A DNA stretch of 47,743 bases from an uncultured Kiloniellales bacterium. GTDB lineage: Bacteria > Pseudomonadota > Alphaproteobacteria > Kiloniellales > JAKSDN01. The stretch spans positions 2,845-50,587 of the forward strand of contig CAMYKD010000009.1 in the NCBI GenBank assembly GCA_947258885.1, given 5' to 3'. The notes under the pieces are model-generated. The model was given only the letters and a program-made list of their open reading frames with translations, made no database searches and was not told where the DNA came from. A program made the position numbers and the translations under genes. Positions 1-47,743 of the stretch are shown here, piece after piece. The stretch's first letter is position 1, and the number at the start of each line of letters is the position of its first letter.

Positions 1-2
1 CC

Positions 3-431
3 GCGGCGGTCGTGCTGCTGGCCTTGCTGGGCCTCCTCGTCGCCCGGACGCGCATCGGCGTCGCCTGGCGCGCCACGGTCTCGGACCCAGCCATGGCCGA
101 GAGCTTCGGCGTTGACGTCGCCAAGGTCCGCTATCTGAACTTCTTCATCGGCTCGGCCCTGGCCGCGGTGGCCGGCTGTCTGGTCGCGGTGCTCAACAAC
201 TTCGTCGAGCCGACCATGGGCAGCGTGCCGAGCTATAAGGCGCTCGCGATTATCGTCCTTGGCGGGCTCGGCAACGTGCGCGGTACTTTGGTGGCGGCGC
301 TGGCGCTCGGCGTGATCGAGTCCTTCGGCACGATCTATCTGGGCCAGCTGCTGGACCGCGACGCGATCGCATTCGCGTTCCTGATCCTGGTGCTGATGGT
401 CCGCCCGCAGGGCCTGTTCGGAAAGGCCTGA
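3..431 (+). CDS. livH: Branched-chain amino acid ABC transporter permease, LivH type (5' truncated)
   Basis: C-terminal 142 residues of an inner-membrane permease; the reading frame is open to the window edge, so the start lies outside. The visible part has several hydrophobic segments and LivH-family features: a region around residues 75-100 with a VLGGLGNVRG motif, which matches the cytoplasmic loop that contacts the ATPases, and a C-terminal membrane segment ending in VRPQGLFG. In the known transporters LivH and LivM form the channel for leucine/isoleucine/valine or related amino acids or amides, driven by LivG and LivF. The stop lies 3 bp before livM. The actual substrate cannot be told from the sequence; the binding-protein gene is not in the window. 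Confidence 0.9.
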   Translation, partial: AAVVLLALLGLLVARTRIGVAWRATVSDPAMAESFGVDVAKVRYLNFFIGSALAAVAGCLVAVLNNFVEPTMGSVPSYKALAIIVLGGLGNVRGTLVAALALGVIESFGTIYLGQLLDRDAIAFAFLILVLMVRPQGLFGKA

Positions 432-434
432 GCG

Positions 435-1283
435 ATGGGCGCCTACGAGCTCAGCCTGGTCACCCTGGTCGGCATCAACGTGATCCTGGCGCTCAGCCTG
501 AACCTGATCACCGGCTTCTGCGGCCAGATCAGCCTGGGCCACGCCGCGTTCTACGGCACCGGCGCCTATGCCTGCGCGCTGATCAGCCAGGCCGGCCTGC
601 CGTTCTACGCCGGCCTGGCCGTGGGCGGTCTCGTGGCCGGGGCCGTGGGACTCGTCGTCGGGCTGGCCAGCCTTCGGGTGCGTCACGACTTCCTGGCGAT
701 CACGACCATGGGCGTCGGCTTCCTGTTCCTTGGAATCGTGCGCCAGCAGGAGCCGCTGGGCGGCGAGATCGGGCTGACGATTGCCGCCGGCCACGGTCTC
801 GGCGGCCTGGGTTTCGCGCTCTTCGTCGCCGCGCTGGCGGCGGCCACGGTCTGGTTCAGCCTGTACGTCAAGCGCTCGTGGATGGGCTTCTCCTTCGACG
901 CCGTGGCCGACGACGAGGACACCGCCCGGCTGGTCGGCATCGACGTCGCCCGATACAAGCTGACGGCCTTCGCGCTCGGCACGGCGCTGGCCGGCGTGGC
1001 GGGCGGCCTCTACACCCAGTACAGCGGCATCATCGTGCCCGACGCCTTCGGCTTCGTGGTCTCGATCACGATCCTCGCCATGGTCGTGGTCGGCGGCATC
1101 GGCTCGACCTTCGGCGTGCTGGGCGCGACTGTGGTACTGACGTTGCTGCCGCTCGTGTTCCAGTTCATCGACGACTACAAGCTGCTGCTCTATGGCGGCC
1201 TGCTGTTTATCGTCATGCGGTTCTTTCCTGGCGGCTTGGCCGAGCTGCTGCGCCGGGCGCGGCCCGCGCGGAGGTCGCCATGA
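435..1283 (+). CDS. livM: Branched-chain amino acid ABC transporter permease LivM
   Basis: 282 residues, the usual size for short LivM proteins. It has about eight hydrophobic segments, an early GFCGQISLGHAAFYGTGAY motif typical of LivM, and VVGGIGSTFG near residue 220, the permease loop equivalent to that in LivH. It would form the second half of the transmembrane channel. The start ATG follows the livH stop by 3 bp, and its own stop overlaps the livG start in an ATGA arrangement, so the genes are very likely co-translated in one operon. The family call is secure; the substrate (branched-chain amino acids, urea, or another amide) is an inference that the sequence does not settle. Confidence 0.94.
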   Translation: MGAYELSLVTLVGINVILALSLNLITGFCGQISLGHAAFYGTGAYACALISQAGLPFYAGLAVGGLVAGAVGLVVGLASLRVRHDFLAITTMGVGFLFLGIVRQQEPLGGEIGLTIAAGHGLGGLGFALFVAALAAATVWFSLYVKRSWMGFSFDAVADDEDTARLVGIDVARYKLTAFALGTALAGVAGGLYTQYSGIIVPDAFGFVVSITILAMVVVGGIGSTFGVLGATVVLTLLPLVFQFIDDYKLLLYGGLLFIVMRFFPGGLAELLRRARPARRSP

Positions 1284-2033
1284 CGGCGCTGCTCGAGGTT
1301 CGGGAGGTCTCGGTGCAGTTCGACGGCGTGCGCGCGCTCGACACCGTCTCGTTCGCGGTGGCCGAGGGTGAGCTCGTCGGGCTGATCGGCCCCAACGGCG
1401 CGGGCAAGACGACCTGCCTGCGCGCGATCACCGGTGCCCTCCGGCCGGCCAGCGGCCGGGTCCTGCTCGACGGGCGCGACCTGACCGGCCTGCCGCCGCA
1501 TGCCCGGGTGCGCCTGGGCCTCGGGCTGTCGCAGCAGCTCGTGCGGCCCTTCCGCTCCATGACCGTGGCCGAGAACGTCATGCTCGCGGCGGGGCTTGCG
1601 CGCACGGCACGGCCCTTGCGCGCGCTGGTCCAGAACGACCGTGGGTGCGAGCGGGCGCGCGCCCTCGAATTGCTGCGCCGCGTCGGCATCGAGGACGCGG
1701 CCGCGGCCCGCCCGGCGACCCTGCCTTTGGGCGTGCTCAAGCGGCTCGAGGTCGCCCGCGCCCTAGCGCTCGCGCCCCGGCTGCTTCTACTCGACGAGCC
1801 TCTGGCCGGGCTCAACAGTGCCGAGGCCCGGGCCCTGGCCGACACCATCGCCGCGCTCAACGCCGACGACGGGCTGACCGTCGTCCTGATCGAGCACAAT
1901 CTGGCCGAGGTGCTGCGCAGCTGCCGGCGGCTGGTCGTGCTCGACAACGGCGTCAGGATCGCCGAGGGCGCGCCGCAAGCCGTGATGGCGGACCCGGCGG
2001 TGCGCGTGGCCTATCTGGGCGAGGATCCGGACC

Positions 2034-2047
<14 letters not shown>
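1280..2047 (+). CDS. livG: ABC transporter ATP-binding protein LivG
   Basis: 255 residues. The start is ATG 1280, which overlaps the livM stop by 4 bp; the frame is open much further upstream, but that part is a shadow of livM. Walker A GPNGAGKT is at residues 37-44, Walker B LLLLDEP near 171-177, and the H-loop IEHNL follows. The ABC signature is LPLGVLKRLE instead of the canonical LSGGQ, in line with LivG proteins, where this motif is often degenerate. It is one of two cytoplasmic ATPases powering the LivHM channel. The 3' end overlaps livF by 14 bp. Confidence 0.94.
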
Positions 2048-2759
<712 letters not shown>

Positions 2760-2841
2760 GCGGTCGCTCCATTCGGTGACTTGCACGAGCGCGCAGACGT
2801 GGTACTTGGTTCGGATGTTTGACTTGCGGGAGGACTAAACC

Positions 2842-3600
2842 ATGGGCGCGTTCGACAAGGTCGCCGTCGTTACGGGCGCGGGAACGGGCATCGGCCGGCA
2901 GGTCGCGCTGGCCCTGTTGCGAGAGGGCTATGCGGTCGCGTTGGCCGGGCGGCGCGTGGAGCCTTTGAACGAGACCGCGGAGATGGCGGGCGGCGCCCGA
3001 TCACGAGCGCTGGCCGCCGCGACCGACGTCAGCGATCCGGCCTCGGTGAAGGCGCTCTTCGCCAAGGCCAGCGAGGCCTTCGGCCGGCTCGACCTGCTGT
3101 TCAACAACGCCGGAATCGGCGCGCCTCCGGTGCCAATGGAGGAGCTGACCTTCGAGCAGTGGTCGGCGGTCGTCGACATCAACCTGACCGGGGCGTTCCT
3201 GTGCACCCAGGAGGCCATCCGGCTGATGAAAGCGCAGACGCCCAGGGGCGGGCGCATCATCAACAACGGCTCGATCTCGGCCCACGTTCCGCGCCCCTAT
3301 TCGGCGCCCTACACGGCCACAAAGCACGCGATCACCGGCCTCACCAAGTCGACATCCTTGGACGGGCGCAAACACGACATCGTCTGCGGCCAGATCGACA
3401 TCGGCAACGCGGCGACCGAGATGACCGAACGGATGAAAGAGGGCGTGCCCCAGGCCGATGGATCCATCGCCGTCGAGCCGACCATGGACCCGGAGCACGT
3501 GGCGCAGGCCGTGGTCCACATGGCAGGCCTTCCCCTGGACGCGAACGTGCAGTTCATGACCATCATGGCGACCAAGATGCCCTTCATCGGGCGCGGGTGA
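2842..3600 (+). CDS. SDR family oxidoreductase
   Basis: 252-residue classical short-chain dehydrogenase/reductase. The N-terminal Rossmann motif TGAGTGIG is at about residues 11-18, NNAG is near 90, and the catalytic Ser and Tyr-x-x-x-Lys appear as GSISAH and YTATK near residues 142-160. An NADP preference is suggested by basic residues after the second strand (AGRR), but this is an inference. A strong ribosome binding site (GGAGGA) lies 9 bp before the ATG. It sits 82 bp downstream of livF and may be co-transcribed with the transporter, which would hint at catabolism of the imported compound. The substrate is unknown. Confidence 0.9.
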
Positions 3601-3639
3601 GGGGGGCTAACAAGGGGCGATGCGCGGGTAGGGCGGCCA

Positions 3640-4569
3640 ATGGGCGGAGCAAGTCGCATGGAGGGCGCTTGGGGCATGGGTGGCGGCATGATCGCCATGA
3701 ACCTCGGGCTTGTGCTTGCCGTTCTGGCGACCGTCGTTGTCGTTTTGCTGCTGCGCCGGGTGATCACAGGCGATCCGCAAAGCGCGATCCGCGAAGGGGC
3801 TCTGCGCCGTCTCGACCTTGTGCCCGCAGCGTCGGCTCGGCGCGCGGCTGGCGCGCCGAGCGAAGAGGTCGAGGGGGTCCTGGTCATTCCGGACATCAGC
3901 GGCTACACGCAGTTCATGCAGATGAGCGCCTTCGCCCTGGCGCACGCCCAATACGTCATCTCCGCGCTGCTCAACGGCATGATCGATGCCGCCGAAGGCG
4001 TACTTGCGACCGCCAAGATCGAGGGCGACGCCGTGTTGCTCTATGGCAGGCAGGGTTCGGTCGACGGGCAGGGCGGCCTGACCGGCGCCGAAGTGGGGGC
4101 GGCGGTCTGTGCCGTCATCGGGGCCTTCTATCGCAAGCGTGCGGAGCTGCGCTGTGCCAATGCCTGCCACTGCGAGGCCTGCCGCGCCGTCGACAAGCTG
4201 GAGCTCAAGACAGTCGTGCACAGTGGACGGCTCCTGCTCTACGAGTTGCGCGGTCAACAGGAGCTGAGCGGTCTTCCGGTCATCGTTGCGCACCGCCTGC
4301 TCAAAAGCGCCGTCGGCCACGAACGCTATGTGCTCGTTACCGATGCGGCCGAGCAGGCGGTGACGCTGCCGTTCGAGGCGACGCGAACGCGGCACAGCCA
4401 GCATTACGAGGGTGTCGGCGAGGTGGGCGGCACCGTCCATGCCTTCGAGCCCGCGCAGCTCCTCGCCGGCGAAGAGCCGCCGGTTGCCGGCGCCTCGACG
4501 AAAGCAATTGACGCCGCGCGCAAACTCGCCGAGGGCCTCCGCGCCCTGCGCGCGACCGGCGCGCAGTGA
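3640..4569 (+). CDS. DUF2652 protein, nucleotide-cyclase fold, membrane anchored
   Basis: 309 residues. One hydrophobic helix near residues 15-42 is followed by a cytoplasmic domain with the DUF2652 hallmark: LVIPDISGYTQFM near residues 86-98 and KIEGDAVLLYG near 127-137. These two Asp-bearing motifs match the positions of the metal-binding aspartates of class III nucleotidyl cyclases, so a cyclase-like fold is likely, though activity is not established. Cysteines cluster at about 168-181 (CANACHCEAC), possibly binding a metal. It is 148 bp upstream of hpnE and could share its transcript. A second cyclase-type gene lies on the far side of the hopanoid locus. In-frame ATGs at 3658 and 3688 are alternative starts. 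Confidence 0.8.
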   Translation: MGGASRMEGAWGMGGGMIAMNLGLVLAVLATVVVVLLLRRVITGDPQSAIREGALRRLDLVPAASARRAAGAPSEEVEGVLVIPDISGYTQFMQMSAFALAHAQYVISALLNGMIDAAEGVLATAKIEGDAVLLYGRQGSVDGQGGLTGAEVGAAVCAVIGAFYRKRAELRCANACHCEACRAVDKLELKTVVHSGRLLLYELRGQQELSGLPVIVAHRLLKSAVGHERYVLVTDAAEQAVTLPFEATRTRHSQHYEGVGEVGGTVHAFEPAQLLAGEEPPVAGASTKAIDAARKLAEGLRALRATGAQ

Positions 4570-4717
4570 GCGATGCAGGTCTTCGCTTTATCTGGCGCTG
4601 GTGATCCAGCCAGACATATGGCGGCTACCCGGCTGTCCGGAGCAGATCCAGGACTGACACCGATGTCTTTCAGCGCTATCCCGGGGACCGGAATGTCCTG
4701 GAGCGAAGCTTAGAATC

Positions 4718-5989
4718 ATGTCTGTCGTGCATGTCGTCGGCGCGGGGATCGCCGGGCTTGCAGCGGCGGTCGCGTTGCTGCGCGCCGGGCGTCGCGTCGT
4801 GCTCTACGAGGCCGCGGCGCAGGCGGGCGGGCGCTGCCGCTCGTTTCACGACGCCAAGCTCGGCTGCTCCATCGACAACGGCAACCACCTGCTCTTGACC
4901 GCTAACACGGCGGCGCTCTCCTACGTCGCGGAGATCGGCGCGCGGGACACCCTGGTGGGACCGGACCATGCCGCCTTTCCCTTCGTCGACCTTGCGACCG
5001 GCGAGCGCTGGACCGTGCGGCCGAACGCCGGGCCTGTGCCCTGGTGGATCCTCGATCCGCGGCGGCGCATTCCGGGGACGCGGCCGGGGTCGTATCTCGC
5101 CGGGCTCAAGCTGGCCCTCGCCGGGGCCGAACGAACGGTGGCCGAGTGCCTGGACCCGTCCGACCCCCTGTGGCCGCGTTTCTGGGAGCCGCTGACCGTC
5201 GCGGCGCTCAACACCCAGCCGGACGAGGCCTCGGCGCGGTTGCTCTGGCTCGTGTTGCGCGAGAGCTTCGCGAAGGGCGAGGCCGCCTGCCGGCCGCTGA
5301 TCGCGCGCGACGGCCTGAGCGCCAGCCTGGTCGATCCGGCGCTCGCCCTGCTGAATGCGGCCGGGACCCGGGTCCATTTCAATACGCGGCTGCGGGCGCT
5401 CGATTTCGTCGGCGACCGGCTCGCCTGTCTCACCTTCGCGGACGACGAGGTGGCGCTCGCCGAGGGCGACGGCGCGGTACTGGCCCTGCCGCCGAGCGTC
5501 GCCGGCGGCCTGGTCCCCGGGCTCGAAGTGCCGGAAGACAGCCGGCCGATCGTCAACGCGCACATTCGCCTGCCGGCCGCGCACGCGCTGCCCGAGGGCT
5601 TGCCCTTTCTGGGCCTGGTCGGCGGCACGGCGGACTGGCTCTTCCTGCGCGGCGACATCGCCAGCCTGACGGTGAGCGCTGCCGCGGCCCTGGCGGAGGA
5701 GCCGGCCGAGGCCATCGCGGCGAAAATGTGGACGGATACCGCCGGCGCGCTCGGCCTCGACCCGGCGCTCGATCCCCCGGTCCGGGTGATCAAGGAGCGC
5801 CGCGCCACCTTCGCCCAGACGCCCGCGGCGCTCGCCCGCCGGGCGCCGGCCGGGACCGTCTGGCGAAACCTGGTTTTGGCCGGCGACTGGACCGACACCG
5901 GCTATCCGGCGACCATCGAAAGCGCGGTCAGGTCGGGTCGCCGGGCCGCCGAGGCCGCCGCGCGCGGAACCGGAGAATTGACACAATAA
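4718..5989 (+). CDS. hpnE: Hydroxysqualene dehydroxylase / squalene-associated FAD-dependent desaturase HpnE
   Basis: 423-residue flavoprotein of the phytoene desaturase-like amine oxidase family. The N-terminal dinucleotide-binding motif VGAGIAGLAAAVALLRAG is at residues 6-23, followed by YEAAAQAGGRC; the C-terminal FAD motif LAGDWTDTGYPATIESAVRSG is near 390-410. In the HpnCDE route HpnE reduces hydroxysqualene to squalene. HpnC and HpnD are not in this window and would have to be encoded elsewhere. shc begins 130 bp downstream, supporting the assignment. The start ATG has only a weak ribosome binding site. Confidence 0.93.
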   Translation: MSVVHVVGAGIAGLAAAVALLRAGRRVVLYEAAAQAGGRCRSFHDAKLGCSIDNGNHLLLTANTAALSYVAEIGARDTLVGPDHAAFPFVDLATGERWTVRPNAGPVPWWILDPRRRIPGTRPGSYLAGLKLALAGAERTVAECLDPSDPLWPRFWEPLTVAALNTQPDEASARLLWLVLRESFAKGEAACRPLIARDGLSASLVDPALALLNAAGTRVHFNTRLRALDFVGDRLACLTFADDEVALAEGDGAVLALPPSVAGGLVPGLEVPEDSRPIVNAHIRLPAAHALPEGLPFLGLVGGTADWLFLRGDIASLTVSAAAALAEEPAEAIAAKMWTDTAGALGLDPALDPPVRVIKERRATFAQTPAALARRAPAGTVWRNLVLAGDWTDTGYPATIESAVRSGRRAAEAAARGTGELTQ

Positions 5990-6055
5990 GGTTACCATTC
6001 GCCATCTTGTGCGACCCGGTACGAAATACTAGGTTTCAGCAACTTGCGGTCGACT

Positions 6056-6097
6056 GGGCCGCTAGCGAAAGCGGCCCCGGGCAGGATTCGGGGCCGC
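6056..6097 (+). promoter_or_regulatory. Two mutually exclusive hairpins in the shc leader
   Basis: Hairpin A has arms GGGCCGCT (6056-6063) and AGCGGCCC (6070-6077) around a 6-nt loop. Hairpin B has arms GCGGCCCCG (6071-6079) and CGGGGCCGC (6089-6097) around a 9-nt loop. The 5' arm of B lies on the 3' arm of A, so only one can form at a time. The Shine-Dalgarno AGGAG (6109-6113) and the shc ATG (6120) follow directly. No U tract follows, so this is not a plain intrinsic terminator. The pairings are seen; a regulatory role is inferred. Confidence 0.45.
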
Positions 6098-6119
6098 GGG
6101 CTATTCACAGGAGTGGTGC

Positions 6120-8063
6120 ATGGGTGTTCTCGCGACGCAGACGGATTTTGAGGGCGGTCTCGATGACTTGGTCCGGGACAGCCGCGAGGCCCTCAAGGAC
6201 CGGCAGCGCGACGACGGCCACTGGATCTTCGAGTTCGAGGCCGACGCGACGATCCCCGCCGAATACATCATGCTGCAGCACTTCCTCGGCACCGTGGACG
6301 GTGCCTTCGCCGCCGACATCCAGCCGAGGATCGCGAACTACCTGCGCGACCGCCAAGCCGAGCACGGCGGCTGGCCGCTGTTCCACGCCGGCGACTTCGA
6401 CCTGAGCGCCACGGTCAAGGCCTACTATGCGCTCAAGCTGGCGGGCGACGACGCAGAGTCCCCGCATATGCGGCGTGCCCGCGAGGCGGTCCTGGCGCGC
6501 GGCGGCGCGGCGCGGTGCAACGTGTTCACGCGCATCGCGCTCGCCCTGTTCGGACAGGTGCCGTGGCGCGCCGTCCCGGTCATGCCGATCGAGATCACGT
6601 TGCTGCCGCGCTGGTTCCCGTTCCATTTGGAGAAGGTGTCCTACTGGTCACGTACCGTGATCGTCCCGCTGCTGATCCTCATGGCCCTCAAGCCCCGGGC
6701 CAAGAACCCGCGGGGTGTCGACGTCCGCGAGCTGTTCGCCGAGGACCCCGAGCACTGCGCCTATCCCATGAACGCGACGGGCACCGCGCTAGGCGCCGCG
6801 TTCTCCGCGCTCGACAAGGTGCTGCGCTCGGTCGAGCCGGCCTTTCCCAAGCGCGGCCGCAAGCTGGCGATACAAAAGGCGCTCGACTTCATCGTACCGC
6901 GCTTGAACGGCGAGGACGGCTTGGGCGGTATTTTTCCCGCCATGGCCAACGCGGTCATGGCCTACGAGGCGCTCGGCACGCCGCGCGACGACCCGGACTT
7001 CGCAACCGCCCGGGCCGCGATCGACAAGCTGCTGATGTTCCACGGCGACCGGGCCTACTGCCAGCCCTGCCTGTCGCCGATCTGGGATACCTGCCTGGCG
7101 CTGCACGCCCTGCTCGAGAGCCGCGAGGACCCGCAGGGGCCGGCCGTGCAGAACGCCATCGACTGGCTGCTCGAGCGCGAGATCACCGGCACCTACGGCG
7201 ACTGGGTCTGGCGCCGCCCGGGCCTGAAGCCGAGCGGCTGGGCCTTCCAGTACTGGAACGACTACTATCCGGACGTCGACGACACAGCCGTCGTGGTCAT
7301 GGCGCTCGACCGGACCAACGACCCGCGCTGTCGGCCGGTGATCGAGCGCGCGGCCGAATGGATCATCGGCATGCAGAGCAAGAGCGGAGGCTGGGGCTCG
7401 TTCGATCCCGAGAACGAGTACACCTATTTGAACTACATCCCCTTCGCCGACCACGGCGCGCTCTTGGATCCGCCGACCGTCGATGTGACGGCGCGCTGCT
7501 TGTCGATGCTGGCGCAGCTCGGTTATCCACGAGATCATCCGGCGGTGCGCAAGGCCGTCGAGTTCCTGAAGCGCGAGCAGGAGACGGACGGCTCCTGGTT
7601 CGGTCGCTGGGGCACCAACTACGTCTATGGCACCTGGTCGGCGCTCTCGGCCCTCAACGCCGTCGGCGAGGATCTACAGGAGCCTCACGTGCGCAAGGCA
7701 GTCCGGTGGCTCGAGGGCTTCCAGCGCGAGGACGGCGGTTGGGGCGAGGACTGCGCGACCTACTGGCAGGAACGCCGCGGCGAGTCCAAGGCCAGCACGC
7801 CCTCGCAGACCGCCTGGGCGCTACTCGGACTGATGGCCGCCGGCGAGGTCGACAGCGAGTCGGTCGAGCGCGGCATCGCGCATCTGCAGGCGGCGCCGCG
7901 CAACGGCGCCAAATGGGACGAGGCGCTTTATACCGGCATCGGTTTCCCGCGCGTCTTCTATCTGCGCTACGACGGCTACAGCGCGTATTTTCCGCTCTGG
8001 GCGCTGGCGCGCTACCGCAACCTGATCTCCGGCAACGCGCGGCGCGTCGCCCTGGGCATGTGA
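6120..8063 (+). CDS. shc: Squalene-hopene cyclase
   Basis: 647 residues, normal for bacterial Shc (HpnF). The catalytic acid motif DVDDTA is at residues 385-390, where Asp protonates squalene to start cyclisation. Repeated QW-type motifs (for example GGWGSF near 422 and GSWFGRWG near 490) support the double alpha-barrel. The enzyme is a monotopic membrane protein that converts squalene to hopene and hopanol. A clear ribosome binding site (AGGAG) precedes the ATG. The gene is downstream of hpnE and upstream of a methyltransferase and hpnG on the same strand. Identification is very secure. Confidence 0.97.
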   Translation: MGVLATQTDFEGGLDDLVRDSREALKDRQRDDGHWIFEFEADATIPAEYIMLQHFLGTVDGAFAADIQPRIANYLRDRQAEHGGWPLFHAGDFDLSATVKAYYALKLAGDDAESPHMRRAREAVLARGGAARCNVFTRIALALFGQVPWRAVPVMPIEITLLPRWFPFHLEKVSYWSRTVIVPLLILMALKPRAKNPRGVDVRELFAEDPEHCAYPMNATGTALGAAFSALDKVLRSVEPAFPKRGRKLAIQKALDFIVPRLNGEDGLGGIFPAMANAVMAYEALGTPRDDPDFATARAAIDKLLMFHGDRAYCQPCLSPIWDTCLALHALLESREDPQGPAVQNAIDWLLEREITGTYGDWVWRRPGLKPSGWAFQYWNDYYPDVDDTAVVVMALDRTNDPRCRPVIERAAEWIIGMQSKSGGWGSFDPENEYTYLNYIPFADHGALLDPPTVDVTARCLSMLAQLGYPRDHPAVRKAVEFLKREQETDGSWFGRWGTNYVYGTWSALSALNAVGEDLQEPHVRKAVRWLEGFQREDGGWGEDCATYWQERRGESKASTPSQTAWALLGLMAAGEVDSESVERGIAHLQAAPRNGAKWDEALYTGIGFPRVFYLRYDGYSAYFPLWALARYRNLISGNARRVALGM

Positions 8064-8418
8064 GCGGTCTGCGGCTTCCGGGTCCGACACGGCCCAGCGC
8101 GCAACGTGCCCGCGAGCGCGGAAAGATCGCGAATTTGGGATTGCCCGGGCGGCTCATGCGCCCTGCCGGCGCACCCGGCATCGCCGCCGACTTCATCGAC
8201 AACGGATTTCCGCAACACCATGCCGGCGGGCATCCATTTACAATACCATGTTGCGCCAACGCGACGCGCGAGAATATGATTTGGATCAATGCCGCGTGGT
8301 GCCGGTCATTGATAGAAGTCCCCTCCGAAACGCGATGCCTCGGGGGGTCCGGTCCAAACGGCAAGTCGCCGGTTCGCTGAGGGAATGGATTTTCTGCAAG
8401 CTGGAGGGGGCGGATTAC
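8064..8418 (+). other. 355-bp gap between shc and the methyltransferase gene
   Basis: No convincing gene is seen. The second half (about 8200-8330) is more A/T-rich than the surroundings and could carry a promoter for the methyltransferase gene, but no clear -35/-10 pair stands out. A short inverted repeat, TCAATG with CATTGA, lies around 8286-8313. One frame is open from 8248 into the methyltransferase gene, but the strong ribosome binding site at the ATG at 8419 and the non-family-like upstream residues argue that this stretch is untranslated. Confidence 0.5.
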
Positions 8419-9192
8419 ATGGAGAACACCAATACAGGAAGCCTTGCGCTGGATCCTTTGAGTCGGGAGTGGGCGCGTAAGTACGAATTCGCGGGGATAT
8501 GGGAAAGCAACCTCGACGACGCCTTTTCCGATCTGGCGCCGTATTATGATTTCGCGAGCAATCTGGCCAGCCTGGGCCTCTGCGGCAGATGGCGCGAGCA
8601 GTTCATTTCCAGCATCGCCCTCAGGCCCGGCGACAAGGTCCTGGACGTCTGCGCGGGCACCAACGCGGTCGGCATGGGGCTCCTGCGCCGGCAGCCGGAC
8701 CTACATGTCTGCGCGATAGACCGAAGCAAGGCGATGCAGGGTGTCGGCCAGGGCCGTGCGCGAGCCCGCGGTCTGAAGATAAAGTCCGTCATAGGTGATG
8801 CGAACCACCTGCCTTTTCCGGACGGCCACTTCGACGTCGTTACCCTGCAATGGGCGACCAGGCATTTGCGGGTCGTCGATGCGTTCTCCGAAATCCGACG
8901 GGTTCTGAAGCCGGGGGGATGTTTCTACCACTGCGACATGCTGCGACCGGAAAGCCGCGTGGTGCAGACGCTCTATAGCGCCTATCTGAAGGCCTGCCTG
9001 CCGGTGACCGGACTGGCGTTCGGCAGCGGTCCGGACACCTGGAGCCTGCGCGACTATTTCGTGCGCTGTGTCGAGATGTTCTATTCCGCGCGGGAAATCA
9101 CGCAGCTGCTCCGGCATATCGGGTTCTCGGGCGTCTCCAGCAGAGCCGAGGTGGGCGGGATCGTGGCACGCCACAAGGCGGTCAAGGCCTGA
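8419..9192 (+). CDS. Class I SAM methyltransferase, UbiE-like, in the hopanoid locus
   Basis: 257 residues starting at ATG 8419, which is preceded by a GGAGGGGG ribosome binding site; a longer upstream frame exists but lacks family features. SAM-binding motif I is VLDVCAGTNAVGMG near residue 75, motif II is CAIDRS, then GDANHLPFPDGHFDVV and LKPGG, the order found in UbiE/COQ5-type C-methyltransferases. The region after LKPGG (CDMLRPESRVVQTLYSAYLK, then LPVTG) resembles the quinone-methyltransferase cap, which suggests a hydrophobic substrate. It lies between shc and hpnG on the same strand. It is not the radical-SAM 2-methylase HpnP or 3-methylase HpnR. The substrate is unknown; a hopanoid or a quinone are the obvious options. 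Confidence 0.85.
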   Translation: MENTNTGSLALDPLSREWARKYEFAGIWESNLDDAFSDLAPYYDFASNLASLGLCGRWREQFISSIALRPGDKVLDVCAGTNAVGMGLLRRQPDLHVCAIDRSKAMQGVGQGRARARGLKIKSVIGDANHLPFPDGHFDVVTLQWATRHLRVVDAFSEIRRVLKPGGCFYHCDMLRPESRVVQTLYSAYLKACLPVTGLAFGSGPDTWSLRDYFVRCVEMFYSAREITQLLRHIGFSGVSSRAEVGGIVARHKAVKA

Positions 9193-9400
9193 CGGTCTGG
9201 CGCTACGGCCGGACTGCCGGCAAGGACTGCCGTGTCGGCTTCGGCCTGTGGTATCCTGTCGGCGTGATCAACCTGCGGTCCAGCTTCGCGTCAAACGCAG
9301 ACCTTGGGATCGGGGGCGGCGCCCGCTTTCTCCCGAGGGTCTTGCAGATCACGGGTCCGTCTTTCTGTTTCGGTGTGCGGCGCAGGGTGAGCGCGGGCTG

Positions 9401-10114
9401 ATGGTCCGGGCCGGCTTCGTCACCGGGCTGGCCGTCGAGGCGGGCGTGCTGCGCCGGCATGCGGCGTCGCACGATCCAGCCATCGCGCTCATGATCGCCT
9501 GCGCCGGGGCCGACGCCCTGCGGGCCCGGCAGCTGGCCGAGGACCTGCTCGAAGCCGGTGCGGGCGCCCTGGTCAGCTTCGGCATCGCCGGCGGACTCGA
9601 CCCGGCGCTAGCGCCCGGCGACACCGTGCTGCCCGAAGCGGTCGTCGTGCCCGGCGGTAGGGCCGTCGCGACCGACACGGCCTGGCGCCGGTGCCTGCTG
9701 GACCTGGCCGCGGCAGAGGGCCTCCGGCCGACGGGCGGCAGGCTGGCCGGCAGCGACCAAGTGGTCGCGACGGCGGCCGGCAAGCGGGCCCTGTTCGAGA
9801 CGAGCCGGGCGGTCGCGGTCGACATGGAAAGCCACGCGGTGGCCCTGGCGGCCCAAGCGGCCGGCGTGCCCTTCCTGGTGGTCCGCGCGGTGATCGACCC
9901 GGCGGACCGGGCGCTGCCGAAGGCGGTGCATGGCAGCATCGCCCCGGACGGCCGCGCCCGCAAAGGGCTGGTGACCGCGCGCCTCGTCCTGCGCCCCTGG
10001 GAGGCGCCGCAGGTGAACCGGCTGCGCCAGGATACGGATGCTGCGCTCCGCGCGCTCGGCAGGCTGACCCGGGCGATTGGCCCGGTGCTCACTACCTGTC
10101 CGAGGGGTCCTTGA
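9401..10114 (+). CDS. hpnG: Hopanoid-associated phosphorylase HpnG
   Basis: 237 residues from ATG 9401. It is a nucleoside-phosphorylase-family protein: SFGIAGGLDPALAPGD is the phosphate/ribose-binding region and VDMESHAVALAA, near residue 145, carries the base/ribose-binding glutamate. HpnG removes adenine from adenosylhopane to give ribosylhopane. It faces hpnH, the enzyme for the preceding step, convergently, with only 8 bp between the stop codons. The in-frame stretch upstream of 9401 is the shadow of the preceding gene and of a 208-bp gap, and was left out. Confidence 0.9.
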   Translation: MVRAGFVTGLAVEAGVLRRHAASHDPAIALMIACAGADALRARQLAEDLLEAGAGALVSFGIAGGLDPALAPGDTVLPEAVVVPGGRAVATDTAWRRCLLDLAAAEGLRPTGGRLAGSDQVVATAAGKRALFETSRAVAVDMESHAVALAAQAAGVPFLVVRAVIDPADRALPKAVHGSIAPDGRARKGLVTARLVLRPWEAPQVNRLRQDTDAALRALGRLTRAIGPVLTTCPRGP

Positions 10115-10122
10115 GGGGGCGG

Positions 10123-11250
10123 CTACTCCGCGGCCTCCGAGGTGGTCTCCTCGACCGCCTTTGCGACCACGCTGTCGAACACGAAGTCGGCCGGACGCTG
10201 CCCGTCGAGCGGGATCTCCGGGGCCAGGGGGCCTTCGGTCCCGATGCCCTTGAGCGCGACCTTGAGGGCTTTCAGGGGGTGCTTCACCGTATCCTCTACC
10301 GCCGTGCCCTCGTAGCCGCAATGCACCATGCAGTTCGCGCATTTCTCGTAGTTGCCGGTGCCATAGGCGTCCCAGGCGGTCTCCTCCATCAACCGCGCGA
10401 AGGAGGCGGCATAGCCTTCGTTCAGGAGGTAACAGGGCCGCTGCCAGCCGAAGATGTTGCGCGTCGGGTTGCTCCAGGGCGTGCAGCGGTAGCTCTGGTT
10501 GCCGGCCAGGAAGTCGAGAAACAGGCTCGACTGGCTGAACTGCCATTTCTTGCCCTTGCCGCGCCGGAACACCTCGCGGAACAGGTTCTTGGTGTTCTGC
10601 CGGCTCAGGAAGTGCGCCTGGTCGGGCGCCCGCTCGTAGGCGTAGCCGGGCGAGACCGTGATGCCCTCGATGCCCAGCTCGGTCGCGTAGTCGAAGAATT
10701 CGGCGACGCGCGCGGGCTCGGCGTTGTTGAACAGGGTGCAGTTGATGTTCACCCGGAAGCCCTCGGCCTGCACCCGCTTGATCGCTTTGACGGCGCGCTG
10801 GAAGACGCCCTTCTGGTCGACCGCCCGGTCGTGCTCCCCCTCCAGCCCGTCCAGATGCACCGAGAAGGTCAGATAGGGGCTCGGTTTGAACAGCTCCAGC
10901 TTCTTCTCGAGCAGCAGCGCGTTGGTGCAGAGGTAGACGAAGCGCTTGCGTTCGACGATCCCGGCGACGATCTCGCCGATCTCCTTGTGCAGCAGCGGCT
11001 CCCCGCCCGGGATCGAGACGACCGGCGCGCCGCACTCCTCGACCGCCTCCAGGCACTCGCCCACCGAGAGTCGCCGGTTCAGGATCTCGTCCGGATAGTC
11101 GATCTTGCCGCAGCCGGGGCAGGCCAGGTTACAGCGGAACAGAGGCTCGAGCATGAGCACCAGAGGGTAGCGCGCCCGTCCCGTCAGGCGCTGCTTCAAA
11201 ATGTATGCGCCAACCTTGATCTGTTGCTGTATCGGAACCGCCACGGCCAC
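10123..11250 (-). CDS. hpnH: Adenosyl-hopene transferase HpnH (radical SAM)
   Basis: 375 residues. The radical-SAM cluster motif Cx3Cx2C is at C40, C44 and C47 (RCNLACPGC), followed by the GGEPLLH glycine-rich SAM motif near 80-86. Further cysteines near residues 295-305 (EKCANCMVHCGYEG) match the C-terminal part of HpnH. The enzyme adds the 5'-deoxyadenosyl radical to diploptene, the first step in making extended (C35) hopanoids. It is on the minus strand, convergent with hpnG and downstream of the metal cassette, from which it is separated by 118 bp. Identification is secure. Confidence 0.96.
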   Translation of the reverse strand: MAVAVPIQQQIKVGAYILKQRLTGRARYPLVLMLEPLFRCNLACPGCGKIDYPDEILNRRLSVGECLEAVEECGAPVVSIPGGEPLLHKEIGEIVAGIVERKRFVYLCTNALLLEKKLELFKPSPYLTFSVHLDGLEGEHDRAVDQKGVFQRAVKAIKRVQAEGFRVNINCTLFNNAEPARVAEFFDYATELGIEGITVSPGYAYERAPDQAHFLSRQNTKNLFREVFRRGKGKKWQFSQSSLFLDFLAGNQSYRCTPWSNPTRNIFGWQRPCYLLNEGYAASFARLMEETAWDAYGTGNYEKCANCMVHCGYEGTAVEDTVKHPLKALKVALKGIGTEGPLAPEIPLDGQRPADFVFDSVVAKAVEETTSEAAE

Positions 11251-11368
11251 CTCGCCTGATTGCGCTATGGTCGGCCCGCTCCGTCCGAGCCTTGACCCTG
11301 ATCCCTATGCCTAGCCGCTTTTGCCGGCTTAGCCAAGGCCGATCGGAAGGGACCACAACTTTCGCACA

Positions 11369-11920
11369 TCACGATCCCGTGCTCTTCGTTCGGGCCCGCG
11401 AGACGGCCTCGCGCAGCTCTTCGAGCGACGCCGCGCCCGGGATGATCGCTTCGCCGATGACGAAGGTCGGTGTGCCGGTGATCCTCAGACGGGAGGCGAG
11501 TTTCAGGTTGGCCTGGATCGCCGCCTCGATCCCGGGGTCCTCCATGTCGGCCCGCAGGACGATCTCCGGGTTCGCGGGGATATGCTGCTCGATAGGCGCC
11601 GTAGCGCGCTGCTCCTGACTGCCGCCCAACGCGGACACCATGGCGACGGCAAGGCCCAGCCATAGCCAGCCGCGCGGGCCGAGCCACAGGATCCCGAGGC
11701 CGTGCAGCAGGCTGGCCAAAGCCATGAACAAGAAGAACGGCCCGGTCAGGTAGCAGTGGAGCCGGCCGCAGCGCAGCGCGTTGGCAACACAGGCGAGTCC
11801 CATCCAGGCAAGCGCACCGGCCCAGACGAAGGTTCGGGTGGAGGGGGCCATGAACACGGCCGCCACCAAGGTGAAGCTCGGCAGGCCCCAGGCGAGCATG
11901 TAGCTGCGGACACCGCTCAC
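11369..11920 (-). CDS. Four-helix membrane domain fused to a DsbA C-terminal fragment lacking CxxC
   Basis: 183 residues. Residues 1-95 form about four membrane segments with the motif RCGRLHCYLTGPFF near 50-63, a domain seen in small unnamed membrane proteins of mercury-resistance regions. Residues about 105-180 resemble the C-terminal third of DsbA-family oxidoreductases: EDPGIEAAIQANLKLASRL and the cis-proline loop GTPTFVIGEAIIPGA. The N-terminal thioredoxin part with the CxxC active site is absent, so the protein cannot be an ordinary thiol oxidase. The cysteines in the membrane domain could bind metal. The start is GTG 11920 (ATG 11899 is an alternative). It is 45 bp downstream of the GDCCVxC gene and the third gene of the merF operon. 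It may be a deletion fusion. Confidence 0.65.
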   Translation of the reverse strand: MSGVRSYMLAWGLPSFTLVAAVFMAPSTRTFVWAGALAWMGLACVANALRCGRLHCYLTGPFFLFMALASLLHGLGILWLGPRGWLWLGLAVAMVSALGGSQEQRATAPIEQHIPANPEIVLRADMEDPGIEAAIQANLKLASRLRITGTPTFVIGEAIIPGAASLEELREAVSRARTKSTGS

Positions 11921-11965
11921 CCAATCCCGCCGCCCCTCCGGTTTGCTCTTGGCCCGGGCGCGTGT

Positions 11966-12196
11966 TCAGCCGCAGCATCCGCCGGGCACTTGCGCGCCCT
12001 TGGCGCGGGCGTCCTGGATCGGCGGGCAGGGAATGGTCCCGTAGGAGCAGAACACGCAGCAGTCGCCCTCGAGCGGGCGCAGCACCGCCCCGCAGCCCTT
12101 GCAATCGTAGAAGAACTGGCAGGCGTCGGTCGGCATGGTCTCGGTCTCGCGGTGTCCGCAGCGCGGACAGGTCAAGGTCGAGCGAAGCTCCGTCAT
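11966..12196 (-). CDS. GDCCVxC domain protein, cysteine-rich zinc-ribbon type
   Basis: 76 residues with 11 cysteines. CPRC at residues 10-13 and CKGC at 32-35 form a zinc-ribbon-like pair. The hallmark GDCCVFCSYGTIPCPPIQ is at 44-61 and the protein ends in GGCCG. This family includes selenoproteins in other bacteria; here every position is cysteine and no in-frame UGA is seen. Its ATG overlaps the merF stop (ATGA), so it is translationally coupled to merF. A role in binding thiophilic metal ions is inferred from the cysteines and the neighbours; the biochemical function of the family is not established. Confidence 0.82.
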   Translation of the reverse strand: MTELRSTLTCPRCGHRETETMPTDACQFFYDCKGCGAVLRPLEGDCCVFCSYGTIPCPPIQDARAKGAQVPGGCCG

Positions 12197-12402
12197 GCGC
12201 GCCGCCTTCCAATTCGGATGACCGCGTAGATCGTCAGGCCGAGGAAGAGCGCGAGCGCCGGAAAGAGCACGTAGTCGAGCCATCCGACCCAGGCCGACAA
12301 GCCAATCGCCACCAAGGGAATAACCAGCATGGGCGTGACACAGCAGAGCGCGGTCACGGCCGCGCCGATGATCCCGGTGCGCAGAAGCTTCTTGTCGTTC
12401 AT
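12193..12402 (-). CDS. merF: Mercury transport protein MerF
   Basis: 69 residues from ATG 12402 (the MNDKKLLRTG start matches the family; an upstream in-frame ATG at 12435 lies in the promoter). There are two membrane helices, about residues 9-35 and 44-62, with the vicinal pair C20-C21 in ALCCVTP at the start of the first helix, the site that accepts Hg(II). The known 81-residue MerF has a second Cys-Cys pair near its C-terminus; it is missing here. The protein would carry Hg(II) across the inner membrane to a cytoplasmic acceptor. It is the first gene of a divergent MerR-controlled operon. No mercuric reductase gene (merA) is present in the window. Confidence 0.85.
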   Translation of the reverse strand: MNDKKLLRTGIIGAAVTALCCVTPMLVIPLVAIGLSAWVGWLDYVLFPALALFLGLTIYAVIRIGRRRA

Positions 12403-12438
12403 GATCTGCCGCCGCTCCCGTGAACGCGTCTCCATGCT

Positions 12439-12469
12439 AATATGGAACCTGTAGCAACTACAGGTTCAA
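12439..12469 (-). promoter_or_regulatory. MerR-type operator and divergent merF promoter
   Basis: A perfect dyad with arms GAACCTGTAG and CTACAGGTTC around CAA spans 12445-12467. On the minus strand, TTGAAC (12469-12464) can act as -35 and CATATT (12444-12439) as -10, giving a 19-bp spacer that contains most of the dyad. This is the overlong spacer that MerR-family activators untwist. The site lies between the divergent merF and merR starts, so it probably also autoregulates merR. Confidence 0.85.
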
Positions 12470-12484
12470 GGGATAAATCGAGCC

Positions 12485-12922
12485 ATGCCGCTTACGATCG
12501 GCGTCCTGTCCAAACAGACCGGCTGCAACATCGAGACGATCCGCTACTACGAGCGCATCGGCCTGCTGCCCGGCCCCCCACGCAGCGCGGGCGGCCACCG
12601 GCTCTACGGCGAGGTCCACCTGAAGCGCCTCACCTTTATCCGCCGGGGCCGCGAGCTGGGCTTCACCCTGGACGATATCAGGGGACTGCTGGGCCTGGTG
12701 GACGGCGGCGCGTACACCTGCGCCGAGGTCAAGGCCCTCACGCTCGATCACCTCGGCGAGGTGCGGCGCAAGCTGGCGGACCTCCGGCGGCTGGAGCAGG
12801 TGCTCAAGCACATGGTGGAAGAGTGCGACGGTGGCGCGGTGCCGGACTGTCCGGTCATCGACGCGTTGTTTCGGGCAACGCGGGACCGGATGCCGGTCAG
12901 TCCAGGTAGCCCTCGTCCTTGA
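12485..12922 (+). CDS. merR: MerR family transcriptional regulator, mercury-sensor type
   Basis: 145 residues, the length of MerR. The N-terminal winged helix (residues 4-70, RYYERIGLLP at 20-29) is followed by a dimerisation helix. Three cysteines, C79, C114 and C122, match the Hg(II)-binding triad of MerR in order and nearly in spacing (35 and 8 residues, against 35 and 9 in Tn501 MerR). It should repress and activate the divergent merF promoter through the dyad at 12445-12467. The last eight or so residues read into the 3' end of hpnA on the other strand (26-bp overlap), suggesting that the original merR end was replaced when the cassette joined this site. A sensor for another thiophilic metal is possible. 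Confidence 0.9.
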   Translation: MPLTIGVLSKQTGCNIETIRYYERIGLLPGPPRSAGGHRLYGEVHLKRLTFIRRGRELGFTLDDIRGLLGLVDGGAYTCAEVKALTLDHLGEVRRKLADLRRLEQVLKHMVEECDGGAVPDCPVIDALFRATRDRMPVSPGSPRP

Positions 12923-13889
12923 ACCAGGCGACGGCGTCCTCCAGCGCATGCTCCGCCGGGCGGGCGGCATAGCCCAGCTCGGATTCCGCCCTGGCGCTGG
13001 AAAAGAACATGCGCTTCTTGGCCATCCGGACCCCATCCACGGTGACGAAGGGCTCGCCCTTGCGGCGCAGCCGGGCCCAGGCTTCGGCGGCATGGGCCAG
13101 CGGCAGGATCAGGTCGTGGGGGATGCGCACCCGGGGCGGCCGCCGGCCGACCAGGGGCGCGATCACGGCCAGGATTTCGGCCAGGGTCATGTCGCGGCCG
13201 CCCAGCACATAACGCTCACCCACCCGGCCGCGATCGAAGGCGAGCAGGTGGCCCTCGGCCACGTCCTCGACATGGACGACGTTGAGCCCGGTGTCGACGA
13301 AGGCCGGCATGCGCCCGGCCGCCGCTTCGACGATCACGCGCCCGGTCGGCGTCGGCTTGACGTCGCGCGGGCCGATCGGGGTCGAGGGGTTGACGATGAC
13401 GACCGGCAGACTCTCGTCGGCGATCAGGCGGCGCACTTCCTCTTCGGCGAGGTATTTCGAGCGCTTGTAATGGCCGATCATGTCGCCGAGAGCGACCGGC
13501 GTGGTCTCGTCGGCCGGCGTGCCGTCGCGCTTGAGGCCCAGGGTTGCGACGCTGCTGGTATAGACCATGCGGGTCACCCCGGCTTCGGCCGCGGCGCGCA
13601 GCAGGTCGCGGCTGCCCTCGACGTTGACCCGGTAGATCGTCTCCGGCTCGCGCACCCAGAGCCGGTAGTCGGCGGCCACGTGGTAGAGCGCCACGCAGCC
13701 CCGGGCCGCCTTTTCCAGCGAGGCCCGGTCGCGGAGGTCACCGGCCACCGTCTCGACCTCAAGGCCGGCGATATTGCGCCGGTCGCTGGCGTCGCGTGCC
13801 AGCACCCGCACCGCCGTACCTCGGGCGAGCAGTCGCCGCACCACGGCCGCGCCGACAAATCCGGTGGCGCCGGTGACGAGCGTGGTCAT
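12897..13889 (-). CDS. hpnA: Hopanoid-associated sugar epimerase HpnA
   Basis: 330-residue NAD-dependent epimerase/dehydratase-fold protein. The Rossmann motif TGATGFVGAAVVRRLL is at residues 6-21. The catalytic YKRSKYLAEEEV region near 161-172 carries the Tyr-x-x-x-Lys pair, and NPSTPIGPRDVKPTPTG near 187-203 is a strong HpnA signature. HpnA is found in hopanoid clusters and is thought to act on a sugar of the head group, although its exact reaction is not fixed. It lies 4 bp downstream of the nucleotidyltransferase gene on the same strand, so the two are probably co-transcribed. Its 3' end overlaps merR on the opposite strand. Confidence 0.94.
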   Translation of the reverse strand: MTTLVTGATGFVGAAVVRRLLARGTAVRVLARDASDRRNIAGLEVETVAGDLRDRASLEKAARGCVALYHVAADYRLWVREPETIYRVNVEGSRDLLRAAAEAGVTRMVYTSSVATLGLKRDGTPADETTPVALGDMIGHYKRSKYLAEEEVRRLIADESLPVVIVNPSTPIGPRDVKPTPTGRVIVEAAAGRMPAFVDTGLNVVHVEDVAEGHLLAFDRGRVGERYVLGGRDMTLAEILAVIAPLVGRRPPRVRIPHDLILPLAHAAEAWARLRRKGEPFVTVDGVRMAKKRMFFSSARAESELGYAARPAEHALEDAVAWFKDEGYLD

Positions 13890-13893
13890 TGCG

Positions 13894-14634
13894 TCATGCC
13901 TCGTCGAGAACCGGGAAGATCTCGCGTTCGGCCTTGGTCAGGTCCTCGGGGAAATCGATCTCGACCCAGGGCAGGCCGGTCACGTCTTCGACGCCGAAGT
14001 TGCCCGGCGGCTCGCTCAGGATGACGTCGCGGAAGGCCTCCTCGTAGATCTCGTCGAGGCGTCCGGCCTCGACATAGGCGGCCGCGGCCGCGGCGATCCT
14101 GGCCGCCGTCGCGGGCGCAAAGCGCGCGAATCCGATCCACTCGCCCCACCAGTCGTAGGCCAGTTGCGGCCGTTTGTGGAAATCGACCAGTCGGCCGTCC
14201 CGCATGCACAGCTTGACCGGGTCGTCGCCCTCCTCGGTCGCGCGGTCCATGAGGAAGCAGTTGGCCTCGGTCGAGTCGATCAGGCGCCGCATCATTCGGT
14301 GGTCGTAGAGCACGTCGCCGTCCATGAAGATCACCGGCTCGCCGCTGGCGAAGCTCTGCCCGAGCGTCCAGAGCGAGACGATGGCACCGCGTTCGTAGTC
14401 CGGGTTCAGGTAAGTCATCACCATGTCACCGGCGCCGATGCGCGCGATCTCCTCGTCGATCTCCTCGGCCCGGTAGCCGACGGCGAGGTCGATGCGCGCC
14501 ACGCCGCAGGCCCGCAGAATGCGCACGTGCCGGGCGAGCAGGGTCTCGCCGCCGAACCGCAGCAGTACCTTGGGCGGCAGGTCCGGCTGCTCGAGGCGCC
14601 GCCCGACGCCCGCGCCCAGCATCGCGACTCTCAC
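13894..14634 (-). CDS. Sugar/phosphocholine-type nucleotidyltransferase in the hopanoid locus
   Basis: 246 residues from GTG 14634, which has a GGAGG ribosome binding site 6 bp upstream; the longer upstream frame lacks family features. The N-terminus VAMLGAGVGRRLE followed by PPKVLLRFGGETLLARH is the nucleotide-binding loop of NTP_transferase enzymes, FMDGDVLYDHRMM near 100-112 holds the metal-binding Asp motif, and WVEIDFPEDLTKAE near the end resembles phosphocholine cytidylyltransferase-like (LicC) proteins. Such enzymes make CDP- or UDP-activated small molecules. It is encoded 4 bp upstream of hpnA and divergent from hpnM, so a nucleotide-activated head-group precursor for hopanoids is a reasonable inference. 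Not a named hpn gene. Confidence 0.83.
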   Translation of the reverse strand: MRVAMLGAGVGRRLEQPDLPPKVLLRFGGETLLARHVRILRACGVARIDLAVGYRAEEIDEEIARIGAGDMVMTYLNPDYERGAIVSLWTLGQSFASGEPVIFMDGDVLYDHRMMRRLIDSTEANCFLMDRATEEGDDPVKLCMRDGRLVDFHKRPQLAYDWWGEWIGFARFAPATAARIAAAAAAYVEAGRLDEIYEEAFRDVILSEPPGNFGVEDVTGLPWVEIDFPEDLTKAEREIFPVLDEA

Positions 14635-14796
14635 GGTGTCCTCCTTGTTTTCGCCACGGCTCCGTTTAGATAAAACCTGGCCCTCGGAAACCAAACGGTA
14701 ATCCTCATTCCCTACAAGATCATCAATGGCAGACGTCGCACGGGAAGACAAGGCGGCCAGAAATTGCTAGACCCTCCCTTCAAGATAGAGTGATTC

Positions 14797-15447
14797 ATGA
14801 TGACAATCTTCAAATCACGTGGTGCGATCCCGGCGGCCCTGGCGGCCGCGTTGACCCTGGCGGCCGGCCTGTTCTGGCCGGGCGCGCCCACCGCCGCCGC
14901 CGGCGAGACGCCGCGCAGCGTCGCCGAGCAGCTCGACGCGGCCCTTCTGGAGGCCATGCGCAACGCCGAGACGCTCGGCTACGAGGGGCGCTACGAGCTT
15001 CTGGCGCCGGTGCTGGAGGATTCCTTCGACTTTCCCTTCATGGCCCGGGTTTCGATCGGCCGCTATTGGCGCAAGATGGACGAGGTGCAGCAGGCCCAGC
15101 TGGTCGAGTCCTTCGCGCGGCTCAGCATCGCCACCTTCGCGGCGCGTTTCGACGGCTACGGCGGCGAGACCTTCCAGATCCTCGGGCAGGAGGAGGGGCT
15201 GCACGGCACGATCCTGGTCGTCAACCACCTGATCAAGAGCGACGGCGAGGCCATAGCGATCAATTACCTCATGCGCCAGACCGAGGGGCGCTGGCGCATC
15301 GTCGACGTGTTCCTCAAGGCCAAGTACAGCGAGCTGGCGATCAAGCGTTCGGAATACACCTCCGTCTACAAGCGCGACGGTTTCGCCCGCCTGATCGAGA
15401 TCATGGAGGCCAAGATCGCCGGATTTTCCGACGGCGACGCCAGCTGA
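14797..15447 (+). CDS. hpnM: Hopanoid-associated periplasmic MlaC-like protein HpnM
   Basis: 216 residues with an N-terminal signal peptide (basic start, hydrophobic run about residues 11-30, and an AAAGE cleavage-like region near 36). The mature part is a MlaC/Ttg2D family lipid-binding domain: LLAPVLEDSFDFPFMARVSIG near 66-86 and WRIVDVFLKAKYSELAIKRSEY near 168-190. HpnM is the MlaC-like member of hopanoid clusters and probably ferries hopanoids between membranes together with an HpnN-type transporter, which is not in the window. It is divergent from the nucleotidyltransferase-hpnA pair across 162 bp that must hold both promoters. Confidence 0.88.
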   Translation: MMTIFKSRGAIPAALAAALTLAAGLFWPGAPTAAAGETPRSVAEQLDAALLEAMRNAETLGYEGRYELLAPVLEDSFDFPFMARVSIGRYWRKMDEVQQAQLVESFARLSIATFAARFDGYGGETFQILGQEEGLHGTILVVNHLIKSDGEAIAINYLMRQTEGRWRIVDVFLKAKYSELAIKRSEYTSVYKRDGFARLIEIMEAKIAGFSDGDAS

Positions 15448-15512
15448 ACCGGGCACGTCCGCGAACCGGAGGAACGACGACGAGCGACAAAGGAGCAACG
15501 CCCGACGCCGGA

Positions 15513-16691
15513 TTGATCGACGACCTCGCCGACTGGCTGATGACCGAAGCCCTCGGCGACAGCCAGGTCGAGGCGTTTGCGGAGGGCTGCTTTCGTCGCC
15601 TGCAGGCCGCCGGCATTCCCCTGCTGCGGGCCCACGTCGCGTTTCGGACCCTGCATCCCCTGTTCGATGCCATGGGGTTGAACTGGACGCCGGACCAGGG
15701 GCTGGCGGTTTCGACCTTCCAGCGAGACGAGACCGAAAGCGAGCCCTGGCTGAGAAGCCCGCCACACCACCTGATCAAGACGGGCACACCCTTTCTGCGC
15801 CGACGTCTGACCGGGCCTGAAGCGGTCCTCGATTTTCCGGTATTGGAGGAATTCCGTGATCAGGGCGCGACGGACTATCTTGTCTACTTGGTCATATTCG
15901 ACCAGGAGATGGGGACCGGTATCTGGGGCTCGTGGACAACCGACCGGCCGTCGGGATTCAGCGATGCGGACATTCGTGTACTGCAGCGCATCCAGCAGCG
16001 CTTCGCCGTGGCCCTCAAGGTCACGATCAAGGATCAGATCGCCCGCAATGTCGTCGCCACCTATTTGGGGGCGCATGCCGGCGGCAGGGTGCTGAGCGGC
16101 CAGATCCAGCGCGGCGACGGCGAGACCATCCACGCCGCCATCTGGTACAGCGATCTCAGGGACTCGACCTCCCTGGCCGGGGCGCTGCCTCAGGAAGCGT
16201 TCCTGGAGCTGCTCAACGGCTATTTCGAATGCACGGCGGGTGCGGTGCTCGCATACGGCGGCGAGGTGCTGTTGCTGATCGGCGACGCGGTACTGGCGAT
16301 CTTCCCCGCCCACCACGGCGGGGCCGACGAGGGTCGGGCCTGCGAGGCCGCGCTGGCGGCGGCGCGCGAAGCCGGGCAGCGGCTCGACCGGCTCAACGAG
16401 GCACGGGCCCGCAGCGGACTTCGGCGCCTCGAATTTGGATTGGGCCTGCACTTGGGTGAGGTCGTGTTCGGCAACATCGGCGTGCCGGAGCGCCTGCAGT
16501 TCACCGTGGTCGGCCCCGCGGCGAACGAGGTCGCCCGCCTGGAGGCTCTGACCAAGGATCTCGGCAGGCCCGTGCTGGCCAGCGCCGAGTTCGCCGGGCA
16601 CCTGCCGCTTGCCTGGAACTCGCTCGGCCGGCACGCCTTGCGCGGCGTCGACGGCCCGCGCGAGGTCCTGGCCCCGCCGCCGGCCCCGTGA
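15513..16691 (+). CDS. Class III adenylate/guanylate cyclase domain protein
   Basis: About 392 residues if TTG 15513 is the start (ATG 15540 is the alternative). The N-terminal 190 residues form a conserved domain without a clear name; the C-terminal catalytic domain has both metal-binding Asp motifs (AIWYSDLRDST near 210-220 and LLIGDAVLAIFP near 251-262) and GNIGVPERLQFTVVGPAANEVARLE after about residue 320, as in active class III cyclases. It should make cAMP (or cGMP) in the cytoplasm; no membrane segment is seen. It starts about 65 bp after hpnM and could be co-transcribed. A DUF2652 cyclase-fold gene lies at the other end of the hopanoid locus. Confidence 0.85.
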   Translation: MIDDLADWLMTEALGDSQVEAFAEGCFRRLQAAGIPLLRAHVAFRTLHPLFDAMGLNWTPDQGLAVSTFQRDETESEPWLRSPPHHLIKTGTPFLRRRLTGPEAVLDFPVLEEFRDQGATDYLVYLVIFDQEMGTGIWGSWTTDRPSGFSDADIRVLQRIQQRFAVALKVTIKDQIARNVVATYLGAHAGGRVLSGQIQRGDGETIHAAIWYSDLRDSTSLAGALPQEAFLELLNGYFECTAGAVLAYGGEVLLLIGDAVLAIFPAHHGGADEGRACEAALAAAREAGQRLDRLNEARARSGLRRLEFGLGLHLGEVVFGNIGVPERLQFTVVGPAANEVARLEALTKDLGRPVLASAEFAGHLPLAWNSLGRHALRGVDGPREVLAPPPAP

Positions 16692-16734
16692 GACCGCAGA
16701 GCCGCCGCGCCGCGGAAATCGAAATCCGAATGCA

Positions 16735-17172
16735 ATGACCGGCTATCTGGGCCTCTTCGCGAGCGCCTTCCTGGCGGCAACGCTCCTGCCGATGTCTTCG
16801 GAGGCGGTGCTGGCCGCGCTGACCGCCGCCAGCGGCCACGAGGCGCTGGTCCTGTGGCTCACGGCGAGCGCGGGCAACACCCTGGGCGCCCTGGTCAACT
16901 GGGCGCTGGGGCGCTTCTGCCTGCACTGGCGGGAGCGCCGCTGGTTCCCGGTCAAACCGGACCAGCTCGAGCGCGCCGGCGCCTGGTTCCGGCGCTACGG
17001 GCTCTGGTCCCTGCTGTTCGCCTGGCTGCCGGTGGTCGGCGACCCGCTCACCTTCGTCGGCGGCATTTTCCGGGTCAACGTCTGGCTGTTCCTGCTGCTG
17101 GTCGGCGCCGGCAAGGCGGCGCGCTACGCGCTGGTGATCCTGGCGGTCCAGGGCGTACTCGGCGCACAGTGA
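16735..17172 (+). CDS. YqaA-type small inner-membrane protein (DedA/SNARE-associated domain)
   Basis: 145 residues with four to five hydrophobic segments. The motif ATLLPMSSEAVLAAL near residues 15-29, the GNTLGALVNWALGR stretch near 48-61 and WLPVVGDPLTFVGG near 99-112 are those of the YqaA branch of the DedA/VTT superfamily, whose better-studied members influence lipid flipping and membrane homeostasis. It begins 43 bp after the cyclase gene on the same strand and ends 5 bp from the convergent ccoS stop. The function of the YqaA subgroup is not known. Confidence 0.85.
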   Translation: MTGYLGLFASAFLAATLLPMSSEAVLAALTAASGHEALVLWLTASAGNTLGALVNWALGRFCLHWRERRWFPVKPDQLERAGAWFRRYGLWSLLFAWLPVVGDPLTFVGGIFRVNVWLFLLLVGAGKAARYALVILAVQGVLGAQ

Positions 17173-17177
17173 GAGTC

Positions 17178-17330
17178 CTACTTCGGCTCGTCCTCGTCGT
17201 CGAACAGGATGCGCTGCGCGGCGCCGTCCAGGTCGTCGTACTGACCGGACTTGAGCGCCCAGAGGAAGGCGGCGAGCCCGATCAGGCCGAGCAGGAGTGC
17301 GATCGGGATCAGGTAGAGAATGCCGCTCAT
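17178..17330 (-). CDS. ccoS: cbb3-type cytochrome oxidase assembly protein CcoS
   Basis: 50 residues: one membrane helix near residues 4-27 followed by WALKSGQYDDLDGAAQRILFDDE, the CcoS/FixS signature. It is needed to put heme and copper cofactors into the oxidase. Its ATG overlaps the ccoI stop by 4 bp, and it is the last gene of the ccoNOQPGHIS operon. This gene is easily missed because of its size. Confidence 0.93.
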   Translation of the reverse strand: MSGILYLIPIALLLGLIGLAAFLWALKSGQYDDLDGAAQRILFDDEDEPK

Positions 17331-19567
17331 CGGAGGTCCCTCGGCCGGGCGGCCCGGGCAAGCCGGAGCGCGTTGCCGATCACGACCAGGGACGAGGACG
17401 ACATGGCGATCGCGGCGACCAACGGAGTGACCAGCCCGGCCACCGCCAGGGGAATCGTGACTGCGTTGTAGCCGAAGGCCAACCAGAGGTTCTGCTTGAC
17501 CAGCCGCTGGGCGCGGCGGGCCAGGGTCACGAGCTCCAGCACCGGGCCGAGGCGCCGACCCTGGAACACCGCATCGGCGGCGGTCTGGCTGATGTCGACC
17601 GCGCTGGAGGGCGACAGGGATACCGAGGCGGCGGCCAGGGCCGGGGCATCGTTGAGCCCGTCGCCGACCATCAGGACACGGAGGCCCTTGCCGGCCAGGG
17701 CTTCCAGGCGCGCGACCTTGTCGGCCGGGCTGCAGCCGGCGTGCCACTCCGCGATGCCGAGATCCTCGGCCAGGCGCGCGACCGCGCCGCGGCGATCGCC
17801 GGACAGGAGCTCGATCGCGAAACCACGGGCCTGGAGGGCGGCGATGACCGCCGCCGCGTCCGCGCGCGGCGGATCGGCAAAGACGAAGCGTTGCGGCGCC
17901 CGGCCGGAACCGGTCAGCCACAGCTCCGGCCCCTCGGCCGCCTCGTCCTCGGGAAGGCCGCACCAGACGCGGTTGCCCAGGCGCAGCTCGCCCTCGGGCG
18001 TCGTGAGGCCGAGACCCAGGCCGGGGTGCTCGCGCACGCCGTCTGCGACCGGCACCCCCGGGGCGGCGCGGGCGAGCGCCCGGGCCAGGGGATGGCGGCT
18101 CGCCCCGGCCAGCGAGGCGGCGAGATTGAGCGCGTCGGGGTCGAGGCCCTCACGGCTCAACTCGGGCCGGCCCTCGGTCAGGGTCCCGGTCTTGTCGAAC
18201 ACCACGGTGTCGACCACGGCCAGGCGCTCCAGAGCGGTCGCCGACTTGAGCAGGGTGCCGCGACCGAGCAGCCGGCCGCTGGCGATCACCTGGACCGCCG
18301 GCACGGCCAGGCCGAGCGCGCAGGGACAGGTGATGATCAGCACGGCGACGGCGGTGAGCAGCGCGGTCTGCCAGGGCGCGCCCAGCAGAAAGGTCCAGCC
18401 GAGGAAGGTCGCGAGCGCCAGGCCGTGGACCAGCGGCGCGTAGAGCCGCGCAACCCGGTCCGCCAGCTCGACGTAGCGGGCCCGGCGCTGCTCGGCCAGC
18501 TCCATCAGACGCACGATCTCCGCCAGCAGCGTGTCCTCGCCGACCGCCGTGACCTCGAGAGTGAGCGGCGCGGTCAGGTTGAGCGTGCCCGCGAAGACCG
18601 GATCGTCCGGCTGCGTCGGCGCGGGCAGGGTCTCGCCGGTGATCAGGCTGGTGTCCAGCTCCGACCGGCCGGCCCGGACCCGCCCGTCGACCGCGATTCG
18701 CTCGCCGGCCGCGGCCAGCACGGTCATGCCGGGGCCGACCTGATCGGCGGGCAACAGCATCCGCGCGCCGTCCTCGGTCAACACGGTGACCGGCCGGGTG
18801 TCGAGGGCGAGCAGGCGTTCGGCCGCCGCCCGCGCCTTGCCGCGCGCTCGCCGGTCGAGGTAGCGGCCGATCAGCAGGAAGAACAGCAGGGTGACCGCGG
18901 AGTCGAAGTAGACGTGCCGGCCCCCGGCCATCGTCTCGAACAGGCTCATGCCGGCGGCGAGCAGCACCGCGAGCGAGATCGGCACGTCCATGTTGGTGTG
19001 GCCGGACTTCAGCGCCCGCAGCGCCGAGCGGAAGAAGGGCTGCCCGGCATAGGCGATGGCCGGCAGCGCGATCAGGGCCGAGAACCAGTGGAGCAGGCCG
19101 CGGGTGGCCGGTCCCATGTCCTGGAAATGCCCGGCCCAGACCGCGACCGAGAGCAGCATGACGTTGCCGGCGGCGAAACCGGCTACCGCCAGGGCGCGCA
19201 GGAGCTGGATTTCGGCGCGCCCCTCGCCCGCGCTGAGCCGCGCGGGCTCGTAGGGCGCCACCGGATATCCGAGATCCTCGACGGCCCGGGCCAAGTGCTC
19301 GGCGCTCTCGGGCGGGCCGCGCCAGGCGAGCGCGAGGCGCCGCGTGGTCAGGTTCAGCCGGGCGTGGGTCACCTCGTCCCTTCTGGCCAGCGCACGCTCG
19401 ATGCGCTGCACGCAGCCGCCGCAGTGGACGCCCTCGACGATCAGATCGAGGCTTTGTTCTTCCTCGCCGCGCGGTCTCGCATAGCCGGTGAAATCCGGTC
19501 GGCCGAGCGATTCCGGGTCCAGGTCCCTGGCCGCGCCGGCGGCCGCCGTGGCGCCCGGCGTCGTCAC
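17327..19567 (-). CDS. ccoI: Copper-translocating P-type ATPase CcoI/FixI
   Basis: 746 residues from GTG 19567, which overlaps the ccoH stop (GTGA). The N-terminal metal-binding domain carries C49 and C52 (HCGGC), CPCALG in membrane helix 6 is the metal site, DKTGTLTEG is the phosphorylation site and GDGLNDAPAL the hinge. FixI-type P1B ATPases export Cu(I) to the periplasm for assembly of cbb3 oxidase, unlike detoxifying CopA. The frame is open further upstream, but the GTG keeps the usual overlapping gene order. Confidence 0.95.
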   Translation of the reverse strand: MTTPGATAAAGAARDLDPESLGRPDFTGYARPRGEEEQSLDLIVEGVHCGGCVQRIERALARRDEVTHARLNLTTRRLALAWRGPPESAEHLARAVEDLGYPVAPYEPARLSAGEGRAEIQLLRALAVAGFAAGNVMLLSVAVWAGHFQDMGPATRGLLHWFSALIALPAIAYAGQPFFRSALRALKSGHTNMDVPISLAVLLAAGMSLFETMAGGRHVYFDSAVTLLFFLLIGRYLDRRARGKARAAAERLLALDTRPVTVLTEDGARMLLPADQVGPGMTVLAAAGERIAVDGRVRAGRSELDTSLITGETLPAPTQPDDPVFAGTLNLTAPLTLEVTAVGEDTLLAEIVRLMELAEQRRARYVELADRVARLYAPLVHGLALATFLGWTFLLGAPWQTALLTAVAVLIITCPCALGLAVPAVQVIASGRLLGRGTLLKSATALERLAVVDTVVFDKTGTLTEGRPELSREGLDPDALNLAASLAGASRHPLARALARAAPGVPVADGVREHPGLGLGLTTPEGELRLGNRVWCGLPEDEAAEGPELWLTGSGRAPQRFVFADPPRADAAAVIAALQARGFAIELLSGDRRGAVARLAEDLGIAEWHAGCSPADKVARLEALAGKGLRVLMVGDGLNDAPALAAASVSLSPSSAVDISQTAADAVFQGRRLGPVLELVTLARRAQRLVKQNLWLAFGYNAVTIPLAVAGLVTPLVAAIAMSSSSLVVIGNALRLARAARPRDLR

Positions 19568-20055
19568 TCGACCACCACGCGGCGGGTCGCCTGATAGCTG
19601 CCGCCGGCGTGCTCGGCGCGGACCCGCACGTCCCACTGACCCGGCAGTGGAAATATCGTTTCGGTCCCGTAACGGCCGTTTTCCAGCTTGGCGAGCGGCA
19701 GGACGAGGTCGTGGCCGCTGTGGGTCGGCCGGACCAGGCGGGCGGTGACGGCGGTCAGCCGTGGCGGCCGGCCGCTCCCGTCCCGGAAGGTCGCCTCGAG
19801 CCGAACCCGCCCGTCATCGCCCGGCGCGAGCGTGATCCCGACCCGCCAATCGAGCGCCGCCTGCTTGCGTGCCGCCGCCAGCGTGTCGTTGTAGGCTAGC
19901 CCCTTTTCGTAGGCGCCCCGGGTCTCCAGTCCGGTCCAACTGCCGAAGGCGAAGACGACCAGGGCGCCATTGGCCGCCAAGACCACGGCAAACATGGCGA
20001 AAAACACCCAGGGACCCCAGGTCAGTGACCGCTGCGGGCGGGGCCGGCCGGTCAT
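19564..20055 (-). CDS. ccoH: FixH family protein CcoH
   Basis: 163 residues: one membrane anchor near residues 13-37, followed by a periplasmic beta-rich domain with YEKGLAYNDTLAAARKQAALDW near 49-70, the FixH hallmark. It helps assemble or stabilise the cbb3 oxidase. It overlaps ccoG upstream and ccoI downstream by 4 bp each, showing tight translational coupling. Confidence 0.94.
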   Translation of the reverse strand: MTGRPRPQRSLTWGPWVFFAMFAVVLAANGALVVFAFGSWTGLETRGAYEKGLAYNDTLAAARKQAALDWRVGITLAPGDDGRVRLEATFRDGSGRPPRLTAVTARLVRPTHSGHDLVLPLAKLENGRYGTETIFPLPGQWDVRVRAEHAGGSYQATRRVVVE

Positions 20056-21539
20056 CGTTCCGGCCCCCGGAAGGCGGCGTCGTAGACGACCACTTCGCCG
20101 CGCAGCTCGTCGCGCAGGACGAAGGCCAGCGGCGTCGACTCGCCGGCCAGTTGGTCGCGCGGCAGGGTCACATAGACGCGGTAGGTGGCGACGCTGTCCT
20201 GCCGGGCGCTCAGCGTCACCCGGTCGCTGGCGCTGCCGTCCTGGCCGACTACCTGCATGGCCGCCGCCGGCGGGCCCTCGAGGCGCAGGCTGAAGGTGCG
20301 CGCCTCCAACGTCTTGTTGAGCAGCTTGATCGTGTAGCCGTTGCGGATGCCGCCGTCCGACAGGGTCACGAAAAGCGGGCTGCGCTCATGCAGCACGTTG
20401 ATGTCCAGCGTCGAGCGGAACGCCAGGCTCCACAGCATGGCTCCGGCGACCACCAGGAACAGCAGGGCGTAGAGCAGCGTGCGCGGGCGCACCGCACGGT
20501 AGGCCGGGAGTCGGCCCGCGGCGCGGCCCTGTTGATTGCGCTCGGTGTCGTAGGTGATCAGGCCGAGCGGCCGGCCGACCCTGGCCATGACGCTGGCGCA
20601 GGCGTCGACGCAGAGCGCGCAGCTGATGCATTCGAGCTGGTTGCCGTCGCGGATGTCGATCCCGGTCGGACAGACCGCGACGCAGAGGTTGCAGTCGACG
20701 CAGTCGCCCCGCCCCTCCCAGCTCTGGCCCTTCCGATGCCGGCCGCGCGGCTCGCCGCGCCGTTTTTCGTAGGTGACGACCAGCGTGTCCTCGTCGAACA
20801 TCGCCGACTGGAAGCGCGGCCAGGGGCACATATAGGTGCAGACCTGCTCCCGGGCCCAGCCGGCCAGCAGGTAGGTCGTTCCCGTGAACAGCCCGGTGAA
20901 GAAATAGACCGTCGTCGAGGCCTGGCCGGTGAAGATGTCGCGGACGACCGTCGGCGCGTCGTTGAAGTACATGATCCAGACGCCGCCGGTGGCCGCCGCG
21001 ATGACCAGCCAGAGCGCGTGCTTCAGGAGCTTACGGCCGGCCTTGCCCGCACCGAACGGCGCCTTGTCCAGCCGGATGCGGGCGTTGCGGTCGCCTTCCA
21101 CCAGGCGCTCGACCCACATGTAGAGGTCGGTCCAGACGGTCTGCGGACAGCCGTAGCCGCACCAGACCCGGCCGGCCAGGCTGGTCGCCAGGAACAGCCC
21201 GACCGCGCCCAGGATCAGTAGCCCGACAAGGTAATAGAGCTCTTGCGGCCAGATCTCGATGAAGAAGAAATAGAGTCGCTCGTGCGCCATGTCGGCCAGC
21301 ACCGCCTGGTCCGGCGCGCCCGGCCCGCGGTCCCAGCGGACCCAGGGCAGGACATAGTAGATCGCGAGCAGGACGATCAGCGCGGCCCACTTGAGCCGCC
21401 GGAAGGTCCCAGCCACGGTCTTGGGATAGACCTCGACCCGCCCGGCGTAGAGCGGCACGCGCTTTTGCGCCTCCACCGAGAGTGCGTCTTCGACCTGGAC
21501 CGCATCGGCCATCGCGTCTTGCTTCAGATTCCCGCTCAT
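20052..21539 (-). CDS. ccoG: Cytochrome c oxidase accessory protein CcoG
   Basis: 495 residues from ATG 21539 (a GTG at 21551 would add four residues). It has several membrane helices, a CGYGCPQTVW motif near 125-134 and a polyferredoxin segment with two clusters of cysteines (CVDCNLCVAVCPTG, then CISCALCVDAC) that can hold two [4Fe-4S] clusters. A C-terminal immunoglobulin-like domain lies in the periplasm. CcoG is a cupric reductase for cbb3 assembly. It lies 25 bp after ccoP and overlaps ccoH by 4 bp. Confidence 0.95.
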   Translation of the reverse strand: MSGNLKQDAMADAVQVEDALSVEAQKRVPLYAGRVEVYPKTVAGTFRRLKWAALIVLLAIYYVLPWVRWDRGPGAPDQAVLADMAHERLYFFFIEIWPQELYYLVGLLILGAVGLFLATSLAGRVWCGYGCPQTVWTDLYMWVERLVEGDRNARIRLDKAPFGAGKAGRKLLKHALWLVIAAATGGVWIMYFNDAPTVVRDIFTGQASTTVYFFTGLFTGTTYLLAGWAREQVCTYMCPWPRFQSAMFDEDTLVVTYEKRRGEPRGRHRKGQSWEGRGDCVDCNLCVAVCPTGIDIRDGNQLECISCALCVDACASVMARVGRPLGLITYDTERNQQGRAAGRLPAYRAVRPRTLLYALLFLVVAGAMLWSLAFRSTLDINVLHERSPLFVTLSDGGIRNGYTIKLLNKTLEARTFSLRLEGPPAAAMQVVGQDGSASDRVTLSARQDSVATYRVYVTLPRDQLAGESTPLAFVLRDELRGEVVVYDAAFRGPER

Positions 21540-21564
21540 GCCCGGCGGCACCGGGCACGTCCGG

Positions 21565-22419
21565 CTATTCGCCGCCGCCCAGCGCGTGGACGTAGACCGT
21601 CAACATCTTGATTGTGGTGTCGTCCAGGCGACCTGTCCAGGCTGGCATGACGCCGTGGCTCGGCCGCGTGATCTGGGCGACGATGTCGGCCTTCTCGCCG
21701 CCGTAGAGCCAGATCTGGTCGGCTAGCCTGGGTGCGCCGAACTCGCGCCCGCCCTCGCCCGCCCCGCCGTGGCAGGAGGCGCAGTGCTCGGCGTAGAGTT
21801 CCACGCCCTCCCCGGCCGCGCCGGCGGCCTGGGTCGAGAGCGACAGGACATAGGAGGCCACGACCTCGATCTGGCCTTGGTCAAGCAACTCATCCGGGCC
21901 GAAGGCCGGCATCTCGCCCACGCGAGTGTCGTCGTCGTCCGCGGTGCGGACGCCGTGGCGCAGGGTCGTTTCGATCTCGTCCAGCGTGCCGCCCCACAGC
22001 CAGGAGTCGTCGGCCAGGCTCGGGTAACCGGGGCGGCCGGCACCGCCCGCCGCATGGCAGGGCGCACAGTTGTCGGCGAAGGCCGCGCGCCCGCCGGTCA
22101 GGGCGAAGTTGAGCAGGTCCGGGTCGGCCTTTACCTCCTCCAGGGGCGCGGCGGCGATGCGGTCCAGGCTACCGGCCTGGCGCGCCCGCGCCTCGGCCAT
22201 GCGCTCGACCAGCTCCTCGCGCTGGGAGTAGCCCATAAGGCCCGCGATGCCCGGGATGGTCGGATAGAGCAGGTAGTAGACCAGCGACCAGATGATCGTG
22301 GCATAAAGCACATAGAGCCACCACCTGGGCAGCGGGGTGTTGAGCTCCTTGATACCGTCCCATTCGTGGCCGGTCGTCTCGGTCCCGGTGACGGAGTCCT
22401 TCTCGATCTTGGTCGGCAT
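21565..22419 (-). CDS. ccoP: cbb3-type cytochrome c oxidase subunit III, diheme CcoP
   Basis: 284 residues. The N-terminal membrane anchor is near 33-53 (WWLYVLYATIIWSLVYYLLYP), followed by two cytochrome c domains with heme motifs CAPCH at 118-122 and CASCH at 213-217 and the axial Met motifs after each (GEMPAFG and HGVMPAWTG). It passes electrons from soluble cytochrome c to CcoO. It follows ccoQ by 3 bp. Confidence 0.97.
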   Translation of the reverse strand: MPTKIEKDSVTGTETTGHEWDGIKELNTPLPRWWLYVLYATIIWSLVYYLLYPTIPGIAGLMGYSQREELVERMAEARARQAGSLDRIAAAPLEEVKADPDLLNFALTGGRAAFADNCAPCHAAGGAGRPGYPSLADDSWLWGGTLDEIETTLRHGVRTADDDDTRVGEMPAFGPDELLDQGQIEVVASYVLSLSTQAAGAAGEGVELYAEHCASCHGGAGEGGREFGAPRLADQIWLYGGEKADIVAQITRPSHGVMPAWTGRLDDTTIKMLTVYVHALGGGE

Positions 22420-22422
22420 GCC

Positions 22423-22587
22423 TCACATCTCCCCGTCGTCGTCCCGGAGCGGGATCCGCGCGTGCTGCTCCATCTCGGCCTTGCGCTTCGGCCACAGGGC
22501 CCAGGCGACGATCGCCAGGAACAGGCCCATCAGCCAAAGACCCCAGAAGGGACGGAGCGCCTCGGCTATCGCTTGCAGGGTTTCCAT
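22423..22587 (-). CDS. ccoQ: cbb3-type cytochrome oxidase subunit CcoQ
   Basis: 54 residues: a short N-terminus, one membrane helix near 13-31 (PFWGLWLMGLFLAIVAWALWP) and a charged tail. This is the standard FixQ/CcoQ pattern. It stabilises the interaction of CcoP with the core complex. It sits between ccoO (11 bp upstream) and ccoP (3 bp downstream). Confidence 0.92.
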   Translation of the reverse strand: METLQAIAEALRPFWGLWLMGLFLAIVAWALWPKRKAEMEQHARIPLRDDDGEM

Positions 22588-22598
22588 CGCGCCATCCC

Positions 22599-23321
22599 CT
22601 ATTGCCGCAGGTCTTCGGGCTTGACGTCGGTGAAGTCGACCATGCGGCCGAGGATCTGCATATAGGCGACCATCGCGTCCATCTCGCTGAGCAGCGCGGG
22701 ATTGCCGTCGAAGTCGCCGACCGCGGCCTTGGGATAGCGGGCCAGCAGGTCGTCCGTGTCGGCCTCCGGGTCGGCCTGGGCCTCGAGGTCGGCCGCGGCG
22801 TTTTCGATCATCTCGTCGCTGTAGGGCACGCCGACGGCGCGGTTGGTCTCGAGCCGCTCGGCGATGTCCGCGGCCTCCAGCGGCCGGTCCAGCATGAATC
22901 CGTAAGCCGGCATGATCGACTCCGGCACCACGCTGCGCGGGTCGGCCATGTGGGCGGCGTGCCATTCGTTCGAGTACTTGCCGCCGACCCGGGCCAGGTC
23001 GGGACCGGTGCGCTTGGAGCCCCACTGGAAGGGATGGTCGTACATGGATTCGGCGGCCAGGCTGTAATGGCCGTAGCGCTCGACCTCGTCCCGGAACGGC
23101 CGGACCTGCTGGGAGTGGCAGAGGTAGCAGCCCTCGCGGATGTAAATGTCGCGCCCGCGCAGCTCGAGCGGCGTATAGGGCCGCACGCCTTCGACCCGCT
23201 CGATGGTGCTCTCGACGGTGTAGAGCGGCACGATCTCGACCAGTCCGCCGATCGATACGGTGATCAGGATGAGCACCAGCATCAGGATGACGTTCTGTTC
23301 GATCTTGCTGTGGCTGAACAT
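22599..23321 (-). CDS. ccoO: cbb3-type cytochrome c oxidase subunit II, CcoO
   Basis: 240 residues from ATG 23321, which has a strong GAGGAGG ribosome binding site. One N-terminal membrane anchor precedes a monoheme cytochrome c domain with CYLCH at residues 65-69. The sequence [13 protein letters not shown] is diagnostic for CcoO. It carries electrons from CcoP to the CcoN active site. The gene follows ccoN by 11 bp. Confidence 0.97.
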
Positions 23322-23332
23322 GGTCGTCCTCC

Positions 23333-24793
23333 TCACTCGGCCGGGTTCATGCCGGGGGCCACGGCCGGCGCGCCAGCCTCCTCGCGCACGTCGCCGCGCG
23401 CGGTGCGGATCAGGTTATAGACCATGACCAGCGAACCGATCAGGAACAGCACGCCGCCCAGCGCCCGGATCACGTAGAAGGGATGCATGGCCTCGACGGT
23501 CTCGATGAAGGCGTACTGCAGGAAGCCCAGGGAGTCGTAGGCCCGCCACATCAGGCCTTGCAGGATGCCCGAGACCCACATGGCCGTGATGTAGAGCACG
23601 ATGCCGATGGTCGCGATCCAGAAATGCACGCTGACCAGACGCTCGGAATAAAGTCGCGCGCGCCGCCACAGCTTGGGTACCAGGAAATAGACCGCGCCGA
23701 AGGAGACGAAGGCGACCCAGCCGAGCGCGCCAGAATGCGAGTGGCCGACGGTCCAATCGGTCCAATGGCTGAGCGCGTTGACCGGCTTGACCGACATCAG
23801 CGGACCCTCGAAGGTGCTCATGCCGTAGAAGGCGACCGAGACCACGAGGAAGCGCAGCACGGGGTCTGTACGCAGTTTGTCCCAGGCCCCCGACAGGGTC
23901 ATTATGCCGTTGATCATGCCGCCCCAGGACGGCATCCAGAGCATCACCGAGAAGGTCATGCCCAGGGTCTGCGCCCAATCCGGCAGGCTCGTGTAGAAAA
24001 GGTGATGGGGCCCGGCCCAGATGTAGAGGAAGATGATCGACCAGAAGTGGATGATCGACAGCCGGTAGGAGTAGACCGGCCGCTCGGCCTGCTTGGGGAT
24101 GAAGTAGTACATGATCCCCAGGAAGCCGGCGGTCAGGAAGAAGCCCACCGCGTTGTGGCCGTACCACCATTGGGTCAGGGCGTCCTGCACGCCGGAGAAC
24201 AGCGAGTAACTCTTGGTGCCTGTCCAGGACACCGGTAGCGACAGGCCGTTCACGATGTGCAGCATGGCGACGGTCACGATGAAGGACAGGAAGAACCAGT
24301 TCGCTACGTAGATGTGCGGTTCCTTGCGCTTCATGACGGTGCCCAGGAAGACCAGCAGGTAGACGACCCAGACCAGGGTCAGCCACAGGTCGACGTACCA
24401 CTCGGGCTCGGCGTACTCGCGGCCCTGGGTGATGCCCAGGAGGTAGCCGACCCCGGCCATGACCAGGAACAGCTGGTAGCCGACGAACACGAAGCCGGCC
24501 AGCGTCTCGCCGCCGAACAGCGTGGTCCGGCCGGTGCGCTGGACCACGTAGAACGAGGTGGCGATCAGCGCGTTGCCGCCGAAGCCGAAGATCGCCCCCG
24601 AGGTATGCAGCGGCCTGACCCGGCCGAAGCTGAACCACTCCAGGTCCAGGTTGAGGACCGGATAGGCGAGTTGCAGGGCGATCAGGACGCCCACCAGAAA
24701 GGCCGCCACGCCCCAGAACATCGTCGCGATGACCAGGAGCCGGATAACGCCTTCGTTGTATGCGCTGCTGCTCGCGCTCGCTTGGTCGGTCAT
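23333..24793 (-). CDS. ccoN: cbb3-type cytochrome c oxidase subunit I, CcoN
   Basis: 486 residues from ATG 24793, with about 12 membrane helices. Conserved heme and copper ligand regions are visible: [15 protein letters not shown] early (low-spin heme), [11 protein letters not shown] and GPHHLFYTS in the middle (Cu-B histidines) and [11 protein letters not shown] late (hemes b). It is the catalytic subunit of the high-affinity proton-pumping oxidase used at low oxygen. It is the first gene of the operon, and an FNR/FixK-type box is centred about 112 bp upstream of the start. Confidence 0.97.
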
Positions 24794-24898
24794 GCCCCCC
24801 CCAACGTCAATCGTTTCTCCGCCGGCCACGAAGCGGTCCCGCGAAGCGCATCCGCGCCGAGACACTAGGAAATTGCAGTAGATAAGGCGAACACCGCA

Positions 24899-24912
24899 TT
24901 GATGTAGGTCAA
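24899..24912 (-). promoter_or_regulatory. FNR/FixK-type box upstream of ccoN
   Basis: TTGATGTAGGTCAA fits the TTGA-N6-TCAA pattern of FNR, ANR and FixK sites exactly, with one mismatch to the stricter TTGAT-N4-ATCAA form. It lies between ccoN and the divergent DUF2189 gene (start 25003), so either could be controlled. Its role in cbb3 operons under low oxygen is well known; the specific regulator here is not identified. Confidence 0.8.
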
Positions 24913-25002
24913 TGCCCCTCAACCGCGTTAGACTGCGATTCTGTCGCAAGAGCCGTAACCGAGATGGCAGGCGGCGCAAACAGGTCGGTGTGGGAGGGGC
25001 AC

Positions 25003-25803
25003 ATGGTGCAGACGAACGACACGCCCGGCGCGGATTCCGCTTCCGGCGGATCCGGCGCGATCATCCGGCAGGTGGGCGCGGAACAGCCCTGGACATGGCT
25101 AGCTCAGGGCTGGCGGGACCTGTGCCGCGCGCCGTCGGTGAGCCTGGTCTACGGCATCGTCTTCTCGGCGGCCGGTTTGGCTCTGACCAGCGCGATCTGG
25201 CTGATCGACGCGTTCTACCTAGTGCTGCCGCTCGCCGCCGGGTTCCTTCTGATGGGGCCGATTCTCTCGGTCGGCCTCTACGATGTCAGCCGGCGCCTCG
25301 ACGCCGGCGAGGCGGTCGGCCTCGGCCGGGCCTTGACCGCCTGGCGCAGGAACGAGGCGCAGATCGCGCTCCTCGGCCTGGCGCTTGTGCTGTTCCTGAT
25401 GGCGTGGATGCTGCTCGCGATGATCATCTTCGCCCTGTTCTTCAGCGACCGCCTGCCCGACCCGGCCAATTTCATTTCCGAGGTGTTCTTTTCGCTCCAG
25501 AGCATTCCCTTTCTGATCGTCGGCACCGGCGCCGGGGCCGTCCTCGCGGCGCTGGTCTTCGCGATCAGTGCGGTTTCGATCCCGATTCTGCTGGATCGCG
25601 ACGTCGACGTCTTGACCGCGGTCGTCACCAGCCTCACAGCCGTGCGCCGCAATCCGGGCGCCATGGCGGTCTGGGCCGGCCTCATCGTGCTGTTCATCGG
25701 CGCCGGGTTGGTGACCGCCTATCTCGGCCTCATCGTCACCCTGCCGCTGGTCGGCCACGCGGCTTGGCACGCCTATAAGGACCTGGTGGGCTTTCCGGAG
25801 TAA
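25003..25803 (+). CDS. DUF2189 domain-containing integral membrane protein
   Basis: 266 residues from ATG 25003, which has a GGGAGGGG ribosome binding site; an ATG 39 bp upstream is less likely. About six hydrophobic segments; [19 protein letters not shown] near residues 40-58 and [20 protein letters not shown] near 84-103 are DUF2189 features. The function is unknown. It is divergent from ccoN, and the family often occurs near respiratory oxidase genes. It shares the intergenic region containing the FNR-type box. The stop is 5 bp from the convergent kinase/ATPase gene. Confidence 0.85.
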
Positions 25804-25808
25804 CCCGT

Positions 25809-27338
25809 CTATCGGGAGCGGCCTGCAAGGACTCGTTCCGCTTCCGAAACGACTTGTTCCGGAGTGTCGGCCGTTGCGAGATGGTGCCATGTGATTGTGC
25901 CCGGGTCCTCCTGGAGCTGGCGTCCGACCACCTCGGGAGTGGCGTCGGACGCGTCGTCCCGGCGCGCGGCGGTGCGCGCGAGCAGCACCCCGCTCGGGGC
26001 CTCGAGCCACAGGCCGGTGAAGGCGACGCCGGTTTGCCGAGCCAGGGCCTCGACCTCCAGACGGCCCTCCGGCTTCGAATAGACCGCGTCGAGCACGACG
26101 GCGTGGCCAGCCGCGAGCGCGCGTTGCGCTCGCGCGAGCAGCTCGCCGTAAATCCGCGCGCTCACCTCGGGCCGGTAGGCTTCCTGTGGCAGTTCGGTCA
26201 ACTCGTCCACGCCGTGGAGCTCCTTGCGCAAGACATCGCTGCGCAAGTGCAGGGCGCCCGGCGCCGGGCCCAGGGCCGGGGCCAGCGCCCGGCCCAGGGT
26301 CGACTTGCCGCTGCCGGAAAGACCGCCGACCGCGACCAGGCGGGCCGGCGGCGGCGCCAGGTAGGCGGCTGCTGCGGCGAAGTAGGCGTGGGCCTCGTCC
26401 TCGAGGCGCTGGCGCGCGCCGTCGTCGTCCTGGCTGAGCGCCGCGCTGGCGCTCACCTTGGCGCGCACGGCGGCGCGCAGCGACAGGAACAGCGGCAGCG
26501 CGGCCAGGGCCTCGAGTTCGCCGCTGCGCTGCAGATAGCGGTTGAAGACCAGATTGGCCGCCGGACGCAGGCCACGGTGGTCCAGGTCCATGAGCAGGAA
26601 GGCGAAGTCGTAGAGCACGTCGATACAGGCGAACGCATCGTTGAACTCGATGGCGTCGAACAGGGTCGGCTGGCCGTCGATCAGGCAGACGTTGCGCAGG
26701 TGCAGGTCGCCGTGGCAGCGGCGCACCAGGCCGCGCGAACGCCGGCCCTCGAGCAGCCCGGCGACGCGCTCCAGCGCCGTGCGCGCGGCGGCGGTCAGGC
26801 GCTCGGCGCGATCCGGGTCGAACAGCTCGGGGCGCTCGGCGAACTCGCCGGCGTTCTCGTCGACCACCCAACCCAGCTCGCCGGCCTGTTGGGGGACCGG
26901 CTCGGCGCGCTCGTGAAATTCGGCGACCTCGTCGGCCAGGCGAAGGAGAAGCGCCGGCGTCAGGCGCCCGGCCTGGGCCAGGCGGTCGAACAGGCCGGCC
27001 TGATCGAAACGGCGCATGACCACGGCCCATTCGACAACCTCCCCGGCGCCGTCCAGGGTCAGACCGCCGTCGGCGCCGCGCACGATGGGGCGTGCGCCGA
27101 GGTAGATTTGCGGCGCGGTCCGTCGGTTGATCTCGATCTCCCTCTCGCAGGCCGCCCTGCGCCGGACCAGGGTCGAGAAGTCCATATAGGGATAGGCGAC
27201 CGCGCGCTTGACCTTGTAGGCCAGATCGCCGGCCAGGAAGACCATGGCCGCGTGGGTGTCGATCCGCTCGACCGGCACGCCGCCGTGGGTTTTCGGCCGG
27301 GCCAGGAAGGCGGCGACCTCGCTTTGATCCGCGATCAC
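25809..27338 (-). CDS. Aminoglycoside phosphotransferase-like/AAA ATPase fusion protein
   Basis: About 509 residues from GTG 27338, where the family-like sequence begins (VIADQSEVAAFL); ATG 27416 would add 26 residues that do not resemble the family. The N-terminal domain (to about residue 310) is a kinase-fold APH-type domain with RCHGDLHLRNVCL (Brenner motif, catalytic Asp) and FDAIEFND. The C-terminal domain has a P-loop GGLSGSGKST near 328-337 and resembles small-molecule kinases. The substrate is unknown; antibiotic resistance is unlikely for this chromosomal family. It is divergent from doeA. An FNR-like site lies about 110 bp upstream. Confidence 0.85.
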   Translation of the reverse strand: MIADQSEVAAFLARPKTHGGVPVERIDTHAAMVFLAGDLAYKVKRAVAYPYMDFSTLVRRRAACEREIEINRRTAPQIYLGARPIVRGADGGLTLDGAGEVVEWAVVMRRFDQAGLFDRLAQAGRLTPALLLRLADEVAEFHERAEPVPQQAGELGWVVDENAGEFAERPELFDPDRAERLTAAARTALERVAGLLEGRRSRGLVRRCHGDLHLRNVCLIDGQPTLFDAIEFNDAFACIDVLYDFAFLLMDLDHRGLRPAANLVFNRYLQRSGELEALAALPLFLSLRAAVRAKVSASAALSQDDDGARQRLEDEAHAYFAAAAAYLAPPPARLVAVGGLSGSGKSTLGRALAPALGPAPGALHLRSDVLRKELHGVDELTELPQEAYRPEVSARIYGELLARAQRALAAGHAVVLDAVYSKPEGRLEVEALARQTGVAFTGLWLEAPSGVLLARTAARRDDASDATPEVVGRQLQEDPGTITWHHLATADTPEQVVSEAERVLAGRSR

Positions 27339-27441
27339 GTGGCTTCGGCCTTTCGGCAATATCCCGTGCGCACCCGGCAAGGCTGATCCTTCCTCGAGGG
27401 TGGACCGTGCAGGCATATTGCGCGCAACGGCAACCAGTGCA

Positions 27442-27455
27442 CTGACCTGGATCAA
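27442..27455 (-). promoter_or_regulatory. Second FNR-like box, between the kinase/ATPase gene and doeA
   Basis: The minus strand reads TTGATCCAGGTCAG here, one base off TTGA-N6-TCAA and very close to the ccoN site (both fit TTGAT-N2-AGGTCAR). Its centre is about 110 bp from the kinase/ATPase start, nearly the same distance as at ccoN. It could equally serve doeA, whose start is about 88 bp away on the other side. Confidence 0.45.
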
Positions 27456-27536
27456 GAACACCGGTGGAGAAGCTGGACTTGCGGGCCGCAATCGGACCAC
27501 ACTCGGCCGGGGATCCACGATGCCGATCGGGGGGAC

Positions 27537-28709
27537 ATGCCGGCCTTCGAAAACTCCGAATACCAGGAGCGTATCGCCAAGACCAAGGCGAGCATGGCGG
27601 AACGGGGCGTCGAGGTCCTGCTGTCCACCAACCCGGCTAACATGTGCTATCTGACGGGCTACGACGCTTGGTCCTTCTATGTGCATCAGATGGTGGTCCT
27701 GGCCGGCGACGCGGCGCAGCCGATCTGGATCGGCCGGGGCATGGACGCCAACGCCGCCAAGGTCACGACTTTTCTCGAGGCGGAGGATATCTTCGGCTAT
27801 CCCGACGACTATGTGCAATCGACGGTCAAGCACCCGATGGACTTCGTCGCGGATCTGCTCGAGGAGAAGGGCTGGGCGAGGCGCGTCCTCGGCGTCGAGA
27901 TGGACAGCTACTACTTCACGGCCGCCTGTTACGAGTCGCTGCGGCGCAATTTGCCGAACGCGACCTTCAAGGACGCCACCACTCTGGTCAACTGGGTCAA
28001 GGTGATCAAGTCGCCGCGCGAGATCGAGTACATGGAGCGGGCCGCGCGGATCATCGAGTGCACCATGCAGGCCGGCATCGACGAAGTGCGCCCGGGTGTG
28101 CGCCAATGTGACGCGGCGGCGGCGATCTATCGCGCCCAGATCAGCGGCACCGAGGACTTCGGAGGCGACTACACCGGGCTCGTCCCCATGCTGCCGACCG
28201 GGATCGGCACCTCGACGCCGCACATTACCTGGAGCGACCGGCCCTTCGTCACCGGCGAGGCGACGATCTTGGAGCTGGCCGGCTGCCACCAGCGTTACCA
28301 CTGCCCCATGGCCCGTACGGTCCATCTGGGCAAGCCGCCGCAGAAGCTGGCCGATACGGCCAAGGTTGTGGCCGAGGGCCTCAACACGGCGCTGGACGCG
28401 GCCAGACCCGGCGTGACCTGCGAGGAGGTCGAGGCCGCCTGGCGCGCCACCATCGCCCGGCACGGCATCGTCAAGGAGTCGCGCATCGGCTATTCGACTG
28501 GGCTCATGTACCCGCCGGATTGGGGCGAATCGACCCTGTCGCTCAGGCCGGGCGACAAGACCGTTCTGCGGCCCGGCATGACGATCCACATGATTCCCGG
28601 TGTCTGGCTCGACGACTGGGGCGTGGAAATCAGCGAATGCTTCCGAGTTGCCGAGAGCGGCGCGCAGCGCTTCGCCGACTTTCCGCAGGACCTCGTGGTC
28701 AAGGAGTAG
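27537..28709 (+). CDS. doeA: Ectoine hydrolase DoeA-like (M24 peptidase/creatinase fold)
   Basis: 390 residues, the usual DoeA length. An N-terminal creatinase-type domain (PANMCYLTGYDAWSFYVHQ near 32-50, WIGRGMDANAAK near 65-76) is followed by the pita-bread catalytic fold with PGVRQCDAAAAIYRAQISGT near 186-205, ELAGCHQRYHCPMARTV near 245-261 and PPDWGESTLSLRPGDKTVL near 325-343. These segments match ectoine hydrolase more closely than Xaa-Pro peptidases, and the complete M24 metal-ligand set is not visible. DoeA opens the ectoine ring to N-acetyl-diaminobutyrate. The partners doeB, doeC and doeD and ectoine uptake genes are not adjacent, so a related amide substrate is possible. Confidence 0.85.
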   Translation: MPAFENSEYQERIAKTKASMAERGVEVLLSTNPANMCYLTGYDAWSFYVHQMVVLAGDAAQPIWIGRGMDANAAKVTTFLEAEDIFGYPDDYVQSTVKHPMDFVADLLEEKGWARRVLGVEMDSYYFTAACYESLRRNLPNATFKDATTLVNWVKVIKSPREIEYMERAARIIECTMQAGIDEVRPGVRQCDAAAAIYRAQISGTEDFGGDYTGLVPMLPTGIGTSTPHITWSDRPFVTGEATILELAGCHQRYHCPMARTVHLGKPPQKLADTAKVVAEGLNTALDAARPGVTCEEVEAAWRATIARHGIVKESRIGYSTGLMYPPDWGESTLSLRPGDKTVLRPGMTIHMIPGVWLDDWGVEISECFRVAESGAQRFADFPQDLVVKE

Positions 28710-28782
28710 CCGTCCGCCCGCCGGCCGGCACGAGGTCATCGGGGGCCGCCTCGGCAAAGAGTAGCAGGCGAAATTACCCCGA

Positions 28783-28798
28783 GTTAACCCTGTTTTAA
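28783..28798 (-). promoter_or_regulatory. CtrA-type binding box
   Basis: Read on the minus strand, TTAAAACAGGGTTAAC is a perfect TTAA-N7-TTAAC box, the CtrA consensus of alphaproteobacteria. It lies in an A/T-rich 262-bp gap, 174 bp upstream of the DUF2336 gene start at 28972. There is no other gene start nearby on either strand (doeA ends at 28709). Regulation by CtrA is inferred. Confidence 0.6.
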
Positions 28799-28971
28799 TT
28801 GCGTCCTGAAAGACTTGCTTCAGTTTCTTGTGACAAGCGCCATTTTAGGGATTTGCCTGGGCGGGATGGCCGGCGGGTCGACCGCAATGATCCATGTTCC
28901 GTGGCCGCTCGGCCGGTGGCGCGGTCGGGGCGGCCGTTCGTAAACGTTACAGCACAAGGCCTTGGAGACGG

Positions 28972-30111
28972 ATGGCCGGTGAAGACGACAGCCCTGAATC
29001 GCTCCTGAAACTGGCTCAGGACCGCTCGCTGCAGGGCCGCCGCTCGCTGGCGACGGCGATGAGCGATCTCTTCGCCGAGCGGGAGGCCCTGCTCAGCGAG
29101 CGCGAACACGCCCTGATGACGGACATCCTGAACAAGCTCGTCAGCGAGTTCGAGACGGAACTGCGCCAGGAGCTGGCCGAACGCCTGTCGGACTCGAAAA
29201 GCGCTCCGCGCAATCTGGTGCTGGCCTTGGCCAACGACGAGATCGTGGTGGCCCGGCCGATCCTGCTGAAGAGCGGTGTGCTGCAGGATCCGGAGCTGAT
29301 CGAGATCATCCACCACCGTACGCTCGAGCATCAGCTGGCCATTGCCATGCGCACGTCGGTCAGCGAGGTCGTGTCGGACGCGCTGGTGGAGACCGGCAAC
29401 ACGGACGTGATCAAGACCCTGCTGCAGAACGCGAACGCGAAGATCACCGAGGCCACAATGGCCTACCTTGTCGAGGAGGCGCGGCGGGTCGACAGTTATC
29501 AGGAACCGCTGGTCCGGCGCCAGGATCTGGATCCCACGCTGGTGCGCCAGATGTATTGGCTGGTCTCCGCCGCGCTGCGCGCGCACCTCCTGGAAAACTT
29601 CGATATCGACGCGAACGACCTGGACGACCAGCTGGAGCGCGTGGTGTGGACGCTGTCCACGGATAAGAAGGCCAAGGGGGAGGAACCCTCCGCCTCGCCG
29701 GCGGCTACCCTGGCCGAGCGCCTCGACGAGGATGATGCGGCGACACCGGAACTCCTGATCCAGGTGCTGCGCCAGGGCGAGGTCGCCTTGTTCGAGTCGC
29801 TGTTCGGCCGGCTCGCGGGTCTGGCCGCACCGCGCCTGCAACGGGTCATCTACGAACCCAGCGGCCGCGACCTGGCGATAGCCTGCCGCGCCCTGGAGTT
29901 CGAGAAGTCCAACTTCAGCCTGGTCTACCTTCTGGTGCGCAGGGCCCGCCCTGGTCACGAGACCGTGCCGCCGCGCGTGGCCTCACGGCTGATCAAGTAT
30001 TTTGAACGGATCGAAGCGCCGGCCGCCCAACGCGTGCTCCGGCAATGGCAACGCGATCCCAATTACCTGGATGCGATCGAACGGATCGAGGAAGGCAGGG
30101 ATGGGCCGTAA
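28972..30111 (+). CDS. DUF2336 domain-containing protein
   Basis: 379 residues from ATG 28972. It is mostly helical, with DUF2336-type repeats: SLQGRRSLATAMSDLF near 19-34, VLALANDEIVVARPILLKSGVLQDPELIEII near 83-113, then a second half from about 245 with LLIQVLRQGEVALFESLF. It is cytoplasmic with no signal or membrane segment. DUF2336 proteins are largely restricted to alphaproteobacteria; their role is unclear, but the repeats suggest a protein-interaction scaffold. It overlaps the following PAS histidine kinase by 11 bp, pointing to a joint signalling function. Confidence 0.87.
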   Translation: MAGEDDSPESLLKLAQDRSLQGRRSLATAMSDLFAEREALLSEREHALMTDILNKLVSEFETELRQELAERLSDSKSAPRNLVLALANDEIVVARPILLKSGVLQDPELIEIIHHRTLEHQLAIAMRTSVSEVVSDALVETGNTDVIKTLLQNANAKITEATMAYLVEEARRVDSYQEPLVRRQDLDPTLVRQMYWLVSAALRAHLLENFDIDANDLDDQLERVVWTLSTDKKAKGEEPSASPAATLAERLDEDDAATPELLIQVLRQGEVALFESLFGRLAGLAAPRLQRVIYEPSGRDLAIACRALEFEKSNFSLVYLLVRRARPGHETVPPRVASRLIKYFERIEAPAAQRVLRQWQRDPNYLDAIERIEEGRDGP

Positions 30112-31717
30112 TACGGCCAGCTCGCCGGCCACGCGGCACCGTGCGCACGGCCCAGGGAAATTGTCCCCGTCCGTCACGGCGGCCCAGGCCGGGTCCAAGG
30201 CCGAGTCCGGCATCGTTGCGGTGCTCGATCGTGCGGCCGGCGGAGAGGCCTTGGTCCAGCATCTGCACCGGAACCTGCTCGACACGGCCCAGCCGCTCTA
30301 TATCCGCGATCTCAAGGGCCGCCTCCTTTATTCCAACCCGGCCTATCAACGGATCCGGCCGGCGTTGGCTGAAGCGACGGGCGGTCTGGGCGTCGCCGAG
30401 CTTATCCGCGCGATCGAAACGCTCGGCGGCCCGATCAGGCGGGAGATTTCGGTGCCCTTGGACGGTGGCACCAGTTGCTTCCTGGCCGAGTATCAGATGG
30501 TGCGCGGCGTCGAGGGCGAACCGCTCGCCCTGATCGGCGGATTCACGCCGATCGACGAGATGAAGCGCACCCGGGAGGCCCTGAAACTCTCCGAGGACCG
30601 GTTCAACGATATCGCCCGTTTGGTGTCCGACCTGGTCTGGGAAATCGACCGCACGGCGACGATCACCTATATCTCGCCCCGCGTGAGCAAGGTCCTCGGC
30701 TATCACCCGCGCGAGCTGCTCGGAAAATCCCTCGGCACACTAAAGGTAGCTGGCGCCGCCCAGGTAGGGGCACTGAGCCGACCCGGACCGCACACCCCTT
30801 TCCGGGACGTTGAGGTCGAGCTGACCGACAAGGACGGCGTGCCCAGAACGTTCCGCGTGAGCGGGCTGCCGGTCTATTGCCATGCCACCGGCGAGTGGAC
30901 CGGGTTCCGCGGCACGGCGCAGGACGTGACCAAGCTCCAGGCTCATGAGGCCGCGCTGTTCGACGCGGTCGACGCGGCCGAAGCGGCCAACCGGGCGAAA
31001 AGCGAGTTCCTGGCCAACATGAGCCACGAGCTGCGTACGCCCTTGAACGCCATCATCGGCTTCTCGGACGTCATCAAAGAGGAGCACTTCGGGCCGGTCG
31101 GCAACGGACGCTACCGGTCCTATGCCGGCGATATCCTGGCCAGCGCCCATCACCTGCTGACGCTGATCGACGACATCCTGGACGTCGCCAAGATCGAGGC
31201 CGGCAAGTTGGATCTCGACGAAGCGCCGGTCCACCCGGCCGAGCTGGGCCGCCAGGCGCTGCGCTTGGTCGCCGACCGGGCCCGGCGCGCCGGCGTCGCG
31301 CTCGAGGCGGCGCTACCCGGCGACCTGCCGCGGCTCCTGGTCGACGGGCGCAAGATGAAGCAGATCCTGCTCAACCTGCTGTCCAACGCGATCAAGTTCA
31401 CGCCCAAGGGCGGCCGCGTCGAGCTCTCGGCCGGGCGCAGGGCCGACGGCGGCTTCGCCTTCGCCGTCAGCGACACCGGCATCGGCATCGCGCCCGAGGA
31501 CCAAGCCACCGCGCTAGCCCCCTTCGGCCAAGTCGACAGCCAGCTCGCCCGCAAGTTCGAGGGCACCGGCCTCGGCCTGCCGCTGTCCAAGGCGCTGGCC
31601 GGGCTGCACGGCGGCACCCTGGAGCTCGAAAGCACCCCCGACACGGGCACCACCGTCACCATCCGCCTGCCGGCCGGACGGGTCGTTTCCGGTCAAAGGG
31701 AACAGGCCCAACAATAG
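30101..31717 (+). CDS. PAS-domain sensor histidine kinase
   Basis: 538 residues from ATG 30101, overlapping the DUF2336 gene by 11 bp. Two PAS domains are visible (about residues 55-150 and 160-280), followed by HisKA with H309 in SHELRTPLNAIIGFSDVI and a HATPase_c domain (LLNLLSNAIKFTPKGG, DTGIGIAPEDQ, GTGLGLPLSKAL). No membrane segment is seen, so it should be a cytoplasmic sensor. The HisKA sequence resembles the PleC/DivJ-like kinases of alphaproteobacteria, but this is not diagnostic. There is no response regulator next to it. The first 45 residues are low in conservation and may be disordered. Confidence 0.92.
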   Translation: MGRNTASSPATRHRAHGPGKLSPSVTAAQAGSKAESGIVAVLDRAAGGEALVQHLHRNLLDTAQPLYIRDLKGRLLYSNPAYQRIRPALAEATGGLGVAELIRAIETLGGPIRREISVPLDGGTSCFLAEYQMVRGVEGEPLALIGGFTPIDEMKRTREALKLSEDRFNDIARLVSDLVWEIDRTATITYISPRVSKVLGYHPRELLGKSLGTLKVAGAAQVGALSRPGPHTPFRDVEVELTDKDGVPRTFRVSGLPVYCHATGEWTGFRGTAQDVTKLQAHEAALFDAVDAAEAANRAKSEFLANMSHELRTPLNAIIGFSDVIKEEHFGPVGNGRYRSYAGDILASAHHLLTLIDDILDVAKIEAGKLDLDEAPVHPAELGRQALRLVADRARRAGVALEAALPGDLPRLLVDGRKMKQILLNLLSNAIKFTPKGGRVELSAGRRADGGFAFAVSDTGIGIAPEDQATALAPFGQVDSQLARKFEGTGLGLPLSKALAGLHGGTLELESTPDTGTTVTIRLPAGRVVSGQREQAQQ

Positions 31718-31779
31718 ATAGATCGGGCCTGCTTTATCAGGCATAAGCGCTCTTTCGATTCGCTTTGAGCCGTGGTCCC

Positions 31780-33063
31780 ATGTTCCTAGTCGTACGGTCT
31801 TCCTGGGCGCTGTTCCTCGGCATCGCCATGATGATGCTGGGCAACGGGCTGCAGGCCAGCCTGCTCGGCCTGAGGGCCACGACAGAGGGATTTTCCACGG
31901 GCACCACCGGGCTCGTCATGTCGTTCTACTACCTCGGGTTCCTCGCCGGCTCGACCCTGACCCCCAAGATCGTGAAGAACGTCGGTCATGTCAGGGTGTT
32001 TTCCGCCCTGGCTTCGCTCGCTTCTACCGCGGCCCTGATCCACGCGGCCTTCGTCGAGCCCTTCACCTGGGGGGCCATGCGCTTCGTCACCGGGTTTTGC
32101 TATGCCGGACTCTACATTGTCGCCGAGAGCTGGCTTAACGACCGGGCGACCAACGAAACGCGCGGCCAACTTCTTTCCGTCTACATGCTGATGATCCTGG
32201 GCGGCGTGACCGTCGGCCAGCTTCTGCTCAACCTGGCCGACCCGAACGGCTTTCTGCTGTTCGTGCTGGCCTCCGTGCTGGTCTCGCTCGCCCTGGTCCC
32301 GGTGTCGCTCACCGCCGGGCCCGCCCCCGCCTTCGATGCACCCGCGAAGGTCGGTCTGCTCGAGCTCTACCGCATCTCCCCGCTCGGCGTGGCCGGCGCC
32401 ATGGCCACCGGCATGGCTCATGGCGTGCTGTTCGCGATGGGTGCGGTCTATGCCGATCGAACCGGGCTTTCGGTTGCCCAGATCTCGTTCTTCATGGGCG
32501 CGGCCTATCTCGGCGGCATGATCTTCCAGTGGCCGATCGGCCGTCTGTCGGACCGCTTCGACCGCAGGCGGGTCATGACCGCGGTGACCCTGCTCGCGGC
32601 GATCTTCGCCGTCGCGGCCGTGTCCGTCTCGAGCATCTCGGTCGGGGCGCTCATGCTGGTCACCCTGCTGTTCGGCGGCATGACCCTGCCGATGTACTCG
32701 CTCTGCATCGCGCACACCAACGATTACCTGGAACCCGGGCAGATGGTCGCCGCCAGCGCGACCCTGGTCCTGGTCGGCGGCCTCGGCGCCAGCCTCGGCC
32801 CGCCGGCGGCGGCGGCCATGATGGCGCTCGCGGGTCCGGACGGCTTCTTCGTGGCGCTCGGCGTGATCCACGCGGCGATCGGCGGCTTCGCGCTCTACCG
32901 CATGTCGCAGCGCGCGCCCGTGCCGCTGGACGAGCAGAACCCGATGGTTCCGGTGCCGAGCGGCGCCTTGCCGGTTGCCGCCGCACTCTCGGCCAAGACC
33001 GTGCGCGATCACATGGACAGAGATCTGGCCGCGATGAGCCGCTCGCAGATGGGTCGCTGGTAA
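31780..33063 (+). CDS. MFS transporter, YcaD-like
   Basis: 427 residues from ATG 31780 (an in-frame TTG at 31765 is possible), with 12 hydrophobic segments. MFS loop motifs are present: GRLSDRFDRRRVMT after helix 8, and an early GLRATTEGFSTGTTGLVMSFYYLGFLAGS that matches the YcaD/CynX-like branch. The C-terminal tail of about 50 residues is hydrophilic. It would be an inner-membrane exporter or importer of a small solute, not identifiable from sequence. It lies about 60 bp after the kinase gene. Confidence 0.88.
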   Translation: MFLVVRSSWALFLGIAMMMLGNGLQASLLGLRATTEGFSTGTTGLVMSFYYLGFLAGSTLTPKIVKNVGHVRVFSALASLASTAALIHAAFVEPFTWGAMRFVTGFCYAGLYIVAESWLNDRATNETRGQLLSVYMLMILGGVTVGQLLLNLADPNGFLLFVLASVLVSLALVPVSLTAGPAPAFDAPAKVGLLELYRISPLGVAGAMATGMAHGVLFAMGAVYADRTGLSVAQISFFMGAAYLGGMIFQWPIGRLSDRFDRRRVMTAVTLLAAIFAVAAVSVSSISVGALMLVTLLFGGMTLPMYSLCIAHTNDYLEPGQMVAASATLVLVGGLGASLGPPAAAAMMALAGPDGFFVALGVIHAAIGGFALYRMSQRAPVPLDEQNPMVPVPSGALPVAAALSAKTVRDHMDRDLAAMSRSQMGRW

Positions 33064-33256
33064 CAGGCCCCGCTCGAGAGCGGGCTGCAGCCCCAGGTGG
33101 GCCATGGACGAAACGCGCGGCCACCCCCTTGCAGTTCCCGAATGGCGCCAGTCCACCCGAAGCCGCGGTCTCTATCCAGCCAAGGCGTTGCATGCTTTGC
33201 CGATCGTTCTGCGGGGAGTAGACTCCCTGGTTCCGGGGACCGGCATCGGGAAAGCC

Positions 33257-33604
33257 ATGGCCAAGCGAAGCGACATCGACCTCGAGGCTCTCGAGGCGCG
33301 CCTCAAGGCACGCCGCGAGGAGTTGCGGCGTCTGGAGGAGGCGACCGAGGAGTCGCGCCGGCCGGTCGAGCTGGACCAGAGCCGAGTGGGCCGCCTGACG
33401 CGCATGGAGGCGCTGCAGGACCAGGCAATGTCGCTCGAGACCGAGCGGCGCCGGCAGGTCGAGCTGCAGCGTATCGACGGCGCGCTCGCCCGCATCGCCG
33501 AGGGCGACTACGGTCAGTGCGTCCACTGTGGCGAGGAGATCGCGGCGCGGCGCCTCGAGTTCGACCCGGCGGTCCCGATCTGCGTCGACTGCGCCGAGGG
33601 TTGA
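33257..33604 (+). CDS. DksA/TraR family zinc-finger protein
   Basis: 115 residues from ATG 33257. The N-terminal half is a long charged coiled coil (residues 8-80, EARLKARREELRRLEEA), and the C-terminal zinc finger is CVHC with a second CVDC pair near 91-112. Such proteins bind the secondary channel of RNA polymerase. The coiled-coil tip lacks a clear DxxDxA motif (here DQSRVGRLTRMEA), so it may be a DksA-like factor with altered activity. It marks the last well-conserved gene before the accessory island. Confidence 0.88.
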   Translation: MAKRSDIDLEALEARLKARREELRRLEEATEESRRPVELDQSRVGRLTRMEALQDQAMSLETERRRQVELQRIDGALARIAEGDYGQCVHCGEEIAARRLEFDPAVPICVDCAEG

Positions 33605-33681
33605 CAGCGACCGGGCTCTGTCGGTCAGAGGCGCGGATCGACCGGCTCGCTCTCCAGGGCCAGGACGGCAAAGACACACTC

Positions 33682-34284
33682 GTGCACGCGGCGCAACGGC
33701 TCGCCCCGCACGAAGCGCTCGAGACCCTCGATTCCGAGCGCGAACTCCCTCAGCGCCAGCGAACGCTTCTTGCCCAGCCCCCGCTTGCGCAGGCGGGTGT
33801 TGCCGTGCACGCGTTCATATCGCCGGTCCATGCGCGACAACTCGAGGCCATACAGGTCCTCGGCTTGTTTCCGACTTTCGAGCGATGGAAGCGCGACGTG
33901 GTTGCCGCGGTGGAAGAGGTGAACAAAGACCTTGCGCAATTTCATAGCGCTGTGGCGATCTGGGACTTCAGCGGGTACAACAGCGTCACCACGAAGGTCG
34001 TACCGGAGGAAAGAGAAGGGCGAACAACGAAGTGGTTCTGGGAGTCCTTGCACTATAAGAAGGAAGTCGGAGACCTCATCCTGCTGCGAATGCTCCGGCC
34101 GGATGTCGCAGCGAAAACGGTGGCTCGGGATTTCGGCATATCGCTCAACTCCGAGTCCCTTGATTTGCACTTGGAGGCGATCCGCCGGACAGCCTGGCGA
34201 TACCGAAAGAGCAACCTGTTCGAAATCGCCGATGTCGAACAGCTGTTTCGGAATACCGAGGCGGTACGTCGTTCGCTCGATTGA
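33682..34284 (+). pseudogene. C-terminal remnant of a capsule/surface-type SGNH-like protein
   Basis: The frame encodes about 200 residues, of which the last 150 look like real protein: FISPVHARQLEAIQVLGL, WKRDVVAAV, AIWDFSGYNSVTT, WFWESLHYKKEVGDLIL and DFGISLNSESLDLHL. This matches the C-terminal part of large hypothetical proteins of the SGNH-hydrolase type found in polysaccharide loci. The N-terminal catalytic part is missing: the frame upstream of about 33760 reads as arginine-rich shadow of the dksA gene. It is probably a fragment left by a deletion or recombination at the edge of the glycan island. Confidence 0.65.
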
Positions 34285-34394
34285 GCGGAGTTCGGGGCCG
34301 AAGGCGGCCGAGTCCCCGGTGCCGTTCGCGGGATGGTGGTGGGACGTGTCGTGGTCGCCGGAGCGGCCGGCGAGGCAAGTTTCAGGAGATTATC

Positions 34395-35045
34395 TTGAGT
34401 CGATTGGGTCACATATTTCGTCAGACACTTCTGCTGCCGGTCTTCACGACCTCCAAAACCTATTGGGACTGGCGCTACCGCCTGGGTGGGACCTCCGGCA
34501 AAGGTTCGATGGGCCACTTGGCCGAATTCAAGGCTGAAACCCTGAACGCTTTCGTCCACGACAACACGGTCGAGAGCGTGATCGAATTCGGCTGCGGCGA
34601 CGGCCGCCAACTCAGCCTCGCCCGGTATCCCCGCTATCTTGGCCATGATGTTTCCCTCGCAGCCGTGAAAGCGTGCCGGAAGCGGTTCAAAGGCGATCCG
34701 AACAAGTCGTTCCTCTGTTACGATCCGGAAGACGCGCCGGGGGTCGCCAATTTCTTGCGAGCAGATCTGACGATATCGCTCGACGTTATCTATCACCTGG
34801 TGGAGGATCGAGTTTACGAGAGGTATTTGTTCGATTTGTTCACCGCGTCGCGGCGCTTCGTGATCGTCTATTCGTCGAACAAGGCAGAGGCGACAAGAGT
34901 ACCGCACGTACAGCACCGTGAATTTACCCTAGACGTGGGGCGCCGCTTCGCCGATTTTCGACTCGTCCGCACCATCGAAAATCAGTATCCGAAGGACAAC
35001 CTCTGCAGCTTCTTCGTTTTCGAGCGGTCCCCTGCGAAGCCATAG
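34395..35045 (+). CDS. Class I SAM-dependent methyltransferase
   Basis: 216 residues from TTG 34395, which has AGGAG 6 bp upstream; no ATG fits as well. SAM motif I is VIEFGCGDGRQLSLA near 60-74, and LTISLDVIYHLVEDRVYERYL near 125-145 matches the FemAB/glycan-associated methyltransferase group that carries a YHL motif. The N-terminus (LLLPVFTTSKTYWDWRYRLGGTSGKGS) is typical of methyltransferases in polysaccharide clusters. The substrate is unknown. It is the first gene of the glycan island on the plus strand. Confidence 0.85.
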   Translation: MSRLGHIFRQTLLLPVFTTSKTYWDWRYRLGGTSGKGSMGHLAEFKAETLNAFVHDNTVESVIEFGCGDGRQLSLARYPRYLGHDVSLAAVKACRKRFKGDPNKSFLCYDPEDAPGVANFLRADLTISLDVIYHLVEDRVYERYLFDLFTASRRFVIVYSSNKAEATRVPHVQHREFTLDVGRRFADFRLVRTIENQYPKDNLCSFFVFERSPAKP

Positions 35046-35070
35046 GGTTCTTCCTGGGATAGGCGGCCGC

Positions 35071-35994
35071 CTATCCGGGGGCGGTCTGCTTGTTTCGAGC
35101 CTGCACGCGCGCCCGTATCGCAAGGACGAGTGCAAACGGAACGACCGTGGTGATCGTGAGCACGCGACCCAAAGTCGCCGCAAGAAAACTGGATGTCATG
35201 GCCAAACCAACGAGGGGGCTGAGCGCTGCGGCGACCGCCTCGCGAATCCCGAGTCCGGCCGGCACGATCGAAACCGCATGTCCGACGACTCCCGAGAGGG
35301 TCAGCGCCGAGGCCTGGGCAAAGGTTGCCGGGAAGCCGAGTGCGCTCAAGCAGAAGAGCAGCTGAACCGCATCGACGGCCACCAGGACAAGCTTCACAGC
35401 CAATACGAGGAAGTAAGTACCGGTACCGGCGCGCAAGCGCCTGGCCACGACCACGGTCGCCGCCATAACGGTCAGACCGGCGGCCAGGAAAATGGCTCCT
35501 GTTATGCCCGGTGACGTATACAAGATCGCCGTACCCGCATAAGTCGCTGCGAGCCCCATCCAGACAGCGAAAACCAATAGGACTGCCGAGGCGGCACCCT
35601 TGTATCCCGCGCCCCCGGTCTTGAGGCTGGCCATTCGAACTAGCGCGCTGCCAGGCAAGGGCAACATGTTGGCCGCAGTGCCGAGGACCGTTACTTCAAG
35701 GGCTCTCCCGAAAGAGACGGGCTGGCCGACAAGGCGGCCCGTGAGCATGAAATCGATCGCGTTGAAAAAGATCGTGACCGGCACGGTGACCGCGATCACG
35801 AGCGAAACCGCGCGCCAGTCCAGGCCGGTGAAGATGTCCGGCTGTTGTCGGATCCCTGCGACAACCCCGCCGGCCAAGAGGATCACGGCAATCATGAGAC
35901 TGATTTGCCGGTAGCGGGGCCGTCGAAGCTCCTTGAACTCCATGAGGTTCAGCGCCGCGGTCTTCACGGAGTCTATGTTGAATCGATGGCCCAT
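35071..35994 (-). CDS. Lysylphosphatidylglycerol synthase-type transmembrane protein (flippase-like)
   Basis: 307 residues with about eight hydrophobic segments. The region NMLPLPGSALVRMASLKTGGAGY near 109-131 and AVSIVPAGLGIREAVAAALSP near 235-255 are the signature of the LPG_synthase_TM (AglD/MprF N-terminal) family. There is no soluble synthetase domain, so it is not MprF itself; stand-alone members often sit in glycan clusters and are thought to move lipids or lipid-linked sugars. It is on the minus strand, convergent with the preceding methyltransferase (25 bp between stops). Confidence 0.85.
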   Translation of the reverse strand: MGHRFNIDSVKTAALNLMEFKELRRPRYRQISLMIAVILLAGGVVAGIRQQPDIFTGLDWRAVSLVIAVTVPVTIFFNAIDFMLTGRLVGQPVSFGRALEVTVLGTAANMLPLPGSALVRMASLKTGGAGYKGAASAVLLVFAVWMGLAATYAGTAILYTSPGITGAIFLAAGLTVMAATVVVARRLRAGTGTYFLVLAVKLVLVAVDAVQLLFCLSALGFPATFAQASALTLSGVVGHAVSIVPAGLGIREAVAAALSPLVGLAMTSSFLAATLGRVLTITTVVPFALVLAIRARVQARNKQTAPG

Positions 35995-36045
35995 GGTTTG
36001 CTTCAGGAGCGGACAGTCAACAGGCGGCGGTCCATGGTTCGCTCG

Positions 36046-36876
36046 CTATTCTACCGCACGGTGCCCTGAGAGCGTTGCGTCGCGCACCAGAGGGCTTTTC
36101 GTATTTCCGGTGTCCGGCTTTCTTAGGATCCAGATGTAGGTCGGGCACGACCAGTAGGCTACAGCGAGAATGGAGGCGCTTAGCTTCTGCTTGAGAGACC
36201 CGGGGCGGATCATGTCCGTCGCGTGATACTTGACCGGGTCGGCAATGACTTTTCGGGTGTAATCATGAACCTCGAAATTCCGGACCAGCTTCCTCAGCCC
36301 CCACAAACTCAAGTGGGTCTCATAATAACGCCCCGCTTTTCCCGCCAACCTTACATAGATATGAGCAAACCTTTTCGGGACGATGGAGAGAAGCGGTAGC
36401 CCGTAGTGGGCCTCGATGAACTTGATCCGGTTTCCGGCCGCGAAATAGCAGCATCCGCCGGGCCTCAATACGCGATGGATCTCCGCCAGCAACCGGCGTG
36501 AATCGGGGACATGCTCGTAAATGTGTGTACATGTGACGCAATCGAACGACCCTTCGTCGAATTTCAAGGCCATCGAATCCCCGCACAAGAACTCCACATC
36601 TGCCGAGCCGTGGGTCTCTGTGGCGTGGTCAACGGCATCTTTGTCGATATCGATGCCGGTTACCCTTGCGAAGGTCTCGCCGTAGGCGCGGGTCGGGAAC
36701 CCGGTCGAGCGGCCGATGTCCAACAGGGTCAGCTCAGTCGGGGTCTTTCCCGTGCCGATCAGGAAATCGGTCATGACTGCAAGGGCTTTTCTGGCCTTCC
36801 GGCCTCGCCGCTCAGCGTCGTACATCGCTTCCCGGTGGGTTTCGGAAAAGCCATGCTGATAGACGTACTCGGCCAT
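36046..36876 (-). CDS. Class I SAM-dependent methyltransferase
   Basis: 276 residues from ATG 36876 (a TTG at 36915 is possible). SAM motif I is LLDIGRSTGFPTRAYG near 51-66, which has Arg-Ser in place of the usual CysGly in the GxGxG loop; motif II is VTGIDID, and FDCVTCTHIYEHV and VLRPGG follow. The C-terminus contains two hydrophobic stretches (YGLPLLSIVPKRFAHIYVRL and ASILAVAYWSCPTYIWIL), suggesting membrane contact with a lipid-linked substrate. It is downstream of the GT4 gene on the minus strand, with a gap of about 65 bp. Confidence 0.85.
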   Translation of the reverse strand: MAEYVYQHGFSETHREAMYDAERRGRKARKALAVMTDFLIGTGKTPTELTLLDIGRSTGFPTRAYGETFARVTGIDIDKDAVDHATETHGSADVEFLCGDSMALKFDEGSFDCVTCTHIYEHVPDSRRLLAEIHRVLRPGGCCYFAAGNRIKFIEAHYGLPLLSIVPKRFAHIYVRLAGKAGRYYETHLSLWGLRKLVRNFEVHDYTRKVIADPVKYHATDMIRPGSLKQKLSASILAVAYWSCPTYIWILRKPDTGNTKSPLVRDATLSGHRAVE

Positions 36877-36942
36877 GGTTTTCTCTACGAGCGCTGGCGG
36901 CTGGAGCGGCGGCAATGCTAAAGCAACAGAGTTAACGGCGGA

Positions 36943-38229
36943 TTAGCGCCGGTTGCACCGCAATTGCTTCGAGAACAGCTCCGAAAAGGCCTTTGCCGAA
37001 ACCTCTCTGGTAAATTGCCGGCGGACGAGGCTCTCGCCGTTGCGGCGCAGGTGGGCCGCCAACTCGGAATCCCATGCGATTCTCTTGACCGCCTCCGCGA
37101 TCTCCTCGGGCGCCGCCTCTTCTACCAAGAGACCGGTCTCCTCGTGGCGGACCGAGTCGACGATGCCGCCGATGCGCGTTGCGATCACGGGAATGCCCGC
37201 CAGCATCGCCTCGAGAAACGTCAACCCCTGGGCCTCCACCCATCCGTCGGAAGCCGTCCTGGATGGCCCCACGAAGATGTCGGCGGCTGCCAAGTAGGCC
37301 GGCACGTCGCTCGGCTCGACCCATCCGGTGAAGGTGACGCGTTCGGCAACGCCGAGATCCTGCGCCAGATGCTCCATGGCCGGACGGTCTGGGCCTTCGC
37401 CGACGATCGCGGCGCTCACGTCGGGCAAATCCGGCGCCAAAAGTGCAACCGCGCGGATCAGGTCGGCGACCCCCTTTTCCTCGACAACCCGGCCGACGAA
37501 AATCAGACAGGGGGCCGTTCCGCGACGGTACGTCCGCCGCAGATTCGCTTTCGGCCCGGGCGCTGTGTTGGAAACGCCCATGGGAATACGGTGAACCCCC
37601 GCCAAGTCGGGTGCGATCTCGGCGACAGCGGCGGCGGTCGCGCCGCTGTTCACTGTGACGGCGTCGGCTCGCTGTAGGGCGAATCGCTTGAAGGCATTGA
37701 GCACCCGACCGCGCAATGCGAAGACGTCGCCCCCGTGAATGGTGGCGACGTGCGGAACTCCCAACGACCCGGCGGCCAGGGCCCCGGTGAAGCCTTGCGG
37801 GAGAATCCAATGTGAATTCAGCAGGTCATACTGGCCGCTGGCAAGACGCTGCCTCAGCGCGAGCCACTCTGCGAGGACGAACGCGGGCACCTGAAGAGCC
37901 TTCGAGGGTCTCTTGCGCAGGTTCACCAGCGCGCCGCCCTGATAGCAAAGGGTTTGCAGAATCGATGGCCAGAAGTACCGAAACCGCTCTACCTCTATGC
38001 CGCCCAGGATCTCTCGTCTGCGACAGCCGGGGGCGTGCGGTGCCAGCACGCCGACCTGCCATCCGATCGCCAAGAGATCCTGGGCGAGATGCAGAACAAA
38101 GGGCGTTGTGGTATCGCCTTCCCAGCGCGGGAAGTTGGACGTGACAATTAGTACGCTGCCCCGAACCGCGGGCGCGCCGGCTGCCCTGCGGCGGACCTGC
38201 CCGGCGTGTGCTGTGTCGCGATCAGCCAT
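36943..38229 (-). CDS. Glycosyltransferase family 4
   Basis: 428 residues from ATG 38229, which overlaps the stop of the upstream methyltransferase gene by 8 bp. It is a GT-B fold retaining transferase: VLIVTSNFPRWEGDTTTPFV at about 26-45, HGGDVFALRG near 165-174, a C-terminal domain beginning LIFVGRVVEEKGVADLI near 240-256, and the EAQGLTFLEAMLAGIPVIAT motif near 334-353 with the E-x7-E pair. It would add a sugar from a nucleotide sugar to a membrane-bound acceptor on the cytoplasmic side. The donor and acceptor cannot be told. Confidence 0.93.
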   Translation of the reverse strand: MADRDTAHAGQVRRRAAGAPAVRGSVLIVTSNFPRWEGDTTTPFVLHLAQDLLAIGWQVGVLAPHAPGCRRREILGGIEVERFRYFWPSILQTLCYQGGALVNLRKRPSKALQVPAFVLAEWLALRQRLASGQYDLLNSHWILPQGFTGALAAGSLGVPHVATIHGGDVFALRGRVLNAFKRFALQRADAVTVNSGATAAAVAEIAPDLAGVHRIPMGVSNTAPGPKANLRRTYRRGTAPCLIFVGRVVEEKGVADLIRAVALLAPDLPDVSAAIVGEGPDRPAMEHLAQDLGVAERVTFTGWVEPSDVPAYLAAADIFVGPSRTASDGWVEAQGLTFLEAMLAGIPVIATRIGGIVDSVRHEETGLLVEEAAPEEIAEAVKRIAWDSELAAHLRRNGESLVRRQFTREVSAKAFSELFSKQLRCNRR

Positions 38230-39037
38230 TTGTGGCTTGGTCGTCACTCTGTGCGGCATCCGGTTGCGGATTTCGGGCCGCGGCGGGCTTTCGTGCCACG
38301 GCGATGACTCCCAAAGGGATCAGGGACGCTCGGTCGATTGCCGAATCCAGCATAGCGAAAAGCCACGAGAATGGCGCATTGAGCAGGAGGGCCACCGTGC
38401 CAAGGATGGGGATCCCCGTCAGCAGGCCCGGAAATATGAAGCTGGTCTGGTGGTGGAGGAACGACAGGATGCCGCCATAGGGCGCCACCTCGAGGATCTC
38501 GTACCCGGTGTCCTTCAGCAAGCTGACCAGACCTTCTTGGGTATAGCGAAAATAGTCATGGGGCAACTCATGCCGCCGACTCAGGTGCGGAACGCTTACA
38601 ATAACCTTGCCGCCCGGTTTCAACACCCGGCGGAACTCCGCCACGGCCCGCCACGGCCTGGACACATGCTCGAGAACCTGTTGGCAGACTACCGTGTCGT
38701 ACCGCCCGGCCGGGACCTCGGGCATTTCAGTGATGTCGCCAGTCCAGGTCGGCCGGTGCCCGCCGCGCGGCGCCAGATCGATCGACTCATAGGCCGAAGC
38801 CGTCTTGAGAATTGTTTTTGAGAAGACGCCCCGGCCGGCACCGCCATCCAGGACGCGCCCGCCGCAGTGCCGCACCATAACGGGGTTGGCTGCCTTCCAT
38901 GTCGCATAGGCAGTTGCCGAGAAAATAACGAGGCGCCAATTCGCGGACCTCCCGTGAAGGTCGAGAAACCGTTCCTGATTGCGCTTGAGGAAGGGCAAGA
39001 AACCGAAGTCGTCCTTGGATGTCTTTGGCACCGCCAT
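38222..39037 (-). CDS. Class I SAM-dependent methyltransferase
   Basis: 271 residues. SAM motif I is VLDGGAGRGVFSKTIL near 63-78, then YDTVVCQQVLEHVSRPW near 113-129 and VLKPGGKVIVSVPH near 139-152. A C-terminal hydrophobic pair (SFIFPGLLTGIPILGTVALLL and PFSWLFAMLD) follows the YGG region, as in methyltransferases acting on membrane-bound glycans. It overlaps the GT4 gene by 8 bp, so the two are translationally coupled. It is followed by 39 bp upstream to the GT2 gene, consistent with a three-gene operon. Confidence 0.88.
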   Translation of the reverse strand: MAVPKTSKDDFGFLPFLKRNQERFLDLHGRSANWRLVIFSATAYATWKAANPVMVRHCGGRVLDGGAGRGVFSKTILKTASAYESIDLAPRGGHRPTWTGDITEMPEVPAGRYDTVVCQQVLEHVSRPWRAVAEFRRVLKPGGKVIVSVPHLSRRHELPHDYFRYTQEGLVSLLKDTGYEILEVAPYGGILSFLHHQTSFIFPGLLTGIPILGTVALLLNAPFSWLFAMLDSAIDRASLIPLGVIAVARKPAAARNPQPDAAQSDDQATNG

Positions 39038-39076
39038 TCGCCTTTCCCTGGTTCTGCAACATTCGAACCTTTCGGT

Positions 39077-40171
39077 TCATCGTGCGGACTTGATCGTTTT
39101 GGATTTCCGCGGCTTTGCCTCCGCCGTGGCGTCCTGGGTGTCGGGCACCCACTGTCCGGCCCGGCGCTCGACCGCCGCGATCTGCGAGGCGACCTCAGTG
39201 CCTGAGGCAGCCTCCGAAGATAGCTCCGCACGCTGCGCCAGCTCCAGCCGGCGCACCTTCTCCAGGGCCATTTCGATGAGCTGTCGGTTGAAGTTCACGA
39301 GATCCGCCACCAGGCCGATCAGCAAGGTCATGAACCCGATCACGACCAGCACGCCGCCCAGGACGAGCGATTGGATGTGCCCGTCGCCCTGGCCGTTCAG
39401 GTAGAGGTAGACGAAACGCAGGATGGGCAGGGCGCCGATGAACGAAAGGACCAGACCCAGATAGAAGAACAGGCGCAGCGGCCGGTACATCGCATACATG
39501 CGCACCATCGTGACCAGCGACTGCCCGATGAAACCCGGGATGCTCTTGAACAGGCGAGACCTGCGCGTTTTGGCGTTGGTCCCGACGGGTACGGAAGTGA
39601 TGGCGATCTGCTTGCGCCCGGCCTGGATCAACATCTCGATGGTGTAGCTGAACGACGAGACGATGTTGAGGTGGAGCGCCGCGTCGCGCGATATGGCACG
39701 GAAGCCGCTCACCGCATCGGGGACGTCGGTGTGCGAGAGCTGCCGGACTGCGAAGCTGCCCAGCGTTTGCAGCAGCTTCTTGCCTCGGGAGAAGTGCGCC
39801 ACCTTCGCGGTCTGCCGGTCGCCCACCACGATGTCGGCCTCGCCGGCGAGAATGGGCCCAATGAGCCGCGGGATGTCGGCGCCGGCATACTGGTTGTCGC
39901 CGTCGGTGTTGACGATGATGTCGGCGCCCAGTGCCAGGCCGGCCTCGATGCCGGTACGGAAGCTGCGCGCGAGGCCCATGTTTCTCTTATGGCGGACGAC
40001 GTGGTCGACACCGAGGTCCCGGGCCAGGTTGGCAGTGCCGTCGGTCGAGCCGTCGTCGATGACCAGAACCTCGACCTGGTCCACGCCCGCAATCCGGCGG
40101 GGAATGTCGGCCAGGGTTTGGCGCAGAGTCTCCGCCTCGTTGAAGCAGGGGATCTGGACGATCAGTTTCAT
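39077..40171 (-). CDS. Glycosyltransferase family 2, polyprenyl-phosphate sugar synthase type
   Basis: 364 residues. The GT-A domain (1-215) starts IVQIPCFNEAETL, with VIDDGSTDGT near 37-46 and NTDGDNQY near 88-95, a DxD-like metal motif. Two membrane helices follow (about 232-255 and 272-297). The last 60 residues form a charged helix and a Lys-rich tail, longer than usual in this family. Such enzymes transfer a sugar to undecaprenyl phosphate on the cytoplasmic side, supplying lumenal GT39/GT-C enzymes like the one encoded next door. It is the first gene of a minus-strand operon with the methyltransferase and GT4 genes. Confidence 0.9.
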   Translation of the reverse strand: MKLIVQIPCFNEAETLRQTLADIPRRIAGVDQVEVLVIDDGSTDGTANLARDLGVDHVVRHKRNMGLARSFRTGIEAGLALGADIIVNTDGDNQYAGADIPRLIGPILAGEADIVVGDRQTAKVAHFSRGKKLLQTLGSFAVRQLSHTDVPDAVSGFRAISRDAALHLNIVSSFSYTIEMLIQAGRKQIAITSVPVGTNAKTRRSRLFKSIPGFIGQSLVTMVRMYAMYRPLRLFFYLGLVLSFIGALPILRFVYLYLNGQGDGHIQSLVLGGVLVVIGFMTLLIGLVADLVNFNRQLIEMALEKVRRLELAQRAELSSEAASGTEVASQIAAVERRAGQWVPDTQDATAEAKPRKSKTIKSAR

Positions 40172-40348
40172 CGGCGGGCCCTTCGGCGGCCGGGTGCAGA
40201 TTACGCTTCCGGCCCGTGCTGCCGTGCTCCGGCGGTGGCCCGGGACAGGACACGATCGACCGAAAAAGTTAACGTCATTGGGTTAACAACACCTTGAAGC
40301 GCCGGCCGGCTGGCCGAGTTTGGTCGAGGCGCAAGACCAATTGGCCGG

Positions 40349-42343
40349 TCAGCTCCCTGGCGCCACCTCGTGCGGCACGACGACCCGCACCAGGACGCCC
40401 AGTCTGTGCTCGTGGAGCGGTTGTGTTTGCAGCGCGCGCAGGAGGTCCCGCTCCTCGACTGTCGCAGCGAATCTCCGGTCGAGCGAGAGGTAGACCGGGT
40501 GCCCAGACTCTAGGTGGTAATCGACCAGAGCTCGGAAGTCCCGGTAGTCGTCGAGACTGGGCACGGCAAGTCTCACCTGCGGTTGCTCCAGAAGGCTGAA
40601 GAAATAGCTCCCATGGGGAACGAACACTATGGAATTGGGTTCCACGAAAGGAACGATCTCGCGCGCGAACTCGACCTGCTTCTTGCGCCAGTCGTAGGCG
40701 CGCGTCGCGTCGTAGAGCAACCCGACCATCACCGCCCAGACCAGGCCGACCGCAAGGGTGGCGGAAGCGGCGCCCCGAAGGTTGGGGCCCGCCGTGGCGC
40801 CCAGATGGACGCAGGCGGCCACCAGAATGAACGTCGCGACTGCAATAACTAGCGGCACGGTGAGAAAGGCGATCTCCTGGTGTGCGATGGTCGCAAGGGA
40901 TCTCGGTACGAAGATCAGGAAGCAAGCGACGGCCGCCGCGCCGGCTACCACGGCGATGCGCCGCCATGCCCGTGTCAGGTCCCGACGCAGCTCACGCCAC
41001 GCGTAGGCGGTTAGAATCGAGGTGAAAGGCAGTATGGGGAGAAAGTATCGCAGGTTGAAAGCCTGCCCGCCGTGCCAGGCAAAATAGGAATAGACCCCGA
41101 TGTAGGCTGCCGGCACAAGGCACAGTTGTGCGACGGCGGCGCTATCCTTGCTGCCGCGCAGGAGCGCCGACAGTGGCAAGATCAGCACGGTCAGGTAGGG
41201 ACAGCTTTGCAGCAACGCCTTTTTCAGAGTGCCGCGATAGACCATCCCCCCGCCCGGGCTGCGCAAGAGGGCCGGCTCCGAAAGTCCCGGGTCGCGAATG
41301 CGTAGGTCCACGACAAGCTGATAGAGCCCGTTTGCAAACTTGGAGATGATGTGCCAGCCCAACGGTGTCAGCCCCAAGGCGACCAGGAGGAGGGCAACAA
41401 TCAGGCCGGCCGACCAGCGGTGGCTCGCCAGCCACGACCGGCCCCGGGATCCTCTCGCCAGCCAGGCGGCTGCGACCACCGCAAACCCCAGAAGCACTAC
41501 GGGAAGATAGGGCAAAGGACCCGAGGCGGCGCCGGATCCGGCAACCCCATAGGAGAACGGCATCGCGATGCCGAATTTCACGAGGTTCGTGACCGCCAGC
41601 AAGGCCAACCCCGGCACGGTCCCGACGCAGGCAGCGACGGCGTGCGAGGGCCGCCACGGAACTGCGAAGACGAACGGCAGCAAGACTGCGGGAAGAGCGA
41701 AGACGACATCCAGGCGCACGCCCGTGCCGAACCCTGCGACCAGACCGGCGGCCGTGGCCAGTGCCAGAGATCTGCGCGATGCCGGGGACCGAAGGGCGGT
41801 CACGGTCAGGTAAACCGCGCCGGTTACGAACAGCATGGACAGGGCGTGGGGCCAGGCAGCCTGAGAATACTGCCAGGCGAATCCGCCGAAAATGAGAAGT
41901 AAGCAGGCGTCGATCGCTAAGCCTCGGTTTTGGAACAGCGCACGCGCCATCAGGAAGCTCAGACCCACGGCAGCAATGAAGGAGACGGCATTGAGGATAT
42001 AGAGGCCCTGATAGCCGGCCAGCCAGTACAGTGGGGTCGCCAGGATGGCCGTGAAGTGGGGGTATTGGGAGAACAGCCGTCCATCGTGCACGCGGAGCAT
42101 CGGAAGCACGAGTTCGGGCGAGGGGAACTCCTCGTAGCCGTTCCACACGCTGAGGCTGCCGCCCGACGAAAAGCTGCGTAGCATCATGTGATAAGCGGCC
42201 TCGTCGACGCTGAAATGCCCGGCTACCACGAGAGATATCGAGGCGAACAGGGTCAGCAAGAGAACGAGAACCAAGATCGCCGATTTGATGGTGTATCTTG
42301 GGGAGGTGGTCCGAGGCGCGGCCTGCGTGGGAAATGCGGTCAT
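40349..42343 (-). CDS. GT39-like integral membrane glycosyltransferase
   Basis: 664 residues from ATG 42343. Roughly 12 membrane segments, with an early periplasmic loop FSVDEAAYHMMLRSF near residues 41-55 that carries the acidic Asp-Glu pair expected of GT-C enzymes. A C-terminal soluble part of about 100 residues (from about 560) follows. GT-C transferases use polyprenyl-phosphate sugars on the outside of the membrane, so the adjacent GT2 (177 bp away) may make the donor. The acceptor (LPS, protein or other lipid) is unknown. The ribosome binding site is weak. Confidence 0.83.
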   Translation of the reverse strand: MTAFPTQAAPRTTSPRYTIKSAILVLVLLLTLFASISLVVAGHFSVDEAAYHMMLRSFSSGGSLSVWNGYEEFPSPELVLPMLRVHDGRLFSQYPHFTAILATPLYWLAGYQGLYILNAVSFIAAVGLSFLMARALFQNRGLAIDACLLLIFGGFAWQYSQAAWPHALSMLFVTGAVYLTVTALRSPASRRSLALATAAGLVAGFGTGVRLDVVFALPAVLLPFVFAVPWRPSHAVAACVGTVPGLALLAVTNLVKFGIAMPFSYGVAGSGAASGPLPYLPVVLLGFAVVAAAWLARGSRGRSWLASHRWSAGLIVALLLVALGLTPLGWHIISKFANGLYQLVVDLRIRDPGLSEPALLRSPGGGMVYRGTLKKALLQSCPYLTVLILPLSALLRGSKDSAAVAQLCLVPAAYIGVYSYFAWHGGQAFNLRYFLPILPFTSILTAYAWRELRRDLTRAWRRIAVVAGAAAVACFLIFVPRSLATIAHQEIAFLTVPLVIAVATFILVAACVHLGATAGPNLRGAASATLAVGLVWAVMVGLLYDATRAYDWRKKQVEFAREIVPFVEPNSIVFVPHGSYFFSLLEQPQVRLAVPSLDDYRDFRALVDYHLESGHPVYLSLDRRFAATVEERDLLRALQTQPLHEHRLGVLVRVVVPHEVAPGS

Positions 42344-42991
42344 CGTGATACCGATGGGTGCTGCCGCAGGCCATAGACGGTTGTTGCGCGGAGCGTCCGG
42401 CTCCCGCAGCCGCGGGCGAGAGCCACAATCTGGGGGGGATAAGGTAAATATTTGTCTAACCACTGGCGACTGCAGCCATTGCGGCGCCGGAGGCTTTCGG
42501 CGGTCGGGCCGAGCGGACCTCGGCCAAAGATGGCGCACCTCAAACACGCACGCGTTATTGGAAAATCCTCGATATGAAAAACAGTTCCTTCAGCCCCGCC
42601 TGCCCAACTGCCGCTTGCGGCCGCTCCCGGCGGGAGCGCCTCGACGTGGAACTGGGTACGCGGCCCGAGCGCGCGGATAGATGGAGCATTTGAACGCGGC
42701 CATGTTCGAGCTAACGCCCTCCGTAACAATCCTGGACAGATTGCAGGCCCGGCTCGACAAGGCCGGCCGTGGCGCCAAGGCATACTTCGCCTCTTGGCCG
42801 CGGGCGTACGATCAGGTAGAGACGTTCGGCGCGGCGAATCCGGTCAACCCTTCCCGAGCTTGCTTAGGCCGCGTTACGAGGGCTTGTCTTTCGTGATCCA
42901 CGCGGTCGAGCTAGGTTGGCGAGCGCAAAGCTGATGCGCCGGACAGCGGGTCAGTTCAGGGGCCAGGGATACCCAAGAGGTCGGAGCGCAT
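42344..42991. other. 648-bp divergent gap with no convincing gene
   Basis: Lies between the divergent GT39-like gene and a plus-strand methyltransferase gene. It is more A/T-rich near 42430-42600, where promoters for both directions may lie. A 71-codon open frame at 42681-42896 begins with ATG but has no family features and no good ribosome binding site. Nothing else was recognised. Confidence 0.5.
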
Positions 42992-43729
42992 TTGGAACAG
43001 CAAGTCTATTCCCGAATGGCGGAGATCGAAGGCGCGCACTGGTGGTTCGTCGCGCGCCGCCGCATTCTGCGGGCGGCGATACGCCGCCTCGTGCCGCTGC
43101 CACCGGCCGCCCGCCTTCTCGAGGCGGGGTGCGGGACCGGCGGCAATCTCGCGATGTTGGAGGACTTCGGAGAGGTGTCGGCTTTCGAGCCCGACGCGCG
43201 GGCACGCGAGTTGGCACGCCGCAAGACGGCAATACAATTGCGTGAGGGCCGTCTTCCAGCCAAGGTTCCCTTCGAGGCGGAAACCTTCGATCTGGTGGTC
43301 GCACTGGACGTCCTGGAACACCTCGATGACGATCTGGCCGGCCTGAAGGCCCTGCGCGACAGGCTGCGCCCCGGCGGCTGGATGCTGATCACGGTGCCGG
43401 CGTATTGCTTTCTCTGGAGCCATCACGACGTCGTGCATCACCACAGGCGCCGCTACCGCAAGAAGGCGCTGGTCCGGCTGGCATTGGCGGCCGAGCTTTC
43501 CCTGGTGACGGCAACCTATTTCAATACCCTGTTGTTTCCCGTGGTGGCCGTTGTGCGCTTCGGCAAGAACCTCTTGGGTATCGAAAGCGCCGACGACAGC
43601 GATGTGCCCGCACCTCCGCTCAACGATTTGCTGGGCGCCGTGTTTGCTAGCGAGCGCCATCTGGTCGGCCGAATCGGGCTGCCCATAGGCGTGTCGATCC
43701 TGATGCTCGCGCGCAGGCCAGGACCATGA
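42992..43729 (+). CDS. Class I SAM-dependent methyltransferase
   Basis: 245 residues from TTG 42992, with GGAG about 7 bp upstream; the conserved start QQVYSRMAEIEGAHWWFVARRRIL shows that the ATG at 43016 is too late. SAM motif I is LLEAGCGTGGNLAML near 43-57, FDLVVALDVLEHLDDD near 95-110 and LRPGGWMLITVPAYCFLWS near 122-140. The WWF start and HHHRRRYRK motif near 149-157 identify a group that often accompanies GT2 or polyprenyl sugar genes. It could methylate a lipid-linked sugar. No obvious co-transcribed gene follows within 1 kb. Confidence 0.9.
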   Translation: MEQQVYSRMAEIEGAHWWFVARRRILRAAIRRLVPLPPAARLLEAGCGTGGNLAMLEDFGEVSAFEPDARARELARRKTAIQLREGRLPAKVPFEAETFDLVVALDVLEHLDDDLAGLKALRDRLRPGGWMLITVPAYCFLWSHHDVVHHHRRRYRKKALVRLALAAELSLVTATYFNTLLFPVVAVVRFGKNLLGIESADDSDVPAPPLNDLLGAVFASERHLVGRIGLPIGVSILMLARRPGP

Positions 43730-44815
43730 GGTCCGAGGCCGCCACCACGCCGTGTTCCGGACAAGACTCTCCACGGATGCCGTCTGTCGTGCGCATCCCG
43801 CAGGCTTGGCCGGTAGCTGGCACGATAACAGCAAGTCTTCGGGCAACCTCTCGCGCTGTGCAACGGATGCCGGGACAAAGGCACGGCCGGTTGGTCGAAA
43901 AGTCGGAGCCGGTCTCCGCCTGCAACACCCCGCCCGGGGTAGCCCGTTAACGGAAAATTCTTGCTTTGAATGGAAGTTTCTCCTGGGCGGGTCGGGGCGG
44001 CATCCCCGACCCGCCTCCGCAGGGGTCCTCAGACACGACTGCGCGCACGGCTATTTCAACCAAGCAATTCGAACACGTTCATGACCCAGAATTTCCGTTC
44101 CTTCACGGCACTTCAACGACCGCGGTTCGGACGGAACCAGATCGGCGACAGGCGCGGCGTGGCCTTACCAATGCCTATGTGGCTGTTCAGTCTTGTAGGG
44201 GTCGATTTCCGTTTGCCGCACCTCATTGTCTGCCTGGCGCTGGCCAGTACGAGTCTGGAAACGAAAAACCGGCCGTTCGTCCTCACTATTGCCAGGATAA
44301 GAGTTCCGTGTCCCTGCCGGATCTTTTCACGGGGCCTCACCAGCCGCTCGGCGCCACGCCGGCCTATGCGACGGTCGATATGCCCGACGGCGATCAGCTC
44401 GAATTGAAACATCTTGAGATAGGCATCGATCCGGTTCAAGCCGGGCAACTGAAAGATGCGAGGCCGTCGCGCGGCGCAAGGCCTTATTGGGGCAACCGGA
44501 CGCGGAATTCGGACTGTTTCGCCATGTTGGACGCCGACGATCAGGACAATCCCTTTCCAGACCTCTCGATGTCGGATCACGTCGGTTCGTTTTTCGCGAT
44601 TTACGCGGTTGATCGCGACCCGTCCGTCTACAACCCCTTAGGTCAGTGAAGGCAAATCCCGCCTTCGCGGCCGTGGAGCAGAGTCGGACAAAGGCGATGG
44701 TGGTCCAGATTCCGAAAGTTGCCATGACGGATCTTCGCGGCAAGGCTTTCCGCCGCCTTCCCGGGCCGGCGGCGGTGGGCTGGGCCGGTCGTGGCTGCTG
44801 GGTAAAGGCCGGACG
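43730..44815. other. 1.09-kb stretch without a convincing gene
   Basis: Open frames occur (for example 43966-44649 plus and 44113-44580 minus), but their residues resemble no family, are low in hydrophobic pattern and lack ribosome binding sites. Codon use is not like the neighbours. The stretch may be a decayed gene. It contains a perfect 12-bp hairpin at 43986-44015, listed separately. Confidence 0.55.
43986..44015. repeat. Perfect 12-bp inverted repeat (hairpin)
   Basis: Arms GGCGGGTCGGGG (43986-43997) and CCCCGACCCGCC (44004-44015) flank a 6-nt loop, CGGCAT. It lies 257 bp after a methyltransferase stop. No U tract follows on either strand, so it is not a textbook intrinsic terminator. 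It could be a strong mRNA-stabilising or attenuating hairpin, or part of a repetitive palindromic element; no second copy was seen in this window. Confidence 0.7.
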
Positions 44816-46365
44816 ATGAACGGCGCGCCGACTGCCTGGTCCGGTCGATCGATGGTCGGCGCGGCTCTGGATGGCCCAGGCGCCGTTCCCGTTGCTGCGG
44901 TCGTCGTCCTGGCCAGCGCCTATATCCAGTTCACGTCCCTCATCAATCACGACACGGCCTGGTTCCTCTATTCGGTCGACGCCTTTTTCGAGGGCGGGCG
45001 CCTCTACCAGGACATTTTTTTCGAAGTCAACCCACCTCTGGCCCTCTATCTGACCATCCCCCCCGTCGATATCTCGCGGGTCGCCGGGCTGTTCGCGCCC
45101 CACGTCTTTACCGCCTATGTTTTCGGGCTGATCGCGATTTCGCTTTGGCTGGTTCGCCATCTTCTGACCCGACACGCCGGCCATTCCAATTCCGTGCGGC
45201 GCGGCGTGTTGTTTTCCGCGCTGCTCACCTCATGATGATCCTCGCCCTGCCCTACATGGTTCTGGCGGCGCACCGGGCGATCAAGGGTACGTGCCGCCCG
45301 TTCGCCGCGGGTTCAATCGGCGTGTTGGCTGCGCTCGGGCTTGCGCTAAAACCCTACTTTCTCGTGCTTCCTGTCGCGCTCGAACTTTATCTCCTCTTCG
45401 CCGGCCGGCGGCTGAACGGCGTTCTGCGGCCCGAAACTTTGGGTTTGGCGGGGGCGGGACTGCTCTACGGCCTCGCCCTTGTCTGGTTCACGCCCGATTA
45501 CCTGACGCGCATTGTCCCGTTCGCGCTGCAGGTATTTCACCAGGGCTTCATGAGCTCTCCGGCTGCGGCCCTGTGGCGAATGGAAACGCTGTTCCTGCCC
45601 GTGCTTCTGATCCTACACGTAGCGACGCGGCGGAACCATTCCGGCAAGGCCTTGGCGGATGTCTTCGCCCTGGCGGCGGCATCCTTCTTCCTGGCCTACC
45701 TGATGCAAATGAAGGCCTGGCCCTATCAGCTCTTCCCGACCACGGCGAGCCTGGTGCTGGCCTTGGGCGCAATCCTGTCCGGCGGTCGCAGGCAGGCGGC
45801 AGACCCGTCGCCGGCCAGCGGGTCGGGGTACATGAGCCGCGCGGCCGCGCCGGTGGCGGCCGTCATGCTCCTGACATTGGCCGGCGTGGGAGTCCTGAAC
45901 GGCGGTTACCAAAGCATATACGTCGAGCACTTGGCGCCGGTCGTCCGCAAGCATGCGGCCGGGTCCGCGATCTACATATTTTCTTCGAATGTCTCGGCGG
46001 GGTTCCCGCTGGTGAACGTGACAGGGGTCCGGTGGGCGTCTAGGTTCCCGATGCAATGGCTGTTACCGGGGCTGGTGCGGCGGCGCGCGGAATTGGCACA
46101 ACAGGGTGCGGCGGTCGAGCCCGAAGGACTTCGGGAGATCAGGCGCTTTGCCCTCGATGCCGTGGTGGCCGACCTGACCAAGTGGTCGCCGGAGGTTATT
46201 CTAGTCGACGTGCGCGAGGACAAACCCTATTTCGGCGGGCTTCGGTTCGACTATCTTGCGTATTTCTCCAAGGATCCGCGATTTGCGCAAATCTGGTCTC
46301 GCTATGAGTTGCTGATGGATTTCGGGACCTATCATCTCTACAAGCGCCGGCCGACGCCTCACTAA
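44816..46365 (+). pseudogene. GT39-like membrane glycosyltransferase, frame-disrupted into two halves
   Basis: Two consecutive frames together look like one GT-C membrane transferase of about 515 residues. The first (44816-45235, 139 aa) has the N-terminal helix and the catalytic-type loop INHDTAWFLYSVDAFFEGGRLYQDIFFEVNPPL, split here as INHDTAWFLYSVDAFF followed by EGGRLYQDIF. The second (ATG 45232-46365, 377 aa) starts HLMMILALPYMVLAAHRAI in mid-protein and continues with about eight helices and a soluble end. The halves meet in ATGA, the stop of the first overlapping the start of the second. Either a deletion broke the gene (residues between SALL and RAAHLMM seem to be missing) or it is expressed as a split pair. 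A sequencing error is also possible. Confidence 0.7.
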
Positions 46366-46429
46366 GCCTTAACCAATCTGTTACACAATTTCAGCCCGCC
46401 GCAACGCTGGGTTCGGGAGAGACTTCGCC

Positions 46430-47506
46430 TTGCAATCGAGAGCTCTTCACATCGACGCGCGGGGGCTTGCGGGTCGGATGGCCCGAGTCCTATGGCTGCA
46501 CCGCTGGCTCCTGGCGATCATCTTCATCTATTTCGCCGCCGGATTCGCCGTGCTTGAGTACGTCGACAGGCCGGAGAGAATGTCTTTTTCTCTCTACTCC
46601 GCCATGGCGCCCAAGATGACGGGCATCTTCGCGGTCGCCTTCGCGATATTCTACCCTTTGTGTGTCATGTTATTCGTGCGGCCCGCCAACCTGCTGCGAT
46701 ACCTGGCCGCAGACATTTGGACCAACTGGCTGACCCTGGAACGCTTGGCCGGCGGCTGCCTGATACTCTTGCTTCTACCCCGCTTCATGTCCCTCTTCAC
46801 CGTATTCAAGACCCTCATACCGATCATTAATCCCTACACCTGGGATCCACTACTAGCCGAGTGGGACAGGTTGCTGCACGGCGGCATCGATCCCTGGCAG
46901 TCGCTACAGCCCATCTTGGGCACCCCCTGGATCAGCAGCGGGATCAATTTCTTCTACCACCTTTGGATATTCGTGCTTTACGGCATCCTGCTTTGGCAGG
47001 CGTTCAGTGTCCGCGATCCGCGGTTGCGCATGCAGTTCCTTCTGACTTTTGTTCTCGTCTGGTCGCTGCTCGGCGGTCTCATGGCAACGCTGCTGTCCTC
47101 TGTCGGTCCGGTCTACTTCGGGCGCGTGACCGGACTCGAGGATCCCTTCCAGCCGCTTGTCGACTACCTCCAGGCTGCCAACGAAGTGGCGCCGATCTGG
47201 GCGCTGCAGATCCATGATTGGCTCTGGCGCTCGCATATTCTCGGGGAATACAATTTCGGCACCGGCATTTCGGCCATGCCGAGCATACACGTGGCCGCGG
47301 CCGTGCTTTTCGCCTTGCTCGGCTGGCGCGCCAATCGTCTGCTCGGTATCGCGCTGACCCTCTTCGCGCTCGTCATCATGATTGGTTCGGTCCATCTCGC
47401 CTGGCACTACGCGCTGGACGGTTACGTGGCGGCCGTCCTGACCTACGGGCTTTGGCGGGCCGCCGGGTGGCTGGTCGCGCAGGACCCGGCTTTCGATTCG
47501 GGCTGA
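46430..47506 (+). CDS. PAP2-superfamily membrane phosphatase/transferase
   Basis: 358 residues from TTG 46430, with GGGAGA upstream. About six to seven membrane segments. PAP2 motifs are present in the C-terminal part: MPSIHVAAAVLF near 285-296 and SVHLAWHYALDGY near 318-330, whose histidines are the catalytic ones. The long N-terminal part with three extra helices and the PSIH form resemble inositol phosphorylceramide synthase-type (AUR1-like) PAP2 proteins. It could dephosphorylate a polyprenyl-diphosphate or transfer a phospho-headgroup to a lipid. It sits 64 bp after the GT39-like halves. Choice between these roles is an inference. Confidence 0.87.
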   Translation: MQSRALHIDARGLAGRMARVLWLHRWLLAIIFIYFAAGFAVLEYVDRPERMSFSLYSAMAPKMTGIFAVAFAIFYPLCVMLFVRPANLLRYLAADIWTNWLTLERLAGGCLILLLLPRFMSLFTVFKTLIPIINPYTWDPLLAEWDRLLHGGIDPWQSLQPILGTPWISSGINFFYHLWIFVLYGILLWQAFSVRDPRLRMQFLLTFVLVWSLLGGLMATLLSSVGPVYFGRVTGLEDPFQPLVDYLQAANEVAPIWALQIHDWLWRSHILGEYNFGTGISAMPSIHVAAAVLFALLGWRANRLLGIALTLFALVIMIGSVHLAWHYALDGYVAAVLTYGLWRAAGWLVAQDPAFDSG

Positions 47507-47596
47507 TCCGCGGCTCAGCCGCCGGCCGCCTTGTCGAAAACCCTGGCTGCGCGAATCCCAAACCGCTAACCTCGCCATTTGCATGGCGCAGGTTGC

Positions 47597-47743
47597 ATGA
47601 GTGAGTCGCAAAGCCTCTCAGAACTCTGCCGGCTCGGCGCCCTTGAGGCCGTCGACCTGCTGAAACGCGGCGAGGTCAGTCCGCTGGACCTGGTCGAGGC
47701 GGCGGCCCGGCGCATCGAGGCGACCGACGGGGCGCTCAATGCG
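47597..47743 (+). CDS. Amidase (3' truncated by the window)
   Basis: The first 49 residues of an amidase-signature-family enzyme. The N-terminus ALEAVDLLKRGEVSPLDLVEAA and RRIEATDGALNA match the helical start of amidases such as GatA-like enzymes. The catalytic Ser-Ser-Lys region would lie beyond the window. It starts 90 bp after the PAP2 gene on the same strand. The family can only be called from the short N-terminus, so the substrate cannot be told. Confidence 0.75.
   Translation, partial: MSESQSLSELCRLGALEAVDLLKRGEVSPLDLVEAAARRIEATDGALNA

Follow-up and report, generated by a model that had tools for sequence, protein, structure and literature searches.

A UbiE paralogue lodged between hopanoid genes is a candidate low-oxygen quinone methyltransferase

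The gene under study is located within a stretch of 47,743 nucleotides from an uncultured Kiloniellales bacterium (the whole stretch is here denoted the window). Upstream of the gene lies shc and, further upstream, hpnE. Downstream lies hpnG, and shc, the gene and hpnG are encoded on the same strand. The features of the window considered here are the following.

6120..8063, + strand: shc, squalene-hopene cyclase (TIGR01507, 794 bits), not judged a functional partner
8276..8289, + strand: FNR/FixK/Anr-type box ATGATTTGGATCAA, ~130 bp upstream of the methyltransferase ATG
8403..8407, + strand: Shine-Dalgarno sequence GGAGG of the methyltransferase gene, 11 nt before the ATG
8419..9192, + strand: UbiE/COQ5-family class I SAM methyltransferase gene, 257 aa, of a clade distinct from true UbiE
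9401..10114, + strand: hpnG, hopanoid-associated phosphorylase (TIGR03468, 191 bits), not judged a functional partner
10123-11250, - strand: hpnH, radical SAM adenosyl-hopene transferase, encoded opposite to hpnE, shc and hpnG
21565-24979, - strand: cbb3 oxidase genes (ccoP, FixQ-like, ccoN), with a box at 24899-24912

The original prediction of a UbiE-like class I SAM methyltransferase proved correct: the protein matches the Pfam family Ubie_methyltran with 118 bits (E 3.7e-34) over residues 29-256, almost its full length. The profile matches to shc and hpnG bear out the predicted same-strand position between them, and the GGAGG sequence agrees with the strong ribosome binding site claimed for the gene. 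Gaps of 355 bp and 208 bp separate the gene from shc and hpnG, respectively, the hpnG start codon having been placed at 9401 by our own reading of the sequence. An alternative in-frame ATG at 8248 would give a protein of 314 aa; the start at 8419 was kept because alignments with relatives begin no earlier than about residue 1-16 of the protein that it gives. Scanning window positions 8000-9500 for sigma-70 promoters and terminators found none. The window also encodes a second class I methyltransferase (36046-36915, - strand), matching Methyltransf_11 with 86 bits and UbiE more weakly.

The protein belongs to the PF01209 superfamily, scoring 118 bits against a cut-off of 20.1 and showing a COQ5 fold. 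On TIGR01934, the model for UbiE/MenG, it reaches 136.5 bits and falls below the curated cut-off of 158.35; its family scores ~118-152 bits. The genome, of 4.9 Mb and 97% complete, carries a true ubiE elsewhere (G000:C4:46824-47516; 274 bits on PF01209, 254 bits on TIGR01934), and a UbiE above cut-off is also present in 32 of 34 tested genomes carrying the gene or a relative. The tree against UbiE that had been suggested with the original prediction was built from 61 proteins, and the gene's family and UbiE each formed one group, split at 100/100. The second ubiE and the separate clade rule out that the gene is the genome's UbiE, and the prediction is spared the outcome named as fatal to it, a sole ubiE placed inside the true UbiE group. 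The family is recognised by the signatures DVCAGTN, TLQxASRHL, FYHCDMLRP and YFxxALxMFYS. Another UbiE relative, the methyl-plastoquinone methyltransferase MpqE of Nitrospirota (NF052510), matches the protein over its full length, but with 132 bits, far below the curated cut-off of 335, and comes from another phylum; MpqE was therefore ruled out.

The AlphaFold model (pLDDT 89) found yeast Coq5 as its nearest solved structure (E 2.4e-19, TM 0.76/0.82); its Z score was 27.3, and the entry ranked second reached 22.6. The family thus shares with UbiE, COQ5 and MenG the fold, the length and the near full-length profile match, and it keeps Tyr43, Asp44, Arg148, Tyr186, Tyr213 and His252, each at least 93% conserved in both the family and UbiE. 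The acidic residues of the SAM site, Asp76 and Asp101, are kept as well. Fifteen positions differ consistently between the two groups. The Asn next to Arg148 in UbiE is His149 in all family members, most of them have Asn where motif I ends in Gly in UbiE (GTG to GTN), and CDML stands in place of LEFS; the family also has an N-terminal helix with conserved Glu, Arg, Phe and Trp. On the simplest reading, a methyl group would pass from SAM to a quinone-like ring. A rival to be weighed here is that, in cells at low oxygen, the methyl group goes to a substrate outside quinone metabolism, such as a small molecule or the amine of a phospholipid. Many such methyltransferases are found among the fold neighbours ranked below Coq5, and many loci of the family have no respiratory neighbours (see below). 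Coq5, however, stands apart as the best full-length structural match and the residues common to UbiE extend beyond the SAM site, and we consider this rival unlikely.

Searches of bacterial genomes yielded 343 candidate relatives. The best 80 come mostly from beta- and gammaproteobacteria, many of them Methylococcales, and most are 43-64% identical, except those of two near-identical alphaproteobacterial genomes. The family was detected in 11 of 274 genomes of the gammaproteobacterial class sample, several of the 11 being seeds of the query alignment. Among 289 alphaproteobacteria sampled, only the window's genome gave a family-level score; four other matches, at ~140 bits, group with UbiE. A lateral origin of the gene in this alphaproteobacterium is therefore likely, we infer. 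The bearer genomes are mostly draft metagenome genomes.

The original prediction offered two substrates, an undescribed modified hopanoid or a quinone. Among the best 80 of the 343 loci, hpn genes lie near the methyltransferase gene only in the window and in two genomes near-identical to it (L009 and L010); no hpn synteny was found with more distant relatives. The suggested check of co-occurrence with hopanoid genes turned out negative. Fourteen of 50 bearers, among them many Methylococcales, have shc, and 36 do not. For the gammaproteobacterial sample, a comparison of the list of bearers with the list of shc genomes placed shc in 1 of 11 bearers and in 39 of 263 non-bearers. Also missing shc is the genome of L011, which at 64% identity is the closest bearer that is distinct. 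A rival role, methylation of the hopane skeleton or of the polyol side chain to an undescribed hopanoid, draws on the location of the gene next to shc and hpnG, both in the window and in its two near-identical genomes. The absent synteny and co-occurrence led us to reject it as the role of the family, leaving it a very slight probability. FNR control, moreover, is not expected of a hopanoid gene. The hopanoid part of the original proposal is not upheld, and of its two substrates the quinone is favoured, on grounds given below.

Between shc and the methyltransferase gene lies a box with one mismatch to the FNR/FixK consensus TTGAT-N4-ATCAA, and boxes with at most one mismatch were counted throughout. 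The same box recurs in L009 and L010, that is, in the near-identical genomes. Only one other such box is present in the whole window, ~106 bp before the probable start of ccoN (assigned by inspection); cbb3 oxidase is a classical target of FNR/FixK-type regulators. Fifteen of 74 non-redundant upstream regions of the family carry a box; permuted palindromes averaged 0.85 such regions and never exceeded 4, and altered spacings gave 2 or fewer. Exact boxes number four in the same 74 regions and none in the controls. Of the remaining long ORFs at these loci, 22 of 506 are preceded by a box (the family is enriched, Fisher p 1e-5), as is 1 of 29 UbiE genes. Tested as a putative FNR/FixK regulon, the family therefore carries boxes more often than chance allows. 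Together these data suggest that an oxygen-responsive activator of the FNR/FixK type most likely drives transcription of the gene from a promoter of its own.

Such control would also fit a low-oxygen isoenzyme of UbiE, induced at low oxygen to carry out the same reaction. The UbiE step needs no oxygen, so an isoenzyme of this kind is not required. The boxes and the UbiE-like residues that the family keeps agree with it, and one report describes signs of FNR control for the O2-independent ubiquinone genes (PMC11707229). We regard the isoenzyme as distinctly unlikely, given the 15 consistent differences from UbiE, including His149 and the GTN of motif I, and the deep, separate clade that stays below the TIGR01934 cut-off (136 vs 158 bits).

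To characterise the neighbourhood outside the window's genome, we inspected the best 80 of the 343 loci. The frdABCD genes adjoin the methyltransferase gene in 16 of the 80, in three arrangements: the gene follows frdD in most betaproteobacteria, precedes frdA in L046 and L064, and is divergent in L015. FrdA of L046 and L064 scores above the quinol:fumarate reductase cut-offs, and a box precedes frdA in 7 of 12 frd-linked loci. The frd-linked loci are not independent, since most belong to one betaproteobacterial group. Genes for MtrB/PioB and multihaem cytochromes are close in 13 of the 80 loci, 12 of which are from Methylococcales. One gammaproteobacterial assembly holds two copies of the gene, one near mtr and the other near frd (L062 and L064). 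About 37 of the 80 loci lack all three of frd, mtr and the helical partner described next, and their neighbours look unrelated. A Polyketide_cyc gene that neighbours the methyltransferase gene in Methylococcales is presumably part of a ratA/smpB-type locus and was not used as evidence.

A protein of ~212 aa, predicted to be all-helical, adjoins the gene in 22 of the 80 loci (for example L019:8767-9405; alignment A2) and is encoded by 19 of 50 bearers; a search of the window's genome did not find it. The protein of L019 and its relatives matched no Pfam family. Its model is confident (pLDDT 91), and Foldseek against the PDB gave no reliable match; VIA-align reached Z scores of up to 6 only, a level common for helical bundles.

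The abundance of Methylococcales among the bearers is a point in favour of a further rival, methylation of the side chain on the way to methylene-ubiquinone or to another ubiquinone with a modified chain. The UbiE/COQ5 enzymes known so far, by contrast, act on the ring. Most bearers, moreover, are non-methanotrophs, and the links to frd, mtr and FNR do not suggest a constitutive change of the chain. Methylene-ubiquinone has been reported from a Methylobacter enrichment (PMC11844350), and its enzymes, like those of other rare quinones, are stated to be unknown (PMC13386864). On balance we hold side-chain methylation to be improbable, more so than a UbiE isoenzyme.

To learn which low-oxygen quinones the bearers can make by known routes, we looked for RquA, MenD and MqnC. 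RquA, the rhodoquinone synthase (NF038261, cut-off 175 bits), resembles the family in its SAM fold, its place in quinone metabolism and its link to fumarate respiration, and sets a precedent for a UbiE-like protein that yields a low-oxygen quinone (PMC9814641). Its SAM-binding motifs are disrupted (PMC9814641), whereas those of the family are largely kept; an RquA-like altered use of SAM in the family is possible but unsupported. The methyltransferase gene is not RquA by the curated model, the only matches above cut-off in its genome being two true rquA genes elsewhere, whose scores are given in the order in which they are listed for the C37 and C3 copies.

G000:C37:4607-5248: rquA copy 1 of the window's genome, 315 bits, above the curated cut-off
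G000:C3:21670-22314: rquA copy 2 of the window's genome, 303 bits, above the curated cut-off

A genome near-identical to that of the window (G283) has two rquA genes as well. A gammaproteobacterial bearer encodes an RquA-like protein at 158 bits, just below cut-off (G008:C90:40245-40919, L090).

RquA above cut-off occurs in 4 of 50 bearers, the window's genome among them. MenD was found in one of the 50, and above-cut-off MqnC likewise in one; these low counts led us to reject menaquinone methylation. Further MqnC matches fall below threshold at ~320 bits, in frames of ~780-1040 aa, and probably represent FO-synthase-type proteins. All 15 frd-linked bearer genomes checked are free of RquA, MenD and above-cut-off MqnC, which suggests that there the enzyme may supply something otherwise missing. 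Having two rquA genes, the window's organism would have no need for a new low-potential quinone. The Frd of some bearers may also run as succinate dehydrogenase with ubiquinone: in one frd-linked genome (G004), of which ~2.3 of 3.1 Mb (~75%) was read, FrdABCD is the only complex II seen and thus may work in this way; the one other flavoprotein match in that part is NadB.

Together, the results point to a low-oxygen-induced UbiE paralogue whose substrate would be either an isoprenoid quinone or an intermediate from late in the ubiquinone pathway, a role to which we give about an even chance. A quinone substrate is favoured because the fold is closest to Coq5 and Tyr43, Asp44 and Arg148 are kept, and because the neighbours and promoters of relatives indicate low-oxygen respiration; the recurrent signs of low-oxygen control and the fumarate reductase neighbours make a respiratory quinone a likelier target than a hopanoid. 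Probably the gene came into this alphaproteobacterium from outside and ended up between shc and hpnG. At low oxygen an FNR/FixK-type activator would switch on its own promoter, the enzyme would methylate the quinone head group or the late pathway intermediate, and the modified quinone would suit low-oxygen respiratory enzymes, namely fumarate reductase and MtrAB-type electron export. The window copy may have retained the role of its beta- and gammaproteobacterial relatives. Several observations count against this role: the hopanoid neighbours, the missing helical partner and the two rquA genes of the window's genome, the mismatch in its box and the near identity of the two genomes that repeat it, the ~37 of 80 loci with none of the associated genes, the possible use of Frd as succinate dehydrogenase, and the non-independence of the frd-linked loci.

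A bolder reading is that, in ubiquinone-only Pseudomonadota with no rhodoquinone or menaquinone genes, the family makes an isoprenoid quinone not yet described, which would supply fumarate reductase and MtrAB-type export during respiration at low oxygen; in many of these bacteria the 212-aa helical protein would be the partner of the methyltransferase. We advance it tentatively, as rather unlikely though slightly ahead of a role outside quinone metabolism.

A search of open-licence papers found no description of this methyltransferase family. Enzymes of this kind are known; neither the branch nor its likely control or neighbourhood seems to have been described before. Genomes have lately been used in surveys to predict respiratory quinones (PMC13386864). 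As this locus illustrates, lying within a hopanoid cluster can be misleading. Conserved, preceded by low-oxygen promoter boxes and placed beside fumarate reductase in bacteria without known low-potential quinone genes, the UbiE paralogue is a concrete candidate for a quinone step that is still missing.
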